This document shows positions 1-64,000 of a stretch of 64,000 nucleotides of DNA, piece after piece (position 1 is the first letter of the stretch; each line of letters starts with the position of its first letter). The stretch is from an uncultured Massilia sp. (GTDB lineage Bacteria; Pseudomonadota; Gammaproteobacteria; Burkholderiales; Burkholderiaceae_D). The stretch spans positions 62,001 through 126,000 of the forward strand of contig NZ_CAJYEB010000014.1 in assembly GCF_913773735.1 (NCBI RefSeq), given 5' to 3'. Both the position numbers and the translations under genes were made by a program. Below the pieces are notes generated by a model. That model worked only from the letters and a program-made list of their open reading frames with translations. It searched no databases and was not told the DNA's origin.

Positions 1-1
1 A

Positions 2-943
2 AATGGCCGACTGAACCAGGTGCCGATCGCCTCGCGCGCCGACCTGGAGAACGTTGAGGCGGTCTGGGTCGACCTGAACGATCCCACCGACGAGGAACGC
101 GCCTGGGTCAAGGCCAAGTACGACGTGGTGCTACCGGGCGAGGACGAAGTATCGGATATCGAAGCCTCCGCGCGCTATTACGAGGGCGAGAACGGCGACC
201 TGCACCTGCGCACCGATTTCCTGCGCGAGGAAGAGGACGGGCCGTCGCGCATCGTCACCGTCGCCTTCATCCTGTCCAAGAAAGTCCTGTTCTCGGTCCA
301 CGTCGACGACTTGCCGGTGTTCCGCCTGGTGCGCCTGCGCGCGCGCTCGCGTCCCGGCTCGATCGAGGATTACATGGACGTGCTGCTCGACCTGTACGCC
401 ACCGACGCCGAGTACTCGGCCGATGCGCTGGAAGGCATCTACGAAAGCCTGGAGGCGGTCAGCCAGCGCGTGCTGCAGAAGGAATTCACCGACCAGGACG
501 CGGCCGCCGCGCTGAATGCGATCGCCCACGAGGAAGACTTGAACGGCCGCATCCGCCGCAACATGATGGATACCCGGCGCGCCGTCAGCTTCCTGATGCG
601 CGGCCGCCTGCTGAACTCGGAACAGTTCGAGGAGGCGCGCCAGATCCTGCGCGACATCGAGTCGCTGGACGGCCATACCTCGTTCCTGTTCGATAAGGTG
701 AACTTCCTGATGGACGCCACCGTCGGCTTCATCAACATCAACCAGAACAAGATCATCAAGATCTTCTCGGTGGCGTCGGTCGCCTTCCTGCCGCCGACGC
801 TGATCGCCAGCATCTACGGCATGAACTTCGAATTCCTGCCGGAGCTGCACTGGAAGTTCGGCTACGGCTGGTCGTTGTCCCTGATGGTCGTCAGCGCCAT
901 CGCGCCATTCCTGTATTTCCGCCACCGCGGCTGGCTCAAGTAA
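2..943 (+). CDS. corA: Magnesium/cobalt transporter CorA, 5'-truncated by the window edge
   Basis: CorA forms a pentameric inner-membrane channel for Mg2+ and Co2+. The reading frame is open from base 2 with no stop, and the residues before the GTG at 20 (NGRLNQ) fit the usual CorA N-terminus, so the true start lies upstream of the window and that GTG is an internal valine. The C-terminus holds the family signature YGMNF followed by FLPEL, between the two closing membrane helices, and ends with a short basic tail (RHRGWLK). The central part is the long helical cytoplasmic domain. Only the first dozen or so residues are likely missing. Confidence 0.93.
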   Translation, partial: NGRLNQVPIASRADLENVEAVWVDLNDPTDEERAWVKAKYDVVLPGEDEVSDIEASARYYEGENGDLHLRTDFLREEEDGPSRIVTVAFILSKKVLFSVHVDDLPVFRLVRLRARSRPGSIEDYMDVLLDLYATDAEYSADALEGIYESLEAVSQRVLQKEFTDQDAAAALNAIAHEEDLNGRIRRNMMDTRRAVSFLMRGRLLNSEQFEEARQILRDIESLDGHTSFLFDKVNFLMDATVGFININQNKIIKIFSVASVAFLPPTLIASIYGMNFEFLPELHWKFGYGWSLSLMVVSAIAPFLYFRHRGWLK

Positions 944-1042
944 CGTCACGCCCCGCCCGCATGGGCATGCATTTCCGCTGCATGCCCGCTCTCCCTCGAT
1001 ACGTTCGCGCATGGCAAGAATGTTCAAGCATGTTGACATGTG

Positions 1043-1061
1043 AATGAGAATTGTTATCATT
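1043..1061. promoter_or_regulatory. Fur box upstream of the siderophore receptor
   Basis: The 19-mer AATGAGAATTGTTATCATT is an imperfect palindrome with AATGA/TCATT ends and closely resembles Fur operators. It lies about 75 bases before the receptor start, where bound Fur-Fe2+ would block transcription. This also argues against the earlier ATG at 1040, which overlaps the operator. Confidence 0.75.
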
Positions 1062-1135
1062 CGTGTTTTCAATACGCTGCCTGCATGATACAGGAACAGC
1101 GTGTCCTCATTCACACACGACGAACTGGAACATCG

Positions 1136-3337
1136 ATGAACAAGCACGCGCACGCCTGCCGGCGCCTCAATCTCGACCGCCTTGCCCTCCTGGTCAGCCT
1201 CGCCGCCCCGCTGGCGGCGCAGGCCGCGGGGCCGGACGAGGCGCCGGACGCGCCGGGGCCGGTCCAGCAGGTCAGGGTGAGCGGCGTGAAGGACGGCGCG
1301 GGCGCCTACCTGGCCGGCAAGGACAGCACCGCCGTCCCGCTGGACCTGACGCTGCGCGAGACGCCGCAGTCGGTGACGATCGTGACGCGCCAGCGCATGG
1401 ACGACCAGCTGATGATGTCGGTGACCGACGTCGTCAACAACGCCACCGGCGTCTCGGTCAACCAGTACGAGACCAACCGCGCCGGCTTCACGGCGCGCGG
1501 CTTCGACATCGACAACCTGCAGATCGACGGCATCCCGACCACCTGGGAGCAGCAGTGGAGCGGCGGCGAAGTGGCGAGCAGCCTGGCGATCTACGACCGC
1601 GTCGACGTCGTGCGCGGCGCGACCGGCCTGATGACCGGCGCCGGCAACCCGTCGGCGGCGATCAACCTGGTGCGCAAGCGCGCCACCAGCAAGACCCTGG
1701 CCGCCACGGTGGAGGCGGGCATCGGCCGCTGGAACGAGCGGCGCGTGATGGGCGACGTGTCCTCGCCGCTGAACACGTCCGGCTCGGTGCGCCTGCGCGT
1801 GGTCGGCGAGCACACCGGGGGCGATACCTGGGTCGACCTGGCGAAGAAGGAAAGCAATACCCTGTACGCGACGGTCGACGCCGACCTGGGCCGCGCCACC
1901 ACGCTGTCGGCCGGCTTCGGCCGCCAGGAAAACCGGCAGGACAGCCCGATGTGGGGCGGCCTGCCGTACTGGTACACCGACGGCGGCAAGATCGACTGGG
2001 ACGTGTCGAAGACGACCTCCGCCTCCTGGAGCCGGTGGCCGACCACCTACGACAACGGCTTCGTGAACCTCGAGCACGCGTTCGACAACGGCTGGACGGT
2101 GCGCGCCAACTACAGCCACGGCGACCGCAAGTCCGATTCCTACCTGCTGTACCTGTCGGGCGTGCCCGACCGCGCGACCGGCCTGGGGATGAACGCCTTC
2201 TCGGGCTCCTACCTGACGCGCACGAAGAAGGAAGACGTCGGCCTGTACGCCAGCGGCCCGTTCGACCTGTTCGGCCGCCGCCACGAAGCGGCGTTCGGCT
2301 ACATGCACATGAAGCAGGACTTCACGTCGGACAGCCGCGCCGCCGACTACGGCAGCCAGGATCCGTCGGTGGGCGATTTCAACCACTGGAACGGCGCCGC
2401 CTACCCGACGCCGGCCTGGGGCCCGCTGAGCTTCTACGAGGAAGGCACGACGAAGCAGGAAGCGCTGTACGGCGTGGCGCGGTTCGCGCTGGCGGACCCG
2501 CTCAAGCTGATCGTCGGCGCCCGCGTCACCGACTACGAGAAGACCGGCCATGGCCTGTACACCGCCGCCTATTCGATCAGGCACGACAGCGAAGTGACGC
2601 CGTACGCCGGCCTGATCTGGGACATCGACCGCACCTTCTCGGCCTATGCGAGCTATACCGACATCTTCCAGCCGCAGAACTACAAGGACCTGGCCGGCAA
2701 CATCCTGGAACCGATCGTCGGCAAGAACTACGAAGCGGGCGTGAAGGGCGAATTCCTGGACGGCCGCCTGCACGGCGCGTTCGCCGTCTTCAGGATCGAG
2801 CAGGACAAGCTGGCCCAGGCCGCCGGCACGGTCGACCGCGACGGCGCCGGTCCCCTGATCCCCGAGGCGTACTACCGCGCCGCGTCCGGCGCCAGGAGCG
2901 AAGGCGTCGAGTTCGAGCTGACCGGCGAACTGGCGCGCGGCTGGAACGCCAGCGCCGGCTACACCCAGTTCCGCGCCAAGGATGCCGACGGCGTCGACCT
3001 GAACAGCGTCTACCCGCGCCGCCTGTTGCGCGTGTTCACCACCTACCGCCTGCCGGACGCCTGGAGCCGGCTGACGGTGGGCGGCGGCGTGAACTGGGAA
3101 GGCCGCACCTACACGGTCGACCCGAACGCCCCGGGCGGCACCAGCGGCCTGATCGAGCAGGAGGCGTTCGGCCTCGTCAACCTGATGGCGCGCTACGAGT
3201 TCGACAAGCAGCTGTCGGCCCAGCTGAACATCGACAACGCGTTCGACAAGAAGCACTTCGGCATGTTCGCGGCCTACGGCGCGCTGACGTACGCGGCGCC
3301 GCGCCGGGCGGCGCTGACGCTGCGCTACCGCTTCTGA
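1136..3337 (+). CDS. TonB-dependent siderophore receptor
   Basis: Outer-membrane receptor of 733 aa for a ferric siderophore, powered by TonB-ExbBD. It begins with a signal peptide (hydrophobic about residues 16-29, cleavage near AQA-AG), then a TonB-box-like VQQVRVSG at about 42-50, a plug domain with the RETPQSVTIVTRQ signature of siderophore receptors, and a beta-barrel ending in RYRF, the usual terminal aromatic. There is no N-terminal signalling (STN) domain, so it does not look like a FecA-type surface-signalling receptor. The ATG at 1136 is chosen because a signal peptide follows directly, while the upstream in-frame ATG overlaps the Fur box. The substrate cannot be named from sequence. 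Confidence 0.92.
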   Translation: MNKHAHACRRLNLDRLALLVSLAAPLAAQAAGPDEAPDAPGPVQQVRVSGVKDGAGAYLAGKDSTAVPLDLTLRETPQSVTIVTRQRMDDQLMMSVTDVVNNATGVSVNQYETNRAGFTARGFDIDNLQIDGIPTTWEQQWSGGEVASSLAIYDRVDVVRGATGLMTGAGNPSAAINLVRKRATSKTLAATVEAGIGRWNERRVMGDVSSPLNTSGSVRLRVVGEHTGGDTWVDLAKKESNTLYATVDADLGRATTLSAGFGRQENRQDSPMWGGLPYWYTDGGKIDWDVSKTTSASWSRWPTTYDNGFVNLEHAFDNGWTVRANYSHGDRKSDSYLLYLSGVPDRATGLGMNAFSGSYLTRTKKEDVGLYASGPFDLFGRRHEAAFGYMHMKQDFTSDSRAADYGSQDPSVGDFNHWNGAAYPTPAWGPLSFYEEGTTKQEALYGVARFALADPLKLIVGARVTDYEKTGHGLYTAAYSIRHDSEVTPYAGLIWDIDRTFSAYASYTDIFQPQNYKDLAGNILEPIVGKNYEAGVKGEFLDGRLHGAFAVFRIEQDKLAQAAGTVDRDGAGPLIPEAYYRAASGARSEGVEFELTGELARGWNASAGYTQFRAKDADGVDLNSVYPRRLLRVFTTYRLPDAWSRLTVGGGVNWEGRTYTVDPNAPGGTSGLIEQEAFGLVNLMARYEFDKQLSAQLNIDNAFDKKHFGMFAAYGALTYAAPRRAALTLRYRF

Positions 3338-3392
3338 TCCATGCCGTCGCTCCCGCTGTCGCGGAAACGCCCAACCTGAACGCGAGGTCGCC

Positions 3393-4649
3393 ATGCGCGC
3401 ATTCTGGACCGTGGTCCATCGTTATCTCGGCCTGCTGACCGCGGGCTTCCTGTTCGTCAGCGGCGTCACCGGCGCCGTCATCTCGTGGGACCACGAGCTC
3501 GACGACGTGCTCAACCCGCACCTGATGGAAGCGCGCACGACGGGCCGCGCGCAGCCCTCGCTCGACCTGGCGCGCGAGGTCGAGGCGCGCTATCCGGACA
3601 TCCGCGTGTCCTACGTGCCGCTGCATCCGCAACCCGGCGAGTCGCTGGCGCTGGGCGTGTCGCCGCGCTTCGACCCCGCCACCGGCGACCTGACCAGGCC
3701 CGGCTTCAACCAGGTGTTCGTGGATCCGGTCAGCGGCGCGGAACTGGGCAAGCGCGCGTGGGGCGCCGTGTGGCCGATCAGCCGCGAGACCTTCGTGTCC
3801 TTCCTCTACCGCCTGCACTACACGCTGCACATCCCCGAGCTATGGGGCATCGACCGCTGGGGCCTGTGGCTGATGGGCGGCATCGCGCTGGTGTGGATGG
3901 TCGACAGCGTCGTCGGCTTCTACCTGACGCTGCCGGTGCGGCGCAGGCAGGCGGGCCAGTTCGAGACCCGCAAGGGCTGGTGGCGGCGCTGGCAGCCGGC
4001 GTGGCAGGTGCGCTGGCGGGGCGGACCGAGCAAGCTGAATTTCGACCTGCACCGCGCCTTCGGCCTGTGGACGTGGATCCTGCTGTTCATCCTCGCGTTT
4101 ACCGCGTTCTCGCTGAACCTGTACAACGAAGTGTTCTATCCGGTGATGCGCAAGGTGTCGCAGGTGACGCCGACGCCGTTCGACACCCGCCCGATGGCCG
4201 ACAAGCAGCACTATGTCGCGCCGCGCGTGCCGTTCGCCGAGGTGGTCGAACGGGCGGGCGCCGAGGCGCGGCGGCGCGGCTGGCGCGAGCCGGTCGGCAG
4301 CATCTATTATGCGCAGGAGTTCGGCATCTACATGGTCAGCCTGTACGAACCGGGCAACGACCACGGCGCCGGCGGCGTCGGCCCCGCACTGCTGTACTAC
4401 GACGGCGCCGACGGCCGCCTGCTGGGCCAGCGCCAGCCCTGGAAGGGCACGGCGGCCGACATCTTCGTGCAGGCCCAGTTCCCGCTGCATTCCGGGCGCA
4501 TCCTCGGCCTGCCCGGGCGCATACTGATTTCGCTCATGGGCATCGTCGTCGCCATGCTGAGCGTGACCGGGGTGATCCTATGGTGGCGCAAGCGCGCCTC
4601 GCGCCGGGTCGCGGCGCTGCAGCGCCGGCCCATGATGCGGCGGGTCTGA
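3393..4649 (+). CDS. PepSY-associated transmembrane protein, iron-linked
   Basis: 418-aa inner-membrane protein of the PepSY_TM family, often encoded next to siderophore receptors and proposed to help reduce or release iron in the periplasm. Four membrane segments are visible: around residues 5-30 (starting WTVVHRYLGLL), 155-180, 225-255 and 370-395 (ending LWWRKR). Periplasmic PepSY-like stretches lie between them. The conserved His in HRYLG and others near LHYTLHIPELWG are typical and may bind haem. It starts 55 bases after the receptor stop with a GAGG ribosome site, so it is probably co-transcribed and under the same Fur box. The iron-reductase role is an inference. Confidence 0.8.
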   Translation: MRAFWTVVHRYLGLLTAGFLFVSGVTGAVISWDHELDDVLNPHLMEARTTGRAQPSLDLAREVEARYPDIRVSYVPLHPQPGESLALGVSPRFDPATGDLTRPGFNQVFVDPVSGAELGKRAWGAVWPISRETFVSFLYRLHYTLHIPELWGIDRWGLWLMGGIALVWMVDSVVGFYLTLPVRRRQAGQFETRKGWWRRWQPAWQVRWRGGPSKLNFDLHRAFGLWTWILLFILAFTAFSLNLYNEVFYPVMRKVSQVTPTPFDTRPMADKQHYVAPRVPFAEVVERAGAEARRRGWREPVGSIYYAQEFGIYMVSLYEPGNDHGAGGVGPALLYYDGADGRLLGQRQPWKGTAADIFVQAQFPLHSGRILGLPGRILISLMGIVVAMLSVTGVILWWRKRASRRVAALQRRPMMRRV

Positions 4650-4650
4650 C

Positions 4651-4674
4651 GGGCCGGCCGCGGCGGGCCGGCCC
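4651..4674. terminator. GC-rich hairpin between convergent genes
   Basis: GGGCCGGCC pairs with GGCCGGCCC across a short loop, just after the PepSY stop and before the convergent hemL stop at 4729. It has no T-run, so it may slow or protect transcripts rather than act as a classical intrinsic terminator. Confidence 0.3.
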
Positions 4675-4728
4675 TGCGGGGGGCGCCCGCAGGCGCGGTC
4701 AAGCGGGCGCGCGCCGCGGGGTGCGCCC

Positions 4729-6021
4729 TTACGCCAGGCGCGCGAACACCCGGCGCGCCGCGGCCACCGTTTCCGCGATGACGGCATCGTCGTGCGCCGC
4801 CGACACGAAGCCGGCCTCGAACATGGCCGGCGCGAAGTACACGCCCTCGTCCAGCATGCCGTGGAAGAAGCTGTTGAACTTCGCCTTGTCGCCGGCCATC
4901 ATCTGGCCGTAGCTGGCCGGGATCGTCGACGAGAAATACATGCCGAACATGCCGCCCACGGCGTCGGCGCAGAACGCCACGCCCGCTTCGCTGGCCGCCG
5001 CCGCCAGGCCATCGACCAGCTTCTGCGTCTGCGCCGCCAGGTGCGCGTAGAAGCCCGGCTGCTGCACCAGCTTGAGCGTGGTCATGCCGGCGGCGACGGC
5101 CACCGGATTGCCCGACAGCGTGCCGGCCTGGTAGACCGGGCCCACCGGGGCCATCTTTTCCATCAGGTCGGCGCGGCCGCCGAAGGCCGCCACCGGCATG
5201 CCGCCGCCGATGACCTTGCCCAGCGCCGTCAGGTCCGGCCGGATGCCGTACAGTTCCTGGGCGCCGCCGAGGCCCACGCGGAAACCCGACATCACTTCGT
5301 CGAAGATCAGCACGGCGCCGTGCTCGGTGCACAGCTCGCGCATGCGGCCCAGGAATTCCGGGGTGGCGCGGATCAGGTTCATGTTGCCGGCCACGGCTTC
5401 CACGATCACGCAGGCGATGGTGTCGCCCATCGAGGCGAACGCGTCTTCCAGCTGCGGGACGTTGTTGTAGTCGAGGACCAGCGTGTGCTTGACGAAGTCT
5501 TCCGGCACGCCGGCCGAGGTCGGGTTGCCGAACGTCAGCAGGCCCGAGCCGGCCTTCACCAGCAACGAGTCGGCGTGGCCGTGGTAGCAGCCCTCGAACT
5601 TGACGATCTTGTCGCGGCCGGTGGCGCCGCGCGCCAGGCGCAGCGCGCTCATGGTCGCCTCGGTGCCCGAGGACACCAGGCGCACTTGCTCGATCGACGG
5701 CACCAGGCGGCACAGCTCCTCGGCGATCTCGATCTCGCCCTCGGTCGGGGCGCCGAACGACAGGCCGCGCGCGGCGGCGTCCTGCACCGCCTTGATGACC
5801 TGCGGATGGGCGTGGCCGACGATGGCCGGGCCCCAGGAGCCGATGTAGTCGATGTAGCGCTTGCCGTCGGCGTCCCAGAAATAAGGACCCTCGGCGCGCG
5901 TGATGAAGCGCGGGGTGCCGCCCACCGAGCGGAAGGCGCGCACCGGGGAATTCACGCCGCCCGGCGTGGTCTGCTGGGCGCGGGCGAACAGGATATCGTT
6001 TTTCGAAGTGGATTCGGTCAT
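4729..6021 (-). CDS. hemL: Glutamate-1-semialdehyde 2,1-aminomutase
   Basis: PLP enzyme of 430 aa that converts glutamate-1-semialdehyde to 5-aminolevulinate, the C5-route precursor of haem. The N-terminus ([13 protein letters not shown]) and the PLP-lysine context [10 protein letters not shown] (Lys about 269) are diagnostic of HemL rather than a generic class-III aminotransferase. Length matches the family. The ATG at 6021 gives the standard N-terminus; the frame stays open upstream but only through the shadow of thiD. thiD lies 20 bases upstream on the same strand, so the two are probably co-transcribed, an arrangement common in betaproteobacteria. Confidence 0.97.
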
Positions 6022-6041
6022 GGCTTGGCTCGGTTCTGGGT

Positions 6042-6863
6042 TCAGCAGGCCCCGCCGGGGGCGCGGAACAGTTTGTTGGGAATCAGGCGGCCCATGCCGA
6101 AGCGGCAGGCGTTCGCCAGCGCGCCGTCGACGTAGCCCCGGGCCGCGGCAAGGGCGTCGGCCGCGGTCGCGCTGCGCGCCATGCCGGCGGCCAGCGCGGC
6201 CGACAGCGTGGTGCCGGCGCCGACGAAGGGGCCGGGCAGGTGCTGGCGCCACGGCAGGCCGGCGACCTGGCCGTCGCGGTCGTACAGGTTGTCGGTGCGC
6301 GCGCCGTCCCCGCCGCCCACGCCCGTCACCAGCACGTGGCCGCAGCCGAGGGCCGCCAGCTCCGCCACGTCCGCCGGCAGCGCGGCATCGGTGCCGGGGT
6401 CGCGCCAGCAGTCGGCGAAGCGGGCCAGCTCCGGCTGCGACAGCATCAGCACGCTGGCCTGCGGCACCAGCAGCTGGTGCAGCAGGGTCAGCAGGTCGTC
6501 GTCGCGCACGCCCCAGTCGGGCAGGGCGCTGGTGAACGGGTCCAGCACCAGCGGCACGTCGGCATAGTCGGAAACGATTTCGGCGATCGCGGCGACCTGT
6601 TCCAGGCTGGCCATGGCGCCGACCTTGATCGCGGCGATCGGCATGTCCTCGAGCAGCATGCGGGCCTGGTGCACCACCAGGGCGTGGTCGACCGGTTGCA
6701 GGTCGTCGACGCGCGCGGAATCGGCCACCAGCAGGCCGGTCACCACGGACAGCGCGTGGCAACCGTGCATGGCGAAGACGGCCACATCCGACTGGATGCC
6801 CAGCGCGCCGACCGGGTCGGCCGGTCCGAAGGTGAGGATGAGAGGGGACGGTTGGTTTTGCAC
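6042..6863 (-). CDS. thiD: Hydroxymethylpyrimidine/phosphomethylpyrimidine kinase
   Basis: Ribokinase-fold kinase (273 aa from the GTG at 6863) that phosphorylates HMP and HMP-P in thiamine synthesis. It shows the N-terminal [18 protein letters not shown] and the C-terminal anion-hole loop [13 protein letters not shown]. In E. coli ThiD this loop reads GTGCTLS; here Cys is Thr. I chose the GTG because alignable sequence starts there ([12 protein letters not shown]); longer versions reach back through an open frame, and a GGAGG lies about 22 bases upstream, so the start is uncertain. Upstream of hemL and divergent from the rubredoxin gene. Confidence 0.85.
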
Positions 6864-6978
6864 AGCGGGTAGATTAAGATACCTGACCTCCCATTTTACT
6901 AGAGGGAACGGCGAAAGACCTACAGCGCATCGCGCCGCCCGCGCCGTTCCCGTCCCCCACACCATAAGGAATCATGAC

Positions 6979-7164
6979 GTGAGCAATGAAACGCAGCCCT
7001 ACCAGACCTGGATGTGCCTGATCTGCGGCTGGGTCTACGACGAGGCCGCCGGCGCGCCGGACGACGGCATCGCCCCCGGCACCCGCTGGGCCGACGTTCC
7101 GATGAACTGGACGTGCCCGGAATGCGGCGCGCGCAAGGACGATTTTGAAATGACGGCCATCTGA
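6979..7164 (+). CDS. Rubredoxin
   Basis: 61-aa one-iron electron carrier. Two CxxC knuckles, CLICG and CPECGA, plus the family landmarks WVYDEAAG, PGTRW and the Trp before the second knuckle, identify it. The start is GTG at 6979, set by an AAGGA ribosome site 8 bases upstream. It is divergent from thiD; the roughly 115 bases between them must hold both promoters. The redox partner cannot be identified here. Confidence 0.93.
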   Translation: MSNETQPYQTWMCLICGWVYDEAAGAPDDGIAPGTRWADVPMNWTCPECGARKDDFEMTAI

Positions 7165-7322
7165 ACGTAACATTCAATCAACGGACGGTAATCTCCAGTC
7201 AACACGCGCGGGAATGACCCGCATTCCCGCACCGTCCCGGTCAAGTTGACTCATTGCAACACTTCGCGCACAAGCCGCAACCCCTGTGCTATCGTGCGGT
7301 TTCATGCTGAAGTGAAACGAAT

Positions 7323-7712
7323 ATGACGACGCAACCGACAGGCTTGAAGATCATGGTGATCGACGACAGCAATACCATCCGTCGTTCCGCCGAGATTTTC
7401 CTGACCCAGGCCGGCCACGAGGTGGTGCTGGCCGAGGACGGCTTCGATGCGCTGGCCAAGATCGCCGACCATCATCCGGCGCTGGTGTTCTGCGACATCC
7501 TGATGCCGCGCCTGGACGGTTACCAGACCTGCGCGCTGATCAAGAAGAGCGCCCGGTTCCATGCCACCCCCGTCGTCATGCTGTCGTCCAAGGATGGGCT
7601 GTTCGACCGTGCGCGCGGCGCGATGGTCGGCTCGAGCGCCTACCTGACCAAGCCGTTTACCAAGGACAGCCTGCTGGCCGCCGTGCGCGCGCACGCCGCG
7701 CCGGCGCAATGA
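7323..7712 (+). CDS. pilG: Response regulator PilG of the type IV pilus chemosensory system
   Basis: Stand-alone CheY-like receiver of 129 aa: acidic pair in MVIDDS, phospho-Asp in VFCDILMPRLDGY, Thr/Ser at VVMLSS and Lys in YLTKPF. It has no output domain. In Pseudomonas PilG works with the ChpA kinase to stimulate pilus extension and cAMP signalling; here it is first of five consecutive genes of that system. The stop overlaps the next start by 4 bases (ATGA). An inverted repeat (GTTTCA...TGAAAC, 7299-7318) lies directly before the start codon. Confidence 0.92.
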   Translation: MTTQPTGLKIMVIDDSNTIRRSAEIFLTQAGHEVVLAEDGFDALAKIADHHPALVFCDILMPRLDGYQTCALIKKSARFHATPVVMLSSKDGLFDRARGAMVGSSAYLTKPFTKDSLLAAVRAHAAPAQ

Positions 7713-8104
7713 AGAACAACGATGCGGAGCCCGCCGTGGCCATACACAAGATCCTGATTGTCGACGACTCCCCGACCGAACGCTACTACCTCACCGACAT
7801 CCTGGTGCGCAACGGCTTTTCCGTGACCACCGCCGTCAACGGCGAGGAAGCGCTGGCCAAGATCCGCGCCGAGCGCCCCGAGCTGATCCTGATGGACGTC
7901 GTGATGCCGGGAGCGAACGGCTTCCAGGTCACGCGCGCGATCTCGCGCGACCCGGAACTGTCCTCGGTGCCGGTGATCATCTGCAGCAGCAAGAACCAGG
8001 AAACCGACCGCATCTGGGGCATGCGCCAGGGCGCCAGGGATTACCTCGTCAAGCCGGTCGACCCGCAACTGCTGCTGGCCAGCATCGCCACGATCGACGC
8101 CTGA
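7709..8104 (+). CDS. pilH: Response regulator PilH of the type IV pilus chemosensory system
   Basis: Second single-domain receiver, 131 aa: [18 protein letters not shown] at the N-terminus, phospho-Asp in [15 protein letters not shown] and KPVD near the end. PilH generally opposes PilG, acting as a phosphate sink or promoting retraction. Its ATG overlaps the pilG stop, which suggests translational coupling, and it is followed directly by the CheW-like pilI gene. Confidence 0.92.
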
Positions 8105-8105
8105 C

Positions 8106-8684
8106 ATGGCGGCCGGCGACCTCGGCGACGTGTCCGCTCCCGGCGCACCGGCCCCCGGCGCAGGCGCGGCCGCGCGCCGGCAGCGCCTGCGCGCCTACCA
8201 GGAAAGCCTGCTCGAGCGCATGCAGGCCGCGCGCACCAGCAACGGCGCGCACGCGCACCAGCTCGGCCTCGAGATCGGCGGCGTGCACTACCTGCTCGAC
8301 CTGCTCGAGGCCGGCGAGATCGTCCCGCTGCCGCCGCTGGCGCCGGTGCCGCTGACACGGTCCTGGTACCTCGGCCTGGCCAACGTCCGCGGCACCCTGG
8401 TCGGCGTGATCGACCTGGCGCGCTACCTGGCGGACGCCGCCGGGCCGGCGCCCGCGCCCGTGCCCGCCACCGGCGCGGCGCGCCTGGTGACGTTCGCCCC
8501 CGCCCTCGGTTTTCCCTGCGCGCTGCTGGCCGGGCGCGTGGTCGGCCTGCGTCACGCGGCCGACATGACGCCGGACGGCGCGCGCCTGCGCGACGCCGAC
8601 GGCAAGGCCTGGACCCCGCTGTCCCTGTCCGCCCTGGTGCGCGAAGAGCGCTTCCTGCAGGTCGGGCTGGCGGACGGCGCATGA
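8106..8684 (+). CDS. pilI: CheW-like coupling protein PilI
   Basis: 192-aa CheW-domain adaptor linking the receptor PilJ to the ChpA kinase. The CheW core runs from about residue 55 ([14 protein letters not shown]) through [21 protein letters not shown], the conserved strand/turn of CheW proteins. The first 35 residues are an Ala/Pro/Gly-rich lead-in. It starts one base after the pilH stop, and position in the operon supports the name. Sequence similarity to other CheW proteins is modest, as is usual for PilI. Confidence 0.88.
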
Positions 8685-8712
8685 CGACAACGGTTACTGC
8701 ACTGGAGCTGCA

Positions 8713-11085
8713 ATGGGATTCGCATCCAAACTGACGATGAACCTGTTCGCCAAGGGCAAGGACGGCGACACCGAAGGCGCCAGCACCGTGCTGGCGTCCC
8801 CCGACACCCAGTTCGGCGCCGGCGCGCCGGCCGCGGCGGTGGCCCACGCGGCCACCCATGTGGCCACCCATGCGGCGGGCGCGGCGTCCCACAAGCCGTC
8901 CGGCTCGGCCAGCGACGCCGCGCTGCGCCTGGGCGGCCTGCTGCGGCGCTCGCCGGCCGCGGCGGCGCCGGCGAGCGCGGGCGTGCCCGACGACGACCTG
9001 CGCCTGCCGCTGATCGGCCACCTGTCGCTGCCGCGCCAGCTGCGCATCCTGCTGCTGGCCTGCGTGGCCGGCATCCTGCTGACCATCCTGTCGCTGTGGC
9101 GCAATGCCGGCAGCGGCGCCGTCGCCGCCAGCCAGGTGCAGATCGCCAGCGAGGCGCTGATGCACTCGCAGCGCGTCGGCAAGGCCGCGCCGAACGCGAT
9201 GCAGGGCGTGCCCGACGCCTTCGTCCAGCTCGAGGACAGCCGCCGCGAACTGGGGCGCGACCTGTCCCTGCTGGCCAAGGGCGGCGGCTACGGCGACCAG
9301 GACATCCCGGCCGCCTCGGGCGACCTGGCGCAGCAGCTGGCGCGCGTGCGCGGCAAGTGGGCGCAGTCGGACGCGGCCGCGATCAGCATCCTCAAGATGA
9401 AGCGCGAGCTGGTCGGCTTCGACAAGAGCCTCAAGCAGCTCGACATCCTGTCGCCCGAGATGCTGGCGCTGACCGAGGAGATCCTGACCGAGCGCACCGC
9501 GCGCGGCGGCGGCGCGCGCGAACTGGCGGCGCTGGGCCGCCTGATGATGCTGACCCAGCGCCTGTCGCGCAGCGCCAACGAATTCCTGACCTCGGGCGGC
9601 ATCACCTCCGAGACCGCATTCCAGATGGGACGCGACACCACCACGTTCCGCGCCACCGTCGACGGCCTGCTGAACGGCAGCGCGCAGCTCGGCCTGGCGC
9701 CGCTGCGCGAGCCGGACCTGCGTGCCCGGCTGACCGAGGTGCAGTCGAAGTTCGACGTGTGCCAGCGCGTGATCGCCGACTTCCTCGGCCACCTGTCCGA
9801 CCTCACCGCCGCCAAGGCCGCCGAGCAGGCGATCTTCCGCGACAACGAAGACCTGCGCCGCCAGCTGACCGCGCTGCAGGGCGCGCTGCGCGCCGGCGAG
9901 GGCGCCAGCCCGTGGTTCTGGCTGCTGGTGGCGGCGTCGGTGTTCACCCTGGCGACGGCCGGCTGCATCTCGCGCGTGATGCTGCAGGATTCGCGCAACC
10001 GCACCCGCGGCGCCGACGCCCGGCGCCAGGAAGCGGAAGCGATGCGCCAGCTGGCCCAGGCCAAGGAAGAAGAGGCCAAGGCCACCAACGACCAGAACCA
10101 GGCCGCCATCCTGCGCCTGATGAACGAGTTGCAGGAAGTGGCGGACGGCGACCTGACCGTGAACGCCACCGTGTCCGAGGACATCACCGGCGCGATCGCC
10201 GACTCGGTCAACTACACGGTCGAGGAACTGCGCGGCCTGGTGGTGCGCGTGATCGACACCGCCGGCAAGGTCGACGGCGCGTCGAGCCAGGCCCAGGACG
10301 TCGCCACCGGCCTGCTGGCCGCGGCGGGGCGCCAGTCGCGCGAGATCCAGGACGTGTCGGCCACCGTGCTGCGCATGGCCGGCGAGATCAACGAGGTGTC
10401 CGGCTCGGCCAAGGAGTCGGCCGAGGTGGCGCGCCAGTCGGTGGCCGCGGCAGAGCAGGGCGCGACCGCCGTGCAGAACGCGATCAAGGGCATGGGCGAG
10501 ATCCGCGAGCAGATCCAGGAAACCAGCAAGCGCATCAAGCGCCTGGGCGAATCCTCGCAGGAGATCGGCGAGATCACCGAACTCATTTCCGACATCACCG
10601 AACAGACCAACGTGCTGGCGCTGAACGCGGCGATCCAGGCGGCGTCCGCCGGCGAGGCGGGGCGCGGCTTCTCGGTGGTGGCGGAAGAGGTGCAGCGCCT
10701 GGCGGAACGCTCGGGCGAGGCGGCCAAGCAGATCGGCGCGCTGGTGCGCACCATCCAGACCGACACCCACGACGCCGTCGCCGCGATGGAAAAATCGACG
10801 CAGGGCGTGGTCGAGGGCGCGCGCCTGTCCGACGCGGCCGGCGCCGCGCTGGCCGACATCTCGCGCGTGTCGAACCGCCTGGCGGAGCTGATCCAGGGCA
10901 TGTCGATCGCGGCCGGCCTGCAGGCGACGTCCGCCAACGGCGTGGCGCATAATATGCAGCAGATCCTGGCGATCACCGGGCAGACGCAGGATGGCACCCA
11001 GCAGACCGCGCAATCGATCCGCGCGCTGGCGGCGCTGGCGCAGGAGCTGAAGAACTCGGTGTCGCGCTTCCGCGTTGCCGCCTGA
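8713..11085 (+). CDS. pilJ: Methyl-accepting chemotaxis protein PilJ
   Basis: 790-aa receptor for the pilus chemosensory pathway. Order: a cytoplasmic N-terminal extension of about 110 residues rich in Ala, Thr and His; TM1 about 112-130 ([18 protein letters not shown]); a periplasmic PilJ-type sensor region to about 398; TM2 about 400-422; a HAMP-like segment ([16 protein letters not shown]); and the kinase-control coiled coil with hairpin tip [16 protein letters not shown]...[18 protein letters not shown]. No C-terminal CheR-binding pentapeptide is evident. The long extension before TM1 is unusual. It lies between pilI and chpA on the same strand. Confidence 0.93.
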
Positions 11086-11137
11086 CGCCGGCTGCATGTC
11101 CCGCATGATCCCGCTTGAGTATTCGCCAAGGTAATCG

Positions 11138-14100
11138 ATGAGCCAGACCTCGCCGGCGCCAGCGCCGTCCTTCGACGCCGGTCCCCTGTCCTGGGTGATC
11201 GGGGAAATCCGCGATGCCCTCGACCGCTCCCTGGCGGCGCTGCGCGACGCCGCCGGACGCGCGCCGCAGGCCCGCCCGACGCTGCTGCTGCATGCCAAGT
11301 CGCACCTGCACCAGGCGCACGGCGCGCTGCAGATGGTCGACGTCGGCGGCGCCGGCCTGCTCGCCGAGGCGGCCGAACGGGCCATCGACGGCTTCAAGGA
11401 AGGCACGCTGGCGCTCGACGACGCGGCCCTCGCGGCGCTCGCCGACGCCTGCGGCGCGCTGGTCGACTACCTGGCGGAGCTGGTCGCCGGCAGCGCGCCG
11501 CAGCCGCTGCGCCTGTTCCCGTACTACCGCGCGCTGCAGGAACTGCTGAAGGCGGAACGCGTGCACCCGGGCGCGCTGCTGGCGCCCGACCTCGACACCG
11601 CCGTCCTGCCGCCGGCGCCGGCCGGCCCCGCGCCCGACCTGGCCGCCAGCCGCGCGCGCTTCGAGAAGGCGCTGCTGCCCTTCCTGCGCAGCCAGGACGA
11701 AACGGCAAGGCGCGCCCACGCGCAAGAGATGCACGCGGCCCTGGCGCCGATCGCGCAGGGACAGGCCGACCCCGTGGCCTACGCCTCCTGGCTGGCGCTG
11801 CCGGCCGTGGCCGAACTGGCCGCGCACGGGCAGCTGGCCGGCGACATCTACCTGAAGCAGCTGTTCGGCCAGGTCAACCTGCAACTGCGCCGGCTGGCCC
11901 AGGGCCATGCCGAGCTGCCCGAGGCGCTGCTGCGCGACGCCCTGTTCTTCGTCGCCGCCGCGCCGACGCCGACCGCGGACGCGCGCCTGCTGCGCGCCGC
12001 CTGGCGCCTCGAGGGCCAGGTGCCGGCCGACTACCTGGAGCGCCGCTACGGCCGCGTCGACCCCGGCGCGCTGCAGGATGCGCGCGCGGCGCTGGTCGAG
12101 ACCAAGCAGGGCTGGGACCGGATAGCCACCGACGGCGCCGACGGCGACCGGGCCGACGGCGACTTCGACGCGGCGCTGTCCAGGCTTGCCGGCGCCAGCG
12201 AAAAGCTGGGCGCGCCGGCGCTGGCGCACCTGCTGCGCGAGCTGGGCGAGGCCGCCAACCGCGCGATGGCGGGCGGGCGCAATCCGCAGTTCAGCCTGGA
12301 GATGGCGGAGGCGATGCTGTTCGTCGAGCACGGCCTGGACCAGGTGCGCCAGCTGCCCGAGGACTTCGGCCAGCATGCGGAGCTGGTCGGCCAGCGCCTG
12401 CTGGCGCTGGCCCAGGGCGAGGCGCCGCCGGACGCGCCGCACTGGCAGGGCGAGCTGGCGCACGAACTGCAGGGCCATACCGTGGCCGTGCTGGCGGGAG
12501 AATTGCGCGCCGGCCTGCGCCAGGTCGAGAAGCTGGTCGAGGAATACCACGCCGACCCGGCCCGCACCGCGACCCTGGACCAGGCCGATCCGCTGCTGCA
12601 CCAGCTGCAGGGCGCGCTGGCCATCCTCGACCAGGACGAGGCCGGACGCGCCGCCGCGCACGTGCGCGCCGCGCTGGCCGGCCTGGCCGCGGGCGCGACG
12701 GCCGGCGACGAGCGCGCGGCCACGCTGGAGAACGTGGCGCACAACATCGGCGCGCTCGGCTTCTTCGTCGACGCGCTGGCGCAGAACGTCGACGGCGCGC
12801 GCCGCCGCTTCGGCTTCGATGCGCACGCGGGCCTGTTCCGCGAGCGGCCGCCCGAGGCGCAGCCGGCGGCCGCGTTGCCGCCCGCGCCGTCGGACGATGC
12901 GCTGCCGGCCGAGCCGCAGCCGGCCGCAGCGCAGCCGCCGCAGCCGGCACCCGGACCGGAACCGGCCGCGGCGCCCGGGGGCGACGCCGTCGAGGCCGAA
13001 CTGCTGGAGATCTTCATCGACGAGGCGCGCGAGGTGCTCGGCACGGTGGGCGGCCTGCTGCCGGCGGCGGGCGAACGCCCCGCCGACCAGGACACGCTGA
13101 CGCGCCTGCGCCGCGCCTTCCATACGCTCAAGGGCAGCAGCCGCATGGTTGGCCTGGAACGCTTCGCGCTGGCCGCCGCCGCGGTCGAGAAGACCATGAA
13201 CCTGTGGCTGGCCGAGGCGCGCGCCGCCACGCCGGACCTGCTGGCCATGCTGGCCGACGCCCATGCCGCGCTGGCGGCCTGGGTGGAGGAACTGGCCGGC
13301 GGCGGCCAGTCCGGGCGCGACGGCGCCGAACTGGTCGCGGCGGCCGAACGGGTGCGCGAGGGCGGGGCGCATGCGCCGCAGCCGCAGCCGCAGTTGGAAC
13401 CGGAACCGGAATCGGAGCCAGAGCCGGAACCGGGGCCGGAAGCGGAAGCGGAAGCCGTCCGGGCCGCGGCGCCGGACAATATCGTGCCTTTCCCGGTGGG
13501 CGAGGACAAGGTCAAGCGCATCGGCGAGCTCGAGATTCCGCTGCCGCTGTACGGCATCTACGTCGACGAGACGGCGGAACTGGTGCGCGTGCTGGGCGAG
13601 GACTTCGCCGCCTGGCGCGCCGCGCCGGGACGCGCGGCGACGCCGCAGGCGCTGGCGGCGGCGCACACGCTGGGCGGGACGTCGGCCACGGTCGGCTTCC
13701 ACGCGCTGCAAGAGATCGCCGTGGCGCTGGAAGCGGCGCTGGAGGTGGCCGCGCCGCCGCTGCGGGACGACGAGTTCGCGCTGCTCGACGAGGCGCTCGA
13801 ACGCGTGCGCATCATGCTGCAGGTGTTCGCGCTGGGCGAGCCGGCGCCGGCCCAGCCGGAACTGCTGGCGCGCCTGGGTGCGCTGCGCGACGCGCTGGCG
13901 CGGCGCCACGCCGACGCCGTGCTCGACGGCGCCGAGCCGGAACTGGCGCAGCGCCTCGACGCCCTGTTCGCCGCCGCCTACGAGAGCATCCTGGCCGATC
14001 CGCCGCTGGGCAGCTTGGCGGCGCTGCCGGTCGCCACCGAGCTGGCGCCGCGCGCCGCGCAAGAGCGCGTGCCGGATCCCGCCGTGAGCGAGGTCGACGA

Positions 14101-16510
14101 CCTGTTCGACGCCTATTTCGACGCGCCGCCGCCCCCCGCGCTCGCTGCGCCCGCGCCCGCGCCGGACGACGCGCCGGACGGCGACGTGCCGTCCGCGCAG
14201 GCGCAACCGGCGCCGGAACCCGTGGCGCAGGCCGAGCCCGAACCCGTACCTGTAGCGGAAGCGGAAGCCGAGCCGGCGCCGGAAAGCGAGCCCGCGCTGG
14301 CCACCGAACCGGTGTTCGCCGACGAGCTGGACCCCGACCTGCTGCCGGTCTTCATGGAAGAAGCGGCCGATTTGCTGCCGCAGATCGGCAACGGCCTGCG
14401 CCAGTGGCAGCAGGAGCCGGCCGATGCCGGCGTGGCCCACGGCCTGCTGCGCGCGCTGCACACGGTCAAGGGCAGCGCGCGCATGGCCGGCGCCATGCGC
14501 CTGGGCCAGCACGTGCATGCGCTGGAAACCCAGGTCGAGAACATGCTGCATGCCGGGACCACCAGCCCGGTCGCCTTCGACGAGCTGCTGGCCAACTACG
14601 ACCAGGCGCAGCTGCTGTTCGAGCAGCTGCAGCAGCCGGCGCCGCCGGCGGCCGCCGCGCCCGCGGCGCAGCGGTTGCCGGCCACGCCGCCGGCGCCGGC
14701 CGCGCCGGCGCCGCTGGTGCGGGTGCGCGCCGACATCCTCGACCGCCTGGTCAACCAGGCCGGCGAGGTGTCGATCGCGCGCTCGCGGCTCGAGACCCAG
14801 GTCGGCACGCTCAAGGGGGCGTTGTCCGATTTCTCGGACAACCTGGCGCGCCTGCGCCGCCAGCTGCGCGAAGTCGAGATGCAGGCCGAATCGCAGATCG
14901 CCTCGCGCCTGTCGATCGCCGGCGAGCGCGAATTCGACCCGCTCGAGTTCGACCGCTTCACGCGCCTGCAGGAACTCACGCGCATGATGGCCGAGAGCGT
15001 CGACGACGTCGCCTCGTTCCAGGATGGCATGGTGCGCGCCGTCGACAGCGCGCATACCGAGCTGGCCGCGCAGTCGCGCCTGACGCGCGAGCTGCAGCGC
15101 GACCTGATGCGGGTGCGGATGGTGCCGTTCGCCAGCCTGTCGGAGCGCCTGTTCCGGGTCGCGCGCCAGACCGCCAAGGAAACCGACAAGCGCGTCAACC
15201 TGGACATCCGCGGCGGCGCCGTCGAGATCGACCGCAGCGTGTTGGAGCGCATGGCCGCGCCGTTCGAGCACCTGCTGCGCAACGCCATCGTGCACGGCAT
15301 CGAGGAGCGCGCGGCGCGCGCGGCCGCCGGCAAGCCGGAAACCGGCGAACTGCTGGTGCAGGTCAGCCAGCAGGGCAACGAGGTCGAGATCCGCTTCGCC
15401 GACGACGGCGCCGGCCTCGACCTGGAGCGCATCCGCGCGAGCGCGCGCGCCGCCGGCCTGCTGGCCGAGGGCGAGGACGTCGCCGACCGCGACGCGGCCG
15501 AGCTGGTGTTCGAGCCGGGCCTGTCGACCGCGACCACGCTGAGCGAGCTGGCGGGCCGCGGCGTCGGCATGGACGTGGTGCGCTCGGAGGCGCGCGCGCT
15601 GGGCGGGCGCGTCGACGTCGCCAGCGAGGCGGGCCGCGGCGCCGCCTTCACCATCCACCTGCCGCTGACGCTGGCCGTCACGCAGGTGGTGCTGGTGGCG
15701 AGTGGCGCGCGCACCCATGCGCTGCCGGCCGTGCTGGTGGAGCAGGTGCTGCAGGTGCGCGCCGCCGACCTGCGTGCCGCGCGCGCCGCCGGCACGTTCG
15801 ACGTGCAGGGCGAGGCGCTGCCGCTGCACTACCTGCCGGACCTGCTGCGCGAGCCGGGCGCCGCCGGTGGCGCCGGCGGGCCGCGCTCGTCGCCGGTGAT
15901 GATCCTGCGTAACGGTGGCGCGCGCATCGCGCTCGAGGTCGACGAGGTGCTGGGCAACCGCGAGGCGGTGGTCAAGAACATCGGCCCGCAGCTGGCGCGC
16001 ATGCCCGGCGTCGCCGGCGCCACCGTGCTCGGCTCGGGCGAGATCGTGCTGATCCTGAATCCGGTGCTGCTGCCGGGGGCGAACGTGCGCCGGCCGGGGG
16101 CGCCGGGCGCCGACGCCGACGCCGCCGTCCATCCGGCGCCGCCGCGGATCGCCACCGTGCTGGTCGTGGACGATTCGCTCACGGTGCGCAAGGTGACCCA
16201 GCGCCTGCTGGAGCGCGAAGGCTACCGCGTGCTGCTGGCCAAGGACGGCGTCGACGCGCTCGAGCAGATGCAGGATGCGCGTCCCGACCTGATGCTGGTC
16301 GACATCGAGATGCCGCGCATGGACGGCTTCGACCTGGCGCGCCACGTGCGCGGCGACGCCGCCACGCGCACGCTGCCGATCATCATGATCACCTCGCGCA
16401 CCGCGGACAAGCACCGCAACTATGCGCTGGGACTGGGCGTGGATGCGTATTTCGGCAAGCCGTTCCAGGAAGAGGCGCTGCTGGCGGCCATCGCGGCACT
16501 GCTGGCCTGA
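11138..16510 (+). CDS. chpA: ChpA/PilL-type hybrid CheA histidine kinase
   Basis: 1790-aa multidomain kinase of the pilus chemosensory system. Visible order: an N-terminal helical ChpA-type region; a phosphotransfer (HPt) domain with FHTLKGSSRM (His 662); a degenerate one with AHTLGGTSAT (His 843); a third with LHTVKGSARM (His 1108); a dimerisation region around 1190-1330; an HATPase domain with the N-box LLRNAIVHG (Asn 1382) and DDGAGLD; a CheW-like domain about 1510-1650; and a C-terminal receiver from about 1674 with phospho-Asp 1722 (MLVDIEMPRMDG). Pro/Glu-rich linkers separate the HPt domains. It is shorter than Pseudomonas ChpA, which has eight Xpt domains. Last gene of the operon. Confidence 0.94.
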   Translation: MSQTSPAPAPSFDAGPLSWVIGEIRDALDRSLAALRDAAGRAPQARPTLLLHAKSHLHQAHGALQMVDVGGAGLLAEAAERAIDGFKEGTLALDDAALAALADACGALVDYLAELVAGSAPQPLRLFPYYRALQELLKAERVHPGALLAPDLDTAVLPPAPAGPAPDLAASRARFEKALLPFLRSQDETARRAHAQEMHAALAPIAQGQADPVAYASWLALPAVAELAAHGQLAGDIYLKQLFGQVNLQLRRLAQGHAELPEALLRDALFFVAAAPTPTADARLLRAAWRLEGQVPADYLERRYGRVDPGALQDARAALVETKQGWDRIATDGADGDRADGDFDAALSRLAGASEKLGAPALAHLLRELGEAANRAMAGGRNPQFSLEMAEAMLFVEHGLDQVRQLPEDFGQHAELVGQRLLALAQGEAPPDAPHWQGELAHELQGHTVAVLAGELRAGLRQVEKLVEEYHADPARTATLDQADPLLHQLQGALAILDQDEAGRAAAHVRAALAGLAAGATAGDERAATLENVAHNIGALGFFVDALAQNVDGARRRFGFDAHAGLFRERPPEAQPAAALPPAPSDDALPAEPQPAAAQPPQPAPGPEPAAAPGGDAVEAELLEIFIDEAREVLGTVGGLLPAAGERPADQDTLTRLRRAFHTLKGSSRMVGLERFALAAAAVEKTMNLWLAEARAATPDLLAMLADAHAALAAWVEELAGGGQSGRDGAELVAAAERVREGGAHAPQPQPQLEPEPESEPEPEPGPEAEAEAVRAAAPDNIVPFPVGEDKVKRIGELEIPLPLYGIYVDETAELVRVLGEDFAAWRAAPGRAATPQALAAAHTLGGTSATVGFHALQEIAVALEAALEVAAPPLRDDEFALLDEALERVRIMLQVFALGEPAPAQPELLARLGALRDALARRHADAVLDGAEPELAQRLDALFAAAYESILADPPLGSLAALPVATELAPRAAQERVPDPAVSEVDDLFDAYFDAPPPPALAAPAPAPDDAPDGDVPSAQAQPAPEPVAQAEPEPVPVAEAEAEPAPESEPALATEPVFADELDPDLLPVFMEEAADLLPQIGNGLRQWQQEPADAGVAHGLLRALHTVKGSARMAGAMRLGQHVHALETQVENMLHAGTTSPVAFDELLANYDQAQLLFEQLQQPAPPAAAAPAAQRLPATPPAPAAPAPLVRVRADILDRLVNQAGEVSIARSRLETQVGTLKGALSDFSDNLARLRRQLREVEMQAESQIASRLSIAGEREFDPLEFDRFTRLQELTRMMAESVDDVASFQDGMVRAVDSAHTELAAQSRLTRELQRDLMRVRMVPFASLSERLFRVARQTAKETDKRVNLDIRGGAVEIDRSVLERMAAPFEHLLRNAIVHGIEERAARAAAGKPETGELLVQVSQQGNEVEIRFADDGAGLDLERIRASARAAGLLAEGEDVADRDAAELVFEPGLSTATTLSELAGRGVGMDVVRSEARALGGRVDVASEAGRGAAFTIHLPLTLAVTQVVLVASGARTHALPAVLVEQVLQVRAADLRAARAAGTFDVQGEALPLHYLPDLLREPGAAGGAGGPRSSPVMILRNGGARIALEVDEVLGNREAVVKNIGPQLARMPGVAGATVLGSGEIVLILNPVLLPGANVRRPGAPGADADAAVHPAPPRIATVLVVDDSLTVRKVTQRLLEREGYRVLLAKDGVDALEQMQDARPDLMLVDIEMPRMDGFDLARHVRGDAATRTLPIIMITSRTADKHRNYALGLGVDAYFGKPFQEEALLAAIAALLA

Positions 16511-16526
16511 GCGCCGGCGCGCCGGT

Positions 16527-17975
16527 TCAGTCCTGCCGCAATGCCCTGAAGCGCGCCAGCGTCCTCTCCCGCGCCTGTTCGTGGTCCACCACCGGGCGCG
16601 GATAATCCTTCCCCAGCACCACGCCGGCGCGTTCCAGCGCCGCCGGCTGCGCCAGCCACGGCGCATGGATCGCCGCGCCGGCCAGGCCGGTCAACTGCGG
16701 CAGCCAGGTGCGGATGAAGGCGCCGTCCGGATCGAAGCGGCGCGACTGCGTCACTGGATTGAAGATGCGGAACCACGGCTGCGCGTCGCAGCCGGTGGAT
16801 GCCGCCCACTGCCAGCCGCCGTTGTTCGAGGACAGCTCGTAGTCGTCCAGGCGGCGCGCGAAATAGGCCGCGCCGCGGCGCCAGTCGATCCCCAGGTCCT
16901 TGGTGAGGAAGCTCGCCGTCACCATGCGCAGGCGGTTGTGCATGAAGCCGGTGCGGTTCAGCTGCAGCATGGCGGCGTCGACCAGCGGATAGCCGGTGCG
17001 GCCTTCGCACCAGGCGGCGAACAGGGCGTCCGCCGCCGGACCCTCGTCCCAGCGCAGCGCATCGAAGGCCGGCTTGAAGCAGGCGTCCACGACGCGCGGG
17101 TGGCGCGCCAGGATCATCATGTAGAACTCGCGCCAGATCAGCTCGGACAGCCAGACCGGCGCGCCGGCGCCGCCGCTGCCTTCGGCGATGCGCGCCTGCA
17201 GCATGCGCACGAGGCGGCGCACGGACAGCGTGCCGAAGCGCAGGTGCAGCGACAGGCGCGAGGTGGCGTCCAGAGCCGGGAAGTCGCGCTCGCGGTCGTA
17301 GCGCGCCAGGCGCGCGGCAAAGGTATCGAGCAGGCGCGCGGCGCCCGTCATGCCCGCCTCGGGCAGCGGCCCGGCCGGTTCGGCGAAGCCGAGGTCGGCC
17401 AGCGTGGGCAGCGCATGGCCCGCCGGCGCCGGCGCCAGCGCGCCGGCATGCGGCGCCGTGTCCCAGGGCGCGAGCGCCTGCGGCTCGGCGGCCAGGCGCT
17501 TGAGCCAGGCGTTCTTGTAGGGCGTAAAGACGGCATAGGGGCCGCCGGCCTGCGTCAGGACCTCGTCCCGTTCGAAGACGACCTGGTCCTTGAACGTCTG
17601 CAGGCTGCGCCCGGCGCGGCGCAGGGCGTCCAGCACGGCGCGGTCGCGCCGCACCGCCTGCGGTTCGTAGTCGTGGTTGGCGAAGACCGACTCCGCATCG
17701 AGTTCGGCGGCCAGCCGGGGAATGTCGTCCGCGGCGCGCCCATGCCGCACGATGAGGTAACCTCCCATTGCGCGCAGTCGCGCATCCAGCTCCACCAGGC
17801 TGGCATGGATGAAGCGCACGCGCCGGTCGTCGGACGGCAGGCCGGCCAGGATGTCCGTATCGAACACGAAGGCGCCGAATACCCGGTGCGAGGAGAGCAG
17901 GGCGTGATGCAGCGCGGCATGGTCGTCCACGCGCAAGTCGCGCCGGAACCAGACCAGGGAGTTTCTCAGAGTCAT
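16527..17975 (-). CDS. phr: Deoxyribodipyrimidine (CPD) photolyase
   Basis: 482-aa flavoprotein that repairs cyclobutane pyrimidine dimers with blue light. The N-terminal Rossmann antenna domain starts LVWFRRDLRVDDHAAL; the C-terminal FAD domain has NRTGFMHNRLRMVTASFLTK, DLGIDWRRG and the NNGGWQWAASTG signature of class I photolyases. It is convergent with chpA (stops 16 bases apart) and divergent from yqgE. Confidence 0.96.
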   Translation of the reverse strand: MTLRNSLVWFRRDLRVDDHAALHHALLSSHRVFGAFVFDTDILAGLPSDDRRVRFIHASLVELDARLRAMGGYLIVRHGRAADDIPRLAAELDAESVFANHDYEPQAVRRDRAVLDALRRAGRSLQTFKDQVVFERDEVLTQAGGPYAVFTPYKNAWLKRLAAEPQALAPWDTAPHAGALAPAPAGHALPTLADLGFAEPAGPLPEAGMTGAARLLDTFAARLARYDRERDFPALDATSRLSLHLRFGTLSVRRLVRMLQARIAEGSGGAGAPVWLSELIWREFYMMILARHPRVVDACFKPAFDALRWDEGPAADALFAAWCEGRTGYPLVDAAMLQLNRTGFMHNRLRMVTASFLTKDLGIDWRRGAAYFARRLDDYELSSNNGGWQWAASTGCDAQPWFRIFNPVTQSRRFDPDGAFIRTWLPQLTGLAGAAIHAPWLAQPAALERAGVVLGKDYPRPVVDHEQARERTLARFRALRQD

Positions 17976-18157
17976 CTTCTGTGTGCAGAGTCAAAGCAAT
18001 CGAGAATTTTACTGTCTACCATTCCTCTGTTTTACCTCGCGTTGTATCTTTGCTGCCAGTCAACAACGCCGCTGCGATGGCCGCATGGGCAAATGGGTGT
18101 AAACTAGCGAAAAGCCCAAGCTTTACAGGAATGACAGAGAGTGAGCCAACAGAGAGT

Positions 18158-18817
18158 ATGAGCATGAAGAAAAGTAAGGTCGGCAAATCTCTACCGATGC
18201 CCGGGATGCCGCAGGACATCGCCACCCTGGGCCAGTCCGGCGCCGTTCAGCCGCAACTGAACCTGGCTAATCATTTCCTGATCGCAATGCCGTCGATGAA
18301 CGATCCGGTCTTCGGCGGCACCGTCGTCTATATCTGCGAACACAACGACAAGGGCGTGCTCGGCGTCGTCATCAACAAGCCCACCGACATGACCATGGAC
18401 GTGCTGTTCGACCGCATCGACCTGAAGGTGGCCGAAGGCCTGCGCGCCAGCGTCGTCGACGAGCCGATCATGTTCGGCGGCCCCGTCCAGGACGACCGCG
18501 GCTTCGTGCTGCATTCGCCGGGCGGGCGCTATTCGTCGTCGCTGAGCGTCACGCCGGACGTCTCCTTCACCACCTCGATCGACGTGCTCGAAGCCGTCGC
18601 CAGCGGCACCGGCCCGCAGCGCATGCTGGTGTCGATCGGCTATGCCGGCTGGAGCCCGGGCCAGCTCGAGGAAGAAATCGCCCGCAACGGCTGGCTGACC
18701 GTGGGCGCCGACGCCCGCGTGCTGTTCGACCTGCCGATCGAGGAACGCTACACGGCGGCCATCAGGCTGCTCGGCATCGATCCCCTCATGCTCGCTTCCG
18801 AGGCCGGCCATGCGTGA
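18158..18817 (+). CDS. yqgE: YqgE/AlgH family protein (DUF179)
   Basis: About 219 aa. The family core starts LANHFLIAMPSMNDPVFGGT, followed by VYICEHN and GVLGVVINKP. Function is not well established; the Pseudomonas homologue AlgH affects alginate expression, and the gene commonly precedes ruvX/yqgF. In-frame starts exist at 18131, 18158 and 18164; 18158 follows an AGAG-rich stretch and gives a short basic N-terminus, but the choice is not firm. First gene of the yqgE-ruvX-pyrR-pyrB-pyrC' series, the same order as in Pseudomonas. Confidence 0.88.
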   Translation: MSMKKSKVGKSLPMPGMPQDIATLGQSGAVQPQLNLANHFLIAMPSMNDPVFGGTVVYICEHNDKGVLGVVINKPTDMTMDVLFDRIDLKVAEGLRASVVDEPIMFGGPVQDDRGFVLHSPGGRYSSSLSVTPDVSFTTSIDVLEAVASGTGPQRMLVSIGYAGWSPGQLEEEIARNGWLTVGADARVLFDLPIEERYTAAIRLLGIDPLMLASEAGHA

Positions 18818-18949
18818 CGTCGGGGCGCGTCGGAACACCTGCGACGCGTTGCATTGCCGGCCTGCGATGCGCCGCTACGGCTGCGTTTCCCGACCGGCAC
18901 TCTCGCCGCTCGCCACGGTTTTTCCCGGCCCGACACGCGCACTGACGTA

Positions 18950-19345
18950 ATGGTTGATATTGTTTTCGGCTTCGACTTCGGCATCAAGCGCATCGGCATC
19001 GCCATGGGGAATACCCTGACGGGACAGGCGCAGCCGCTGTCCGTGATCAAGGCAGTGGACAACGCCACCCGTTTCCAGGTCATCGGCGAGCTGATCGCGC
19101 AATGGTCGCCGGCGCGCCTCGTGGTCGGCGAGCCGCGCCACCCCGACGGCGCCGAGCACGACATGACGCTGCGCGCGCGCCGTTTCGCCAACCAGCTCCA
19201 CGGCCGCTTCGGCCTGCCGGTCGACCTCGTCGACGAGCGCTACTCGTCCGCCGTCATCCAGGCCAAGCGCGGCGAGATCATCGACGCCAAGGCCGCCGCC
19301 ATCATTTTGCAACAGTACTTTGACGACCATGCCAACACCAACTAA
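18950..19345 (+). CDS. ruvX: Putative Holliday junction resolvase RuvX (YqgF)
   Basis: 131-aa RNase H-fold nuclease, linked to 16S rRNA 5' end processing and possibly Holliday junction resolution. It has FGFDFGIKRIGIAMGN with the first catalytic Asp, the VDERYSS strand, and the C-terminal DAKAAAIILQQYFD. The ATG at 18950 puts the catalytic strand right at the N-terminus as in the family; a longer frame back to 18854 gives an unrelated arginine-rich extension. It overlaps pyrR by 17 bases. Confidence 0.93.
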   Translation: MVDIVFGFDFGIKRIGIAMGNTLTGQAQPLSVIKAVDNATRFQVIGELIAQWSPARLVVGEPRHPDGAEHDMTLRARRFANQLHGRFGLPVDLVDERYSSAVIQAKRGEIIDAKAAAIILQQYFDDHANTN

Positions 19346-19850
19346 CGACGCCTTCGATGCGGCCGCGCTGTACGGCGCCCTGCTCGAACAGGTGCGCGCC
19401 GGCCTGTCCGGCGCGAACGATGCCGCCATCGTCGGCATCCACTCGGGCGGCGCCTGGCTCGCCGAGCGGCTCGCCGCCGACCTCGGCCTGCAGGGGCGCC
19501 TCGGCTCCATCGACGTCTCGTTCTACCGCGACGATTATGCGAAGAAGGGCCTGCACCCGGACGTGAAGCCGACCCACATCCCGTTCAACGTCGACGGCGC
19601 CACGATCCTGCTGGTCGACGACGTGCTGTACACGGGACGCACCGTGCGCGCGGCGATCAACGTGCTGTTCGACTACGGCCGCCCGCAGCGCATCATGCTG
19701 GCGGCGCTGGCGGACCGCGGCGGCCGCGAGCTGCCGGTGGCCGCCGATTTCGTCGGTACCCGCGCCAGCCTGGCGCCCGGCCAGTCGCTCGCGCTGAACC
19801 GCGGCGCCGACGGCCACCTCTCGCTCACGATCGAAGACGACAATGCATAA
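19329..19850 (+). CDS. pyrR: Bifunctional pyrimidine regulatory protein/uracil phosphoribosyltransferase PyrR
   Basis: 173-aa phosphoribosyltransferase-fold protein. The PRPP-binding loop [17 protein letters not shown] and the [13 protein letters not shown] stretch are characteristic. In Gram-positives PyrR attenuates pyr mRNA; in pseudomonads it regulates pyr genes by other means. No obvious attenuator stem-loop precedes pyrB, whose start overlaps the pyrR stop by 8 bases, so attenuation within this operon looks unlikely. The ATG at 19329 lies inside ruvX; a TTG three codons earlier is also possible. Confidence 0.92.
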
Positions 19851-20808
19851 CCCGCAACTGAACAGCAACGGCGAGTTGCAGCACCTCCTGACCATCGAGG
19901 GGCTGCCCAAGTCCATCATCAACCACATCCTCGACACGGCCTCCAGCTTCGTCGGCATCTCCGACCGCGAGGTCAAGAAGGTGCCCTTGATGCGCGGGAA
20001 AAGCGTGTTCAACCTGTTCTTCGAGAACTCGACGCGCACCCGCACCACCTTCGAGATCGCCTCGAAGCGCCTGTCGGCCGACGTCATCAACCTTAACATC
20101 GCGGCCTCGTCCACCACCAAGGGCGAGTCGCTGCTGGACACGATCGACAACCTGTCGGCCATGCACGCCGACATGTTCGTGGTGCGCCACTCGCAGTCGG
20201 GCGCGCCCTACCTGATCGCCAAGCACCTGAACGAATCGAAGCAGCACCACGTGCACGTGGTGAACGCGGGCGACGGCCGCCATGCGCACCCGACCCAGGG
20301 CCTGCTCGACATGTACACCATCCGCCACTACAAGCGGGACTTCACCAACCTGCGCGTGGCGATCGTCGGCGACATCCTGCACAGCCGCGTGGCGCGCTCG
20401 GACATCCACGCGCTGACCACGCTGGGCGTGCCCGAGGTGCGCGCGATCGGCCCGCACACGCTGCTGCCTGGCGGCCTGGAACAGATGGGCGTGCGCGTCT
20501 TCACCGACATGGAAGAAGGCCTGAAGGACGTCGACGTGATCATCATGCTGCGCCTGCAGAACGAGCGCATGTCGGGCGCGCTGCTGCCCTCGGCCGGCGA
20601 ATACTTCAAGAGCTACGGCCTGACGCCGGAGCGCCTGGCGCTGGCCCGGCCCGACGCCATCGTGATGCACCCGGGGCCGATCAACCGCGGCGTCGAGATC
20701 GACTCCAAGGTGGCCGACGGCAAGCAGGCGGTGATCCTGCCGCAGGTGACGTTCGGCATCGCGGTCCGCATGGCGGTCATGAGCATCCTGGCCGGCAGTC
20801 ACGCCTAA
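19843..20808 (+). CDS. pyrB: Aspartate carbamoyltransferase catalytic subunit
   Basis: 321-aa enzyme of the committed pyrimidine step, joining carbamoyl phosphate and aspartate. The carbamoyl-phosphate site [13 protein letters not shown], the [14 protein letters not shown] motif and [12 protein letters not shown] near the C-terminus are intact. No regulatory pyrI subunit gene is present; instead pyrB is followed by a metal-site-less dihydroorotase homologue, the arrangement of the Pseudomonas PyrB-PyrC' dodecamer. Confidence 0.97.
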
Positions 20809-20817
20809 TTCGCACGC

Positions 20818-22110
20818 ATGAAATCCGAAAGCATGAACATCCACATCAAGAACGGTCGCGTGGTCGACCCGGCAAACGGCATCGACGCCGTGCAAGACCT
20901 CTTCATCGCCGACGGCAAGGTGGCCGCCGTGGGCAGCGCGCCGGCGGGCTTCGCGGCCGCGCGCACCATCGACGCGAGCGGCCTGGTCGTCGCGCCGGGC
21001 CTGGTCGACCTGTCCGCGCGCCTGCGCGAGCCGGGCTACGAATACAAGGCCACGCTGGAATCGGAAATGCAGGCGGCGGTGCAGGGCGGCGTGACCACGC
21101 TGGTATGCCCGCCAGACACCGACCCCGCGCTCGACGAGCCGGGCCTGGTCGAAATGCTCAAGCACCGCGCGCGCCTGCTGAACCAGGCCCACGTGCATCC
21201 GCTGGGCGCGCTGACCGTGGGCCTGAAGGGCAAGGCGCTGACCGAGATGGCCGAGCTGACCGAGGCCGGCTGCATCGGCTTCGCGCAGGCCGAGGAGCCG
21301 ATCGAGGACACCACCGTCCTGCTGCGCGCCATGCAGTACGCCAAGACCTTCGGCTACACCGTCTGGCTGCGGCCGCAGGACCCGCACATCGGCCGCGGCG
21401 GCGTGGCCCACAGCGGCCCGCTGGCCTCGCGCCTGGGCCTGTCGGGCGTGCCGGTGATGTCCGAGACCATCGCCCTGCACACGATCTTCGAGCTGATGCG
21501 CGCCAGCGGCGCGCGCGTGCACCTGTGCCGCCTCTCGTCCGCCGCGGCGCTCGAGCTGGTGCGCGCCGCGCGCAAGGAAGGCCTGCCGGTCACCTGCGAC
21601 GTCGGCGTGCACCACCTGCACATGACCGACGCCGACATCGGCTTCTTCGACCCGAACGCGCGCCTGACGCCGCCGCTGCGCAGCCAGCGCGACCGCGACG
21701 CGATCCGCGCGGCCGTCCTCGACGGCACCGTCGACGCGGTCTGCTCCGACCACACCCCGGTCGACGACGACGAGAAGCTGCTGCCGTTCGCCGAGGCCTC
21801 GCCCGGCGCCACCGGCCTGGAACTGCTGCTGTCGCTGATGCTGCGCTGGGCCGGCGAGCAGGAAGGCGATGCGCTGGCGCGCGCGCTGGCCAAGGTCACC
21901 TGCGACCCGGCGCGCATGGCCGGCCTGCCGGCCGGCACGCTGGCGGTCGGCGCCAGCGCCGACGTGGTGCTGTTCGACCCGGACGCGCGCTGGACCGTGC
22001 AGGCCTCGAGCCTGGCCAGCCAGGGCAAGCACACGCCCTTCCTCGGCTACGAGCTGACCGGGCAGGTGCGCGCGACCCTCGTCGCCGGCCACGTCGCCTA
22101 CGCGCGTTGA
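20818..22110 (+). CDS. pyrC': Dihydroorotase-like protein PyrC', probably non-catalytic
   Basis: 430-aa amidohydrolase homologue next to pyrB. In active dihydroorotases the first metal motif reads HxH before LREPG; here the same place reads LSARLREPG (Ser66-Ala67-Arg68), so both histidines are gone. Later parts (GVHHLHMTD, CSDHTPVDDDEK) keep some family residues. Such proteins in Pseudomonas lack activity and hold aspartate carbamoyltransferase in its assembled form. A true pyrC is expected elsewhere. Starts at 20818 and 20833 are both possible; neither has a strong ribosome site. Confidence 0.88.
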   Translation: MKSESMNIHIKNGRVVDPANGIDAVQDLFIADGKVAAVGSAPAGFAAARTIDASGLVVAPGLVDLSARLREPGYEYKATLESEMQAAVQGGVTTLVCPPDTDPALDEPGLVEMLKHRARLLNQAHVHPLGALTVGLKGKALTEMAELTEAGCIGFAQAEEPIEDTTVLLRAMQYAKTFGYTVWLRPQDPHIGRGGVAHSGPLASRLGLSGVPVMSETIALHTIFELMRASGARVHLCRLSSAAALELVRAARKEGLPVTCDVGVHHLHMTDADIGFFDPNARLTPPLRSQRDRDAIRAAVLDGTVDAVCSDHTPVDDDEKLLPFAEASPGATGLELLLSLMLRWAGEQEGDALARALAKVTCDPARMAGLPAGTLAVGASADVVLFDPDARWTVQASSLASQGKHTPFLGYELTGQVRATLVAGHVAYAR

Positions 22111-22111
22111 T

Positions 22112-22891
22112 GTGGTGACGGGCGCCGCCCCGCGCGGCGCCCTTGCGGACCGTCCCTTGACCATCCAGCTCGCGTGGCGCCTGGCGCGCCTCGTCTTCCA
22201 CCTGCTGCAGGGCCTGGCCACCTGCGCGCTGGTGTTTCCCTGGGCCGGCGCGGCCCTGCGCGAGACGCTGGTGCGGCGCTGGTCGGCGCGCCTGCTGCGC
22301 ATCTGCCGCGTGCGCGTCGAACTGCGCGACGGCGCGCCCGCGCTCGACCATGCGCTGGTCGTGGCCAACCATGTCTCCTGGCTCGACATCTTCGTGATCA
22401 ATGCGGTGCGCCCCTGCCGCTTCGTGGCCAAGGCCGAGATCCGCGCCTGGCCGGTGCTCGGCTGGCTGGTGGAGCGGGCCGGCACCGTGTTCATCGCGCG
22501 CGGCAACCGGCGCGAGCTGCGCCACATCTTCAAGGGCCTGGTCGACGCGCTCGGCGCGCGCCAGCGCGTCGCCTTCTTCCCGGAGGGCACGACCGCCAGC
22601 CAGGGGCAAATGCTGCCCTTCCACGCCAACCTGTTCGAGGCCGCGATCGACGCCCGCGTGGCCGTGCAGCCGCATGCGCTGGCCTACGTCGACGCGCAGG
22701 GCGGCTGGCATCCGGCGGTCGACTACACGGGCGACACGACCTTCGTCGACAGCATCCTGCGCATCCTCGGCGGCGAGCCCGTGGTGGCGCGCCTGGCCAG
22801 CCTGGCGCCGATTCCGGCGGAGGAGGGGGCGCACCGGCGCGCACTGGCGCAGGCGGCGCACGACGCGATCGAGGCGGCCCTGAAGCGCTGA
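22112..22891 (+). CDS. Lysophospholipid acyltransferase (1-acyl-glycerol-3-phosphate type)
   Basis: Up to 259 aa, PlsC/LPLAT family, probably acylating a lysophospholipid at the inner membrane. The catalytic HX4D box is NHVSWLDIF, followed by an AGTVFIARG block and FPEGTTAS. A hydrophobic N-terminal segment (ARLVFHLLQGLATCALVF) anchors it. The start is either GTG at 22112, one base after the pyrC' stop, or TTG at 22157, which begins closer to the usual N-terminus. Close spacing suggests read-through from the pyr operon. A second PlsC homologue lies at 31266-32048. Confidence 0.85.
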   Translation: MVTGAAPRGALADRPLTIQLAWRLARLVFHLLQGLATCALVFPWAGAALRETLVRRWSARLLRICRVRVELRDGAPALDHALVVANHVSWLDIFVINAVRPCRFVAKAEIRAWPVLGWLVERAGTVFIARGNRRELRHIFKGLVDALGARQRVAFFPEGTTASQGQMLPFHANLFEAAIDARVAVQPHALAYVDAQGGWHPAVDYTGDTTFVDSILRILGGEPVVARLASLAPIPAEEGAHRRALAQAAHDAIEAALKR

Positions 22892-22913
22892 ACGCCGCCC
22901 CGGCGGACCGCGC

Positions 22914-23759
22914 TCACGCCTTGCCGGCGTGCGGCCGGTACTCCGGACAGTCCACCTGCAGCAGCGCGCGGTCGTCCAGGCACATCGCGGTCAGCTTGCC
23001 GCCCCACACGCAGCCGCTGTCCAGGCCCACCACGTCGGGCCGCAGCAGCAGGCCCAGCGCCGACCAGTGGCCGAACACCACGGTGGTGCCGAGCGTGCGC
23101 CGGCCCGGCACGTCGAACCAGGGCAGCAGGCCCGAACCTTCCGGCCCCGTGGCGCTTTCCTTGTGCTCGAAGTCCATGCGTCCGTCCGGCCAGCACAGGC
23201 GCATGCGCGTGAGCGCATTGACGATGCAGCGCAGGCGCGCGGCGCCGCGCAGGCCGTCGTCCCAGCGATCGGGCTCGTTGCCGTACATCCGGGACAGGAA
23301 GCCGGCCCAGTCGGCGCCACGCAGCACCGCCTCGACCTCGCCCGCCAACGCGATGGCCTGCGCCGCATCCCATTGCGGCGGCACGCCGGCGTGCACCAGC
23401 AGGTGGCCGGCGGCCTCCAGCGCCAGCGGCCGGTGGCGCAGCCAGGCGAGCAACGCGTCGCGGTCGGGCGCGGCCAGGATCTCGTCGAGCGTGTCGGCGC
23501 GGCCGGGCTTGCGGATGCCGGCCGCGACGGCCAGCAGGTGCAGGTCGTGGTTGCCGAGCAGGGCATCGATGCGGCCGCCGCTCGCGGCATGGAGCGCCTT
23601 CATGCGCCGCAGCGTTTCCAGCGAGGCGGGCCCGCGGTTGATCAGGTCGCCGACGAACAGGACGCGCACGTCGGCGCCGGCCTCGGCATGGATACGGTCG
23701 AGCAGCAGGTCGGCCTCGTGGACGCAACCCTGCAGGTCGCCAATGGCATAGGTTTTCAT
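22914..23759 (-). CDS. apaH: Symmetrical bis(5'-nucleosyl)-tetraphosphatase
   Basis: 281-aa metallophosphatase that hydrolyses Ap4A to two ADP and removes Np4 caps from RNA. It starts [20 protein letters not shown] and has [15 protein letters not shown] and [13 protein letters not shown], the three metal-binding blocks. The frame stays open upstream for over 100 codons, but the metal site must sit at the very N-terminus, so the ATG at 23759 is the start. Convergent with the acyltransferase gene. Confidence 0.95.
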
Positions 23760-24209
23760 CGTTGGTGTGTTTCCGGTGATTTCTGCCGATGGTAAATGAT
23801 TGCGGCCCCGGACGCAGCGGTCGGCATCGTGTCGGTCATTTCTGAATGTAAATGTCGTCGCTGGCGCGCGCCTGCGCTGCGACAATGCGGGTTTGCCAAT
23901 TGGCGCGATCGTGAGACAGGTAAAGCGCGTTGTCTCGGGCGCTTGGTGCGATCCGGTACAATGGCCGCGGTGCCGGGAGCGCGAAACGCGAAATCCGGAC
24001 CGCGAATCCAGGCGCGTACCGAAGCGCAAAAAGAAGCGCAAAACCGAGCGCAAAACGGAGCGCGCACCGAAGCGCAAAACGGAGCGCAAAACGGAGCGCA
24101 AAACGGAGCGCAGACGACGGCAAAAAACGACAGCGGTTTTTTGCCGGCATGCCTCGGCACGGCCCCGCCGCCATCGGCCGTACGGCTATTGTATTTAAAG
24201 AATAATAAA
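23760..24209. other. 450-bp intergenic region holding a 12-bp repeat array
   Basis: Divergent region between apaH and the sugar-phosphate transferase gene. It contains a 12-bp tandem repeat array (24021-24116) and ends in an AT-rich leader. A TACAAT that could be a -10 element lies at 23957-23962, but no -35 sits at a usual distance. No gene could be supported. The frame ahead of the transferase is open for 138 codons, but the encoded peptide is just translated repeat and looks unlike protein. Confidence 0.5.
24021..24116. repeat. 12-bp tandem repeat array, eight units
   Basis: Eight contiguous 12-bp units of consensus GGAGCGCAAAAC. Units at 24081 and 24093 are identical; others differ at one to four positions; a ninth, weaker copy may precede at 24009. 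Twelve is a multiple of three, so every frame stays open and reads as four-residue periods (AQNG on plus, FALR on minus). It lies about 95 bases before the transferase start. Confidence 0.9.
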
Positions 24210-25304
24210 ATGTTTTCTTTTCTCGTGAGCTTCGTCTCGTCGGCATTGCTGACCCTGCTGGTCATCAAGCACGCGAAATTGCACGGTCCCGCCCTCGACA
24301 ATAATTTCGCCGGCGTGCAAAAGGTGCATTTGCACGCGGTGGCGCGGATCGGCGGATTGCCGATTTTCCTGGCGGTGACGCTGACGGCCGTCATTTCGGT
24401 ATGGCGCGTTCCCGAACTGAGTTATTGGCTGGGATCGCTGCTGGGATGCTCGGCGATCGCATTTGTCGGCGGCATCGTCGAGGACTATACCGGCAATGTC
24501 AGGCCCTCGCGGCGCCTGCTGCTGACGATGGTGGCGGCGGTGCTCGGTTATCTGGTGCTGGACGCGAAGATCGCGCGCCTGGACATGCCTTTCTTCAGCT
24601 GGAATATCGATTCGCTCTGGGTGATATTGCCGCTGACGGTGCTGGCGGTGGCCGGCATTGCGAACGCGGTGAATATCATCGACGGTTTCAATGGCCTGTC
24701 CAGCGTGGTCACGATCTGCATGCTGCTGTCGCTGGCCTATGTCGGCTGGCAGGTCGAGGACATGTTCGTGCTGGTCTCGGCCCTGACGGTGGCAGGCGCC
24801 ACCGCCGGTTTCCTGATCTGGAACTATCCCGCCGGACTGATCTTCCTGGGCGACGGCGGCGCGTATTTCATCGGCTTCATGCTGGGCGAGCTGGCGCTGC
24901 TGCTGGTGATGCGCAATCCGCAGGTATCGACCTGGTATGCCGCATTGCTGCTGATCTATCCAACCTTCGAAACGATCTTTTCCGTGTACCGGCGCATGTT
25001 CGTGCGCGGCAAATCCCCTACCGTGCCCGATGGTATTCACCTGCACAGCCTGATTTTTCGTCGCATCGTGCAATGGACCGTCGGGCGCAAGGAAGCGCGC
25101 GCGCTGATGAAACGGAATGCGCGCACTTCTCCCTACCTCTGGTTGTTTTCCCTGACCGCCGTTATTCCCGCCACCGTGTTCTGGCAGAATACGGAAGTGC
25201 TGATTTTCTTCTGTTTATTGTTCGTGATCAGCTACATCTGGCTGTATGCGCGTATTGTCCGATTCAAGTCGCCGCGCTGGCTGATTTGGCACAAGAAAGA
25301 CTAA
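24210..25304 (+). CDS. WecA/MraY-family polyprenyl-phosphate sugar-1-phosphate transferase
   Basis: 364-aa polytopic membrane enzyme (glycosyltransferase family 4) that loads a HexNAc-1-phosphate type sugar on undecaprenyl phosphate to start a polysaccharide. Motifs: VGGIVEDYTGN (first acidic motif, Glu-Asp rather than Asp-Asp), NAVNIIDGFNGLSS, LGDGGAYFIGF and the cytoplasmic IHLHSLIFRR. About ten membrane helices. It is orphaned: no glycosyltransferases, flippase or polymerase are adjacent. No clear Shine-Dalgarno precedes the ATG; the leader is AT-rich. Whether it starts O-antigen, enterobacterial-common-antigen-like or exopolysaccharide synthesis is unknown. Confidence 0.88.
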   Translation: MFSFLVSFVSSALLTLLVIKHAKLHGPALDNNFAGVQKVHLHAVARIGGLPIFLAVTLTAVISVWRVPELSYWLGSLLGCSAIAFVGGIVEDYTGNVRPSRRLLLTMVAAVLGYLVLDAKIARLDMPFFSWNIDSLWVILPLTVLAVAGIANAVNIIDGFNGLSSVVTICMLLSLAYVGWQVEDMFVLVSALTVAGATAGFLIWNYPAGLIFLGDGGAYFIGFMLGELALLLVMRNPQVSTWYAALLLIYPTFETIFSVYRRMFVRGKSPTVPDGIHLHSLIFRRIVQWTVGRKEARALMKRNARTSPYLWLFSLTAVIPATVFWQNTEVLIFFCLLFVISYIWLYARIVRFKSPRWLIWHKKD

Positions 25305-25327
25305 CGAATTTTTCTGGATGTAGTATA

Positions 25328-25357
25328 TTGCGACAATTGGTGAGATTTGGATAAAAT
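25328..25357 (+). promoter_or_regulatory. Candidate sigma-70 promoter for the H-NS-type gene
   Basis: TTGCGA (25328-25333) and TAAAAT (25352-25357) are separated by 18 bases and end 30 bases before the start codon, a good placement for a housekeeping promoter. Confidence 0.5.
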
Positions 25358-25387
25358 CCGTTTTCAAACAACTTATAGGGAATCAAT

Positions 25388-25711
25388 ATGGATCTGTCGA
25401 ATTTGTCCTTGGGCGATTTGCGCAACCTGCAGGACCAGATCAAGCAGGAAATGAAGAAACGTGAACAACAGGACATGCAAAAGGCGCGTGAACAGATCCT
25501 GGCGATCGCGCAAAGCGTCGGCGTGCCGCTGAAGGACCTGATGAATTCCGGCCGTGGCGCCAAGTCCGCCGCCGCCGGTACCGGTTCGGTCGCCGTCCGT
25601 TATCGCAATCCGGACGACGCGTCGCAGCAATGGACCGGCCGTGGCCGCCAGCCGAAATGGGTCAAGGAATGGGTCGAAGGCGGTAAATCGCTGGACCAGC
25701 TGCGCGTCTGA
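25388..25711 (+). CDS. H-NS family histone-like nucleoid-structuring protein
   Basis: 107-aa nucleoid protein. The N-terminal 45 residues form an oligomerisation helix (LGDLRNLQDQIKQEMKKRE); the C-terminus carries the H-NS DNA-binding core, YRNPDD followed by QWTGRGRQPKWVKEW, with the RGRQP hook that enters the AT-rich minor groove. This short form is typical of Burkholderiales paralogues. Its own promoter and a hairpin after the stop make it monocistronic. Several AT-rich stretches in the window could be its targets, but that is inference. Confidence 0.94.
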   Translation: MDLSNLSLGDLRNLQDQIKQEMKKREQQDMQKAREQILAIAQSVGVPLKDLMNSGRGAKSAAAGTGSVAVRYRNPDDASQQWTGRGRQPKWVKEWVEGGKSLDQLRV

Positions 25712-25733
25712 CCCGCTGCCGCCGCATTGGGCT

Positions 25734-25759
25734 GGAGTATTCCGCGCGCGGAATGCTCC
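25734..25759. terminator. Hairpin after the H-NS-type gene
   Basis: A 26-base, almost perfect inverted repeat (arms GGAGTATTCCGCG and CGCGGAATGCTCC) 22 bases after the stop codon. No T-run follows, so an intrinsic terminator is possible but not proven. Confidence 0.35.
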
Positions 25760-25976
25760 GGCGGGTGGCATCCTGCTCCCGCCTGTCGTGAACGAAGCGC
25801 GCCCGCGTTTCGCGCTGTGTCGTCCTGGCCGGCGTTTTTCCGATTTCTGCCAGTGGAATGTACCGGCTCCGGTGCGAAATTCCCATCCCCTGCGCTTGCC
25901 GCTACAATAGCTTCTTTTTCAACGGCACCACGCCATTCCGGATCGTCCGGAGCGGCGCCATCAAGGCAGACATTCC

Positions 25977-27359
25977 ATGGTTCCTCTCTCGAAGACGATT
26001 TTCAAGGCATATGACATTCGCGGCATCCTCGACAAGACGCTCGACGCCGGCATCGCACGCAGGATCGGCCAGGCCTTCGGCGTCGCCGCGCTGGCCAAGG
26101 GCGAACGCAAGGTCGTGATCGGCCGCGACGGCCGCCTGTCCGGCCCGAGCCTGGCGCAGGCGCTGGCCGCCGGCCTGCAGGAAGCGGGCGTGGACGTCGT
26201 CGACCTGGGCATGGTCGCCACGCCGATGGTGTATTTCGGCACCAACGTGCTGGACGCCCGTTCGGGCATCATGGTCACCGGCAGCCATAATCCGCCGGAC
26301 TACAACGGCTTCAAGATGGTGCTGGCCGGCGAGGCGATCTACGGCGACGCGATCCAGGGCCTGTACCAGTTCATCGAAGACGGCAAGTTCGCGCCCGCGG
26401 CCAGCGCCGGCGCGTATTCGACCTACGACATCAAGCGCGAATACATCGAGCGCATCGCCGGCGACGTCCGCATCGCGCGCCCGATCAAGATCGCCATCGA
26501 CGCCGGCAACGGCGTGGCCGGCGCCTTCGCGGGCGACCTGTTCCGCGCCATGGGCTGCGACGTCACCGAGCTGTTCTGCGAAGTGGACGGCCGGTTCCCG
26601 AACCACCACCCGGACCCGGCCCACCCGGAAAACCTGCAGGACCTGATCGAGGCCGTGCGCACCGGCGACGCCGAGATCGGCCTGGCCTTCGACGGCGACG
26701 GCGACCGCCTGGGCGTCGTGACCAAGGACGGCAACATCATCTTCCCGGACCGCCAGATGATGCTGTTCGCCGCCGACGTCCTGTCGCGCAATCCGGGCGC
26801 CGAGATCCTGTACGACGTCAAGTGCACGCGCCACCTGGGCCCGTGGATCGAGCAGCACGGCGGCCGTCCGCTGATGTGGAAGACCGGCCATTCGCTGGTC
26901 AAGGCCAAGCTGAAGGAAACCGGCGCCCCGCTGGGCGGCGAGATGAGCGGCCACATCTTCTGGAAGGACCGCTGGTACGGCTTCGACGACGGCCTGTACA
27001 CCGGCGCGCGATTGCTCGAGATATTGACCCGCGTGGCCGATCCGTCGGCGCTGCTCAATTCCCTGCCGATCGCCTCGAGCACCCCGGAACTGCACCTGCA
27101 CCTGCAGGAAGGCGAAAACTTCGCGCTGATCGAGAAGCTGCGCAAGGAAGCCACCTTCCCGGGGGCCGAGCGCGTCAACGACATCGACGGCCTGCGCGTC
27201 GAGTATCCGGACGGCTTCGGCCTGGCGCGCGGCTCGAACACCACGCCGGTGGTCGTGCTGCGCTTCGAGGGCGAGACCCCGGAAGCGCTGGCGCGCATCC
27301 AGGGCGAGTTCGCCCGCGTGATCCTGGCCGCCAAGCCGGACGCCCGACTGCCGTTCTGA
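25977..27359 (+). CDS. algC: Phosphomannomutase/phosphoglucomutase (AlgC type)
   Basis: 460-aa alpha-D-phosphohexomutase making mannose-1-P and glucose-1-P for polysaccharide and LPS precursors. It has the phosphoserine loop VTGSHNPPDYNGFKM, the metal loop FDGDGDRLGVV, the sugar-binding GEMSGHIFW and the C-terminal phosphate-binding RGSNTTP. Length matches AlgC. It starts the algC-waaC-waaA series; waaC follows after 10 bases. Confidence 0.95.
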   Translation: MVPLSKTIFKAYDIRGILDKTLDAGIARRIGQAFGVAALAKGERKVVIGRDGRLSGPSLAQALAAGLQEAGVDVVDLGMVATPMVYFGTNVLDARSGIMVTGSHNPPDYNGFKMVLAGEAIYGDAIQGLYQFIEDGKFAPAASAGAYSTYDIKREYIERIAGDVRIARPIKIAIDAGNGVAGAFAGDLFRAMGCDVTELFCEVDGRFPNHHPDPAHPENLQDLIEAVRTGDAEIGLAFDGDGDRLGVVTKDGNIIFPDRQMMLFAADVLSRNPGAEILYDVKCTRHLGPWIEQHGGRPLMWKTGHSLVKAKLKETGAPLGGEMSGHIFWKDRWYGFDDGLYTGARLLEILTRVADPSALLNSLPIASSTPELHLHLQEGENFALIEKLRKEATFPGAERVNDIDGLRVEYPDGFGLARGSNTTPVVVLRFEGETPEALARIQGEFARVILAAKPDARLPF

Positions 27360-27369
27360 AAGCCGCGCC

Positions 27370-28362
27370 TTGAAGATCCTGCTGGTGCGGGTGTCGTCGC
27401 TGGGCGACGTCCTGCACAACCTGCCCATCGTGGCCGACATCCTGCGCCACCACCCGCAGGCCCGGGTCGACTGGGTGGTGGAAGAGGGCTACGTCGGCCT
27501 GGTCGCCCTCAACCCGCACGTGCGCAAGGTGATCCCGTTCGCCCTGCGGCGCTGGAAGAAGGGGCTGGGCAACCCCGCCGTGCGCGCCGAACTGCGCGCC
27601 TTCTTCCGCGACCTGCGCGCCGAACAGTACGACTACGTGTTCGACACCCAGGGCCTGATCAAGACCGGCATCGTCATGGCCGCGGCGCGCGTGCGCCCCG
27701 GCGGCCAGAAGGTCGGCCTGGCCAACGGCACCGAGGACTCGGGCTACGAGGGCATCTCGCGCATCTTCCACACCCGCAGCATCCCGGTCGCGCCGCGCAC
27801 CCACGCGGTGGCGCGCGGGCGCCAGGTGGTGGCGGCGGCGCTCGGCTACGCGCTCGATACGCCGCCGGACTTCGGCCTGCCCGCGCCCCCGGCCTTGCAC
27901 GACGGGTCGCAGCGCCCGGCCTGGATGCCGGACGAACCCTATGCCGTGTTCTTCCACGGGACCGCGCGCGACGCCAAGAAGTGGCCGGCCGCCGACTGGA
28001 TCGCGCTGGGCCGGGCGCTGGCGCCGCTGCCGGTGCTGCTGCCCTGGGGCTCGGCGCGCGAGAAGGACGAGGCCCAGCAGCTGGCCGCGGCGCTGCCGAA
28101 TGCGACCGTGCTGCCGCAACTGCCGCTGATGCAGGCCGTCGCGCTGGCGCGCGGCGCCGCGCTCGCGGTCGGCGTCGACACCGGCCTGACCCACATCGCC
28201 GCCGCCTTCCTCACCCCGACGGTCGAGATCTACGTCGATTCGCCGCGCTGGAAGACCGAGGGCAACTGGTCGGAGCGCATCGTCAACCTGGGCGACTGCG
28301 GCGCGCCGCCGGCCGCCGCCGAGGTGATCGCGGCCGCCCGCCGGCTGCTGGGACAGACATGA
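27370..28362 (+). CDS. waaC: LPS heptosyltransferase I
   Basis: 330-aa family-9 glycosyltransferase that adds the first heptose to Kdo2-lipid A at the cytoplasmic face. It begins MKILLVRVSSLGDVLHNLP, the conserved WaaC/RfaC N-terminus, and has the nucleotide-sugar site GVDTGLTHIAAA near the C-terminus. The start is TTG (27370), required to keep this N-terminus. Followed closely by waaA; the heptose-pathway gene gmhB lies at 32045. Confidence 0.94.
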   Translation: MKILLVRVSSLGDVLHNLPIVADILRHHPQARVDWVVEEGYVGLVALNPHVRKVIPFALRRWKKGLGNPAVRAELRAFFRDLRAEQYDYVFDTQGLIKTGIVMAAARVRPGGQKVGLANGTEDSGYEGISRIFHTRSIPVAPRTHAVARGRQVVAAALGYALDTPPDFGLPAPPALHDGSQRPAWMPDEPYAVFFHGTARDAKKWPAADWIALGRALAPLPVLLPWGSAREKDEAQQLAAALPNATVLPQLPLMQAVALARGAALAVGVDTGLTHIAAAFLTPTVEIYVDSPRWKTEGNWSERIVNLGDCGAPPAAAEVIAAARRLLGQT

Positions 28363-28375
28363 TGGAACGAACGTG

Positions 28376-29638
28376 ATGCGGCTGCTGTATTCGCTGATGT
28401 GGTGGCTGGCGCTGCCGCTGGTGCTGGGACGCCTGTGGTGGCGCGGCCGCGCCGAACCGGGCTACCGTGCCCGCCTGGGCGAGCGCCTCGGCTGCTACGG
28501 CCGGCGCGCGGCGCAGGCGCGGCCCGCCATCATGGTACACGCGGTGTCGGTGGGCGAGACGCGCGCCGCCGAGCCCCTGGTCGAGGCGCTGCTGGCCGCG
28601 TATCCGGATCATCGGATCCTGCTCACGCACATGACGCCGACCGGGCGCGCCACCGGCAAGGCGCTGTTCGCCAGGCACGGCGAGCGCGTGGTGCAATCCT
28701 GGCTGCCCTACGACACCGGCTTCATGGTGGGCCGCTTCCTGCGCCATTTCGCGCCGCGCATCTGCATCCTGATGGAGACCGAGGTGTGGCCGAACCTGAT
28801 CCACGGCTGCGCCGCGCACGGCGTGCCGGTGGCGCTGGTGAACGCGCGCCTGTCCGAGCGCTCGCTGCGCCGCGGGATCCGGCTGGGCGGCCTGATGACG
28901 GACGCGGCGCGCGCGATCCCGCTGGTGGCGGCCCAGACCGAGGCCGACGCCGCGCGCATCGCCTCGCTGGGCGCGCCCGCCGTGCACGTCACCGGCAGCA
29001 TCAAGTTCGACGTGGTGCCGCCGGCGGCGGCGCTGGAGACGGGCGCCATGCTGCGCGCGCATTGCGGCGGCCGTCCGGTGCTGCTGTGCGCCTCCACCCG
29101 CGAAGGGGAGGAGGCGTTGATCCTGGACGCCTTCGCCGCCATGCGGCGCCCGCCGGGCATGCTGCTGCTGCTGGTGCCGCGCCATCCGCAGCGCTTCGAC
29201 GAGGTGGCGCGCATGGCGCAGGAGCGCTCCCTGTCGCTGGCGCGCCGTTCGCACCTGCCGGCGCGGGTGGAGACCGACGTGCTGCTGGGCGACTCGATGG
29301 GCGAGATGTTCGCCTACTACGCGGCCTGCGACTGCGCCTTCATCGGCGGCAGCCTGCTGCCGCTGGGCGGCCAAAACCTGATCGAGGCCTGCGCGCTGGG
29401 CAAGCCGGTGCTGGTGGGCGAACACACGTTCAACTTCCTCGATGCGACCGAGGAGGCGGTGGCCACCGGCGGCGCCCTGCGCGTGGCGGATGCCGGCGCC
29501 CTGCTGCGCGAGGCCGCGCGCCTGCTGGAGGACGGCGAGGCGCGCGCGGCGATGGGCGCGCGCGCGCTGGCGTTCGCCGCGCGCCATCGTGGTGCGACGG
29601 CGCGCACTGTTGAACTCTTGCAACGGTATATCGCCTAG
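28376..29638 (+). CDS. waaA: 3-deoxy-D-manno-octulosonic acid (Kdo) transferase
   Basis: 420-aa inner-membrane-anchored family-30 glycosyltransferase that transfers Kdo to lipid IVA. It has an N-terminal anchor (LLYSLMWWLALPLVLGRLWW), the motif MVHAVSVGETRAAEPLV with the catalytic Glu, METEVWPNL and the late GGSLLPLGGQNLIEACALG. A GTG one codon upstream (28373) is an alternative start. It follows waaC by 13 bases. Confidence 0.96.
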   Translation: MRLLYSLMWWLALPLVLGRLWWRGRAEPGYRARLGERLGCYGRRAAQARPAIMVHAVSVGETRAAEPLVEALLAAYPDHRILLTHMTPTGRATGKALFARHGERVVQSWLPYDTGFMVGRFLRHFAPRICILMETEVWPNLIHGCAAHGVPVALVNARLSERSLRRGIRLGGLMTDAARAIPLVAAQTEADAARIASLGAPAVHVTGSIKFDVVPPAAALETGAMLRAHCGGRPVLLCASTREGEEALILDAFAAMRRPPGMLLLLVPRHPQRFDEVARMAQERSLSLARRSHLPARVETDVLLGDSMGEMFAYYAACDCAFIGGSLLPLGGQNLIEACALGKPVLVGEHTFNFLDATEEAVATGGALRVADAGALLREAARLLEDGEARAAMGARALAFAARHRGATARTVELLQRYIA

Positions 29639-29686
29639 CTTTTGTTACCATTCTCCTTAGTTCAAGACACGAAAAAGGGGATGGGC

Positions 29687-30235
29687 ATGCTGTGGTCACA
29701 TCGCGCGCGAGCGGGCGGCAACGTGGACGGCGGTGCCGCCCTGCTGGAACAACCGGAAGACCTCGGCGCCGACGCGATGCCGGCGGCGCCGATCCCGGTC
29801 GTGCATCCGCCCGCCGCCCTCTGCAGCCTGCACTTCTGGGTGCGCTACACGCTGGGCGAATACACCGGCTTCATGTGGGAGCACGGCGGCTACCTGATCC
29901 GCCGGCGCCACATCCGCTGGCCGCTGGGCCTCTGGCTGCGCCTGAAGTCGACGCTGTCGGCCGCCACCCACTTCATGCTGCTGCGCCGCGGGCGCCGCAC
30001 CTACGAATTCCAGATCGACCAGCACGGCATCGTGCGCACCAGCGATACCGGCGTGAGCCTGATCGGCTGGGACGACGTGCAGCGCATCCGCACCTACTCG
30101 AAGGGCTTCATGATGGTGCTGAAACGCGGCACGTTGCCGATTCCGTTCCGCTGCCTGAACAAGGAAGAAGTGAGCGCGATGCGCGGCATCGCCGAAGCGC
30201 GCGCGGCGGGCGAACTGAAGTTCCGCGCGTCGTGA
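29687..30235 (+). CDS. YcxB-like domain protein
   Basis: About 182 aa. The C-terminal half (TYEFQIDQHGIVRTSDTG, then LIGWDDVQRIRTYSKGF) resembles the YcxB-like domain, a beta-rich region often found on small membrane proteins of unknown function. I see no strong membrane helix; a weak one lies around ATHFMLL. Two starts, 29681 and 29687, are six bases apart; AAGGGG at 29675-29680 fits 29687. Possibly co-transcribed with waaA (about 50 bases). No function can be assigned. Confidence 0.65.
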   Translation: MLWSHRARAGGNVDGGAALLEQPEDLGADAMPAAPIPVVHPPAALCSLHFWVRYTLGEYTGFMWEHGGYLIRRRHIRWPLGLWLRLKSTLSAATHFMLLRRGRRTYEFQIDQHGIVRTSDTGVSLIGWDDVQRIRTYSKGFMMVLKRGTLPIPFRCLNKEEVSAMRGIAEARAAGELKFRAS

Positions 30236-30266
30236 CCGACGTTCGGAATGGCGCGGCGTTGGAACA

Positions 30267-30307
30267 CCGGGGTCAGGGCCGGAGCCCCGACACCGGGCTC
30301 TGACCCC
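30267..30307. repeat. Dyad repeat, GGGGTCAG...CTGACCCC family
   Basis: An inverted repeat with outer arms GGGGTCAGGGCC and GGGCTCTGACCCC. The same arms occur at 57922-57968. It fills most of the gap between two convergent genes and ends on the stop codon of the YgjP-type gene. It resembles REP/BIME-type elements and may also act as a bidirectional terminator. Confidence 0.75.
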
Positions 30308-31221
30308 TACGGGAACAGCACCGGCATCTCCGCCGATCGCTTCTTGAGCGCTGCCTTGGCGCCGTCGTAATCCGGGAACACCGACGCGACCACGGCCCAG
30401 AAACGCGGGCTGTGGTTCATCTCGCGCAGGTGCGCCAGTTCGTGCACCACCACGTAGTCCAGCAGCGCCAGCGGGTAGTGCACCAGGCGCCAGTTCAGGC
30501 GGATGTTGCCGGCCACCGTGCACGACCCCCAGCGCGTGCCGGCCGAGGAGATGGCGTAGCTGTTGTAGCTGACGCCCACCTGCGGCGCGTACAGGTCCAG
30601 GCGTTCGCCGAACAGGCGCCTGGCTTCGTCCTGGAACCAGCGCTTGACGCGCTCGCGCACCTGCCATTCCGACAGCCCGGGCGTCACGCCCACTTCCAGC
30701 GTGCGTGCCTCGGCGTCGTGGATGCAGTGGCTGCGCTCGGCCGGCTGCAGGCGCAGCACCAGGTCGTGCCCGAGATAGGGCAGGCGGGCGCCGTCCACCC
30801 ATTCGACCGGGGCGCGGCCCTCGCGCTGCACGCGGCGCTCGCTGCGTTCGAACAGCTTGGTCAGGATCCAGCGCTGCTTGGCGCGGATCGCGCTGTCGAT
30901 GTCGGCCTGGCTGGCGCGGCGCGGGGCCGTGACGCGCAGGCCGTCGTCGTCGATCATGAAGCCGTAGGAGCGGCGCGCGGAATGGCGCAGCGCATAGCGC
31001 ACCGTGTGCGAGCCGAGCTGGATGGCGCGCAGCGGCGCGTCGTTGGGACCGACCGGCGGCGCGGGCAGCGTGCGGGTCGGGGCGGGCGGCGCCTTGAACA
31101 GCGGCGCCGGCGGCGCCGGTGGTGCGGAGGGCGCGGCCGGCGCGCCGGCCGGCTTCAGGGAGGCGAAGCGTTCTTGCGCGAACAGCTCGAGCTGCGTCGC
31201 GTCGTGCTTGGGGGAGGTCAT
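30307..31221 (-). CDS. YgjP-type (DUF45) zinc metallopeptidase
   Basis: 304-aa member of the M48/WLM-related YgjP family. The zinc site is HELAHLREMNHSPRFW (HExxH plus downstream His), preceded by the conserved TRWGSC strand. The first 80 residues are Pro/Ala-rich and poorly conserved. Start 31221 is chosen because the frame upstream runs into plsC; 44 bases separate it from the plsC stop, so it probably belongs to the plsC-gmhB-glyS transcript. The physiological substrate is unknown. Confidence 0.88.
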   Translation of the reverse strand: MTSPKHDATQLELFAQERFASLKPAGAPAAPSAPPAPPAPLFKAPPAPTRTLPAPPVGPNDAPLRAIQLGSHTVRYALRHSARRSYGFMIDDDGLRVTAPRRASQADIDSAIRAKQRWILTKLFERSERRVQREGRAPVEWVDGARLPYLGHDLVLRLQPAERSHCIHDAEARTLEVGVTPGLSEWQVRERVKRWFQDEARRLFGERLDLYAPQVGVSYNSYAISSAGTRWGSCTVAGNIRLNWRLVHYPLALLDYVVVHELAHLREMNHSPRFWAVVASVFPDYDGAKAALKKRSAEMPVLFP

Positions 31222-31265
31222 GGCGGGCGGCAGGGATGGTGCGTTGGTCTGCGCGCCCAGTTCGT

Positions 31266-32048
31266 TCAGGTACCTTTGTAGGCGTGGGGCGAAATGACGC
31301 GCATTTCCGATTCTATCCAATTTTCGACCTCTTGCATCAGGCTGTCGGCAGTGTGGTTTTCCGGCGAAATCGGCTTGCCGATGGAGACGGTGATCAGGCC
31401 GGGGCGCTTGATGAACGAACCCTTCGGCCAGCATTCCCCCGAATTATGCGCGATCGGCACGACGCTGGCACCGGTTTCGATGGCCAGGCGCGAACCGCCG
31501 CTCTTGTACTGTCCCTTCTGGCCCACGGGGATGCGGGTCCCTTCCGGGAACATGATGATGGACTGGCCGTCCGCCAGGCGGCGCTTGCCGATCCGGACCA
31601 CGTGGGCAAAGGCGCGCTTGCCCTTGCTGCGGTCGATCGGGATCATGCGCAGCAGCGCCATGCCCCAGCCGAAGAAGGGGATGTACAGGATTTCCTTCTT
31701 GAAGACGTAGACCAGCGGGCGGCGCATGTTCGGCAGCATGAAGATGGTTTCCCAGGCCGACTGGTGCTTCGACAGCAGGATCGCCGATTGCGCGGGCAGG
31801 TTCTCGTAGCCCCGGACCTCGTAGCGGATGCCGCAGATGACGCGCGCGCACCAGATGACGAAGACGTTCCAGCGCGAGGTCACCCAGAAGCGCGTGTTGT
31901 ACGGGAACGGCGCCGCCAGGAAGCAGACGCAGGCCCACACCACGGTGGCGACGGCCATGACGATCGTGAACAACAGGGAACGCAGGAACAGGAAGGTGTT
32001 ACGCAAGGAGGTGGTCTCCGGGACGAGGGTTTCGGTGGTCGTGGTCAT
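31266..32048 (-). CDS. plsC: 1-acyl-sn-glycerol-3-phosphate acyltransferase
   Basis: 260-aa inner-membrane enzyme making phosphatidic acid from lysophosphatidate. After one long hydrophobic segment (about 20-50) comes the catalytic box SKHQSAWETIF, an HX4E form rather than the common HX4D, then MFPEGTRIPVG. The ATG at 32048 overlaps the gmhB stop by 4 bases (ATGA), implying translational coupling. It is part of the corC-lnt-glyQ-glyS-gmhB-plsC series conserved in betaproteobacteria. Confidence 0.94.
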   Translation of the reverse strand: MTTTTETLVPETTSLRNTFLFLRSLLFTIVMAVATVVWACVCFLAAPFPYNTRFWVTSRWNVFVIWCARVICGIRYEVRGYENLPAQSAILLSKHQSAWETIFMLPNMRRPLVYVFKKEILYIPFFGWGMALLRMIPIDRSKGKRAFAHVVRIGKRRLADGQSIIMFPEGTRIPVGQKGQYKSGGSRLAIETGASVVPIAHNSGECWPKGSFIKRPGLITVSIGKPISPENHTADSLMQEVENWIESEMRVISPHAYKGT

Positions 32049-32614
32049 GCGCTGGCGGCGGGAACGGGAGGAGGGGCATCCTTCCTGAGGAAGGCGTTGA
32101 CCATGGCGGCGAGGTCCGGGAAGACCTGGGTGCCCGGCGGCAGACCGCCGGTCTCGAAGGTCTTCTGGCCCTTGCCGGTCAGGACCAGGTAGGGCACGCA
32201 CCCGCTGATGAAGCCGGCCTGCAGGTCGCGCAGCGAATCGCCGACCGTCGGCACGCCCTTCAGGCCCAGCTTGAAGCGCTTGCTGATCTCCTCGAACATC
32301 CCGGCCTTCGGCTTCCTGCAGTCGCAGTTGTCGATGGCCGCGTGCGGGCAGAAGAAGATGGCGTCGATGTCGGCGCCCACCAGCTGCGCCTGGGCGTGCA
32401 TCTTCTGGTGGATCGCGTTCAGCGTGCTCATGTCGAACAGCTCGCGCGCGATGCCGGACTGGTTCGACGCCACGACCACGCGGTAGCCCGCCTGGTTCAG
32501 GCGCGCGATCGCCTCCAGCGATCCCGGGATCGGGATCCATTCGCCCGGCGACTTGATGAAATCGGGGGAGTCATGGTTGATGACCCCGTCCCGGTCGAGG
32601 ATGACCAGCTTCAT
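32045..32614 (-). CDS. gmhB: D-glycero-beta-D-manno-heptose-1,7-bisphosphate 7-phosphatase
   Basis: 189-aa HAD phosphatase in ADP-heptose synthesis, supplying WaaC. The catalytic DxD lies in MKLVILDRDGVIN (Asp7, Asp9), and a zinc-binding insert CPHAAIDNCDC is typical of GmhB and separates it from HisB. VGDSLRDLQAG is motif IV. It lies 2 bases after the glyS stop, overlapping plsC. Confidence 0.95.
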   Translation of the reverse strand: MKLVILDRDGVINHDSPDFIKSPGEWIPIPGSLEAIARLNQAGYRVVVASNQSGIARELFDMSTLNAIHQKMHAQAQLVGADIDAIFFCPHAAIDNCDCRKPKAGMFEEISKRFKLGLKGVPTVGDSLRDLQAGFISGCVPYLVLTGKGQKTFETGGLPPGTQVFPDLAAMVNAFLRKDAPPPVPAASA

Positions 32615-32616
32615 CG

Positions 32617-34713
32617 TCAGGCAGCCAGTTTCGAGATGTCGGCCACGCGGTTCATCATGCGGTGCAGGATGGACAGCAGGGCCAGGCGGTTGTTGCGCAG
32701 CGCGACGTCCTCCGCCATCACCATCACGTCGTTGAAGAAGGCGTCGACGTCGTCGCGCAGCTGGGCCAGCGTCTTGAGGGTGCCGGCGAAGTCGCCGCGC
32801 GTGAAGGCCGCGTCGACTTCCGGCTGCACGCGCAGCACGCTCGCATGCAGCGTCTTCTCGGCCTCGTCCTGAAGCAGCGCGGCGTCCACGGCGCCGGCCT
32901 GGGCCAGCGCGTCCTCGTTCTTCCTGAGGATGTTCGAGATGCGCTTGTTGGCGGCGGCCAGCGAGGCGCTTTCCGGCAGGGCGGCGAAGGCCTGCACGGC
33001 TTCCAGGCGCTGCACCACGTCGTCGACGCGGTCCGGATCCTGGGCCAGCACGGCTTCCACCTCGTTCGGGGCGAAGCCGCGGTCGCGCAGCAGGCCGCGC
33101 AGGCGGTCCAGCATGAAGGCGGTGACTTCGGCGCCCGGGTCCTTGAAGGTCGCCATGGTGTCGAACGTGGCGGCGGCGTCGCGCAGCAGTTCCGAGATGC
33201 CCAGCGGCAGGCGCTTCTCGACCAGCATGCGCATCACGCCCAGCGCGTGGCGGCGCAGCGCGAACGGATCCTTCTCGCCGGTCGGCTGCAGGCCGATCGA
33301 CCAGATGCCGACCAGGGTTTCGAGCTTGTCGGCCAGCGCCACGACCAGGCCGGTGTGCGTCGACGGCAGCGCGTCGCCCGAGAAGCGCGGCTGGTAGTGC
33401 TCGGAGGCGGCCAGCGCCACTTCCTCGTGCTCGCCGTCGTTGCGGGCATAGTAGGTGCCCATGATGCCCTGCAGTTCCGGGAACTCGCCGACCATGTCGG
33501 TCAGCAGGTCGGCCTTGGCCAGCTGGGCGCCGCGCTCGGCCAGCAGCACGTCGTAGCCCAGGCGGCGCGCGATGGCGCCGGCCAGGCGCGTGACGCGCGC
33601 GGTGCGTTCGAGCTGGGTGCCCAGCTTGTTGTGGTAGACCACGTTGGCCAGCAGCGGCAGGCGCGATTCCAGCGATTTCTTCTTGTCCTGTTCGAAGAAG
33701 AACTTCGCGTCCGACAGGCGCGGGCGCACCACGCGCTCGTTGCCGCCGACGATGGCGGACGGGTCGTCGGTCGCGATGTTCGACACGATCAGGAAGCGCG
33801 AGCGCAGCTTGCCGGCGCTGTCCGTCAGGGCGAAGTACTTCTGGTTGGTCTGCATGGTCAGGATCAGGCATTCCTGCGGCACGGCCAGGAAGGCGTCCTC
33901 GAAGCGGCATTCGTAGACGACCGGCCACTCGACCAGCGCCGCCACTTCGTCCAGCAGCGCTTCCGGCATCAGCACCTGGTCGGCGCCGGCCTTTTCCAGC
34001 AGCTGGGCGCGGATCGATGCCTTGCGTGCCTCGGGATCGGCGACGACCTTGCCGGCCTCTGCGAGCTGCGCGCCGTACCGGTCGGCGTGCGCGATGTCGA
34101 AGGGCAGGCCGTCCGACAGGAAGCGGTGGCCCAGCGTGGCGCGCCCGCTCTCCAGGCCCAGCAGGGTCAGCGGCACGACGGCATCGCCGTGCAGCGCCAG
34201 CAGCGAGTGCACCGGACGCACGAACTGCACGGTGGCGCCGTTTGGTCGCTGGTAGCTCATCACCTTCGGGATCGGCAGCTTGGCCACGGTCTCTTCCAGC
34301 ACCGGCTGCAGGCCGGCGGCCAGTTGCGCGCCCGGCGCAGTGTAGGTGTGGAAGAAGCTCTCGGCCTTGCCGTCCGGTGCGCGTTCGAGGTCGCCTACCT
34401 GCAGGTCCGGAAAGCCCAGCGCGGCCAGCTTCTTGGCCAGCGGCGCGGTCGGGTTGCCGTCCTTGTCCAGCGCGACGCTCACCGGCAGCACTTTTTCGCG
34501 GATCGACTTGTCCGGCGAGGTGGCGCGCACGTTGGTGATCGACACGGCCAGGCGGCGCGGCGTGGCGTGGGTGGTGACGACGCTGTCGGCTTCGAGGAAG
34601 TCGCGCGCCTTCAGGCCGTTGGCGATGCCGTTGGCGAACGCGGCGCCCAGTTTCACCAGGGCTTTCGGCGGCAGTTCTTCGGTCTGCAGTTCGACGAGTA
34701 AGGTTTGATTCAT
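32617..34713 (-). CDS. glyS: Glycine--tRNA ligase beta subunit
   Basis: 698-aa beta subunit of the bacterial alpha2beta2 glycyl-tRNA synthetase. It starts [16 protein letters not shown] as in the family; an HD-like region includes [21 protein letters not shown], and an anticodon-binding-type helical domain closes the protein. The glyQ gene lies 24 bases upstream and the two must be co-expressed. Confidence 0.97.
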
Positions 34714-34737
34714 GGTTGTTGTATGTTGTTCTGGACT

Positions 34738-35676
34738 TCAGGCGACCTTGACCGCGGCGGCGTCGACGTCGGCGGCAGCGGTGGTCGGCAGCATCGGGAA
34801 GCCGAGCTTCTCGCGCGAGTCGTAGTAGGCCTGGGCGACCAGGCGCGACAGCGTGCGCACGCGGCCGATGTAGGCGGCGCGCTCGGTGACGGAGATGGCG
34901 CCGCGCGCGTCCAGCAGGTTGAAGCTGTGCGAGGCCTTCATGATCTGCTCGTAGGCCGGCAGCGTCAGCGCCAGTTCGATCAGGCGCTTGGCTTCGCTCT
35001 CGTGGTTGTTGAAGGCCTGGAACAGCAGTTCCGTGTTCGAGTGTTCGAAGTTGTAGGTCGACTGCTCGACCTCGTTCTGGTGGAACACGTCGCCGTACGA
35101 AAGGCGCTTGCGCACGCCATGCTCTTCCCACTCGGTCCAGACCAGGTCGTAGACGTTTTCCACGCCCTGCAGGTACATGGCCAGGCGCTCGATGCCGTAG
35201 GTGATCTCGCCCAGCACCGGCTTGCAATCGAGGCCGCCGACCTGCTGGAAGTAGGTGAACTGGGTGACTTCCATGCCGTTCAGCCAGACTTCCCAGCCCA
35301 GGCCCCAGGCGCCCAGCGTCGGGCTTTCCCAGTCGTCCTCGACGAAGCGCACGTCGTTCTTCTTCAGGTCCAGGCCCAGCGCCTCGAGGGAACCGAGGTA
35401 CAGGTCGAGGATGTTTTCCGGCGCCGGCTTGAGGACCACCTGGTACTGGTAGTAGTGCTGCAGGCGGTTCGGGTTCTCGCCGTAGCGGCCATCCTTCGGA
35501 CGCCGCGACGGCTGCACGTAGGCGGCGCGCCAGGGCTCGGGACCGATCGCGCGCAGGAAGGTGCCGGTATGGAAGGTGCCCGCGCCGACTTCCATGTCGT
35601 ACGGCTGGAGCAGGGCGCAACCCTGCTTGTCCCAGTAGGTTTGCAGCGTCAGGATGATTTGTTGGAATGTGAGCAT
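34738..35676 (-). CDS. glyQ: Glycine--tRNA ligase alpha subunit
   Basis: 312-aa class II catalytic subunit. It has [20 protein letters not shown] at the N-terminus, the motif block [21 protein letters not shown] and [18 protein letters not shown]. The ATG at 35676 gives the standard N-terminus; an upstream in-frame ATG at 35709 adds 11 residues not typical of the family. Pairs with glyS downstream. Confidence 0.97.
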
Positions 35677-35837
35677 CTTGTTGGCTTCGCGCGCACGGGG
35701 CGCGAACACGGTGAGTTTGCTAAAACACCAATTTTAGCGGGTTTTGCCGGCCTGTTCGAAACGAATCTCGCCGGGCCGGCACATCGATAGGGTTTCCCTG
35801 GCAGACTTTACTAAGTAATACCGGGAAAGAGAAGGGT

Positions 35838-37421
35838 TCACGCCGATTTTTGCGCCGCCTGGCGGCTGCCGCGCCGGCGTCCCGACCACCAGGCGCCGAG
35901 CAGGGCGAGCAGGCCCAGGCCCAGGAAGCCGAGGTTGCCGACGCGGATGTACGGCGTAGCGCCCGCCATGCCCTGCACGGTCGCCGCCAGCACGCCGCGC
36001 TGGTAGAACGGGATCTGCTGCACGACGTCGCCGCGCGCGTCGATGACGGCGGTGGCGCCGTTGTTCGTCGCGCGCAGCATCGGGCGGCCGGTCTCCAGCG
36101 CGCGCATGCGCGAGATCTGCAGGTGCTGCGGGATCGCCACCGATTCGCCGTACCAGGCGAGGTTGGACACGTTCAGCAGCAGCGTGGCCGGGCGCGGCGC
36201 CTCGCGCAGGTTGCGCGCGATCTCCTCGCCGAACACGTCCTCGTAGCAGACGTTCGGCAGCACCAGCTGGTCCTTGACGGCGAACGGGGCCTGCACGGCG
36301 GCGCCGCGGGTCATGTCGCCCAGCGGGATCTGCATCATCTCGGTGAACCAGCGGAAGCCCGGCGGCACGAATTCGCCGAACGGCACCAGGTGGTGCTTGT
36401 CGAAGCGGTACGACTGCCCGGCCGGGCCGACGCCGGCCACGCTGTTGGCGTATTCGCGCTCGCCGTCGCCCAGCGGGATGCCGAACAGGAAGGTGGTGCC
36501 GGTGCGCGCCGCGTAGTCCTTGAAGATGTCCAGGTAGCCGGGCGGCAGGTAGCGCGGCACGATCGGGATCGCCGTCTCGGGCGCCGCCGTCAGGTCGGCC
36601 GGGGCCGCCGTCATCATGTCGCGGTAGCGCACCAGGATGTCGAGCAGGTGGGCGGCGTCGAACTTCTGGTCCTGCGGGATGTCGCCCTGCAGCAGGCGCA
36701 CCGTGATCGGCTGGCCGGCGGGCCTGGTCCACGCGACCTGGCGCAGCAGGCTGCCGGCCACCATCAGCACGCCGAACACGGCCAGCGCCTGCATGCGCTG
36801 GCGCTGGGTCAGCATCACCAGGCAGGCGGCGCACACGGCCACCAGCACGCCGATGCCGTACACGCCCAGGATCGGCGCGAAGCCGCCCAGCGGCGCCGCA
36901 TTGTGGGCATAGCCGGACGCGGCCCAGGGAAAGCCGGTGAACACCCAGCCGCGCATCCATTCCGACACGCCCCAGCAGGTGGGGAACACCAGCAGCAGGA
37001 AGGCCGGCACCGGCAGCGCCCAGCGCTTGCGCAGCCACGCTGCGGCGGCCGCGGCGCAGGCGCCGAACAGGCCCATGTACAGGCCCAGCAGGCCGATCGC
37101 GATAGCCGACGGCACGGCCGGCAGGTGGCCGAAGCGGTTGAGGGCGATGTACAGCCAGTGCATGCCGGCCACCGACCAGCCGAAGCCGAAGGCCCAGCCG
37201 AGCAGGCCGGCGCGGCGCACCGAGCTGCCCATGCCGACCTGGTAGAACAGCCAGGCCAGGGCCGGGAACTGCAGCGGCCACCAGCCGAACGGTTCGAACG
37301 AGAACAGGCTGGAAGCGCCGGCCAGGCAGGCCAGCAGCAGCGCGGGATAGCCGGGGCGGGTGCCGCGCAGGGCGGGATCGGGGGCGGCGGCGACGGGACG
37401 GGTGCGGCGGCGGAAAATCAA
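35838..37421 (-). CDS. lnt: Apolipoprotein N-acyltransferase
   Basis: 527-aa inner-membrane enzyme that completes lipoprotein maturation by N-acylating the lipid-modified cysteine. Six or more membrane helices occupy roughly residues 25-225, followed by a periplasmic nitrilase domain with the full triad: Glu in APETAIPIVP, Lys in FDKHHLVPFGEFVP and Cys in PNVCYEDVFGEE. A last helix lies near the C-terminus. It is separated from corC upstream by a terminator-like hairpin. Confidence 0.96.
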   Translation of the reverse strand: MIFRRRTRPVAAAPDPALRGTRPGYPALLLACLAGASSLFSFEPFGWWPLQFPALAWLFYQVGMGSSVRRAGLLGWAFGFGWSVAGMHWLYIALNRFGHLPAVPSAIAIGLLGLYMGLFGACAAAAAAWLRKRWALPVPAFLLLVFPTCWGVSEWMRGWVFTGFPWAASGYAHNAAPLGGFAPILGVYGIGVLVAVCAACLVMLTQRQRMQALAVFGVLMVAGSLLRQVAWTRPAGQPITVRLLQGDIPQDQKFDAAHLLDILVRYRDMMTAAPADLTAAPETAIPIVPRYLPPGYLDIFKDYAARTGTTFLFGIPLGDGEREYANSVAGVGPAGQSYRFDKHHLVPFGEFVPPGFRWFTEMMQIPLGDMTRGAAVQAPFAVKDQLVLPNVCYEDVFGEEIARNLREAPRPATLLLNVSNLAWYGESVAIPQHLQISRMRALETGRPMLRATNNGATAVIDARGDVVQQIPFYQRGVLAATVQGMAGATPYIRVGNLGFLGLGLLALLGAWWSGRRRGSRQAAQKSA

Positions 37422-37439
37422 GCGGGGTCCTGGAGCGTG

Positions 37440-37467
37440 ATGTGAAAAGCGCCCCGTCGGGGGCGCT
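37440..37467 (-). terminator. Intrinsic terminator between corC and lnt
   Basis: Read on the minus strand, AGCGCCCC pairs with GGGGCGCT around a 4-base loop and is followed by TTTT. It lies directly after the corC stop and before lnt, so some corC transcripts probably end here. Confidence 0.55.
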
Positions 37468-37473
37468 GGCAGT

Positions 37474-38364
37474 TTAGTCGTGGTCTTCGTCGATGGACGG
37501 CGGCAGTTTCTCGACCAGCAGTACGTGGATCTGGCGCGCGTCGGCGCGCAGCACCTCGAAGCGCAGGTTGTCGAGGTCGAACACCTCGCCCTTGTGCGGC
37601 ATGCGGCCCAGGTGGCTGGCGACCAGGCCGCCGATGGTGTCGGCGTCGTCGTCCGGCAGGTCGACGCCCAGTTCCTCGTTGAACTGCTCGATCTCGGTCA
37701 GCGCCTTGACGCGCCAGCGCGGGCCGAGCTGGCCTTCCTTGATCGACAGGATGTTGTCCTCGTCCTCGTCGAAGTCGTATTCGTCCTCGATGTCGCCGAC
37801 GATCTGTTCCAGCACGTCCTCGATCGTGATCAGGCCGGCCACGCCGCTGTACTCGTCGACGACGATCGCCATGTGGTTGTGGTTGGCGCGGAAGTCGCGC
37901 AGCAGCACGTTCAGACGCTTGGATTCGGGAATGAAGATCGCCGGACGCAGCATCTTGCGGATGTCGAAGGATTCCTCGGCGTAGTAGCGCAGCAGGTCCT
38001 TGGCCAGCAGGATGCCGACGACCTTGTCGCGTTCGCCCTCGATGGCGGGGAAGCGCGAGTGGGCCGTCTCCAGCACGATCGGCAGCCATTCCTCGATGGG
38101 CTTGGAGATGTCGATCACGTCCATCTGCGAGCGCGGGACCATGATGTCGCGTACCGACAGGTCGGAGACCTGGAACACACCCTCGATCATGGAGAGGGCA
38201 TCGGCATCGATGAGGTTGCGTCCGTGCGCGTCGTGCAGCACTTCCAGCAGCTCGGCGCGGTTTTCTGGCTCGGGAGAGATCAGCGCGGTCAGCCGTTCGA
38301 ACAGCGACCGGTGGGGTTTGGCGTCCGTGCGGACGTCGGCAGGGTGCTCGGGCATAGTTGGCAT
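37474..38364 (-). CDS. corC: CorC/HlyC-type CBS-domain protein
   Basis: 296-aa cytoplasmic protein with two CBS domains (about 70-190, from VRDIMVPRSQMDVID onward) and a C-terminal transporter-associated CorC_HlyC domain (about 205-285). It is named for cobalt/magnesium efflux in enterics; its direct role is debated. There is no membrane domain. Starts at 38364 and 38355 are both in frame. In related genomes ybeY directly precedes it; here the iorAB-like pair lies in between. Confidence 0.92.
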   Translation of the reverse strand: MPTMPEHPADVRTDAKPHRSLFERLTALISPEPENRAELLEVLHDAHGRNLIDADALSMIEGVFQVSDLSVRDIMVPRSQMDVIDISKPIEEWLPIVLETAHSRFPAIEGERDKVVGILLAKDLLRYYAEESFDIRKMLRPAIFIPESKRLNVLLRDFRANHNHMAIVVDEYSGVAGLITIEDVLEQIVGDIEDEYDFDEDEDNILSIKEGQLGPRWRVKALTEIEQFNEELGVDLPDDDADTIGGLVASHLGRMPHKGEVFDLDNLRFEVLRADARQIHVLLVEKLPPSIDEDHD

Positions 38365-38528
38365 GAAGCCGTTGTTGCGATCGGCATAGGATACACCAAA
38401 ACCGCCCGTGCCTGTTTTTTATGCAGCCCGCCTGGCGCGGCGCGCGTCCGGGATGGCGCGACGATGTGTGCGCCATCTCACGCAATCTTCGTCCTATATT
38501 GGTGATTCGACCAGGAAAGGAGGCATTC

Positions 38529-38981
38529 ATGCCCGCACTGAACATCAACGGCACCACCACCGACCTCGACGTCCCCGACGACATGCCCCTGCTGTGGGCG
38601 CTGCGCGACACCATGGGCCTGACCGGCACCAAGTTCGGCTGTGGCGTCGCCCTGTGCGGCGCCTGCACCGTGCACCTGGACGGCCAGGCGATCCGCGCCT
38701 GCGTGACGCCCGTGTCGGCCGCGGCCGGCAAGAAGATCGTGACCATCGAGGCGATCGGCACCGACCCGGTCGGCGCCAGGGTACAGCAGGCATGGCGCCA
38801 GCTCGACGTGGTCCAGTGCGGCTACTGCCAGTCCGGCCAGGTCATGGCCGCCACCGCGCTGCTGCGCGCGACGCCGCGGCCGTCCGACGCCGACATCGAC
38901 AATGCCATGTCGGGCAATATCTGCCGCTGCGGCACCTATGGACGCATCCGCAAGGCGATCAAGATCGCTGCTGCACAATGA
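38529..38981 (+). CDS. iorA: [2Fe-2S] subunit of an isoquinoline 1-oxidoreductase-type molybdenum hydroxylase
   Basis: 150-aa small subunit with two [2Fe-2S] clusters. The plant-type ferredoxin motif is [16 protein letters not shown]; the second cluster uses [10 protein letters not shown] and [14 protein letters not shown]. This two-cluster protein without an FAD subunit is typical of IorAB-type enzymes. A strong ribosome site (AAAGGAGG) lies 5 bases before the ATG at 38529. The gene for the large subunit follows after 11 bases. Confidence 0.9.
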
Positions 38982-38992
38982 GGGAGGACGCG

Positions 38993-41245
38993 ATGGACCA
39001 GACGACCAAGGAACCCGGCGCCGACGCGCCGGCCTCGAACGCGCGCCGGCGCCTGCTCAAGGGCGGCGCCGCGGCCGGCGGCGGGCTGCTGTTCGGCTTT
39101 TCCCTGTTCGGCTGCAGCAGGACGCCGGAGAGCGACCGCAAGGAGCCGCCGTCCGAGACCGCCGTCGGCCAGGCCGCCACGGCGATGTCGAACCGGCCGC
39201 CGGGCCTGGCGCACGACGCCTTCGTGCGCATCGACCGCGAAGGCATCGTCACCCTCATCGTGCACAAGGTCGAGATGGGGCAGGGCACCTTCACCTCGAT
39301 GCCGATGCTGCTGGCCGAGGAGCTGGGCGCCGACCTGACCAGGGTGAAGCTGGAGCAGGCGCCGGCCGACAACACGCTGTACGCCGATCCGCTGCTGGGC
39401 GGCCAGGTGACGGGCGGCTCGACCTCCGTGCGCGCGGCCTACAAGCCGCTGCGCGAGGCCGGCGCCAAGGTGCGCACGGTGCTGGTGCAGGCCGCCGCCG
39501 ACGCGTGGAAGGTGCCGGTGGGCGAGCTGAAGGTGGTGGCCGGCACCATCCGCCACGACGGCTCGAACCGCACGATGCACTTCGGCGAGGTGGTCGACGC
39601 GGCCTCGAAGCTGCCGTTCCCGGCCACCGTCAAGCTGAAGGATCCCGCCGACTTCGCGCTGGTGGGCAAGCCGCTCAAGCGCCTGGACAGCCCCGCCAAG
39701 GTGGACGGCTCGGCGCTGTTCGGCATCGACGCGCGCCTGCCGGGCATGGGGATCGCGGCGGTGGCCGCCTCGCCGGTCATGGGCGGCAAGGTGGCCTTCG
39801 TGGACGAGCAGAAGGCCATGGCCGTGAAGGGCGTGCGCCAGGTGCTGCGCATCGAGGGCGCCGTCGCCGTCGTCGCCGACAACTTCTGGACCGCGAAGCA
39901 GGGCCTGGCCGCCGCCGCGCCGCGCTTCGACGACGGCGCCAACGCCAACGTCAGCTCGGCCTCGATCCGGGCCGACATGGACAAGGCGTCGCAGGGCACG
40001 GGCGCCGTCGCCCGGGACACGGGCGACGCCCTCAAGGTGCTGGACGGCCAGGGCGGGCGCCGCATCGACGCCGTCTACGAGCTGCCGTTCCTGGCCCACG
40101 CCACGATGGAGCCGATGAACTGCACGGTCGACCTGCGCGCGGACGGCTGCGACCTGTGGGTGGGCACGCAGGTGCCGGCGCTGGCGCAGGGCGCCGCGGC
40201 CAGGCTGACCGGCCTGGCGGTGGAGAAGGTCAAGGTGCACAATTTCTACCTGGGCGGCGGTTTCGGGCGCCGGCTCGAGGTCGACAACGTGATCCAGGCG
40301 GTGGCGTTCGCCAAGCTGGCCAAGGGCCCGCTGAAGATCGTCTGGACGCGCGAGGAAGACATCCAGCACGACATGTACCGCCCGTACTACCTGGACCGCA
40401 TCGCGGCGCGGCTGGACGACAAGGGCATGCCGCTGGCCTGGTTCCACCGCGTCACCGGTTCCTCGATCATGGCGCGCTTCGCGCCGCCGCTGGTCAAGGA
40501 CGGCGTCGACCCCGACGCCGTCGAGGGCGCGGCCGACCTGCAGTACGCGCTGCCCGCGATGCGCGTGGAATACGTGCGCCACGAGCCGGCGGGCCTGGCC
40601 ACCGCGTTCTGGCGCGGCGTGGGGCCGACCCACAACGTGTTCGTGGTGGAGAGCTTCATCGACGAACTGGCCTATGCGAGCAAGACCGACCCGGTGGCGT
40701 TCCGCCGTTCGCTGCTGCAGAAGTCGCCGCGCACGCTGGCCGTGCTCGACCTGGCCGCGCGCCGGGCCGGCTGGGGCAAGCCGCTGGCGCCAGTGGCCGG
40801 GCGCAAGGTGGGGCGCGGCGTCTCGACCCAGTTCGCCTTCGGCACCTACATGGCGCAGGTGGCGGAAGTGTCGGTGGGGCCGGACGGCGACGTGCGCGTG
40901 CACCGCGTGGTGTGCGCGGTCGATTGCGGCCAGCAGATCAATCCGGACACCATCGCCGCCCAGGTGGAGGGCGGCGTCGTGTTCGGCCTCAGCGCGGCGC
41001 TGTGGGGCGAGGTCACGCTGGACAAGGGCCGGGTGCGGCAGACGAACTTCGGCGACTACCGGGTGATGCGCATGAGCGAGGCGCCGGCGGTGGAAGTGGT
41101 GCTGGTGGACAGCCGCGACGAGCCGGGCGGGATCGGCGAGCCGGGCACGGCGGGGATCGCGCCGGCGCTGGCCAATGCGGTGTTCGCGGCGACGGGCAGG
41201 CGGGTGCGCAAGCTGCCGATCGGGGAGCAACTGGGCAAGGCGTGA
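38993..41245 (+). CDS. iorB: Molybdopterin-binding subunit of an IorB-type molybdenum hydroxylase
   Basis: 750-aa large subunit of the xanthine dehydrogenase family. It has an N-terminal twin-arginine stretch (ARRRLLKGGAAAGG) ending in a lipobox-like LFGC, suggesting Tat export and possible lipidation. Cofactor motifs include GGGFGRRLEVD, and the catalytic Glu716 sits in GIGEPGTAG. With IorA it would hydroxylate an N-heterocycle or aldehyde and pass electrons to the respiratory chain. Substrate is unknown; no cytochrome or XdhC-type maturation gene is adjacent. A GGGAGG site favours 38993 over the ATG at 38978. Confidence 0.9.
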   Translation: MDQTTKEPGADAPASNARRRLLKGGAAAGGGLLFGFSLFGCSRTPESDRKEPPSETAVGQAATAMSNRPPGLAHDAFVRIDREGIVTLIVHKVEMGQGTFTSMPMLLAEELGADLTRVKLEQAPADNTLYADPLLGGQVTGGSTSVRAAYKPLREAGAKVRTVLVQAAADAWKVPVGELKVVAGTIRHDGSNRTMHFGEVVDAASKLPFPATVKLKDPADFALVGKPLKRLDSPAKVDGSALFGIDARLPGMGIAAVAASPVMGGKVAFVDEQKAMAVKGVRQVLRIEGAVAVVADNFWTAKQGLAAAAPRFDDGANANVSSASIRADMDKASQGTGAVARDTGDALKVLDGQGGRRIDAVYELPFLAHATMEPMNCTVDLRADGCDLWVGTQVPALAQGAAARLTGLAVEKVKVHNFYLGGGFGRRLEVDNVIQAVAFAKLAKGPLKIVWTREEDIQHDMYRPYYLDRIAARLDDKGMPLAWFHRVTGSSIMARFAPPLVKDGVDPDAVEGAADLQYALPAMRVEYVRHEPAGLATAFWRGVGPTHNVFVVESFIDELAYASKTDPVAFRRSLLQKSPRTLAVLDLAARRAGWGKPLAPVAGRKVGRGVSTQFAFGTYMAQVAEVSVGPDGDVRVHRVVCAVDCGQQINPDTIAAQVEGGVVFGLSAALWGEVTLDKGRVRQTNFGDYRVMRMSEAPAVEVVLVDSRDEPGGIGEPGTAGIAPALANAVFAATGRRVRKLPIGEQLGKA

Positions 41246-41257
41246 ATCGGGAACGTC

Positions 41258-41281
41258 GGGCGCCGGCGCGGGCCGGCGCCC
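41258..41281. terminator. Hairpin between convergent iorB and ybeY
   Basis: A 10-base perfect stem (GGGCGCCGGC with GCCGGCGCCC, 4-base loop) in the 51 bases between the two stops. No T-run on either side, so termination is only suggested. Confidence 0.35.
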
Positions 41282-41296
41282 AGGGATCGATGCGCG

Positions 41297-41770
41297 TTAC
41301 TCGTCTTGCGCGTACGGGTCCGGATACTCCAGCGCTTCCATGATGTCGCGCTCGAGCTGTTCCATCTCCTCGGCTTCCTCGTCGGTCTCGTGGTCGAAGC
41401 CCTGGGCGTGCAGCACGCCGTGCACCACCAGGTGCGCCGTGTGTTCCTCGACGGTCTTCTTCTGCTCGTCGGCCTCGCGCTGCAGGACGTCGGTGCACAG
41501 CACGATGTCGGCCTGGGTGGGCTCGTCGTCCGCGATCTGCGCGCCTTCGTTGTAGGCGAAGGTCAGCACGTTGGTGGCGTAGTCCTTGCCGCGGTAGTCG
41601 CGGTTGAGGAGCTGGCCTTCGGCGGCGTCGACGAAGCGGATCGCCAGCTCGGCCGGGCCGAGCAGGGCGGCGCGCACCCAGCGCTCGATCATCGCGGGCG
41701 TGATCTCGGCTTCGAGGCGGGTGTCGGCGTACTGGACGTCGAGGTCGAGGCTATGGTTTTTTTCTTGCAT
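41297..41770 (-). CDS. ybeY: Endoribonuclease YbeY (rRNA maturation factor)
   Basis: 157-aa zinc endoribonuclease for 16S rRNA 3'-end maturation and ribosome quality control. The zinc motif [15 protein letters not shown] has the three histidines. A conserved Arg lies in [17 protein letters not shown]. It overlaps the 3' end of phoH by 20 bases, and the three genes miaB-phoH-ybeY form one transcript. Confidence 0.95.
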
Positions 41771-42848
41771 GGCGGGAGCTCGCTGGAGTGGAAAGATCGC
41801 CGATCTGCTGGATCGCGGCGGATTTTTCGTAGGCGTCGACGATGCGCGCCACCATCGGGTGGCGCACCACGTCGGCGCTGGCGAAATGGGTGAAGGCGAT
41901 GCCGCGCACGTCCTTGAGCACCTGCATCGCGTCGACCAGGCCGCTCTTCTGCGTCTTGTGCAGGTCGACCTGGGTGACATCGCCGGTGACCACGGCCTTG
42001 CTGCCGAAGCCGATCCGGGTCAGGAACATCTTCATCTGCTCGACCGTCGTGTTCTGGGCCTCGTCCAGGATCACGAAGGCATGGTTCAGCGTGCGGCCGC
42101 GCATGAAGGCCAGCGGAGCGATCTCGATCGCGCCCTTCTCGAACAGCTTCTGGGTGCGCTCGAAGCCGAGCAGGTCGTACAGCGCGTCGTACAGCGGGCG
42201 CAGGTAGGGGTCGACCTTCTGGGCGAAGTCGCCGGGCAGGAAGCCCAGGCGTTCGCCGGCTTCCACCGCCGGGCGCGTGAGCACGATGCGCTTGACGGCG
42301 TCGCGTTCCAGCGCGTCGACGGCGCAGGCCACGGCCAGGTAGGTCTTGCCGGTGCCGGCCGGGCCGATGCCGAAGCTGATGTCGTGTTCCAGCACCGCCT
42401 TCATGTACTGGATCTGGTGCGGGGTGCGGCCGCGCAGGTCGGGACGGCGCGTCTTGAGCGCCGGGCTGACCAGGTTGGCGGGATCGTCCTGCGCGCCCGT
42501 CTCGGCGCGTTCTTCCTCCTCGCTCAGCGTCTCGCCCGGCGCCTTGCCGGCGGCGGGCGGCTCGGCCGCCTTGGGCTTGATGCCGGAACGCTGCTCGACG
42601 AGGGCCAGCTGGACTTCCTCGAGCGGGACGACCTTGTCGGCGACGGCGTAGAAGCGTTCCAGCAGCTCGACCGCGCGCGGCGCGTTGGCGCCGCCGACGA
42701 TGAACTTCTCGCCGCGCCGGAAGATGGTCACGTCGAGCGCGGCCGAGATCTGGCGCAGGTTTTCATCGAGCGGACCGCACAGGTGGGCGAGCCGCGTGTT
42801 GTCGAGCGGCTCGGGAATGAAATACGAAGGCTGGGTGGGCGTTTTCAA
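41751..42848 (-). CDS. phoH: PhoH family ATPase (PhoL/YbeZ)
   Basis: 365-aa protein with an N-terminal KH-like region and a C-terminal P-loop domain: [13 protein letters not shown] (Walker A) and [10 protein letters not shown] (Walker B). The YbeZ-type partner of YbeY in RNA metabolism. The start is TTG at 42848, overlapping the miaB stop by 4 bases (TTGA), which gives the N-terminus KTPTQPSYF; no ATG or GTG fits nearby. Confidence 0.92.
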
Positions 42849-44227
42849 CTGGCTTTGGCAATCGTGTCGAGGCGGACGACCAGGTCGCCGCGCAGGGAGT
42901 AATCGAGGCTTTCGGTGATGCGCACGTCGACCAGCTGGCCGACCAGGGAGGTGCTCGCATCGGCGCCGGCGGCGGGGAAGAAGTTGACGACGCGGTTGTT
43001 CTCGCTGCGTCCCTGCAGTTCGCCACCGCCCTTCTTGGACGGGCCCTCGACCAGGACGCGCTGCACCGTGCCGACCATCGCGGCGCTGGTCTTGCGGGTG
43101 TTGGCGTCGATCAGGGCCTGCAGGCGCTGCAGGCGCGCCAGCTTGACCTCGTGCGGGGTGTCGTCGGGCAGGTTCGCGGCCGGGGTGCCCGGGCGCTTGC
43201 TGAAGATGAAGCTGAAGCTGTTGTCGAAGCCGACGTCTTCCACCAGCTTCATCATCGCTTCGAAATCGGCGTCGGTCTCGCCCGGGAAGCCGACGATGAA
43301 ATCGGACGAGATCGCGATGTCGGGGCGCACCGCCTTGATGCGGCGGATGATCGACTTGTATTCCAGGCCCGTGTAGCCGCGCTTCATGGCCTGCAGGATG
43401 CGGTCGGACCCGTGCTGCACCGGCAGGTACAGGTGGTTGACCAGCTGCGGGATCTTCGCGTAGGCGTCGATCAGGCGCTGGGTGAATTCCTTCGGGTGGC
43501 TGGTGACGAAGCGCAGGCGCTCGATGCCGGGGATCTCGGCCACGTATTCGAGCAGCAGGGCGAAATCGGCGAACTGCGGCGTTCCCTCGCCGCTTTCCAT
43601 GACGCCGCGGTAGGCGTTCACGTTCTGCCCCAGCAGCATGATTTCCTTGACGCCCTGGGCGGCGAGGCCGGCGACCTCGGTCAGCACGTCCTCGAAGCGG
43701 CGCGACACTTCCTCGCCGCGGGTGTAGGGCACCACGCAGTAGCTGCAGTACTTGCTGCAGCCTTCCATGATCGACACGTAGGCGACCGGGCCCTCGACCT
43801 TGGCGGGCGGCAGGTGGTCGAATTTCTCGATCTCGGGGAAGCTGATGTCGACCTGGGCCGCGCCGGTATGGCGGCGCATCTCGATCATCTGCGGCAGGCG
43901 GTGCAGCGTCTGCGGGCCGAACACGACGTCGACGTGCGGGGCGCGCTTGACGATCGCCGCGCCTTCCTGCGAGGCCACGCAGCCGCCCACGCCGATCACC
44001 AGGCCGGGCTTGTTGCGCTTGAGTTCCTTCAGCCGGCCCAGGTCGGAAAACACCTTTTCCTGGGCCTTTTCGCGTACCGAACAGGTGTTGAACAGGATGA
44101 CGTCCGCGTCGTCCGGGGTATCGGTGCGCACGAGTCCTTCGGATGCACCGAGCACGTCCGCCATCTTGTCCGAGTCGTACTCGTTCATTTGGCAGCCGAA
44201 GGTCTTGATGAATACTTTTTTCTGCAT
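42845..44227 (-). CDS. miaB: tRNA-2-methylthio-N6-dimethylallyladenosine synthase MiaB
   Basis: 460-aa radical SAM methylthiotransferase acting on A37 of tRNAs already modified by MiaA (gene at 54916). The N-terminal domain has three cluster cysteines ([30 protein letters not shown]); the radical SAM motif is [15 protein letters not shown]; a TRAM domain closes the protein. First gene of the miaB-phoH-ybeY operon. Confidence 0.97.
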
Positions 44228-44923
44228 GGAAAGCTTTAGGGGGGCTGAGGCGTGGACAGGTGGAAGGCCAGTTTACCGTAAATCGCCACGGCGCCCTGAA
44301 AGCGGCGCGCGCGCCGGCGAACGGCGGTGGCACGGCCCAGATTCTTTGCTTCGGGGAATGCCAGTTTGCTGGACCTTAACTTTTGATACGGTTGGTTACA
44401 TTCTGTCTACTTGAATTTCTATTTCTAGGTGTTATGTTTAACATTGTCGAATGGCATTAACTTTAATTTCCCTATGTAAATCATAGGCTTCCTGCTGCTC
44501 GGCAATTGCAAACTTAGCGCAAAAAAACTCTTGCGTGCGCCACAATCTGTCACCATGTGCTGAAATGACTATGTGACAAGCTTTCCTAGCGATAGCTTGA
44601 TTTCGACCAATGAATTCTGTGCCCAAGTCGATGTTGGACCCAGCATACGAGTTTGATAATTTGTTCGAAAAACAAGTGAGCCAGGGAAGTGGAGCTTCGA
44701 CGGACACGGCATGCGGTACCGGGCGTAGTTGGACTGCACCCGGACGGCGGCAGGGCGATCGGGGTTCCGACCAGGGAGCACACACGGTCCGGCGCGTTGC
44801 CGGGCGGCTTGGGTGGACGAGTCCGCTTAACCGCCTGGAAACGAAACCGGGAACTTATGTAGACGAAACGTAGTCATTAACACAGTTCGTAAGAGAACTA
44901 TTTTAACCACTCACGAGGAAATC
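44228..44923. other. 696-bp intergenic region with an AT-rich centre
   Basis: Divergent region between miaB and the HTH gene. Bases about 44375-44680 are clearly AT-richer than the surroundings and contain ordinary promoter-like hexamers. Short open frames occur on both strands; the best is on minus (44438-44785), whose last 60 codons look vaguely protein-like, but no start, ribosome site or family can be recognised. The final 60 bases hold the HTH gene's control region. Confidence 0.4.
44884..44899. promoter_or_regulatory. Dyad AGTTC-N6-GAACT before the HTH gene
   Basis: A perfect 5-base inverted repeat with a 6-base spacer, 25 bases before the start of the helix-turn-helix gene and next to a TATTTTAA stretch. 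Its place suggests an autoregulatory operator. The ribosome site GAGGAA follows at 44915. Confidence 0.4.
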
Positions 44924-45316
44924 ATGGCACATCATGCTCTGTCATCACAGGAAAGCTACAACCCCAATCACCTGCTGGACATCTTGCTGGGCAAGATGCA
45001 GCTGAAGAACGACGCCGCGCTGTCGCGCATGCTGGAAGTCGCGCCGCCGGTCATCAGCAAGATCCGCCACCACCGCCTGCCGGTCGGCGCCTCGCTGCTG
45101 ATCCGCATGCACGAAGTGACCGGCATGAGCATCCGCGACCTGCGCGACCTGATGGGCGACCGCCGTACCAAGTACCGCCTGTCCGACGCCCAGGGCCGTC
45201 CGAAGCCCGAAGAAAAGGCTGCCAAGGAAGCCGCCGCCCAGCAGGCACAGCAGGCCCAGCCGCAAGCCCAGTCCGACGACGCATCGACCAAATCGCCGGG
45301 CAATTATGCGCACTGA
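44924..45316 (+). CDS. Small helix-turn-helix protein
   Basis: 130-aa protein of unknown role. Residues about 15-75 are all-helical and look like a Cro/cI-type HTH: NDAALSRMLEVAPPVISKIR fits helix-turn-recognition helix, followed by LPVGASLLIRMHEVTGMSI and RDLRDLMGD. The C-terminal third is a low-complexity tail rich in Gln, Ala and Lys (about 90-115). Related sequences seem restricted to Oxalobacteraceae-type genomes as far as I can recall; I could not check. A GAGGAA site 3 bases before the ATG and a dyad upstream support expression and autoregulation. Confidence 0.72.
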   Translation: MAHHALSSQESYNPNHLLDILLGKMQLKNDAALSRMLEVAPPVISKIRHHRLPVGASLLIRMHEVTGMSIRDLRDLMGDRRTKYRLSDAQGRPKPEEKAAKEAAAQQAQQAQPQAQSDDASTKSPGNYAH

Positions 45317-45317
45317 T

Positions 45318-45354
45318 GCCGCGGGCATGACAGCGGTCCTGTCATGCCTGCGGC
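45318..45354. terminator. Hairpin after the HTH gene
   Basis: Inverted repeat GCCGCGGGCATGACAG / CTGTCATGCCTGCGGC starting 2 bases after the stop. It is a long stem without a T-run, between two convergent genes; it could serve both. Confidence 0.4.
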
Positions 45355-45430
45355 CAGACCCGGCGGCAAGGCGCCATCCACGCGGATGCGCCGTGCCGCC
45401 GTCACGCGAGGCCGTTCCTGGGGCGCGTCG

Positions 45431-46273
45431 TCACGCCATCAGGACGGCCGACATTTCCTCGAACTGCGCCTCCGTCTCGCGGAACAGGTGCAGGTAGGCT
45501 TCCTCGCTCAATCGCATCGCATCCCATGCCACGCCCGAGACGCGTGGCACCACGTCGTGCTCGTCTCCGGCAATGTCGAGCGCGTGCACGATCGCATCGG
45601 CCACGTGCACGATCGCGGCCAGGAAGCCGGCGCCCGGGGTGGCCGGCGCATGGTGGAACGCGATCGCCTGGCGCATCGTGTCGGAAAAATGCCAATGCTC
45701 GGCCAGCGCCACGCCCGCATCGACGTGGTCCAGGCCCAGTACCTCGCGCTCGGCCTCGCGCCACTCGCCGCCATGGCGGGCGCGCCAGCCCAGCACATCG
45801 GCATAGGCATCGGGGCAGGCGGTCACCAGCACCAGCCGGCCGATGTCGTGCAGTAATCCCGCCGTGAAGGCGAAATCCTGGTTGAAGCGCATGCGCCGTG
45901 CCAGCGCACGGGCGCAGGCGGCCGTGGCGATCGAATGGCGCCAGAAGGCGCGGTCGTCGAAACCGGGGCAGCGCCCGTTCGGGAAGCATCCCGTCAGCGC
46001 GGCGGCCGTGATCAGGTTGCGCGTCGCCTGGAAACCGAGGAACGTGATGGCCTGCTGGATCGTGGTCACCTTGACCTGCAGGCCGTAGGACGAGGAATTG
46101 GCCAGGCGCAGCGTCTTGGCCGTCAGGGCCTGGTCGTACGACACCTTTTTGGCCAGCACCGAGATGTCCACGTCGTCCTGCTCGATGCTGCCGAGCAGTT
46201 CCATGACGACGGCCGGCAGCGACGGCAGGTCCTGCACGCCGGCGGCCAGCCGGTCAGGCGTGACGCGGCTCAT
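45431..46273 (-). CDS. HDOD-domain signalling protein
   Basis: 280-aa protein consisting almost entirely of an HDOD domain (about 10-215): LPSLPAVVMELLGSIEQDD at the start, LANSSSYG and ITFLGFQATRNLI in the core, and an HD-like FTAGLLHDIGRLVL at about 140. HDOD proteins regulate signalling, motility or stress responses without known catalysis; the residual HD pair could be inactive. The ATG overlaps the upstream gene by 4 bases, so the two act together. Confidence 0.88.
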   Translation of the reverse strand: MSRVTPDRLAAGVQDLPSLPAVVMELLGSIEQDDVDISVLAKKVSYDQALTAKTLRLANSSSYGLQVKVTTIQQAITFLGFQATRNLITAAALTGCFPNGRCPGFDDRAFWRHSIATAACARALARRMRFNQDFAFTAGLLHDIGRLVLVTACPDAYADVLGWRARHGGEWREAEREVLGLDHVDAGVALAEHWHFSDTMRQAIAFHHAPATPGAGFLAAIVHVADAIVHALDIAGDEHDVVPRVSGVAWDAMRLSEEAYLHLFRETEAQFEEMSAVLMA

Positions 46274-46608
46274 GCCGCGGCTCCGGCGCCGCGGCGCAGG
46301 CGGTAATCCTCGATGTAGCGGCGCAGGGCGGCGCTGGCCCAGTCGCTGTCGTCGCCGGCATCCTGCTTGCGGAACAACCGGTCCAGGCGCGCCTGCACGG
46401 CGGCCGGATCGACCGGCGCCAGCGCCGCCCCGGCCTGCACGATCGGCAGGTCGGCGATACCGTGGCGCGCCAGCGAGGCCAGCATGGTATCGGTCAGCAC
46501 CACGCCTTCGGCGAGGAGGACGTTGCCCTTCGCATCGCGCAGGACGTCGGACAGGACCATGCCCGGCAGGGCATCGGCCAGCGGAATCGCTTGGTTGGCG
46601 GCAGTCAT
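46270..46608 (-). CDS. Small protein preceding the HDOD gene
   Basis: 112-aa soluble protein. Residues 9-52 (LADALPGMVLSDVLRDAKGN, then LLAEGVVLTDTMLASLARHG) resemble the short beta-rich segment found N-terminal to HD-GYP/HDOD proteins, here as a separate polypeptide. The rest is charged helix (AVQARLDRLFRKQDAGDD). The ATG at 46608 has a GGGA ribosome site 6 bases upstream. Coupled by ATGA overlap to the HDOD gene. Function unknown; a partner or regulator of the HDOD protein is the simplest idea. Confidence 0.72.
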   Translation of the reverse strand: MTAANQAIPLADALPGMVLSDVLRDAKGNVLLAEGVVLTDTMLASLARHGIADLPIVQAGAALAPVDPAAVQARLDRLFRKQDAGDDSDWASAALRRYIEDYRLRRGAGAAA

Positions 46609-46798
46609 GCTTTCCCTTTCCACTTCAATCATCTCTTGATATTACCATCGGTATATCATGCAGGGCGACCATGGCATGGCGCCGGCCCGGCCCGGACCAC
46701 ACGATCCGTTGGATTCCCGTCTCGCGCCGCCGCCGTCGGGCGTGGTAATGATTTGTAAATAGATGCCCCGTCCGCCGAGGGCACGGTACCATGGGGCC

Positions 46799-47365
46799 AT
46801 GACCAGCAAACGCTACATTGCCCTGCTCAGGGGCGTCAACGTCGGGCGCGCCAAGCGTGTCGCCATGGCCGACCTGCGCAAGCTGGTCGGCGACCTCGGC
46901 TATACCGAGGTGCGCAGCGTGCTCAACAGCGGGAACGTCGTGTTCAGCGGTCCGCCGCGGCCGCGCGACGCGGTGGCGGCGGAGCTCGAGGAAGCGCTCG
47001 TGCTCAAGCTGGGCGTGGCGGCGCGCGTGCTGGTGCTGGACCGCGAGGAACTGGCCGCCATCGTCGCCGCCAACCCGCTGCTGGACGTGGCGGCCGACCA
47101 TGCGCGCCTGCTCATCTTCATCCTGCCCAACGAGCAGTTGCGCGAGGCCGTCGCGCCGCTATGCCGCCAGGACTGGCAACCGGGCGCGGTGGCGCTGGGC
47201 GCGCGCGCTGTCTATGTATGGTGTCCCGAGGGCATCCTCGACAGCGCGGCCGCGCAGGCCCTGGGCAAGCAGCTCGGCGACGCCACCACGTCGCGCAACT
47301 GGTCCACGCTCAGCAAGCTGCATGCGCTGTGTAATGACATCGCCGCCGGCGCCTCGCCGCGCTGA
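46799..47365 (+). CDS. DUF1697 family protein
   Basis: 188-aa protein recognised by its N-terminus RYIALLRGVNVGRAKRVAM and VRSVLNSGNVVFSG, both hallmarks of DUF1697, and by the C-terminal SRNWSTLSKLHAL. No function is established for the family. It has its own promoter region (190 bases divergent from the HDOD operon) and a hairpin downstream. Confidence 0.88.
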   Translation: MTSKRYIALLRGVNVGRAKRVAMADLRKLVGDLGYTEVRSVLNSGNVVFSGPPRPRDAVAAELEEALVLKLGVAARVLVLDREELAAIVAANPLLDVAADHARLLIFILPNEQLREAVAPLCRQDWQPGAVALGARAVYVWCPEGILDSAAAQALGKQLGDATTSRNWSTLSKLHALCNDIAAGASPR

Positions 47366-47391
47366 GTCCGGCGTTTCCGGCTTCTGATATG

Positions 47392-47416
47392 ACGACGGCG
47401 CCAGAGGCGCCGTCGT
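47392..47416. terminator. Hairpin after the DUF1697 gene
   Basis: A perfect 11-base stem (ACGACGGCGCC / GGCGCCGTCGT) with a 3-base loop, 26 bases after the stop. There is no clear T-run, but the stem is strong and lies between two convergent genes. Confidence 0.45.
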
Positions 47417-47499
47417 TGACTTCCGGTTCGACCGATACGGCCCCGCGTCAAGCAGATACCGTTTCCTTCGTATCGAACCGCTGCTGCACGTCAAACTCC

Positions 47500-47772
47500 T
47501 TATTTGAACTTCTCGTTGCTGACGCGGCTGGCCCGGTAGCCGATCAGGATCAGGCCGACCAGCATCATGGCGAAGACTTCCGGTTCGGGAAGTTCGGACA
47601 TCGAGGAGGGCGGGGGCGCCACCACTTCGGTGCGGTGCAGCGTCGACAGGTCGGCCACGCGGTAGGCGCGCACGCCAGCGGTGGACGTGTCGAGATCGAT
47701 GGCGGCGGCCTGGGCGGCGCCGCCGACTAACAGACTGAGCATTGCGGCAAGTGCATATCGTTTCACGGTCAT
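47500..47772 (-). CDS. Very short PEP-CTERM sorting-domain protein
   Basis: 90-aa exported protein. Signal peptide 1-24 (KRYALAAMLSLLVGGAAQAA), a mature part of only about 35 residues, then a PEP-CTERM signal: LPEPEVFAMMLVGLILIGYR with an Arg cluster and tail. PEP-CTERM proteins are cut and probably anchored by exosortase during exopolysaccharide production. The size is unusual, because most members carry a large ectodomain. The ATG at 47772 gives a standard signal peptide. It is divergent, across a long AT-rich region, from the FtsH-like gene. Confidence 0.82.
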   Translation of the reverse strand: MTVKRYALAAMLSLLVGGAAQAAAIDLDTSTAGVRAYRVADLSTLHRTEVVAPPPSSMSELPEPEVFAMMLVGLILIGYRASRVSNEKFK

Positions 47773-48339
47773 TCCTTCAAAAAAACTGGCGACACCCGAC
47801 GACGATGGATTGCATCGACCCGGCAATTACATATTTGCATTATTAACGTTTGGATAATGAGCTTAAGAAACGAATTACTCATGGAAACGCAATGACGCAT
47901 CCAGGTCGTCATGCAGAATAACAAAGATGCGCCGTGCATTGCGCCCGTTACGTACGGTTACACTCTCGCATCTGTTTATAAAAATTAATATTTTTTTTAA
48001 ATAAAACAAAGATAAGGGATTATGCGGAGTGGCATGAAAAAATAGCCATGAGTGACATCAAATCTTGCGCTCTATTTATCTAGTTTATTAAGTAGGCAAT
48101 GAAATCCGATAATCATCTGATCATATTTGTTGTGCCCCGAATTTTTTTCGGCGCACGGTATACACCTTCCTTTTCTTTGCGGGTATAGTCTCCATATCCC
48201 TATTGCCTTAGGGCATCAAAACAATAGCAGATGCACACGTCTGCCGACCCCGAGCGGTCCCACCGTTCCGCCTTTCCCGTCCGCCGGACTTGCGAAAGGC
48301 CAGCCGTATCACACCCTTCGTCTTTTGCAGAGTACCGAT
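47773..48339. other. 567-bp AT-rich divergent intergenic region
   Basis: It separates the PEP-CTERM gene from the FtsH-like gene. Bases about 47830-48200 are much richer in A and T than the rest of the window, with a core of A/T tracts at 47978-48020. This is the kind of DNA bound by H-NS proteins and probably holds promoters for both genes. A coding frame runs in from 48127 to the FtsH-like start, but nothing in it resembles a protein. Confidence 0.6.
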
Positions 48340-50301
48340 ATGCCCAATTTTGCTCGACTTCAAATTGCCTTCAAGAATGTCTATGTCCGTATCCTGGCCG
48401 CCATCGTGCTGGGCATGCTGGCGGGCTGGGCCATCTACAAGGCCGACGTCCCGCAGGACCCGGCACCGGTGGTGCACTCGCAGAACATCGCCGAGATCAC
48501 GCAGCTGGCGGCCGCCAAGGACCGCCTGGAATACCTGCTGGTCGCCAGGCCGCTGTCGGACTCGCCGCGCTATGTGTATAAATTCAAGGATGCGCCGCAA
48601 CTGCACGTGGTGAAGGTGCCGAGCACCTCGCACCTGTCGCTGGAGCGCGAAGTGCTGCTGAAGAGTGCGATCCCGTACTCGATCGCCAAGGACGATTACC
48701 TGAGCACGCACAAGGCCGTGCTGCAGGACGAGGGCGAGGGCTTCGGCACCGACGTCATCAATTTCCTCAAGCGCCATGCGCTCGACATCACCGTGCTGCT
48801 GGTGATCCTGTACGCGATCAAGTTCGGCATCCCGGGCATGAATGCGGGCGCGCAACTGATTTCGCCGGACAAGCTGAAAGGCAGCCTGGACGACCTGATC
48901 GGCATGGAAGACATCAAGCAGGAAGTGCTGCACCTGGAAGACATGATCCGCAACCGCGAGCTCTACCAGGAGCACAATATCGACAAGCCGTTCAACGTCA
49001 TGCTGACCGGTCCGGCCGGCACCGGCAAGACCAAGCTGGTGGGTTACCTGGCCAAGCGCCTCGACATCCCGCTGATCCAGGCGTCCGGCTCGGCGCTGGA
49101 ATCGGGTTACGTCGGCGGCGGCTCCAAGGCGCTGAACGCCCTGTACCGCAAGGCCAGCGCGAAGGGCCGCTGCATCATCTTCCTGGACGAGGCGCAAAGC
49201 CTGTTCATGCCGCGCGGCCGCAGCGAAAAGAAATGGGAAGACGATACGGCCAACACCCTGCTGGGCCTGCTGGACGGCGTCAAGAGCGACAAGGGGCAGG
49301 GCGTGATCTGGGTCGTCGCCTCGAACTTCGACGATGCCTCGACCGAGATGGACGAAGCGATGCTGCGCCGCTTCTCGGTGAAGATCAACTTCCGCCTGCC
49401 GAACAAGACCGAGCGGCGCGAGCTGTTGCGCAGTTTCCTGGCGCGCAAGAAAGAGGGCCTGGTGGACTGGGACGACCTCGACCTGGACCAGGTCGCCGAG
49501 ATCACCCAGAACCTCAGCCCGGCGCTGCTGGAAACCGTGGTCGAGCGCGCGTCGATGCTGTCGATCCAGGAAAAGGCGATCATCAACACCGACCTGCTGT
49601 TCCGCGCCTATGAACGCGCCACGATCGGCCTGACCGACCGCGCCACCACGGCCGACAAGCAGAAGCAGCGCGAGCGCATCGCCGTGCACGAGCTGGGCCA
49701 CTTCTTCATGCAGATCGATCCGTTCCTGCGCGAAGGCCTGAGCCTGGCGCAGGTGAAGGAAAAGTCGCACCTGCTCAAGATCAGCACCGAGGCGGTGTCG
49801 AAGATCGGCGCGCTGGGCTATGTGCTGCAGTCGGGCGACGACATGTCGCTGCGCACGCTGGAAGAGCTGGAGCGCGACGTGATCGGCCTGTACGGCGGCG
49901 TGGCGGCGGAAGAGCTGTTCTACGGCGCGCGCGGCATCTCGGTGGGCAGCCAGAACGACATCGAGAAGATCACCAAGATGCTGAACCTGATGGTGGGCCG
50001 CCTGTCGATGTACTCGCGCGCCAAGATCGACTACAGCCAGTTGCAGAACGACGCCAGCGGCGAGCACACGCTGCGCCAGGTCGAGGAAAAGTCGGACGAG
50101 CTGTACAGCTACACGCTGGATGCGATCCGCGACTACCGCGAGGTGATCGTGGCGCTCAAGGACACGCTGCTGGACCAGTACGTGTTGTCGAAGGATGCCG
50201 TGTTCGCGCTGCTGGCCGAACACGAGGAAACGCTGCGGGCCGGCCTGGATGCGCCGCGCGCCGTGAACCTCAAGCTGTGCGCCGAGGAGGCCGTGGCTTG
50301 A
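48340..50301 (+). CDS. Diverged FtsH-like membrane AAA+ zinc metalloprotease
   Basis: 653 aa. Topology is that of FtsH: TM1 about 16-33, a periplasmic stretch to about 143, TM2 about 147-165, then an AAA+ module and a peptidase. Walker A is GPAGTGKT (224-231), Walker B IIFLDEAQS, and the pore loop contains GYVGGG. The second-region-of-homology ends EAMLRRFSVK where FtsH has LLRPGRFD. The peptidase has HELGH (450-454; FtsH: HEAGH), LYGGVAAEELFYG and the third zinc ligand in SQNDIEK (Asp540). All catalytic residues are kept, so it is probably active. It stands alone, away from rlmE/folP neighbours typical of housekeeping ftsH. Confidence 0.87.
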   Translation: MPNFARLQIAFKNVYVRILAAIVLGMLAGWAIYKADVPQDPAPVVHSQNIAEITQLAAAKDRLEYLLVARPLSDSPRYVYKFKDAPQLHVVKVPSTSHLSLEREVLLKSAIPYSIAKDDYLSTHKAVLQDEGEGFGTDVINFLKRHALDITVLLVILYAIKFGIPGMNAGAQLISPDKLKGSLDDLIGMEDIKQEVLHLEDMIRNRELYQEHNIDKPFNVMLTGPAGTGKTKLVGYLAKRLDIPLIQASGSALESGYVGGGSKALNALYRKASAKGRCIIFLDEAQSLFMPRGRSEKKWEDDTANTLLGLLDGVKSDKGQGVIWVVASNFDDASTEMDEAMLRRFSVKINFRLPNKTERRELLRSFLARKKEGLVDWDDLDLDQVAEITQNLSPALLETVVERASMLSIQEKAIINTDLLFRAYERATIGLTDRATTADKQKQRERIAVHELGHFFMQIDPFLREGLSLAQVKEKSHLLKISTEAVSKIGALGYVLQSGDDMSLRTLEELERDVIGLYGGVAAEELFYGARGISVGSQNDIEKITKMLNLMVGRLSMYSRAKIDYSQLQNDASGEHTLRQVEEKSDELYSYTLDAIRDYREVIVALKDTLLDQYVLSKDAVFALLAEHEETLRAGLDAPRAVNLKLCAEEAVA

Positions 50302-50357
50302 CGACAGGTTGGTTGATGGTTCTTGAGGCGTGATCTGCGGATAGCTTCAAGTTGATG

Positions 50358-50387
50358 CGGCGGACAGCGATGTCCGCCGTTTTTTTT
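50358..50387 (+). terminator. Intrinsic terminator of the FtsH-like gene
   Basis: CGGCGGACA pairs with TGTCCGCCG around GCGA and is followed directly by eight T. It lies 57 bases after the stop codon and confirms that the gene is transcribed alone. Confidence 0.85.
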
Positions 50388-50416
50388 GGCGCGCCGGGAT
50401 GCGGGCGGCGGTCGAA

Positions 50417-50474
50417 CGCGTGGGCGGGAAACCCGCCCACCCTACGTCGCGTGGACGCCTGCGTGGTCCACGCG
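50417..50474. repeat. Dyad repeat, CGCGTGG...CCACCCTACG family
   Basis: Two adjacent inverted repeats: CGCGTGGGCGGG...CCCGCCCACCCTACG (50417-50446) and CGCGTGGA...TCCACGCG (50448-50474). The CGCGTGG and CCACCCTACG ends recur at 61013-61084. It lies between the FtsH-like gene and the antiporter gene. Confidence 0.75.
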
Positions 50475-50498
50475 CGCATCCGGCGCAGGCATCGTCGA

Positions 50499-52202
50499 TC
50501 AGTGCGCCGGCAGCGGCGCATTCTCCAGCGCTTCCAGCACGTGCCGCGTCATGCTCTTGGCCAGCTCGTGCTCGCCGATGAAGACGGTGCCGCCGGTATC
50601 CTCGCGCAGCAGGCGCGCCTCTTCCTCGTTGTGGGTGCGCACCACGCAGCGGATGGCCGGGTTCAGCGCCTTGGCCGTTTCCACCATCGCGCGCACGTGG
50701 AAGGTGTCGGGCGTGGCGATCACCAGCATCGAGGCGCGCGCGATGTGCGCCTGGATCAGCACCGCCGGCTCGCCCGCGTTGCCGGCCACCGCCGGCTGGT
50801 CGCGCCGGCGCAGTTCCTCGACCAGGTCGCGGTTCTGCTCGGCCACCACGAAGTGCACCTTCTCGCGCGTCAGCTCGTCGGCGATGCGGCGGCCCACGCG
50901 GCCGTAGCCGACCAGCACGACCTGGCCGGTCAGGCGGTCGTGCTCCACCGACATCGGCAGCTCGGCCAGCGGGTCGGTCGAGCGCTCCAGCTGGCGCGCC
51001 AGCGGCGAGCGCGCGCGCAGCCAGTTCTGCAGCGGGCCGGCGGCCTTGAACATCAGCGGGTTGACGGCGATCGAGATGATGGCGCCGGCCAGGATCAGGT
51101 TCTGGCCCATTTCCGGCAGCAGCCCCAGCGACATGCCCAGCGCCGCCAGGATGAACGAGAATTCGCCGATCTGCGCCAGGCTGGCCGAGACGGTGATCGC
51201 CGTGTTCAGCGGATAGCGCAGCGCCAGCACCAGCACGAAGGCAGCGATCGACTTGCCGAACAGGATGATGGCCAGCACGCCCAGCACCTGCAGCGGGCTC
51301 TCGACCAGCACGCGCGGGTCGAACAGCATGCCCACGGAAACGAAGAACAGCACCGAGAACGCGTCGCGCAGCGGCAGCGTCTCTTCGGCGGCGCGGTGGC
51401 TCAGCTCCGATTCGCGCAGCACCATGCCGGCGAAGAAGGCGCCCAGCGCGAACGAGACGCCGAACAGGTGCGAGGAACCGAAGGCGATGCCGACGGCGGC
51501 CGCGATCACGGCCAGCGTGAACAGCTCGCGCGAGCCGGTCTTGGCCACGCGCCACAGGAACCACGGGAACAGCTTGCGCCCGACGATCAGCATGAAGGCG
51601 ACGAAGGCGCCGACCTGCACCAGGGTCCAGGCCAGCGTCGACCACAGCGAACCGCCGCCATCCTCGCTCTTGCCGCCCAGTACGCCCGACAGCGCCGGCA
51701 GCAGCACCAGCACCAGCACGGTCACGAGGTCCTCGACCACCAGCCAGCCGACCGCGATGCGGCCGTTGAAGGAATCGAGTTCGCCGCGGTCCTCCAGCGC
51801 CCGCAGCAGCACCACCGTGCTGGCCACCGACAGCGCCAGGCCGAACACCAGTCCCGCGCCGATGCCCCAGCCCCACAGGTGCGCCAGGCCCATGCCCAGC
51901 AGGGTGGCGACGGCGATCTGCAGGATCGCGCCGGGCAGGGCGATCCCCTTCACTTCCATCAGGTCATCCAGCGAGAAGTGCAGGCCGACGCCGAACATCA
52001 GCAGCATCACGCCGATCTCGGCCAGCTGCGACGCCAGCTGCACGTCGGCCACGAAGCCGGGCGTGGCCGGTCCGATCAGGACGCCGGCCGCGAGATAGCC
52101 GACGAGCGCAGGCAGGCGCAGCCGCACGGCGAGCATGCCGAGCAGCAGGCCGAGCCCGAGGGCGGCGGCGATGGTGGTGATCAGGCTGATGTTGTGTTCC
52201 AT
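50499..52202 (-). CDS. ybaL: YbaL-type monovalent cation:proton antiporter (CPA2)
   Basis: 567-aa inner-membrane antiporter. About twelve helices fill residues 5-390, with the CPA2 stretch VASTVVLLRALEDRGELDS. An RCK/TrkA-N domain follows at about 415 (VVLVGYGRVGRRIADEL) and includes EPAVLIQAHIARA. This is the layout of YbaL/KefB-type proteins, which move K+ or Na+ against H+ and are gated by nucleotides or glutathione adducts. The ATG at 52202 begins the first helix; the frame upstream is non-coding. No KefF/G-type ancillary gene is adjacent. Confidence 0.9.
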   Translation of the reverse strand: MEHNISLITTIAAALGLGLLLGMLAVRLRLPALVGYLAAGVLIGPATPGFVADVQLASQLAEIGVMLLMFGVGLHFSLDDLMEVKGIALPGAILQIAVATLLGMGLAHLWGWGIGAGLVFGLALSVASTVVLLRALEDRGELDSFNGRIAVGWLVVEDLVTVLVLVLLPALSGVLGGKSEDGGGSLWSTLAWTLVQVGAFVAFMLIVGRKLFPWFLWRVAKTGSRELFTLAVIAAAVGIAFGSSHLFGVSFALGAFFAGMVLRESELSHRAAEETLPLRDAFSVLFFVSVGMLFDPRVLVESPLQVLGVLAIILFGKSIAAFVLVLALRYPLNTAITVSASLAQIGEFSFILAALGMSLGLLPEMGQNLILAGAIISIAVNPLMFKAAGPLQNWLRARSPLARQLERSTDPLAELPMSVEHDRLTGQVVLVGYGRVGRRIADELTREKVHFVVAEQNRDLVEELRRRDQPAVAGNAGEPAVLIQAHIARASMLVIATPDTFHVRAMVETAKALNPAIRCVVRTHNEEEARLLREDTGGTVFIGEHELAKSMTRHVLEALENAPLPAH

Positions 52203-52440
52203 CCGTGGTGGTCCCCTTTGCAATTGTGTCGATAAACTTATCCAGTATAAGGGACGATCGGCCGGGTTGGACGGGAATCGCGTGAAAAAATGGAAATTAC
52301 ATGGGTTTGCAGGCAAATCGATGCGAAATGCGTGCGGATGCACCGGTTTGGCCGCAACGGCGCGCGCCGCGGCCGGCGCGGCTCGGCTAGGATGGAGGCT
52401 TGAGCAATGGATGAGCTGAAACGATGGACGGAGTGACGCC

Positions 52441-53724
52441 ATGGACGCGCTAACGCGCGGCAAGGAAGCGGAATTGCGCGGCGCCAAGCGCCTGGCGCTG
52501 GGATTCTTCGTGGGCGCGGCGCTCCTGTTCGCGCTCGCGCTGGCCCTGCCGCCGACCTGGTGGAGCGGCCTGCTGAAGGCCTTCGCCGAGGCGGCGATGG
52601 TCGGCGCGCTGGCTGACTGGTTCGCGGTGGCGGCCCTGTTCCGGCGCATCCCGATCCCGATCGTCTCGCGCCACACCGAGATCATCCCGGCCAACAAGGA
52701 GCGCATCGCCGACAACCTGGCCGCCTTCGTGCACGAGAAATTCCTCGACACGGAATCGATCGTGCGCCTGATCCAGAAGCATGATCCGGCGCAGAAGGTG
52801 GCCGACTGGCTGGTGCGGCCCGAGAACACGCGCCAGCTGGGCGACTACCTGGTGCGCACGGCCGCCTGGGCGCTCGACTTCATCGAGGACGGCGCCGTGC
52901 AGACCTTCATCCGCCGCGCCGTGCACGGCATGGTGGGCAGCGTCGACCTGTCGAAGGCCGCCGGCACCATCCTCGAGAGCATCACGCGCGAGCGGCGCCA
53001 CCAGGCGATCCTCGACGAAGGCATCGAGCAGCTGGCGCAGCTGCTCGGCAACGAGGAGATCCAGGCCGTCATCGCGCAGGGCATCGTCGACTGGCTGCGC
53101 GAGGAGTACGCGTTCATGGAAAAGATGCTGCCGTCCGAACTGATCGGCCGCAAGGGGGCCGACATCGCGGTGCGCCTGGCCGCCGGCATCCTGCTGCGCG
53201 TGGCCAAGGATCCCGACCACCCGCTGCGCGAGCGCTTCGACGTCTTCACCCACGACTTCGTGGCGCGCCTGAAGGACGATCCGGCGTTCGCCGCCAAGGG
53301 CGAGGAGATCAAGCGCTACCTGGTCGGCGACGAGACGCTGAACGGCTACCTGGGCGCGCTGTGGGGCGACCTGAAGGGCTGGATCAAGGCCGACCTGGAC
53401 AAGGAGGATTCGGCGCTGCACCGCCGCCTGGTGGCCACCGGCGCCTGGGTCGGCAGGACGCTGGCCGAGGACCCGCAGCTGCGCGCCTCGCTGAACGAGA
53501 ACCTGGAACTGGCGGCGCGCGGCGCCGCGCCCGAATTCGCCGGCTTCCTCACCCGCCACATCGCCGACACCGTCAAGCACTGGGACGACCGCGAGATGTC
53601 GCACCAGGTCGAACTGAACATCGGCAAGGACTTGCAGTTCATCCGCATCAACGGCACCATCGTCGGCGGGATGATCGGCATCGTGCTGTACCTGTTGTCG
53701 AGCGTGCCCGCATGGTTGCGCTGA
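52441..53724 (+). CDS. DUF445 family membrane protein
   Basis: 427-aa protein with one N-terminal membrane helix (about 20-38), the conserved block VGALADWFAVAALFRRIP just after, a long helical middle and a final helix (VGGMIGIVLYLLSSVPAWL). Typical of DUF445 (YjiN-like) proteins, whose role is not known. A DUF2007 gene starts 11 bases later, probably in the same transcript. Confidence 0.9.
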   Translation: MDALTRGKEAELRGAKRLALGFFVGAALLFALALALPPTWWSGLLKAFAEAAMVGALADWFAVAALFRRIPIPIVSRHTEIIPANKERIADNLAAFVHEKFLDTESIVRLIQKHDPAQKVADWLVRPENTRQLGDYLVRTAAWALDFIEDGAVQTFIRRAVHGMVGSVDLSKAAGTILESITRERRHQAILDEGIEQLAQLLGNEEIQAVIAQGIVDWLREEYAFMEKMLPSELIGRKGADIAVRLAAGILLRVAKDPDHPLRERFDVFTHDFVARLKDDPAFAAKGEEIKRYLVGDETLNGYLGALWGDLKGWIKADLDKEDSALHRRLVATGAWVGRTLAEDPQLRASLNENLELAARGAAPEFAGFLTRHIADTVKHWDDREMSHQVELNIGKDLQFIRINGTIVGGMIGIVLYLLSSVPAWLR

Positions 53725-53735
53725 AAGGAGAGGTC

Positions 53736-54053
53736 ATGCAAAGGACGATGGACGCGACGCTGGCCGGATCGCAGGAACGGGAGGGCTGGCCGGGGAACGA
53801 CCTGTTCGAGGTGGCGCGCTACCTGGTGCCCATGCAGGCGCGCCTGGTGCAGGGCTGCATGGTGGCGTCCGGCATCCCGGCGGTGCTGGCCGACGACCAG
53901 CTGATGCAGGCCGACCTGCTGCTGGCGCCGGCGCTGGGCGGGGTGCGCATCCTGGCGCCGCGCGCGTACCTGCAGCAGGCGCAGGCGGTGCTGGAGGCGT
54001 TCGAGCGCGGCGAGTTCGCGCTGGACGAGGATGCCGACGTCGATCCGCCCTGA
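53736..54053 (+). CDS. DUF2007-type small protein
   Basis: 105-aa soluble protein with the ferredoxin-like DUF2007 pattern: LFEVARYLVPMQARLVQGCMVASGIPAVLADD, then GGVRILAPRAYLQQAQAVLEAF, split here only by description. Family members are called putative signal-transducing proteins without experimental proof. An AAAGGAGAGG site 5 bases before the ATG at 53736 fixes the start. Follows DUF445 by 11 bases. Confidence 0.8.
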   Translation: MQRTMDATLAGSQEREGWPGNDLFEVARYLVPMQARLVQGCMVASGIPAVLADDQLMQADLLLAPALGGVRILAPRAYLQQAQAVLEAFERGEFALDEDADVDPP

Positions 54054-54123
54054 ATCGTAACGGACGGGCCCGGCGCGCAAGCTGTTATACACTTGCTTAT
54101 ATGATAACCATGAGGTAACAGCT

Positions 54124-54561
54124 TTGAAGAAACAACTTTTCCCGACCATCGCCATCCTGGCCGCCGCCCTCGGCGCCGCCAGCGCCGCCGTCGCCAGCGT
54201 CGACACCTCGCCCAAGCCGGGCGGCGTGTACCGCCTCAAGCCCGGCATCTACGTCAACGACAAGGTCGATTGCGGCGCGCCGGCCAATGCCGACATCCGC
54301 CAGTACGACGGCAAGGGCATCGCCACTGCCCATACCCGCGCCTGCAGGGTGACGGTGCGTTCGCACAAGCGCAACACCTATACGGTGGACCAGAGCTGCA
54401 TCGACGCGGGCGCCGGCCCGGCCCCGCGGCGCAGCCAGCGCCAGCAGGTGATCGTGCAGGATGCGCTGACGTTCACGCAGGTGATCGGCAGGGATCGCAC
54501 GACGTACCGCTATTGCCCGGTGTACCAGTTGCCGGAGGGGTTGCAGAAAGCGGCGCGCTGA
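54124..54561 (+). CDS. Small cysteine-containing exported protein
   Basis: 145 aa, starting at TTG (54124), set by a GAGG site 8 bases upstream. A signal peptide (FPTIAILAAALGAASAAVAS) is followed by a mature part with four cysteines, in VDCGAP, ACRVTV, QSCIDAG and YCPVYQ, probably two disulfides. The C-terminal half contains basic residues. No known domain. Probably periplasmic or secreted; conserved small exported proteins like this exist in related genomes but I cannot name a family. Confidence 0.65.
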   Translation: MKKQLFPTIAILAAALGAASAAVASVDTSPKPGGVYRLKPGIYVNDKVDCGAPANADIRQYDGKGIATAHTRACRVTVRSHKRNTYTVDQSCIDAGAGPAPRRSQRQQVIVQDALTFTQVIGRDRTTYRYCPVYQLPEGLQKAAR

Positions 54562-54565
54562 CATG

Positions 54566-54603
54566 AAAAAAGCCGTCGACCCTTGCGAATCGACGGCTTT
54601 TCC
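54566..54603. terminator. Bidirectional intrinsic terminator
   Basis: AGCCGTCGA pairs with TCGACGGCT; T-runs follow on the plus strand and precede as A-runs for the minus strand. It serves the exported-protein gene on plus and the tRNA-Met gene on minus. Confidence 0.85.
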
Positions 54604-54608
54604 GAATC

Positions 54609-54685
54609 TGGTGGTGATAGGTGGACTTGAACCACCGACCCCAGCATTATGAGTGCTGTGCTCTAACCAGCTGAGCTATATCACC
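54609..54685 (-). tRNA. tRNA-Met (CAT), elongator type
   Basis: 77-nt cloverleaf on the minus strand with encoded CCA. Acceptor GGTGATA pairs with TATCACC; the anticodon loop CTCATAA gives CAT. The body (GAGCACAGCACTCATAATG, then GGGGTCGGTGG) matches elongator tRNA-Met, not initiator. Identical to the copy at 54773. Confidence 0.95.
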
Positions 54686-54724
54686 GTTGCCTCGGCATCG
54701 CTGCCGCGGACTTCGATACTGACG

Positions 54725-54759
54725 AAACAAAATGGCCCAGCTTGAAAAAGCCAGGCCAT
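54725..54759 (-). terminator. Terminator after the upstream tRNA-Met gene
   Basis: On the minus strand, ATGGCCTGGCTT pairs imperfectly with AAGCTGGGCCAT and is followed by TTTTGTTT. It lies between the two tRNA genes, so they seem to be separate transcription units. Confidence 0.65.
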
Positions 54760-54772
54760 CCTGCCTGAATCC

Positions 54773-54849
54773 TGGTGGTGATAGGTGGACTTGAACCACC
54801 GACCCCAGCATTATGAGTGCTGTGCTCTAACCAGCTGAGCTATATCACC
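54773..54849 (-). tRNA. tRNA-Met (CAT), elongator type, second copy
   Basis: 77-nt gene with sequence identical to 54609-54685, including the encoded CCA. Transcribed on minus, upstream of the other copy, with a terminator in between. It lies about 65 bases downstream of the miaA stop. Confidence 0.95.
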
Positions 54850-54915
54850 AAAGCGGGGTGCATTATGCCGTCCGGCCCCGGAAGTGTCAAGGCTACCCCT
54901 TCCGGGTGTTTCTGT

Positions 54916-55884
54916 CTACCCGTGTCCGGCGCGCAACGACTGCACGCGGGCCAGCACGGCGCCGGCCGGATCCGGACCCAGGCAGTCGATCACGATCCGT
55001 TCCGGCATCGAACGCAGCCAGGTCAACTGGCGCTTGGCCAGCTGGCGCGTGGCGACGATGCCGGTCTCGCGCAGGCCGGCGCGGTCGATCGTGCCGTCCA
55101 GGTATTCCCAGGCCTGGCGGTAGCCCACGCAGCGCATCGACGGCAGGGCCGGCGACAGGTCGCCGCGCGCGCGCAGGCGTGCGGTCTCGGCCACGATGCC
55201 CGCGTCGTCGCTGCGGCCCAGCATCTGGTCGAAGCGCAGGGCGATGCGCTGGTGCAGCACGGCGCGGTCCGACGGTTCCAGCGCGAACGATGCCAGCGCG
55301 AACGGCAGTGCCGGCCTGGCGCGCCGCGCCAGCAGCGCCGACATCGGCTGGCCGGACAGTTCGATGATTTCCAGCGCCCGGTTGATGCGCTGGGCGTCGT
55401 TCGGCGCCAGGCGCGCGGCCGTGGCCGGATCGAGCGCGCGCAGCTTGTCGTGCATGGCCGGCCAGCCGATGCGCGCCGCTTCGGCGTCGAGGCGGGCGCG
55501 CAGGGCCGCGTCGGCCGTCGGCAGGTCGTCCAGCCCGTCGACCAGGCCCTTGAAGTACATCATCGTGCCGCCGACCAGCAGCGGCAGCCGGCCGCGCGCG
55601 GCGATCTCGCCCACCAGGCGGATCGCGTCCTCGCGGAACTGCATGACCGAATAGGCGTCGAGCGGGTCGATGATGTCGATCAGGTGGTGCGGCACGCTGG
55701 CCAGTTCCTCGGCCGTCGGCTTGGCCGTGCCGATGTCCATCCCGCGGTAGACGAGCGCCGAGTCGACCGAGATGATTTCCGACGGGATCGCGCGCGCGAT
55801 CGCCAGGGCGGCGGCGGTCTTGCCGGACGCGGTCGGGCCCATGATGGCCACGGCCATCGGCTGGTTCGTGTCCGCCATCGTCAT
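54916..55884 (-). CDS. miaA: tRNA dimethylallyltransferase
   Basis: 322-aa enzyme that prenylates A37 of tRNAs reading UNN codons. The P-loop is [15 protein letters not shown], the tRNA/base-binding residues lie in [17 protein letters not shown], and [17 protein letters not shown] is the usual central motif. The ATG at 55884 overlaps the mutL stop by 4 bases. It supplies the substrate for MiaB (42845-44227). mutL-miaA is a common pair. Confidence 0.96.
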
Positions 55885-57866
55885 TGCCCGCGCAGGAACA
55901 GCTTGTCGAGCGCGGCGATCTCCAGCTGCACCCAGGTCGGGCGGCCATGGTTGCACTGGTCGGCGCGCTCGGTCGCTTCCATCTGGCGCAGCAGGGCGTT
56001 CATCTCGGGCACCGACAGGATGCGGTTGGCGCGCACCGCCGTGTGGCAGGCGAGGGTGCCGAGCAGTTCGTTGCGGCGCTCGACCAGCACGCGCGAGCCG
56101 CCGTATTCGCGCACGTCGCGCAGCACGTCGCGCGCCAGCGTCTGGGCGTCGGCGTTCTTCAGCAGCGTCGGCACGGCGCGCACGGCCAGCGTCGTCGGCG
56201 ACACCGCGGCGATGTCGAAGCCGAGCGCCTGCAGCGTCTCGCTTTCCTCCTGCGCGGTGCCGACCTCGATGGCGTCGGCGAAGAAGGTCACCGGGATCAG
56301 CATCTGCTGCACCTGCATCCGCTCGCCCCCGGCCTGGGCGTCGAGCGCGTTCTTGAGCTTCTCGTACAGGATGCGCTCGTGGGCCGCGTGCATGTCGACC
56401 AGCACCAGGCCCTTGCGGTTCTGCGCCAGCACGTAGATGCCGTGCAGCTGGGCCAGGGCGAAGCCGAGCGGGAAGTCGTCGTCGGACGCGGGCGCGGTGG
56501 CGACGTCGAGCGCCACGTCCTGGGCGGCGCGCGGCGCATCGCCGTCCTTGGGCGCGGCGAACAGGGCGCCGTAGTCGCCGGTGCGCTGCGGCACGCCGCC
56601 GCCGGCCGGCGCATCCCAGCGGCTGCCGGGCGGGAACGGGGAGGGCGAGAACGTGGGCGAACCCAGTTGCGCGCCGAACGAGGCCTGCTCGTGCGGGCGG
56701 CGCCAGGCCGGCGCCGCGCCGCCGCCGCCACCGCCCAAGCCGCTGCCGCCGGCGCCGCGCCCGGCGCCCGCGCCGAACAGGCCGCCCAGGCGGTCGAGCG
56801 AGGTGCTGGACGGCGCGATCTCGGCCGCGCTGATCGGGGCCGGCGCATTGCCGTGCGACGTGGCCGAGGTCTGGGCCAGCGCGCGCTGGACGGCGTGGAA
56901 CACGAACTGGTGCACCGCGCGGCTGTCGCGGAAGCGCACCTCGATCTTCGACGGGTGCACGTTGACGTCGACCATGGCCGGATCGAGTTCCAGGGCCAGC
57001 ACGTAGGACGGGAAGCGGTCGCCGTGCAGCACGTCCTCGTAGGCGGCCTTGACGGCGTGCACCAGCAGCTTGTCGCGCACGAAGCGGCCGTTGACGTAGA
57101 AATACTGGCTGTCGGCGCGCGCCTTCGACGCGGTCGGCAGGCCGACGTAGCCATGCAGGCGCAGCGGGCCGGCCGCTTCGTCCAGGTGCAGGCGCGCCTC
57201 GCCGAAGTCGTTGCCGAGGATCTGGGCGCTGCGCTTGGCCGCTTCGCTGACGTTCCAGTGGTCGATGGTGCGGCCGTTGTGCGACAGGCTGAACGACACG
57301 TCCGGCCGCGCCAGCGCGATGCGGCGCACGACTTCGGCGCAGTGGCCGTACTCGGTCTGCTCGGACTTGAGGAACTTGCGCCGCGCCGGGGTATTGAAAT
57401 ACAGGTCCTGCACGTCGATCGTGGTGCCGTGCGGGCCGGAGGACGGCGACACGGTGCCCAGGTGCGAGCCGACGATTTCCCACGCATGGGCCGCGTCGCG
57501 CGTGCGCGAGGTGATCGTGACGGCCGCCACCGAAGCGATCGAGGCCAGCGCCTCGCCGCGGAAGCCGAGCGTGTTCACGTTCTCGAGGTCGGTCAGCGAA
57601 GCGATCTTCGACGTCGCATGGCGCGCCAGGGCCAGCGGCAATTCCTCGGGCGGGATGCCCTTGCCGTTGTCGGTGATGGCGATGCGCTTGACGCCGCCTT
57701 CCTCGAGCCGGACCGTGACCTGGGTGGCGCCCGCATCGAGCGCGTTCTCGAGCAGCTCCTTGACGACAGCCGATGGCCTTTCGACAACTTCGCCGGCGGC
57801 GATCTGTGAAATGAGCTGGTCGGGAAGCTGCTGGATGGGGCGATGAGTAGAAACCGGGGCGTTCAT
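55881..57866 (-). CDS. mutL: DNA mismatch repair protein MutL
   Basis: 661 aa. The N-terminal GHKL ATPase has [27 protein letters not shown] and [10 protein letters not shown]; a disordered Gly/Ala/Pro-rich linker lies at about 345-450; the C-terminal dimerisation domain has [12 protein letters not shown] (Asp491), fitting the endonuclease metal motif DQHA(X)2E(X)4E with Met for Gln. This implies MutH-independent repair. The ATG at 57866 gives a short leader before the conserved helix. Co-transcribed with miaA. Confidence 0.96.
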
Positions 57867-57921
57867 CAAGCCATTATAGCTTGATGCCCATCGCCCCCAA
57901 CACGCCTGTTTGATTTTCGCC

Positions 57922-57968
57922 AAACCGGGGTCAGAGCCCGGCTCTGACCCCGGCTCTGACCCCGGTTT
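57922..57968. repeat. Dyad repeat, GGGGTCAG...CTGACCCC family, extended copy
   Basis: AAACCGGGGTCAGAGCC followed by two tandem GGCTCTGACCCCGG arms, then TTT. It has the same arms as 30267-30307 but with one arm duplicated, so the 5' arm can pair with either. It lies between the cyclophilin stop and the mutL start. Confidence 0.8.
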
Positions 57969-57976
57969 GAGGGATG

Positions 57977-58903
57977 TCAGGGTTGTTCGCGGACCGGGAT
58001 CGGGGCGGCGCACAGGTCGAGGTAGCCGGCGGAGTACTTGGTGAACGAGCCGCCGCGATTGCGCTGGGCGTCCAGGACCGCCTGGTAGACGGCGCTCTCG
58101 GTGCGCATCACCTCGAACTTGCTGCGCTCGGCCAGCGGCACGTCGGCGGCGACCTTGACCGAGGTGATCGGTACGTTCATGCCCGGCTTGTCGTAGAACC
58201 CCATCGGCATCGGGCCGCGCGGCAGCGCCGCCAGTTGCGGCATGCCGGAGATCACGCGGCCCACCACCGTCAGGTTGCGGTCCAGGTGGCGCGCCGGGCC
58301 CAGCACGGCGTACAGCGCGGTGCCGCCGCCGCTGTCGGCGTCGTTGTCGCGCGCCACGGCCACCATGCCGTAGCAGTGCGCCAGCCAGGTCTCGCCCGTC
58401 TTCGGGTCGCGCCCGACCGGGAAGCCGTCCGAATGGCCGACCTGGGGCGCGTAGCCGTCCACGTCGGACAGGCGCGTGAAGTGCTTGTCGTTCGCCATCG
58501 GCACGGTGAACTCGGCCTTCAGCGTCTTCTGCGCGCCCTTCACCGGGCGCGCGTCCGGCGTCTCGTCCTTCGGGTCGGCCCATTGCACGACCCAGTTGTC
58601 CTGCACGCGCACGATGGCCAGGCCGTCGTAGTAGCCGCTGCGTGCCAGCGCCTTGATGTTCCTGACGTGGTTCGGCGCGAACACCGGCGACATCTCGATC
58701 ACCACGCGGCCCCAGGGCATCTCCATGTACAGCGTGTTGTCGGGATCCAACGCGCGCCAGTCGGTCGGCTTCGACGTCTTGAGGATGTCCGCCACGCTCG
58801 GTCGCGGCGGCAGCTCCTTCTTGTCGGCCGCGCCGGCGCCACCGGCCAGCAGTACGCAGGCACCCAGCAGCAGGGTGCGGTGGATCGTCCGGATTGCCTT
58901 CAT
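57977..58903 (-). CDS. Periplasmic cyclophilin-type peptidyl-prolyl isomerase
   Basis: 308 aa. Signal peptide 1-25 (HRTLLLGACVLLAGGAGAA). The cyclophilin-like core runs from about 55 (NTLYMEMPWGRVVIEMSP, FAPNHVRNIKALARSGYYDGL) to 240, with FTVPMANDKHF and CYGMVAVARDND. The active-site Arg/Phe/Gln set is only partly recognisable, so activity is less certain than fold. It is divergent from the dedA-type gene. Confidence 0.85.
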   Translation of the reverse strand: MKAIRTIHRTLLLGACVLLAGGAGAADKKELPPRPSVADILKTSKPTDWRALDPDNTLYMEMPWGRVVIEMSPVFAPNHVRNIKALARSGYYDGLAIVRVQDNWVVQWADPKDETPDARPVKGAQKTLKAEFTVPMANDKHFTRLSDVDGYAPQVGHSDGFPVGRDPKTGETWLAHCYGMVAVARDNDADSGGGTALYAVLGPARHLDRNLTVVGRVISGMPQLAALPRGPMPMGFYDKPGMNVPITSVKVAADVPLAERSKFEVMRTESAVYQAVLDAQRNRGGSFTKYSAGYLDLCAAPIPVREQP

Positions 58904-59061
58904 GGTGGGGTCGCCGCGAGTAGTTGATATGCGTCAGATTGTAATCTGGAAAATAACTTATTTGAAACTTAAGCCCGGAAAGAATTTTTCGCCGGACGGC
59001 CAGCCCCGGTCGATTCGGGATGGGACGGTGGTATCATGCTGGGCTACCATTTGGGATAACT

Positions 59062-59706
59062 ATGGATCTGATGCAATTTTTCGACATGATCCTCCATGTC
59101 GATAAAACCCTGGGCGACCTGCTGGCCCAATACGGGGTCTACGTCTACATCGTGCTGTTCGCGATCGTGTTCTGCGAGACGGGCCTCGTGGTCCTGTTCT
59201 TCTTCCCCGGCGACACGCTGCTGTTCATCGCGGGCGCCTTCTGCGCCACGGGCGAGATGAGTTATCCGCTGCTGACGGCGCTGCTGGTGATCGCGGCCGT
59301 CACCGGCAATACCCTGAATTACTACATCGGCAAGGCGATCGGCCACCGCGTGTTCACGCACGACTATCGCTGGCTGAACAAGGATGCGCTGCGCCGCACC
59401 CACGACTTCTTCGAGAAGCACGGCGGCAAGACCATCATCATGGCGCGCTTCGTGCCGGTGGTGCGCACCTTCGCGCCGTTCGTGGCCGGCATCTCGGAAA
59501 TGACGCACGGCCGCTTCCAGATGTACAACGTGACCGGCGCGCTGCTGTGGGTCGTCAGCCTGGTGACCGGCGGCTACTTCTTCGGCAATATGCCGTTCGT
59601 GCGCGACCACCTGACGACGATCGTGCTGGTCGGCGTCGGCGCCGCCGTCGTGCCGCTGGCGCTCGGCGGCCTGTACAAGTTCGGCCGCCGCATGATCAGC
59701 CGCTGA
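59062..59706 (+). CDS. DedA family membrane protein
   Basis: 214-aa polytopic inner-membrane protein. Family motifs: ETGLVVLFFFPGDTLLFIAG, ITGN-like VTGNTLNYYIG, FFEKHGGKTIIMARFVPVVR and TFAPFVAGISEM. DedA proteins act in lipid-carrier recycling (undecaprenyl phosphate or phosphatidylethanolamine flipping) and membrane homeostasis. The ATG at 59062 has a GGGA 7 bases upstream. Confidence 0.93.
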   Translation: MDLMQFFDMILHVDKTLGDLLAQYGVYVYIVLFAIVFCETGLVVLFFFPGDTLLFIAGAFCATGEMSYPLLTALLVIAAVTGNTLNYYIGKAIGHRVFTHDYRWLNKDALRRTHDFFEKHGGKTIIMARFVPVVRTFAPFVAGISEMTHGRFQMYNVTGALLWVVSLVTGGYFFGNMPFVRDHLTTIVLVGVGAAVVPLALGGLYKFGRRMISR

Positions 59707-59813
59707 CCCTGCGCGGCATCGTCGGTCCCCCAGCGCGCCGCCTTGCCGGCGCGCTGTGCGTTTACAGGCTGTCTTTCAAGATATATCACACGCGCATAGA
59801 TTGCGGTCTCACC

Positions 59814-59842
59814 CTCAAGTTTACTGGCGGTAACGCCGTTAA
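59814..59842 (+). promoter_or_regulatory. Candidate sigma-28 (FliA) promoter before the carbonic anhydrase gene
   Basis: TCAAGTTT (59815-59822) and GCCGTTAA (59835-59842), 12 bases apart, each match 7 of 8 positions of the E. coli FliA consensus (TAAAGTTT-N11-GCCGATAA). The leader would be about 22 bases. Against it: an AGGAG just downstream would be at the transcript's 5' end and is 21 bases from the ATG. Confidence 0.4.
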
Positions 59843-59871
59843 AGCAGGAGACAGCATTTCCATTCGAATCC

Positions 59872-60981
59872 ATGCGTAACCTGATCGCCCCGATCGTCCT
59901 GCTCGCCTGCAGCATCGCCGTGAGCGCAAGCGCGAACGAGCCCGCCTCTTCGGCAGCCGCCAGGCTGGCGGCCTCCGTCTCCAAGCCTGCCTCGGCATCG
60001 CTGCCCGCTCCCGGCAAGAAGCCCGACCTGCTGCCAAACAAGGCCGCGCTCGCCGCTGCCGCCGCGGCGACCGCGGCCGGCGCCGGCGCGGCCGCGCCGG
60101 CCGGCCCGAAGAGCGAGGAAGACGCCGAGGTCGAGCTGTCGGAAAAGATCGCCAAGCGCCTGGCCGAACTGCGCGAGCGCCAGCAGGCGCGCGCCAGCGC
60201 CGCCGCGCACGCGAAGAAGGCCGCCGACGCGAAGCGCAGGCAGGAAGACGAGGCCGCCACCAGGGCGGCCGCCGCGGCCGCGGCCCTGGCGGCGGCGCCC
60301 AAGCGCGGCACCCAGTGGTCGTACGAGGGCGAGCTCGGCCCGGCCAACTGGTCGAAGATCAACGACAACTGGGCCAAGTGCGCGACCGGCAACCGCCAGT
60401 CGCCGATCGACCTGCGCGACGGCCTCAAGGTCAACCTGGAACAGATCGGCTTCGACTACCACCCGTCCTCGTTCAACGAGGTCAATAACGGCCACACGAT
60501 CCAGGTGACGGTCGGCGGCGGCAACTTCATCACCGTCGGCAACCAGACCTACGAACTGGAACAGTTCCACTTCCACCGCCCGTCGGAAGAGCGCATCAAC
60601 GGCAAGGGCACGGAAATGGTGATGCACATGGTGCACAAGAGCTACGACGGCAAGATCGCGATCGTCGCCGTGCTGCTCGAGCGCGGCCAGGCGCATGGCC
60701 TGATGCAGACCGTCTGGGACAACCTGCCGCTGGAAAAGAACGAGGTGGTGGCGCCGGCCGTCGTGATCAACCCGATGGATGCGCTGCCGGAAAAGCGCGA
60801 CTACTTCACCTACATGGGATCGCTGACCGAGCCGCCCTGCACCGAAGGCGTGCTGTGGATCGTGTTCAAGCAGCCGCGCCAGGCGTCGCCGGCGCAGATG
60901 GCGCTGTTCGCGCGCCTGTATCCGCTCAATGCGCGGCCGGTGCAGCCGACGGCGGGGCGGATGATCAAGGAATCCAACTGA
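59872..60981 (+). CDS. Periplasmic alpha-type carbonic anhydrase with an Ala-rich extension
   Basis: 369 aa. Signal peptide about 1-22. Residues about 25-142 are a low-complexity Ala/Lys/Glu stretch with a likely coiled coil (SEKIAKRLAELRERQQARA). The alpha-carbonic anhydrase domain follows from about 145 (WSYEGELGPANW): zinc ligands His233 and His235 in QFHFHRPSEE and His252 in VMHMVHK; the active-site Thr in GSLTEPPCTEG; a cysteine pair (KCATGN, PPCTEG) for the usual disulfide. It interconverts CO2 and bicarbonate in the periplasm. The extension is longer than is usual for the family. Confidence 0.92.
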   Translation: MRNLIAPIVLLACSIAVSASANEPASSAAARLAASVSKPASASLPAPGKKPDLLPNKAALAAAAAATAAGAGAAAPAGPKSEEDAEVELSEKIAKRLAELRERQQARASAAAHAKKAADAKRRQEDEAATRAAAAAAALAAAPKRGTQWSYEGELGPANWSKINDNWAKCATGNRQSPIDLRDGLKVNLEQIGFDYHPSSFNEVNNGHTIQVTVGGGNFITVGNQTYELEQFHFHRPSEERINGKGTEMVMHMVHKSYDGKIAIVAVLLERGQAHGLMQTVWDNLPLEKNEVVAPAVVINPMDALPEKRDYFTYMGSLTEPPCTEGVLWIVFKQPRQASPAQMALFARLYPLNARPVQPTAGRMIKESN

Positions 60982-61012
60982 GCCAGGCGCCACGCCGGCG
61001 TCGTTCGTTGAC

Positions 61013-61084
61013 CGCGTGGACGGCATGGCCGTCCACCCTACGGGCAGCGGGACGGGTAGGGTGGACGGGTTCCTCGTCCACGCG
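61013..61084. repeat. Dyad repeat, CGCGTGG...CCACCCTACG family, paired copies
   Basis: Two copies in opposite orientation (61013-61042 and 61055-61084), each an internal dyad with CGCGTGGACG and CCACCCTACG-type ends; together they could form a large stem. Same family as 50417-50446. It lies between convergent genes. Confidence 0.8.
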
Positions 61085-61114
61085 TCCACCCGGCCTTCGC
61101 GACTGCGCGTCCGG

Positions 61115-61936
61115 TCACACCGCCGACGCCGGCCCCACCTTGTACTCCCCGCGCCAGCTGCCGCCCGGTTCCAGCACCTGTGGCCCCAGCAGCGCCGGCT
61201 CGATGCACACGAAGCGCCGGTACTCCTCGTCTTCCATGTCGGCCAGCGCCGCCGCGTCGGCCGCGCCCGGGTTCCACACCACCGCGTCGGCAAAACCCGC
61301 CTGCTCGAGCTGCAGGCGGTCGGCGCCGTTGTCGAAGACGATGGCGCCCGGGACCCCCTCGAATACCTGGTCCAGCTTGTCGACGATCGCCAGCGTCTCG
61401 CGCTGGACGCCGTCGATGCGCACCGCTTCCACGTCCTCGACCAGGTGGTAGGTGTGCAGCGCGGCGGCGAACGGGAACGCGGCCGTGCCGGTATTGCGCA
61501 CGTCGAGGGTCATCCACAGGCAGGCGCCCTGGACGGCCACGCGCAGCTGCAGTTCGAACGGATGCGGCCAGGCTGCGGCCGCGTCCGGCGCCAGGTCGGC
61601 GGGCGCCAGGGCCAGGACGGCGAAGGCGGCGCCGTCGCGCTCGCCGCTATCGCGCACGCGCCAGGTGGCGGTGCGCGCGAAGCCGTGGCGCGTGCCACTG
61701 CCGCGCTCGGCGAACTGCGGGAAGATCACGGGCACGCCGCCGCGGATGGCGCGCTTGCCGTCCAGCGCCGACAGGCTGCTCAGGAACAGGCGTTCCGGTC
61801 CCGGCGCACCGGTGGTGGTGGCGGGTTTCCACGACACCAGGTGGGCGCCGTACAGGGTGATGGTGGCTTCGGCGCCGTCCGGCGCGCGCAGCTGCAGGGC
61901 GGGCAATTGCCCGAATTGGATGGTCGTTGCGTTCAC
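61115..61936 (-). CDS. D-hexose-6-phosphate mutarotase (YeaD type)
   Basis: 273-aa aldose-1-epimerase-fold enzyme that interconverts alpha and beta glucose-6-phosphate. It has the N-terminal ATITLYGAHLVSWKP, GGVPVIFPQF, GSGTRHGFARTATW (active-site His) and a C-terminal VVWNPGAADAAA with the catalytic Glu expected before it. It is the only gene between the dyad repeat at 61013 and amiC; 65 bases separate it from the amiC stop. Confidence 0.9.
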   Translation of the reverse strand: MNATTIQFGQLPALQLRAPDGAEATITLYGAHLVSWKPATTTGAPGPERLFLSSLSALDGKRAIRGGVPVIFPQFAERGSGTRHGFARTATWRVRDSGERDGAAFAVLALAPADLAPDAAAAWPHPFELQLRVAVQGACLWMTLDVRNTGTAAFPFAAALHTYHLVEDVEAVRIDGVQRETLAIVDKLDQVFEGVPGAIVFDNGADRLQLEQAGFADAVVWNPGAADAAALADMEDEEYRRFVCIEPALLGPQVLEPGGSWRGEYKVGPASAV

Positions 61937-62001
61937 GATGGATCCTCCTCAGTAGCCCGGCGCGCCGCGGCGGGCTGCCTGCGGAGGATCGCCGGGTGCA
62001 A

Positions 62002-63414
62002 TCAGGTCATGCGGCTCTTCGCCAGCGGCGGATTGTACGCGAAGTAGCGCTTGATGCCCTTGACGATGGCATCGGCCAGCTGGTTCTGGTAGGCGTCGTC
62101 CTTCAGCTTCGCCTCTTCCTCGGGATTCGAGATGAAGGCCGTCTCGACCAGGATCGACGGGATGTCCGGGGCCTTCAGCACGGCGAAGCCGGCCTGCTCG
62201 ACCGACCCCTTGTGCAGGCGGTTGATGCCGCCGATCTCGGACAGCACCGCCTTGCCCAGCTTCATGCTGTCGTTGATCTGCGCCGTCGTCGACAGGTCGA
62301 ACAGCACGCTGGCGAGTTGCTTGTCGTGGCTGCCCAGGTTGACGCCGCCGATCAGGTCGGCCTTGTTCTGGTCGTCCGCCAGCCAGCGCGCCGCCGTCGA
62401 GCTGGCGCCCTTTTCCGACAGCACGAACACCGAGGAACCGCGCGCGGTGGGCTGCACGAAGGCGTCGGCGTGGATCGACACGAACAGGTCGGCCTGCACG
62501 TTGCGCGCCTTTTCCACCCGCTTGCCGAGCGGGACGAAGAAGTCGCCGTCGCGGGTCAGCATCACGCGCATGTTCGGCAGGTCTTCGAGCTTGCCCTTCA
62601 GGCGCTTGGCGATCGCCAGCACGATGTCCTTCTCGCGCGTGCCGCTGGCGCCGCTGGCGCCCGGGTCCTCGCCGCCGTGGCCGGGGTCGAGCGCGATGGT
62701 CACCATGCGCATCACCTTCTGGCCCGGCGCCGCCTTGGCGGGGGCGGCCGGTTGCGGCGTGGTCGGCTGGGCCGGCGCCGGCGTCGGGCCGGCGCGCGCG
62801 GCGTCGGCCTCGAGCTTGGCGATCGCGTCCGGGCCGGCCTGGCCGACGCTGCTCTCGCCCGGCTGCGGCTGCGGGGCCGGCGTGGCGGGCGCGGCGCCGC
62901 TCCAGTTTTCCTTGGCGATCATGGCCGACAGCGGATCGACCGGATGCAGCGGATACAGGTCGAAGATCAGGCGGTGGCGGTAGCCGGCCACCGGCGCCAG
63001 CGTGAACACCTGCGGCCTGACCGTTTCCTTCAGGTCGAACACGAGGCGCACGACGCCGGGCCGGTTCTGGCCCACGCGCACCTGCTTGATGTAGGGATCG
63101 TTCGATTCGACCTTGGCGACCAGGCTCTTGAGCGTGTCGTTCAGCGCCAGGCCGTCGATGTCGACGACCAGCCGCGGCGGGTCCGGCACCATGAAGTGGG
63201 TGGCCTTGAGTTCGCCGTCGTTTTCCAGCGTGACGCGCGTGTACTCGTCGGCCGGCCAGACGCGCACGGCCATGATCTGGGCGGCGCCGGCCGGCAGCGG
63301 CAGCGCCGACGCGAGCACCGACAGCAGCAAGGTGCCGCCGGCCTTGAGCGCCGTGCGGCGTTGCGGCGAACCGGGAATCAGGGAGTCGGGGGGTAGTGCA
63401 GGCGTTCGAGGCAT
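62002..63414 (-). CDS. amiC: N-acetylmuramoyl-L-alanine amidase AmiC
   Basis: 470-aa periplasmic amidase that splits septal peptidoglycan. A twin-arginine signal (SPQRRTALKAGGTLLLSVL) implies Tat export. An AMIN domain (about 48-155) targets the septum; a Pro/Ala-rich linker leads to the Amidase_3 domain from about 235, with zinc ligands in LDPGHGGEDPG and VSIHADAF and the catalytic Glu in ILVETAFISNPEEE. Its start overlaps tsaE by 37 bases. Confidence 0.95.
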   Translation of the reverse strand: MPRTPALPPDSLIPGSPQRRTALKAGGTLLLSVLASALPLPAGAAQIMAVRVWPADEYTRVTLENDGELKATHFMVPDPPRLVVDIDGLALNDTLKSLVAKVESNDPYIKQVRVGQNRPGVVRLVFDLKETVRPQVFTLAPVAGYRHRLIFDLYPLHPVDPLSAMIAKENWSGAAPATPAPQPQPGESSVGQAGPDAIAKLEADAARAGPTPAPAQPTTPQPAAPAKAAPGQKVMRMVTIALDPGHGGEDPGASGASGTREKDIVLAIAKRLKGKLEDLPNMRVMLTRDGDFFVPLGKRVEKARNVQADLFVSIHADAFVQPTARGSSVFVLSEKGASSTAARWLADDQNKADLIGGVNLGSHDKQLASVLFDLSTTAQINDSMKLGKAVLSEIGGINRLHKGSVEQAGFAVLKAPDIPSILVETAFISNPEEEAKLKDDAYQNQLADAIVKGIKRYFAYNPPLAKSRMT

Positions 63415-63872
63415 AGCAGGCCCAAGTCGGACAACGCCTGCAATTCTACCTCACGGCCGTGACCGCTGACTTCCAGCAAGATTCGCACGTCGGGTGGCGG
63501 CAACACCGGCTCGCCTTTTTCCGGCCATTCGACGATGCAGATGTTGTTGCCGTCGAAGTCTTCGCGAAAGCCCGCGTCGAGGAATTCCTCCGGGCTGGCC
63601 ATGCGGTACAGGTCGTAGTGGATCAGGGTGACGGCACGCCCGTCCAGCGCGATGCGGTACGGCTCGGACAGGGTGTAGGTCGGGCTCTTGACGGCGCCGG
63701 CGTGGCCGGCCGCGTGCAGCAGGGCGCGCGTGAGTGCCGTCTTGCCGGCGCCGAGGTCGCCGTGCAGGTAGATGACGAGGCCCGGCCGCAGGGCGCGCGC
63801 GAGGGCGGCGCCGAGCGCCTGCGTGGCGGATTCGTCGGGAAGAAAGGCGGTCGATCGCTGCATGGGCTGCAT
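63378..63872 (-). CDS. tsaE: tRNA threonylcarbamoyladenosine biosynthesis ATPase TsaE
   Basis: 164-aa P-loop ATPase of the TsaBDE complex that makes t6A37. It has HGDLGAGKTALTRALL (Walker A), VKSPTYTLSEPY and LIHYDLYRM. Starts at 63872 and 63863 differ by three residues; a longer frame to 63986 overlaps the divergent gene and is unlikely. It forms an operon with amiC. Confidence 0.94.
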   Translation of the reverse strand: MQPMQRSTAFLPDESATQALGAALARALRPGLVIYLHGDLGAGKTALTRALLHAAGHAGAVKSPTYTLSEPYRIALDGRAVTLIHYDLYRMASPEEFLDAGFREDFDGNNICIVEWPEKGEPVLPPPDVRILLEVSGHGREVELQALSDLGLLCLERLHYPPTP

Positions 63873-63953
63873 GGGGTGGGCTGCTTCGAATAGAATGTCA
63901 TGTTGCGCGCGCCCGGCTTGCGGCCCGGCGCGCGATGTTCTCGTGTCCATGCC

Positions 63954-64000
63954 ATGTCCGTGCCGTCCTCTTCCCCGACCCCGCAACCCGACCTCGACCA
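63954..64000 (+). CDS. Start of a divergent gene, probably epoxyqueuosine reductase, cut by the window end
   Basis: Only about 15 codons (SVPSSSPTPQPDLD) from an ATG at 63954 are present, too few to identify a protein. The guess comes only from gene order, since queG is often divergent from tsaE in betaproteobacteria. Confidence 0.35.
   Translation, partial: MSVPSSSPTPQPDLD

Follow-up and report, generated by a model that had tools for sequence, protein, structure and literature searches.

A probable second FtsH-like membrane protease of separate lineage in Massilia and its relatives

A stretch of 64,000 nucleotides from an uncultured Massilia sp. (the window) encodes a 653-residue protein, here given the working name FtsHX, which we think likely to be a second membrane-anchored, ATP-dependent zinc protease, FtsH-like in its working but of a separate lineage, specialised, and served by its own conserved control region. 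The clade to which FtsHX belongs stands outside the FtsH sampled. Its sister branches and its conserved control element go beyond what can be read from the motifs of the protein.

Results

A membrane-anchored AAA+ M41 protein encoded beside a canonical ftsH

The reading frame of FtsHX is complete, from the ATG at 48340 to the stop codon ending at 50301 (Table 1). Hydropathy and Pfam agree with the FtsH topology attributed to it in the initial annotation, namely TM-periplasm-TM-AAA-M41: hydropathy windows above 1.6 begin at residues 9-16 and 146-150, and Pfam matches both AAA (1.6e-24) and Peptidase_M41 (4.1e-14). After the second helix comes a linker (KFGIPGMNAGAQLISPDKLKG) that is about 18 residues long and has no glycine block. 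The PF01434 score (53.3 bits, against a curated cut-off of 29.9), together with HELGH and D540, places the protein in M41. Pfam found no match to FtsH_ext in the periplasmic domain; the canonical FtsH of the genome does have one, at 56.6 bits.

Table 1. Features of the FtsHX locus. Counts of loci refer to the best 80 of 162 relatives.
Feature	Coordinates	Strand	Evidence or remark
AT-rich intergenic control region, 513 bp	47827..48339	+	43.1% GC
Promoter-like TATACA-N19-TATAGT	48159..48189	+	conserved upstream block; putative promoter
Dyad TTGCC-TTAG-GGCA, candidate operator or leader hairpin 1	48203..48215	+	conservation across loci
Candidate leader hairpin 2	48227..48244	+	compensatory changes; part of Massilia-type loci only
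CDS, membrane AAA+ M41 metalloprotease, working name FtsHX	48340..50301	+	ORF, Pfam, NCBIfam scores
TM helix 1, aa 14-35	48379..48444	+	hydropathy; helix 14-35 in predicted model
Periplasmic domain, aa 36-146	48445..48777	+	order beta-alpha-beta-beta-beta-alpha; Pfam FtsH_ext unmatched
TM helix 2, aa 147-163	48778..48828	+	hydropathy, model
AAA+ motor domain, aa 181-430	48880..49629	+	Pfam, model
Walker A GPAGTGKT, aa 224-231	49009..49032	+	80/80 loci
Pore loop Y-V-G, aa 257-259, equivalent to F-V-G in FtsH	49108..49116	+	[YF][VI]GGG in 80/80 loci
Walker B IIFLDE, aa 279-284	49174..49191	+	FLDE in 80/80 loci
Adjacent SRH arginines R343 R344, LRRF without the PG of FtsH	49366..49371	+	LRRFSVK in 80/80 loci
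M41 zinc-peptidase domain, aa 431-630	49630..50229	+	PF01434 2.1e-15, domain searched alone
HELGH zinc/catalytic motif, aa 450-454	49687..49701	+	HELGHFF in 80/80 loci
D540, third zinc ligand position	49957..49959	+	aligns with FtsH D
Intrinsic terminator, 10-bp stem + T8	50357..50387	+	stem 50357-50380, T8 50380-50387

FtsHX had been described as lying away from the usual ftsH neighbours, and a search of the genome for a canonical ftsH next to rlmE had been proposed. The genome (5.88 Mb, 52 contigs, 99.84% complete) holds two M41 genes at E 0.01, which score 231 bits (contig C16) and 53 bits (FtsHX). The C16 gene is the canonical ftsH: it sits between rlmE and folP, as in E. coli, and carries LLRPGRFD and HESGH. 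FtsHX, by comparison, reaches 172.9 bits with the FtsH equivalog model TIGR01241 (cut-off 600) and 94.7 bits with the IetA equivalog model NF042959 (cut-off 510), and is 22-26% identical to the six FtsH-type rows of our alignment.

Distribution and sister branches

Genome contigs were scanned for orthologues, and the best 80 of 162 relatives were analysed. These 80 come from Massilia, Duganella, Pseudoduganella, Janthinobacterium and near kin, and the ORF is open in all of them. By hand count, FtsHX is carried by 46/145 sampled genomes of the bacterial family (one copy is split over two contig ends and one is incomplete), including 8/8 of the window's genus and 7/7, 7/7 and 5/5 of three others; two further genomes of the family hold a 42-43% identical relative instead. 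Wider samples are almost devoid of the protein: a sample of the order gave a member in 4/200 genomes, two of them of the window's genus, and a sample of the phylum gave 2/398, both of that genus. With a wider profile, the class sample yielded 3/369: the window's genome, one member of branch C (G952, see below) and an FtsH-type protein with LLRPGRFD (G814). Pairwise dN/dS against six relatives was 0.155-0.295, with the AAA domain lowest in all six comparisons, and the gene is therefore maintained under purifying selection.

The clade has three branches: A, on Massilia-group chromosomes; B, on four Pseudomonas megaplasmids; and C, a few scattered relatives. At E 1e-50, a branch-B query matched 4/72,556 plasmid records, namely the megaplasmids of branch B (pMPPla107, the FeN3W plasmid, pBASL58 and pPL1; 0.9-1.2 Mb). 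Its proteins are 41-46% identical to FtsHX over 70-80% of the query, and the three that were aligned share the SRH (second region of homology) without PG; unlike FtsHX, they are plasmid-borne, carry HEAGH and have an N-terminal part that can hardly be aligned. In pBASL58 the gene is annotated as two ORFs, and this copy was omitted from the alignment; the pPL1 copy is unannotated. Branch C, with HEWGH, comprises G021 and G144 from the window's family, G244 and G255 from the same order, and G952 from the same class. The aligned members of A, B and C have in common W-x-x-A-S-N, a longer loop, and LRRF without PG.

A phage origin of FtsHX was considered and rejected, as there was no member among the phage records or viral contigs scanned. 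A tblastn search against phages returned 59 records, all below 60% identity (24.6-30.6% in the 15 matches listed), and viral contigs, scanned with two peptide patterns only, returned 16 weak loci at 20-29% identity; neither set held a member of the family. A literature search over titles and abstract openings, with few subscription journals, found no description of the FtsHX family, and the one passage that PMC4105467 yielded is unrelated to it.

FtsHX falls outside the FtsH-type proteins

We built IQ-TREE trees from the AAA domain (with six IetA-like outgroup proteins), from M41 and from both joined, together with 16 FtsH-type proteins: the genome's own, that of E. coli, same-family secondary copies, and cyanobacterial, firmicute, alphaproteobacterial, mycoplasma and phage proteins. 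The outgroup proteins score 219.5-256.9 bits against the NF042959 cut-off of 510, and hence are called IetA-like rather than proven IetA. Such a tree had been proposed as a check on the initial annotation, and it puts FtsHX outside all 16 FtsH-type proteins sampled: A+B+C split off at UFBoot 100 in each of the three trees, on branches of 1.14 (AAA), 2.14 (M41) and 2.05 (joint), with all 16 on the opposite side and monophyletic at 94 with the IetA-like outgroup. The order of A, B and C varies by tree, and in the AAA tree the branch-B proteins do not group together. FtsHX is thus neither the sole ftsH of its genome nor placed inside ordinary FtsH, and the idea of a second protease beside the housekeeping one is borne out at the level of sequence, both by the two M41 genes and by the separate clade.

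We then have to weigh whether FtsHX is a fast-evolving paralogue of ordinary FtsH, an old duplicate of the genome's own ftsH that does the same general quality-control work. It does share the domain order and fold of FtsH, its best NCBIfam match is FtsH, and FtsH is also the top match of the AAA domain by itself (109.5 bits). We consider this quite unlikely, however, given the split of A+B+C from all 16 FtsH-type proteins at UFBoot 100 on branches of 1.1-2.1 substitutions per site. Same-family secondary copies of FtsH (L129-L131, L139) group with FtsH and retain GRFD, and the mean column identity of 81% across 18 aligned family members argues against a decaying duplicate.

Alternatively, an IetA-like, non-FtsH AAA motor may have been fused independently to an M41 peptidase, so that the FtsH-like layout arose a second time. 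The best matches to NF042959 in Pseudomonadota are AAA ATPases that resemble FtsHX in the AAA domain and in an RRF without PG, and differ from it in length (329-405 aa) and in the absence of an M41 domain; IetA pairs with a subtilisin-like protease. On the AAA part of FtsHX, the IteA/IetA model (95.8 bits) nearly equals FtsH, and on the whole protein the best PADLOC IetA model scores 109.4 bits. When VCP/Cdc48/Rix7 domains were added to the AAA tree, A+B+C remained at 100 and joined the IetA-like proteins, but at only 47; this support is weak, and long-branch attraction is a likely reason for the grouping (branches >1). FtsH is no longer a split in this tree, because AAA_Cabal leaves the other FtsH-type proteins. 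Compared with VCP/Cdc48/Rix7, one residue before Walker A is missing from FtsH, the IetA-like proteins and A+B+C alike, and this deletion therefore does not decide between an FtsH and an IetA origin. As the TM-periplasm-TM-AAA-M41 order is also the same as in FtsH, we regard a second origin by fusion as rather improbable.

Catalytic residues are complete and the predicted fold resembles FtsH

The full set of ATP and zinc residues claimed from the sequence is present in FtsHX and in 80/80 loci among the best 80 of 162 relatives, where the third-ligand aspartate was located by pattern in 79 and by eye in one (L048). The Walker, pore, arginine, HExGH and aspartate positions are invariant across a 28-row alignment that includes six FtsH-type rows. 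The roles given here to FtsHX residues are those that we take the corresponding residues to have in E. coli FtsH.

FtsHX is set apart by its SRH, which was rightly described as diverged: FtsHX reads DEAMLRRFSVKINFRLP, exact in 79/80 loci (best 80 of 162 relatives), where FtsH has LLRPGRFD. The FtsH pattern R-PG-RFD (or R-AG-RFD) is replaced by LRRFSVK. In the alignment with FtsH, PG is gone from LR(PG)RF, the preceding loop is three residues longer, and two extra residues stand before the sensor strand. An SRH without PG need not mean a dead motor, because the two arginines stay and the same region lacks PG elsewhere, in Rix7 D1 (R-R-R-F) and in the aligned IetA-like AAA proteins (R-R-F). The peptidase motif HELGH is present as stated, but its value as a mark that sets FtsHX apart from FtsH did not hold up, because FtsH-type proteins themselves vary: those aligned have HESGH (the genome's own copy), HEAGH, HEMGH or HEVGH. 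At locus L131, a HEVVH is a pattern match off the zinc site, and the real zinc motif is HEMGH.

An AlphaFold2 monomer model (mean pLDDT 75.5, pTM 0.56) was computed from 28 input sequences. It superimposes on apo-FtsH 3kds (Z 28.2, rmsd 8.0, 412 aligned), AFG3L2 6nyy (Z 27.0, rmsd 4.0, 424 aligned) and YME1 6az0 (Z 26.8, rmsd 7.4, 407 aligned), and its top Foldseek match is the E. coli FtsH model; plant and algal FtsHi motor-complex chains likewise score high as fold matches. The predicted cytosolic AAA + M41 fold thus matches FtsH, an outcome favoured by the six FtsH-type rows in the input alignment. The periplasmic domain was modelled by itself, with family members as the sole input (pLDDT 76.2). 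Its fold matches include the FtsH domains 2muy (Z 6.1, rmsd 3.3, 72 aligned) and 4v0b (Z 6.0, rmsd 2.5, 63 aligned), which rank no higher than unrelated ribosomal chains, presumably protein eL38, at Z 6.2-6.9. Foldseek gave no match for this domain at E <=0.001, and the Thermotoga FtsH periplasmic domain ranked 11th (E 0.05).

A pseudo-protease or motor subunit, which would assemble with canonical FtsH or serve only as an unfoldase like plant FtsHi, could be suspected from the high divergence of FtsHX and from the FtsHi chains among its fold matches, but is very unlikely, because Arabidopsis FtsHi1, 2, 4 and 5 lack HEXXH, according to the relevant passages of PMC9020784, whereas FtsHX retains HELGHFF and the distal D in 80/80 loci (best 80 of 162) and all seven aligned sister-branch proteins retain HExGH and D.

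The neighbourhood points to no partner

The gene is monocistronic, as originally proposed: the ORF upstream is divergent, and the downstream gene, for a KefB-like antiporter (Na_H_Exchanger + TrkA_N), is convergent. The T8 terminator that had been noticed lies, with its stem, between FtsHX and the antiporter gene. A pattern scan for terminators found 2 against 2.4 expected by shuffling and so is by itself no proof; 15/69 relatives passed a strict test for a perfect stem.

Sixty-nine of the best 80 of 162 loci span at least 11 kb, and they fall into 47 of the Massilia type, 20 with trxA-rho-rpmE-GT39 and 2 of neither kind. None of 16 window neighbours tested occurs in rho-type loci, and none of 5 rho-side neighbours occurs in Massilia-type loci. 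Because the neighbour sets are not common to both types, none of these neighbours is an obligate partner, and because neighbours differ between lineages, the neighbourhood points to no partner or substrate.

A link to the exosortase/PEP-CTERM system, prompted by the small divergent neighbour, was rejected. This neighbour is below the cut-off of all four NCBIfam models that it matched, and Pfam assigns it to no family at E 0.01; it is present in 40/47 Massilia-type contexts and 0/20 rho-type ones. Exosortase PF09721 occurs in 81/145 genomes of the family (E 1e-10) and does not track FtsHX: G002, G017, G024, G025 and G031 carry FtsHX without PF09721, and G026 and G033, for example, have an exosortase without FtsHX.

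A conserved control region upstream of FtsHX

The unusually long, AT-rich control region reported in the initial annotation is evident from its composition, as it contains the lowest-GC 400-nt segments of the 64 kb (the window as a whole has 68.7% GC). Within it, an upstream block accompanies FtsHX in both types of neighbourhood: a T-tract (by eye), TATAGT, then TTGC. A sigma-70 scan with a 16-18 nt spacer found no promoter, the 19-nt spacer of the promoter-like element being beyond the limits of the scan.

In 76/81 sequences (the window plus the best 80 of 162 relatives), TTGC begins 16-22 nt past the start of TATAGT. GCA stands at the matching 3' place in 75 of those 76; all four pairs of the arms TGCC/GGCA are formed in 60 (62 when G-T is counted), as against 0 (1 with G-T) at 224 control TTGC elsewhere in these upstream stretches. 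TTGC served as the anchor of this search and so predetermines the 5' half of the dyad; what was found is its 3' half. Because the dyad shows little covariation, it can be read equally well as an operator bound by a protein or as a hairpin.

For hairpin 2, covariation was assessed in 21 Massilia-type sequences chosen for showing it; the hairpin is not clear in others, e.g. L045, L051, L055 and L063. In the chosen set, 98.0% of cells are paired. Four pairs are changed on both sides (mean after shuffling 1.9; at least as many in 4/500 shuffles), and there are 15 double-change cells (mean after shuffling 3.6, 0/500; no slid version exceeds 5), 10 of them at the outermost pair. Further pair types are unexceptional (55/500). 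This covariation is suggestive of RNA structure and not proof of it, because the sequences are related and the structure was drawn from them.

The combination of TATAGT and dyad occurs only once in the genome, no second copy of the control element stands out from short chance matches, Rfam gave no match at E 5 over 47700-48500, and the combination was absent upstream of branches B and C in 8/8 cases checked.

Discussion

FtsHX shares with FtsH (TIGR01241; the C16 copy and that of E. coli) the domain order, Walker A and B, an aromatic-V-G pore loop, two arginines, HExGH with a distal D, and the predicted overall fold. It differs in its SRH without PG, the longer loop before it, the lack of a sequence match to FtsH_ext, its separate clade and its gene neighbourhood. 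Most likely, FtsHX is an active protease of the membrane that works as a hexamer on a restricted range of substrates.

In the mechanism that we propose, FtsHX would be transcribed from its own conserved control region, and six subunits, each anchored in the inner membrane by two helices, would assemble into a ring. The AAA+ motor would grip a substrate through the Y-V-G pore loop, hydrolyse ATP between subunits with R343 and R344 as arginine fingers, and thread the substrate processively into the M41 chamber, where it would be cleaved by zinc held on H450, H454 and D540, with E451. The distinct periplasmic domain and the linker free of glycine blocks probably narrow the choice of membrane proteins, and restricted acceptance of substrates would make FtsHX a specialised protease beside the housekeeping FtsH.

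A precedent is FtsH2 of Pseudomonas aeruginosa clone C, a second FtsH whose linker restricts its activity. According to the sections of PMC10850787 concerned with it, FtsH2 is an accessory AAA+ M41 protein beside a housekeeping FtsH, its linker lacks long glycine blocks, as does that of FtsHX, and it degrades fewer substrates than FtsH1. It differs in being an FtsH xenologue on a mobile genomic island (PMC10850787, same sections), whereas FtsHX is chromosomal and of another lineage. By this analogy, FtsHX probably clears its own particular set of membrane proteins, and the linker may be taken as a lead to narrow substrate choice rather than a test of it. The specialised role is thus suggested by analogy together with divergence, and a role in quality control is likewise presumed. 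Unfolding could also be the chief activity of FtsHX, or it could work within hetero-oligomers that include FtsH.

A bolder reading, which we offer tentatively and think unlikely, is that the clade, alongside FtsH/m-AAA and i-AAA, makes up a third major division of the membrane-anchored AAA+ zinc proteases, of non-FtsH descent, with an IetA-like/classic-AAA motor, its arginine fingers lacking PG, joined to M41. Its inheritance would be vertical in Massilia-group chromosomes and its spread on Pseudomonas megaplasmids horizontal, and its control in the Massilia group would be through a gene-specific leader RNA or operator that is kept in otherwise unrelated gene contexts.

With FtsHX understood as a second, FtsH-like protease of separate lineage, annotation would be corrected, since the plasmid relatives, where annotated, are filed as 'AAA family ATPase'. 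A lineage outside FtsH that looks catalytically complete, and that shares its cell with a normal FtsH, would be a natural experiment on substrate choice.

The FtsHX upstream element

The conserved element upstream of FtsHX (Table) accompanies the gene in both of two unrelated gene neighbourhoods, the Massilia-type and the rho-type. It occurs once in the genome, and Rfam returned no match for it. Its second hairpin covaries and is present in part of the Massilia-type loci. The small divergent protein encoded beside FtsHX is retained in 40 of 47 Massilia-type contexts and scores under the cut-offs of all models matched.

Table. Features neighbouring FtsHX (window coordinates).
Feature	Position	Strand	Remarks
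Small divergent protein	47500-47811	-	weak PEP-CTERM-like C-terminus
TATACA-N19-TATAGT + TTGCC-N4-GGCA dyad + second hairpin	48159-48244		upstream of FtsHX; conserved, the second hairpin in part of the Massilia-type loci

Irregular FtsHX loci

On the Pseudomonas sp. Leaf58 megaplasmid pBASL58 (locus L124, 7485-9517), the branch-B copy is split in the annotation: one ORF, for the ATPase part, overlaps a second that is labelled a hypothetical protein. This copy is therefore broken or misassembled. Two of the megaplasmids (L122 and L124) carry, near the branch-B gene, a plasmid-borne ruvB as well as a gene with a TROVE domain.

Seven genomes were sampled from the genus of G072, and among them G072 alone carries FtsHX. 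Its gene is in two parts (C3:298-861 and C16:637-1995), and because these sit at two contig ends, the split is probably an assembly break. Transfer or contamination is a possible origin of this gene.

Finally, genome G144 shows branch C (locus L121, contig C42) instead of the chromosomal branch A, which the other sampled genomes of its genus carry (6/6), suggesting that branch A was replaced by branch C in G144.
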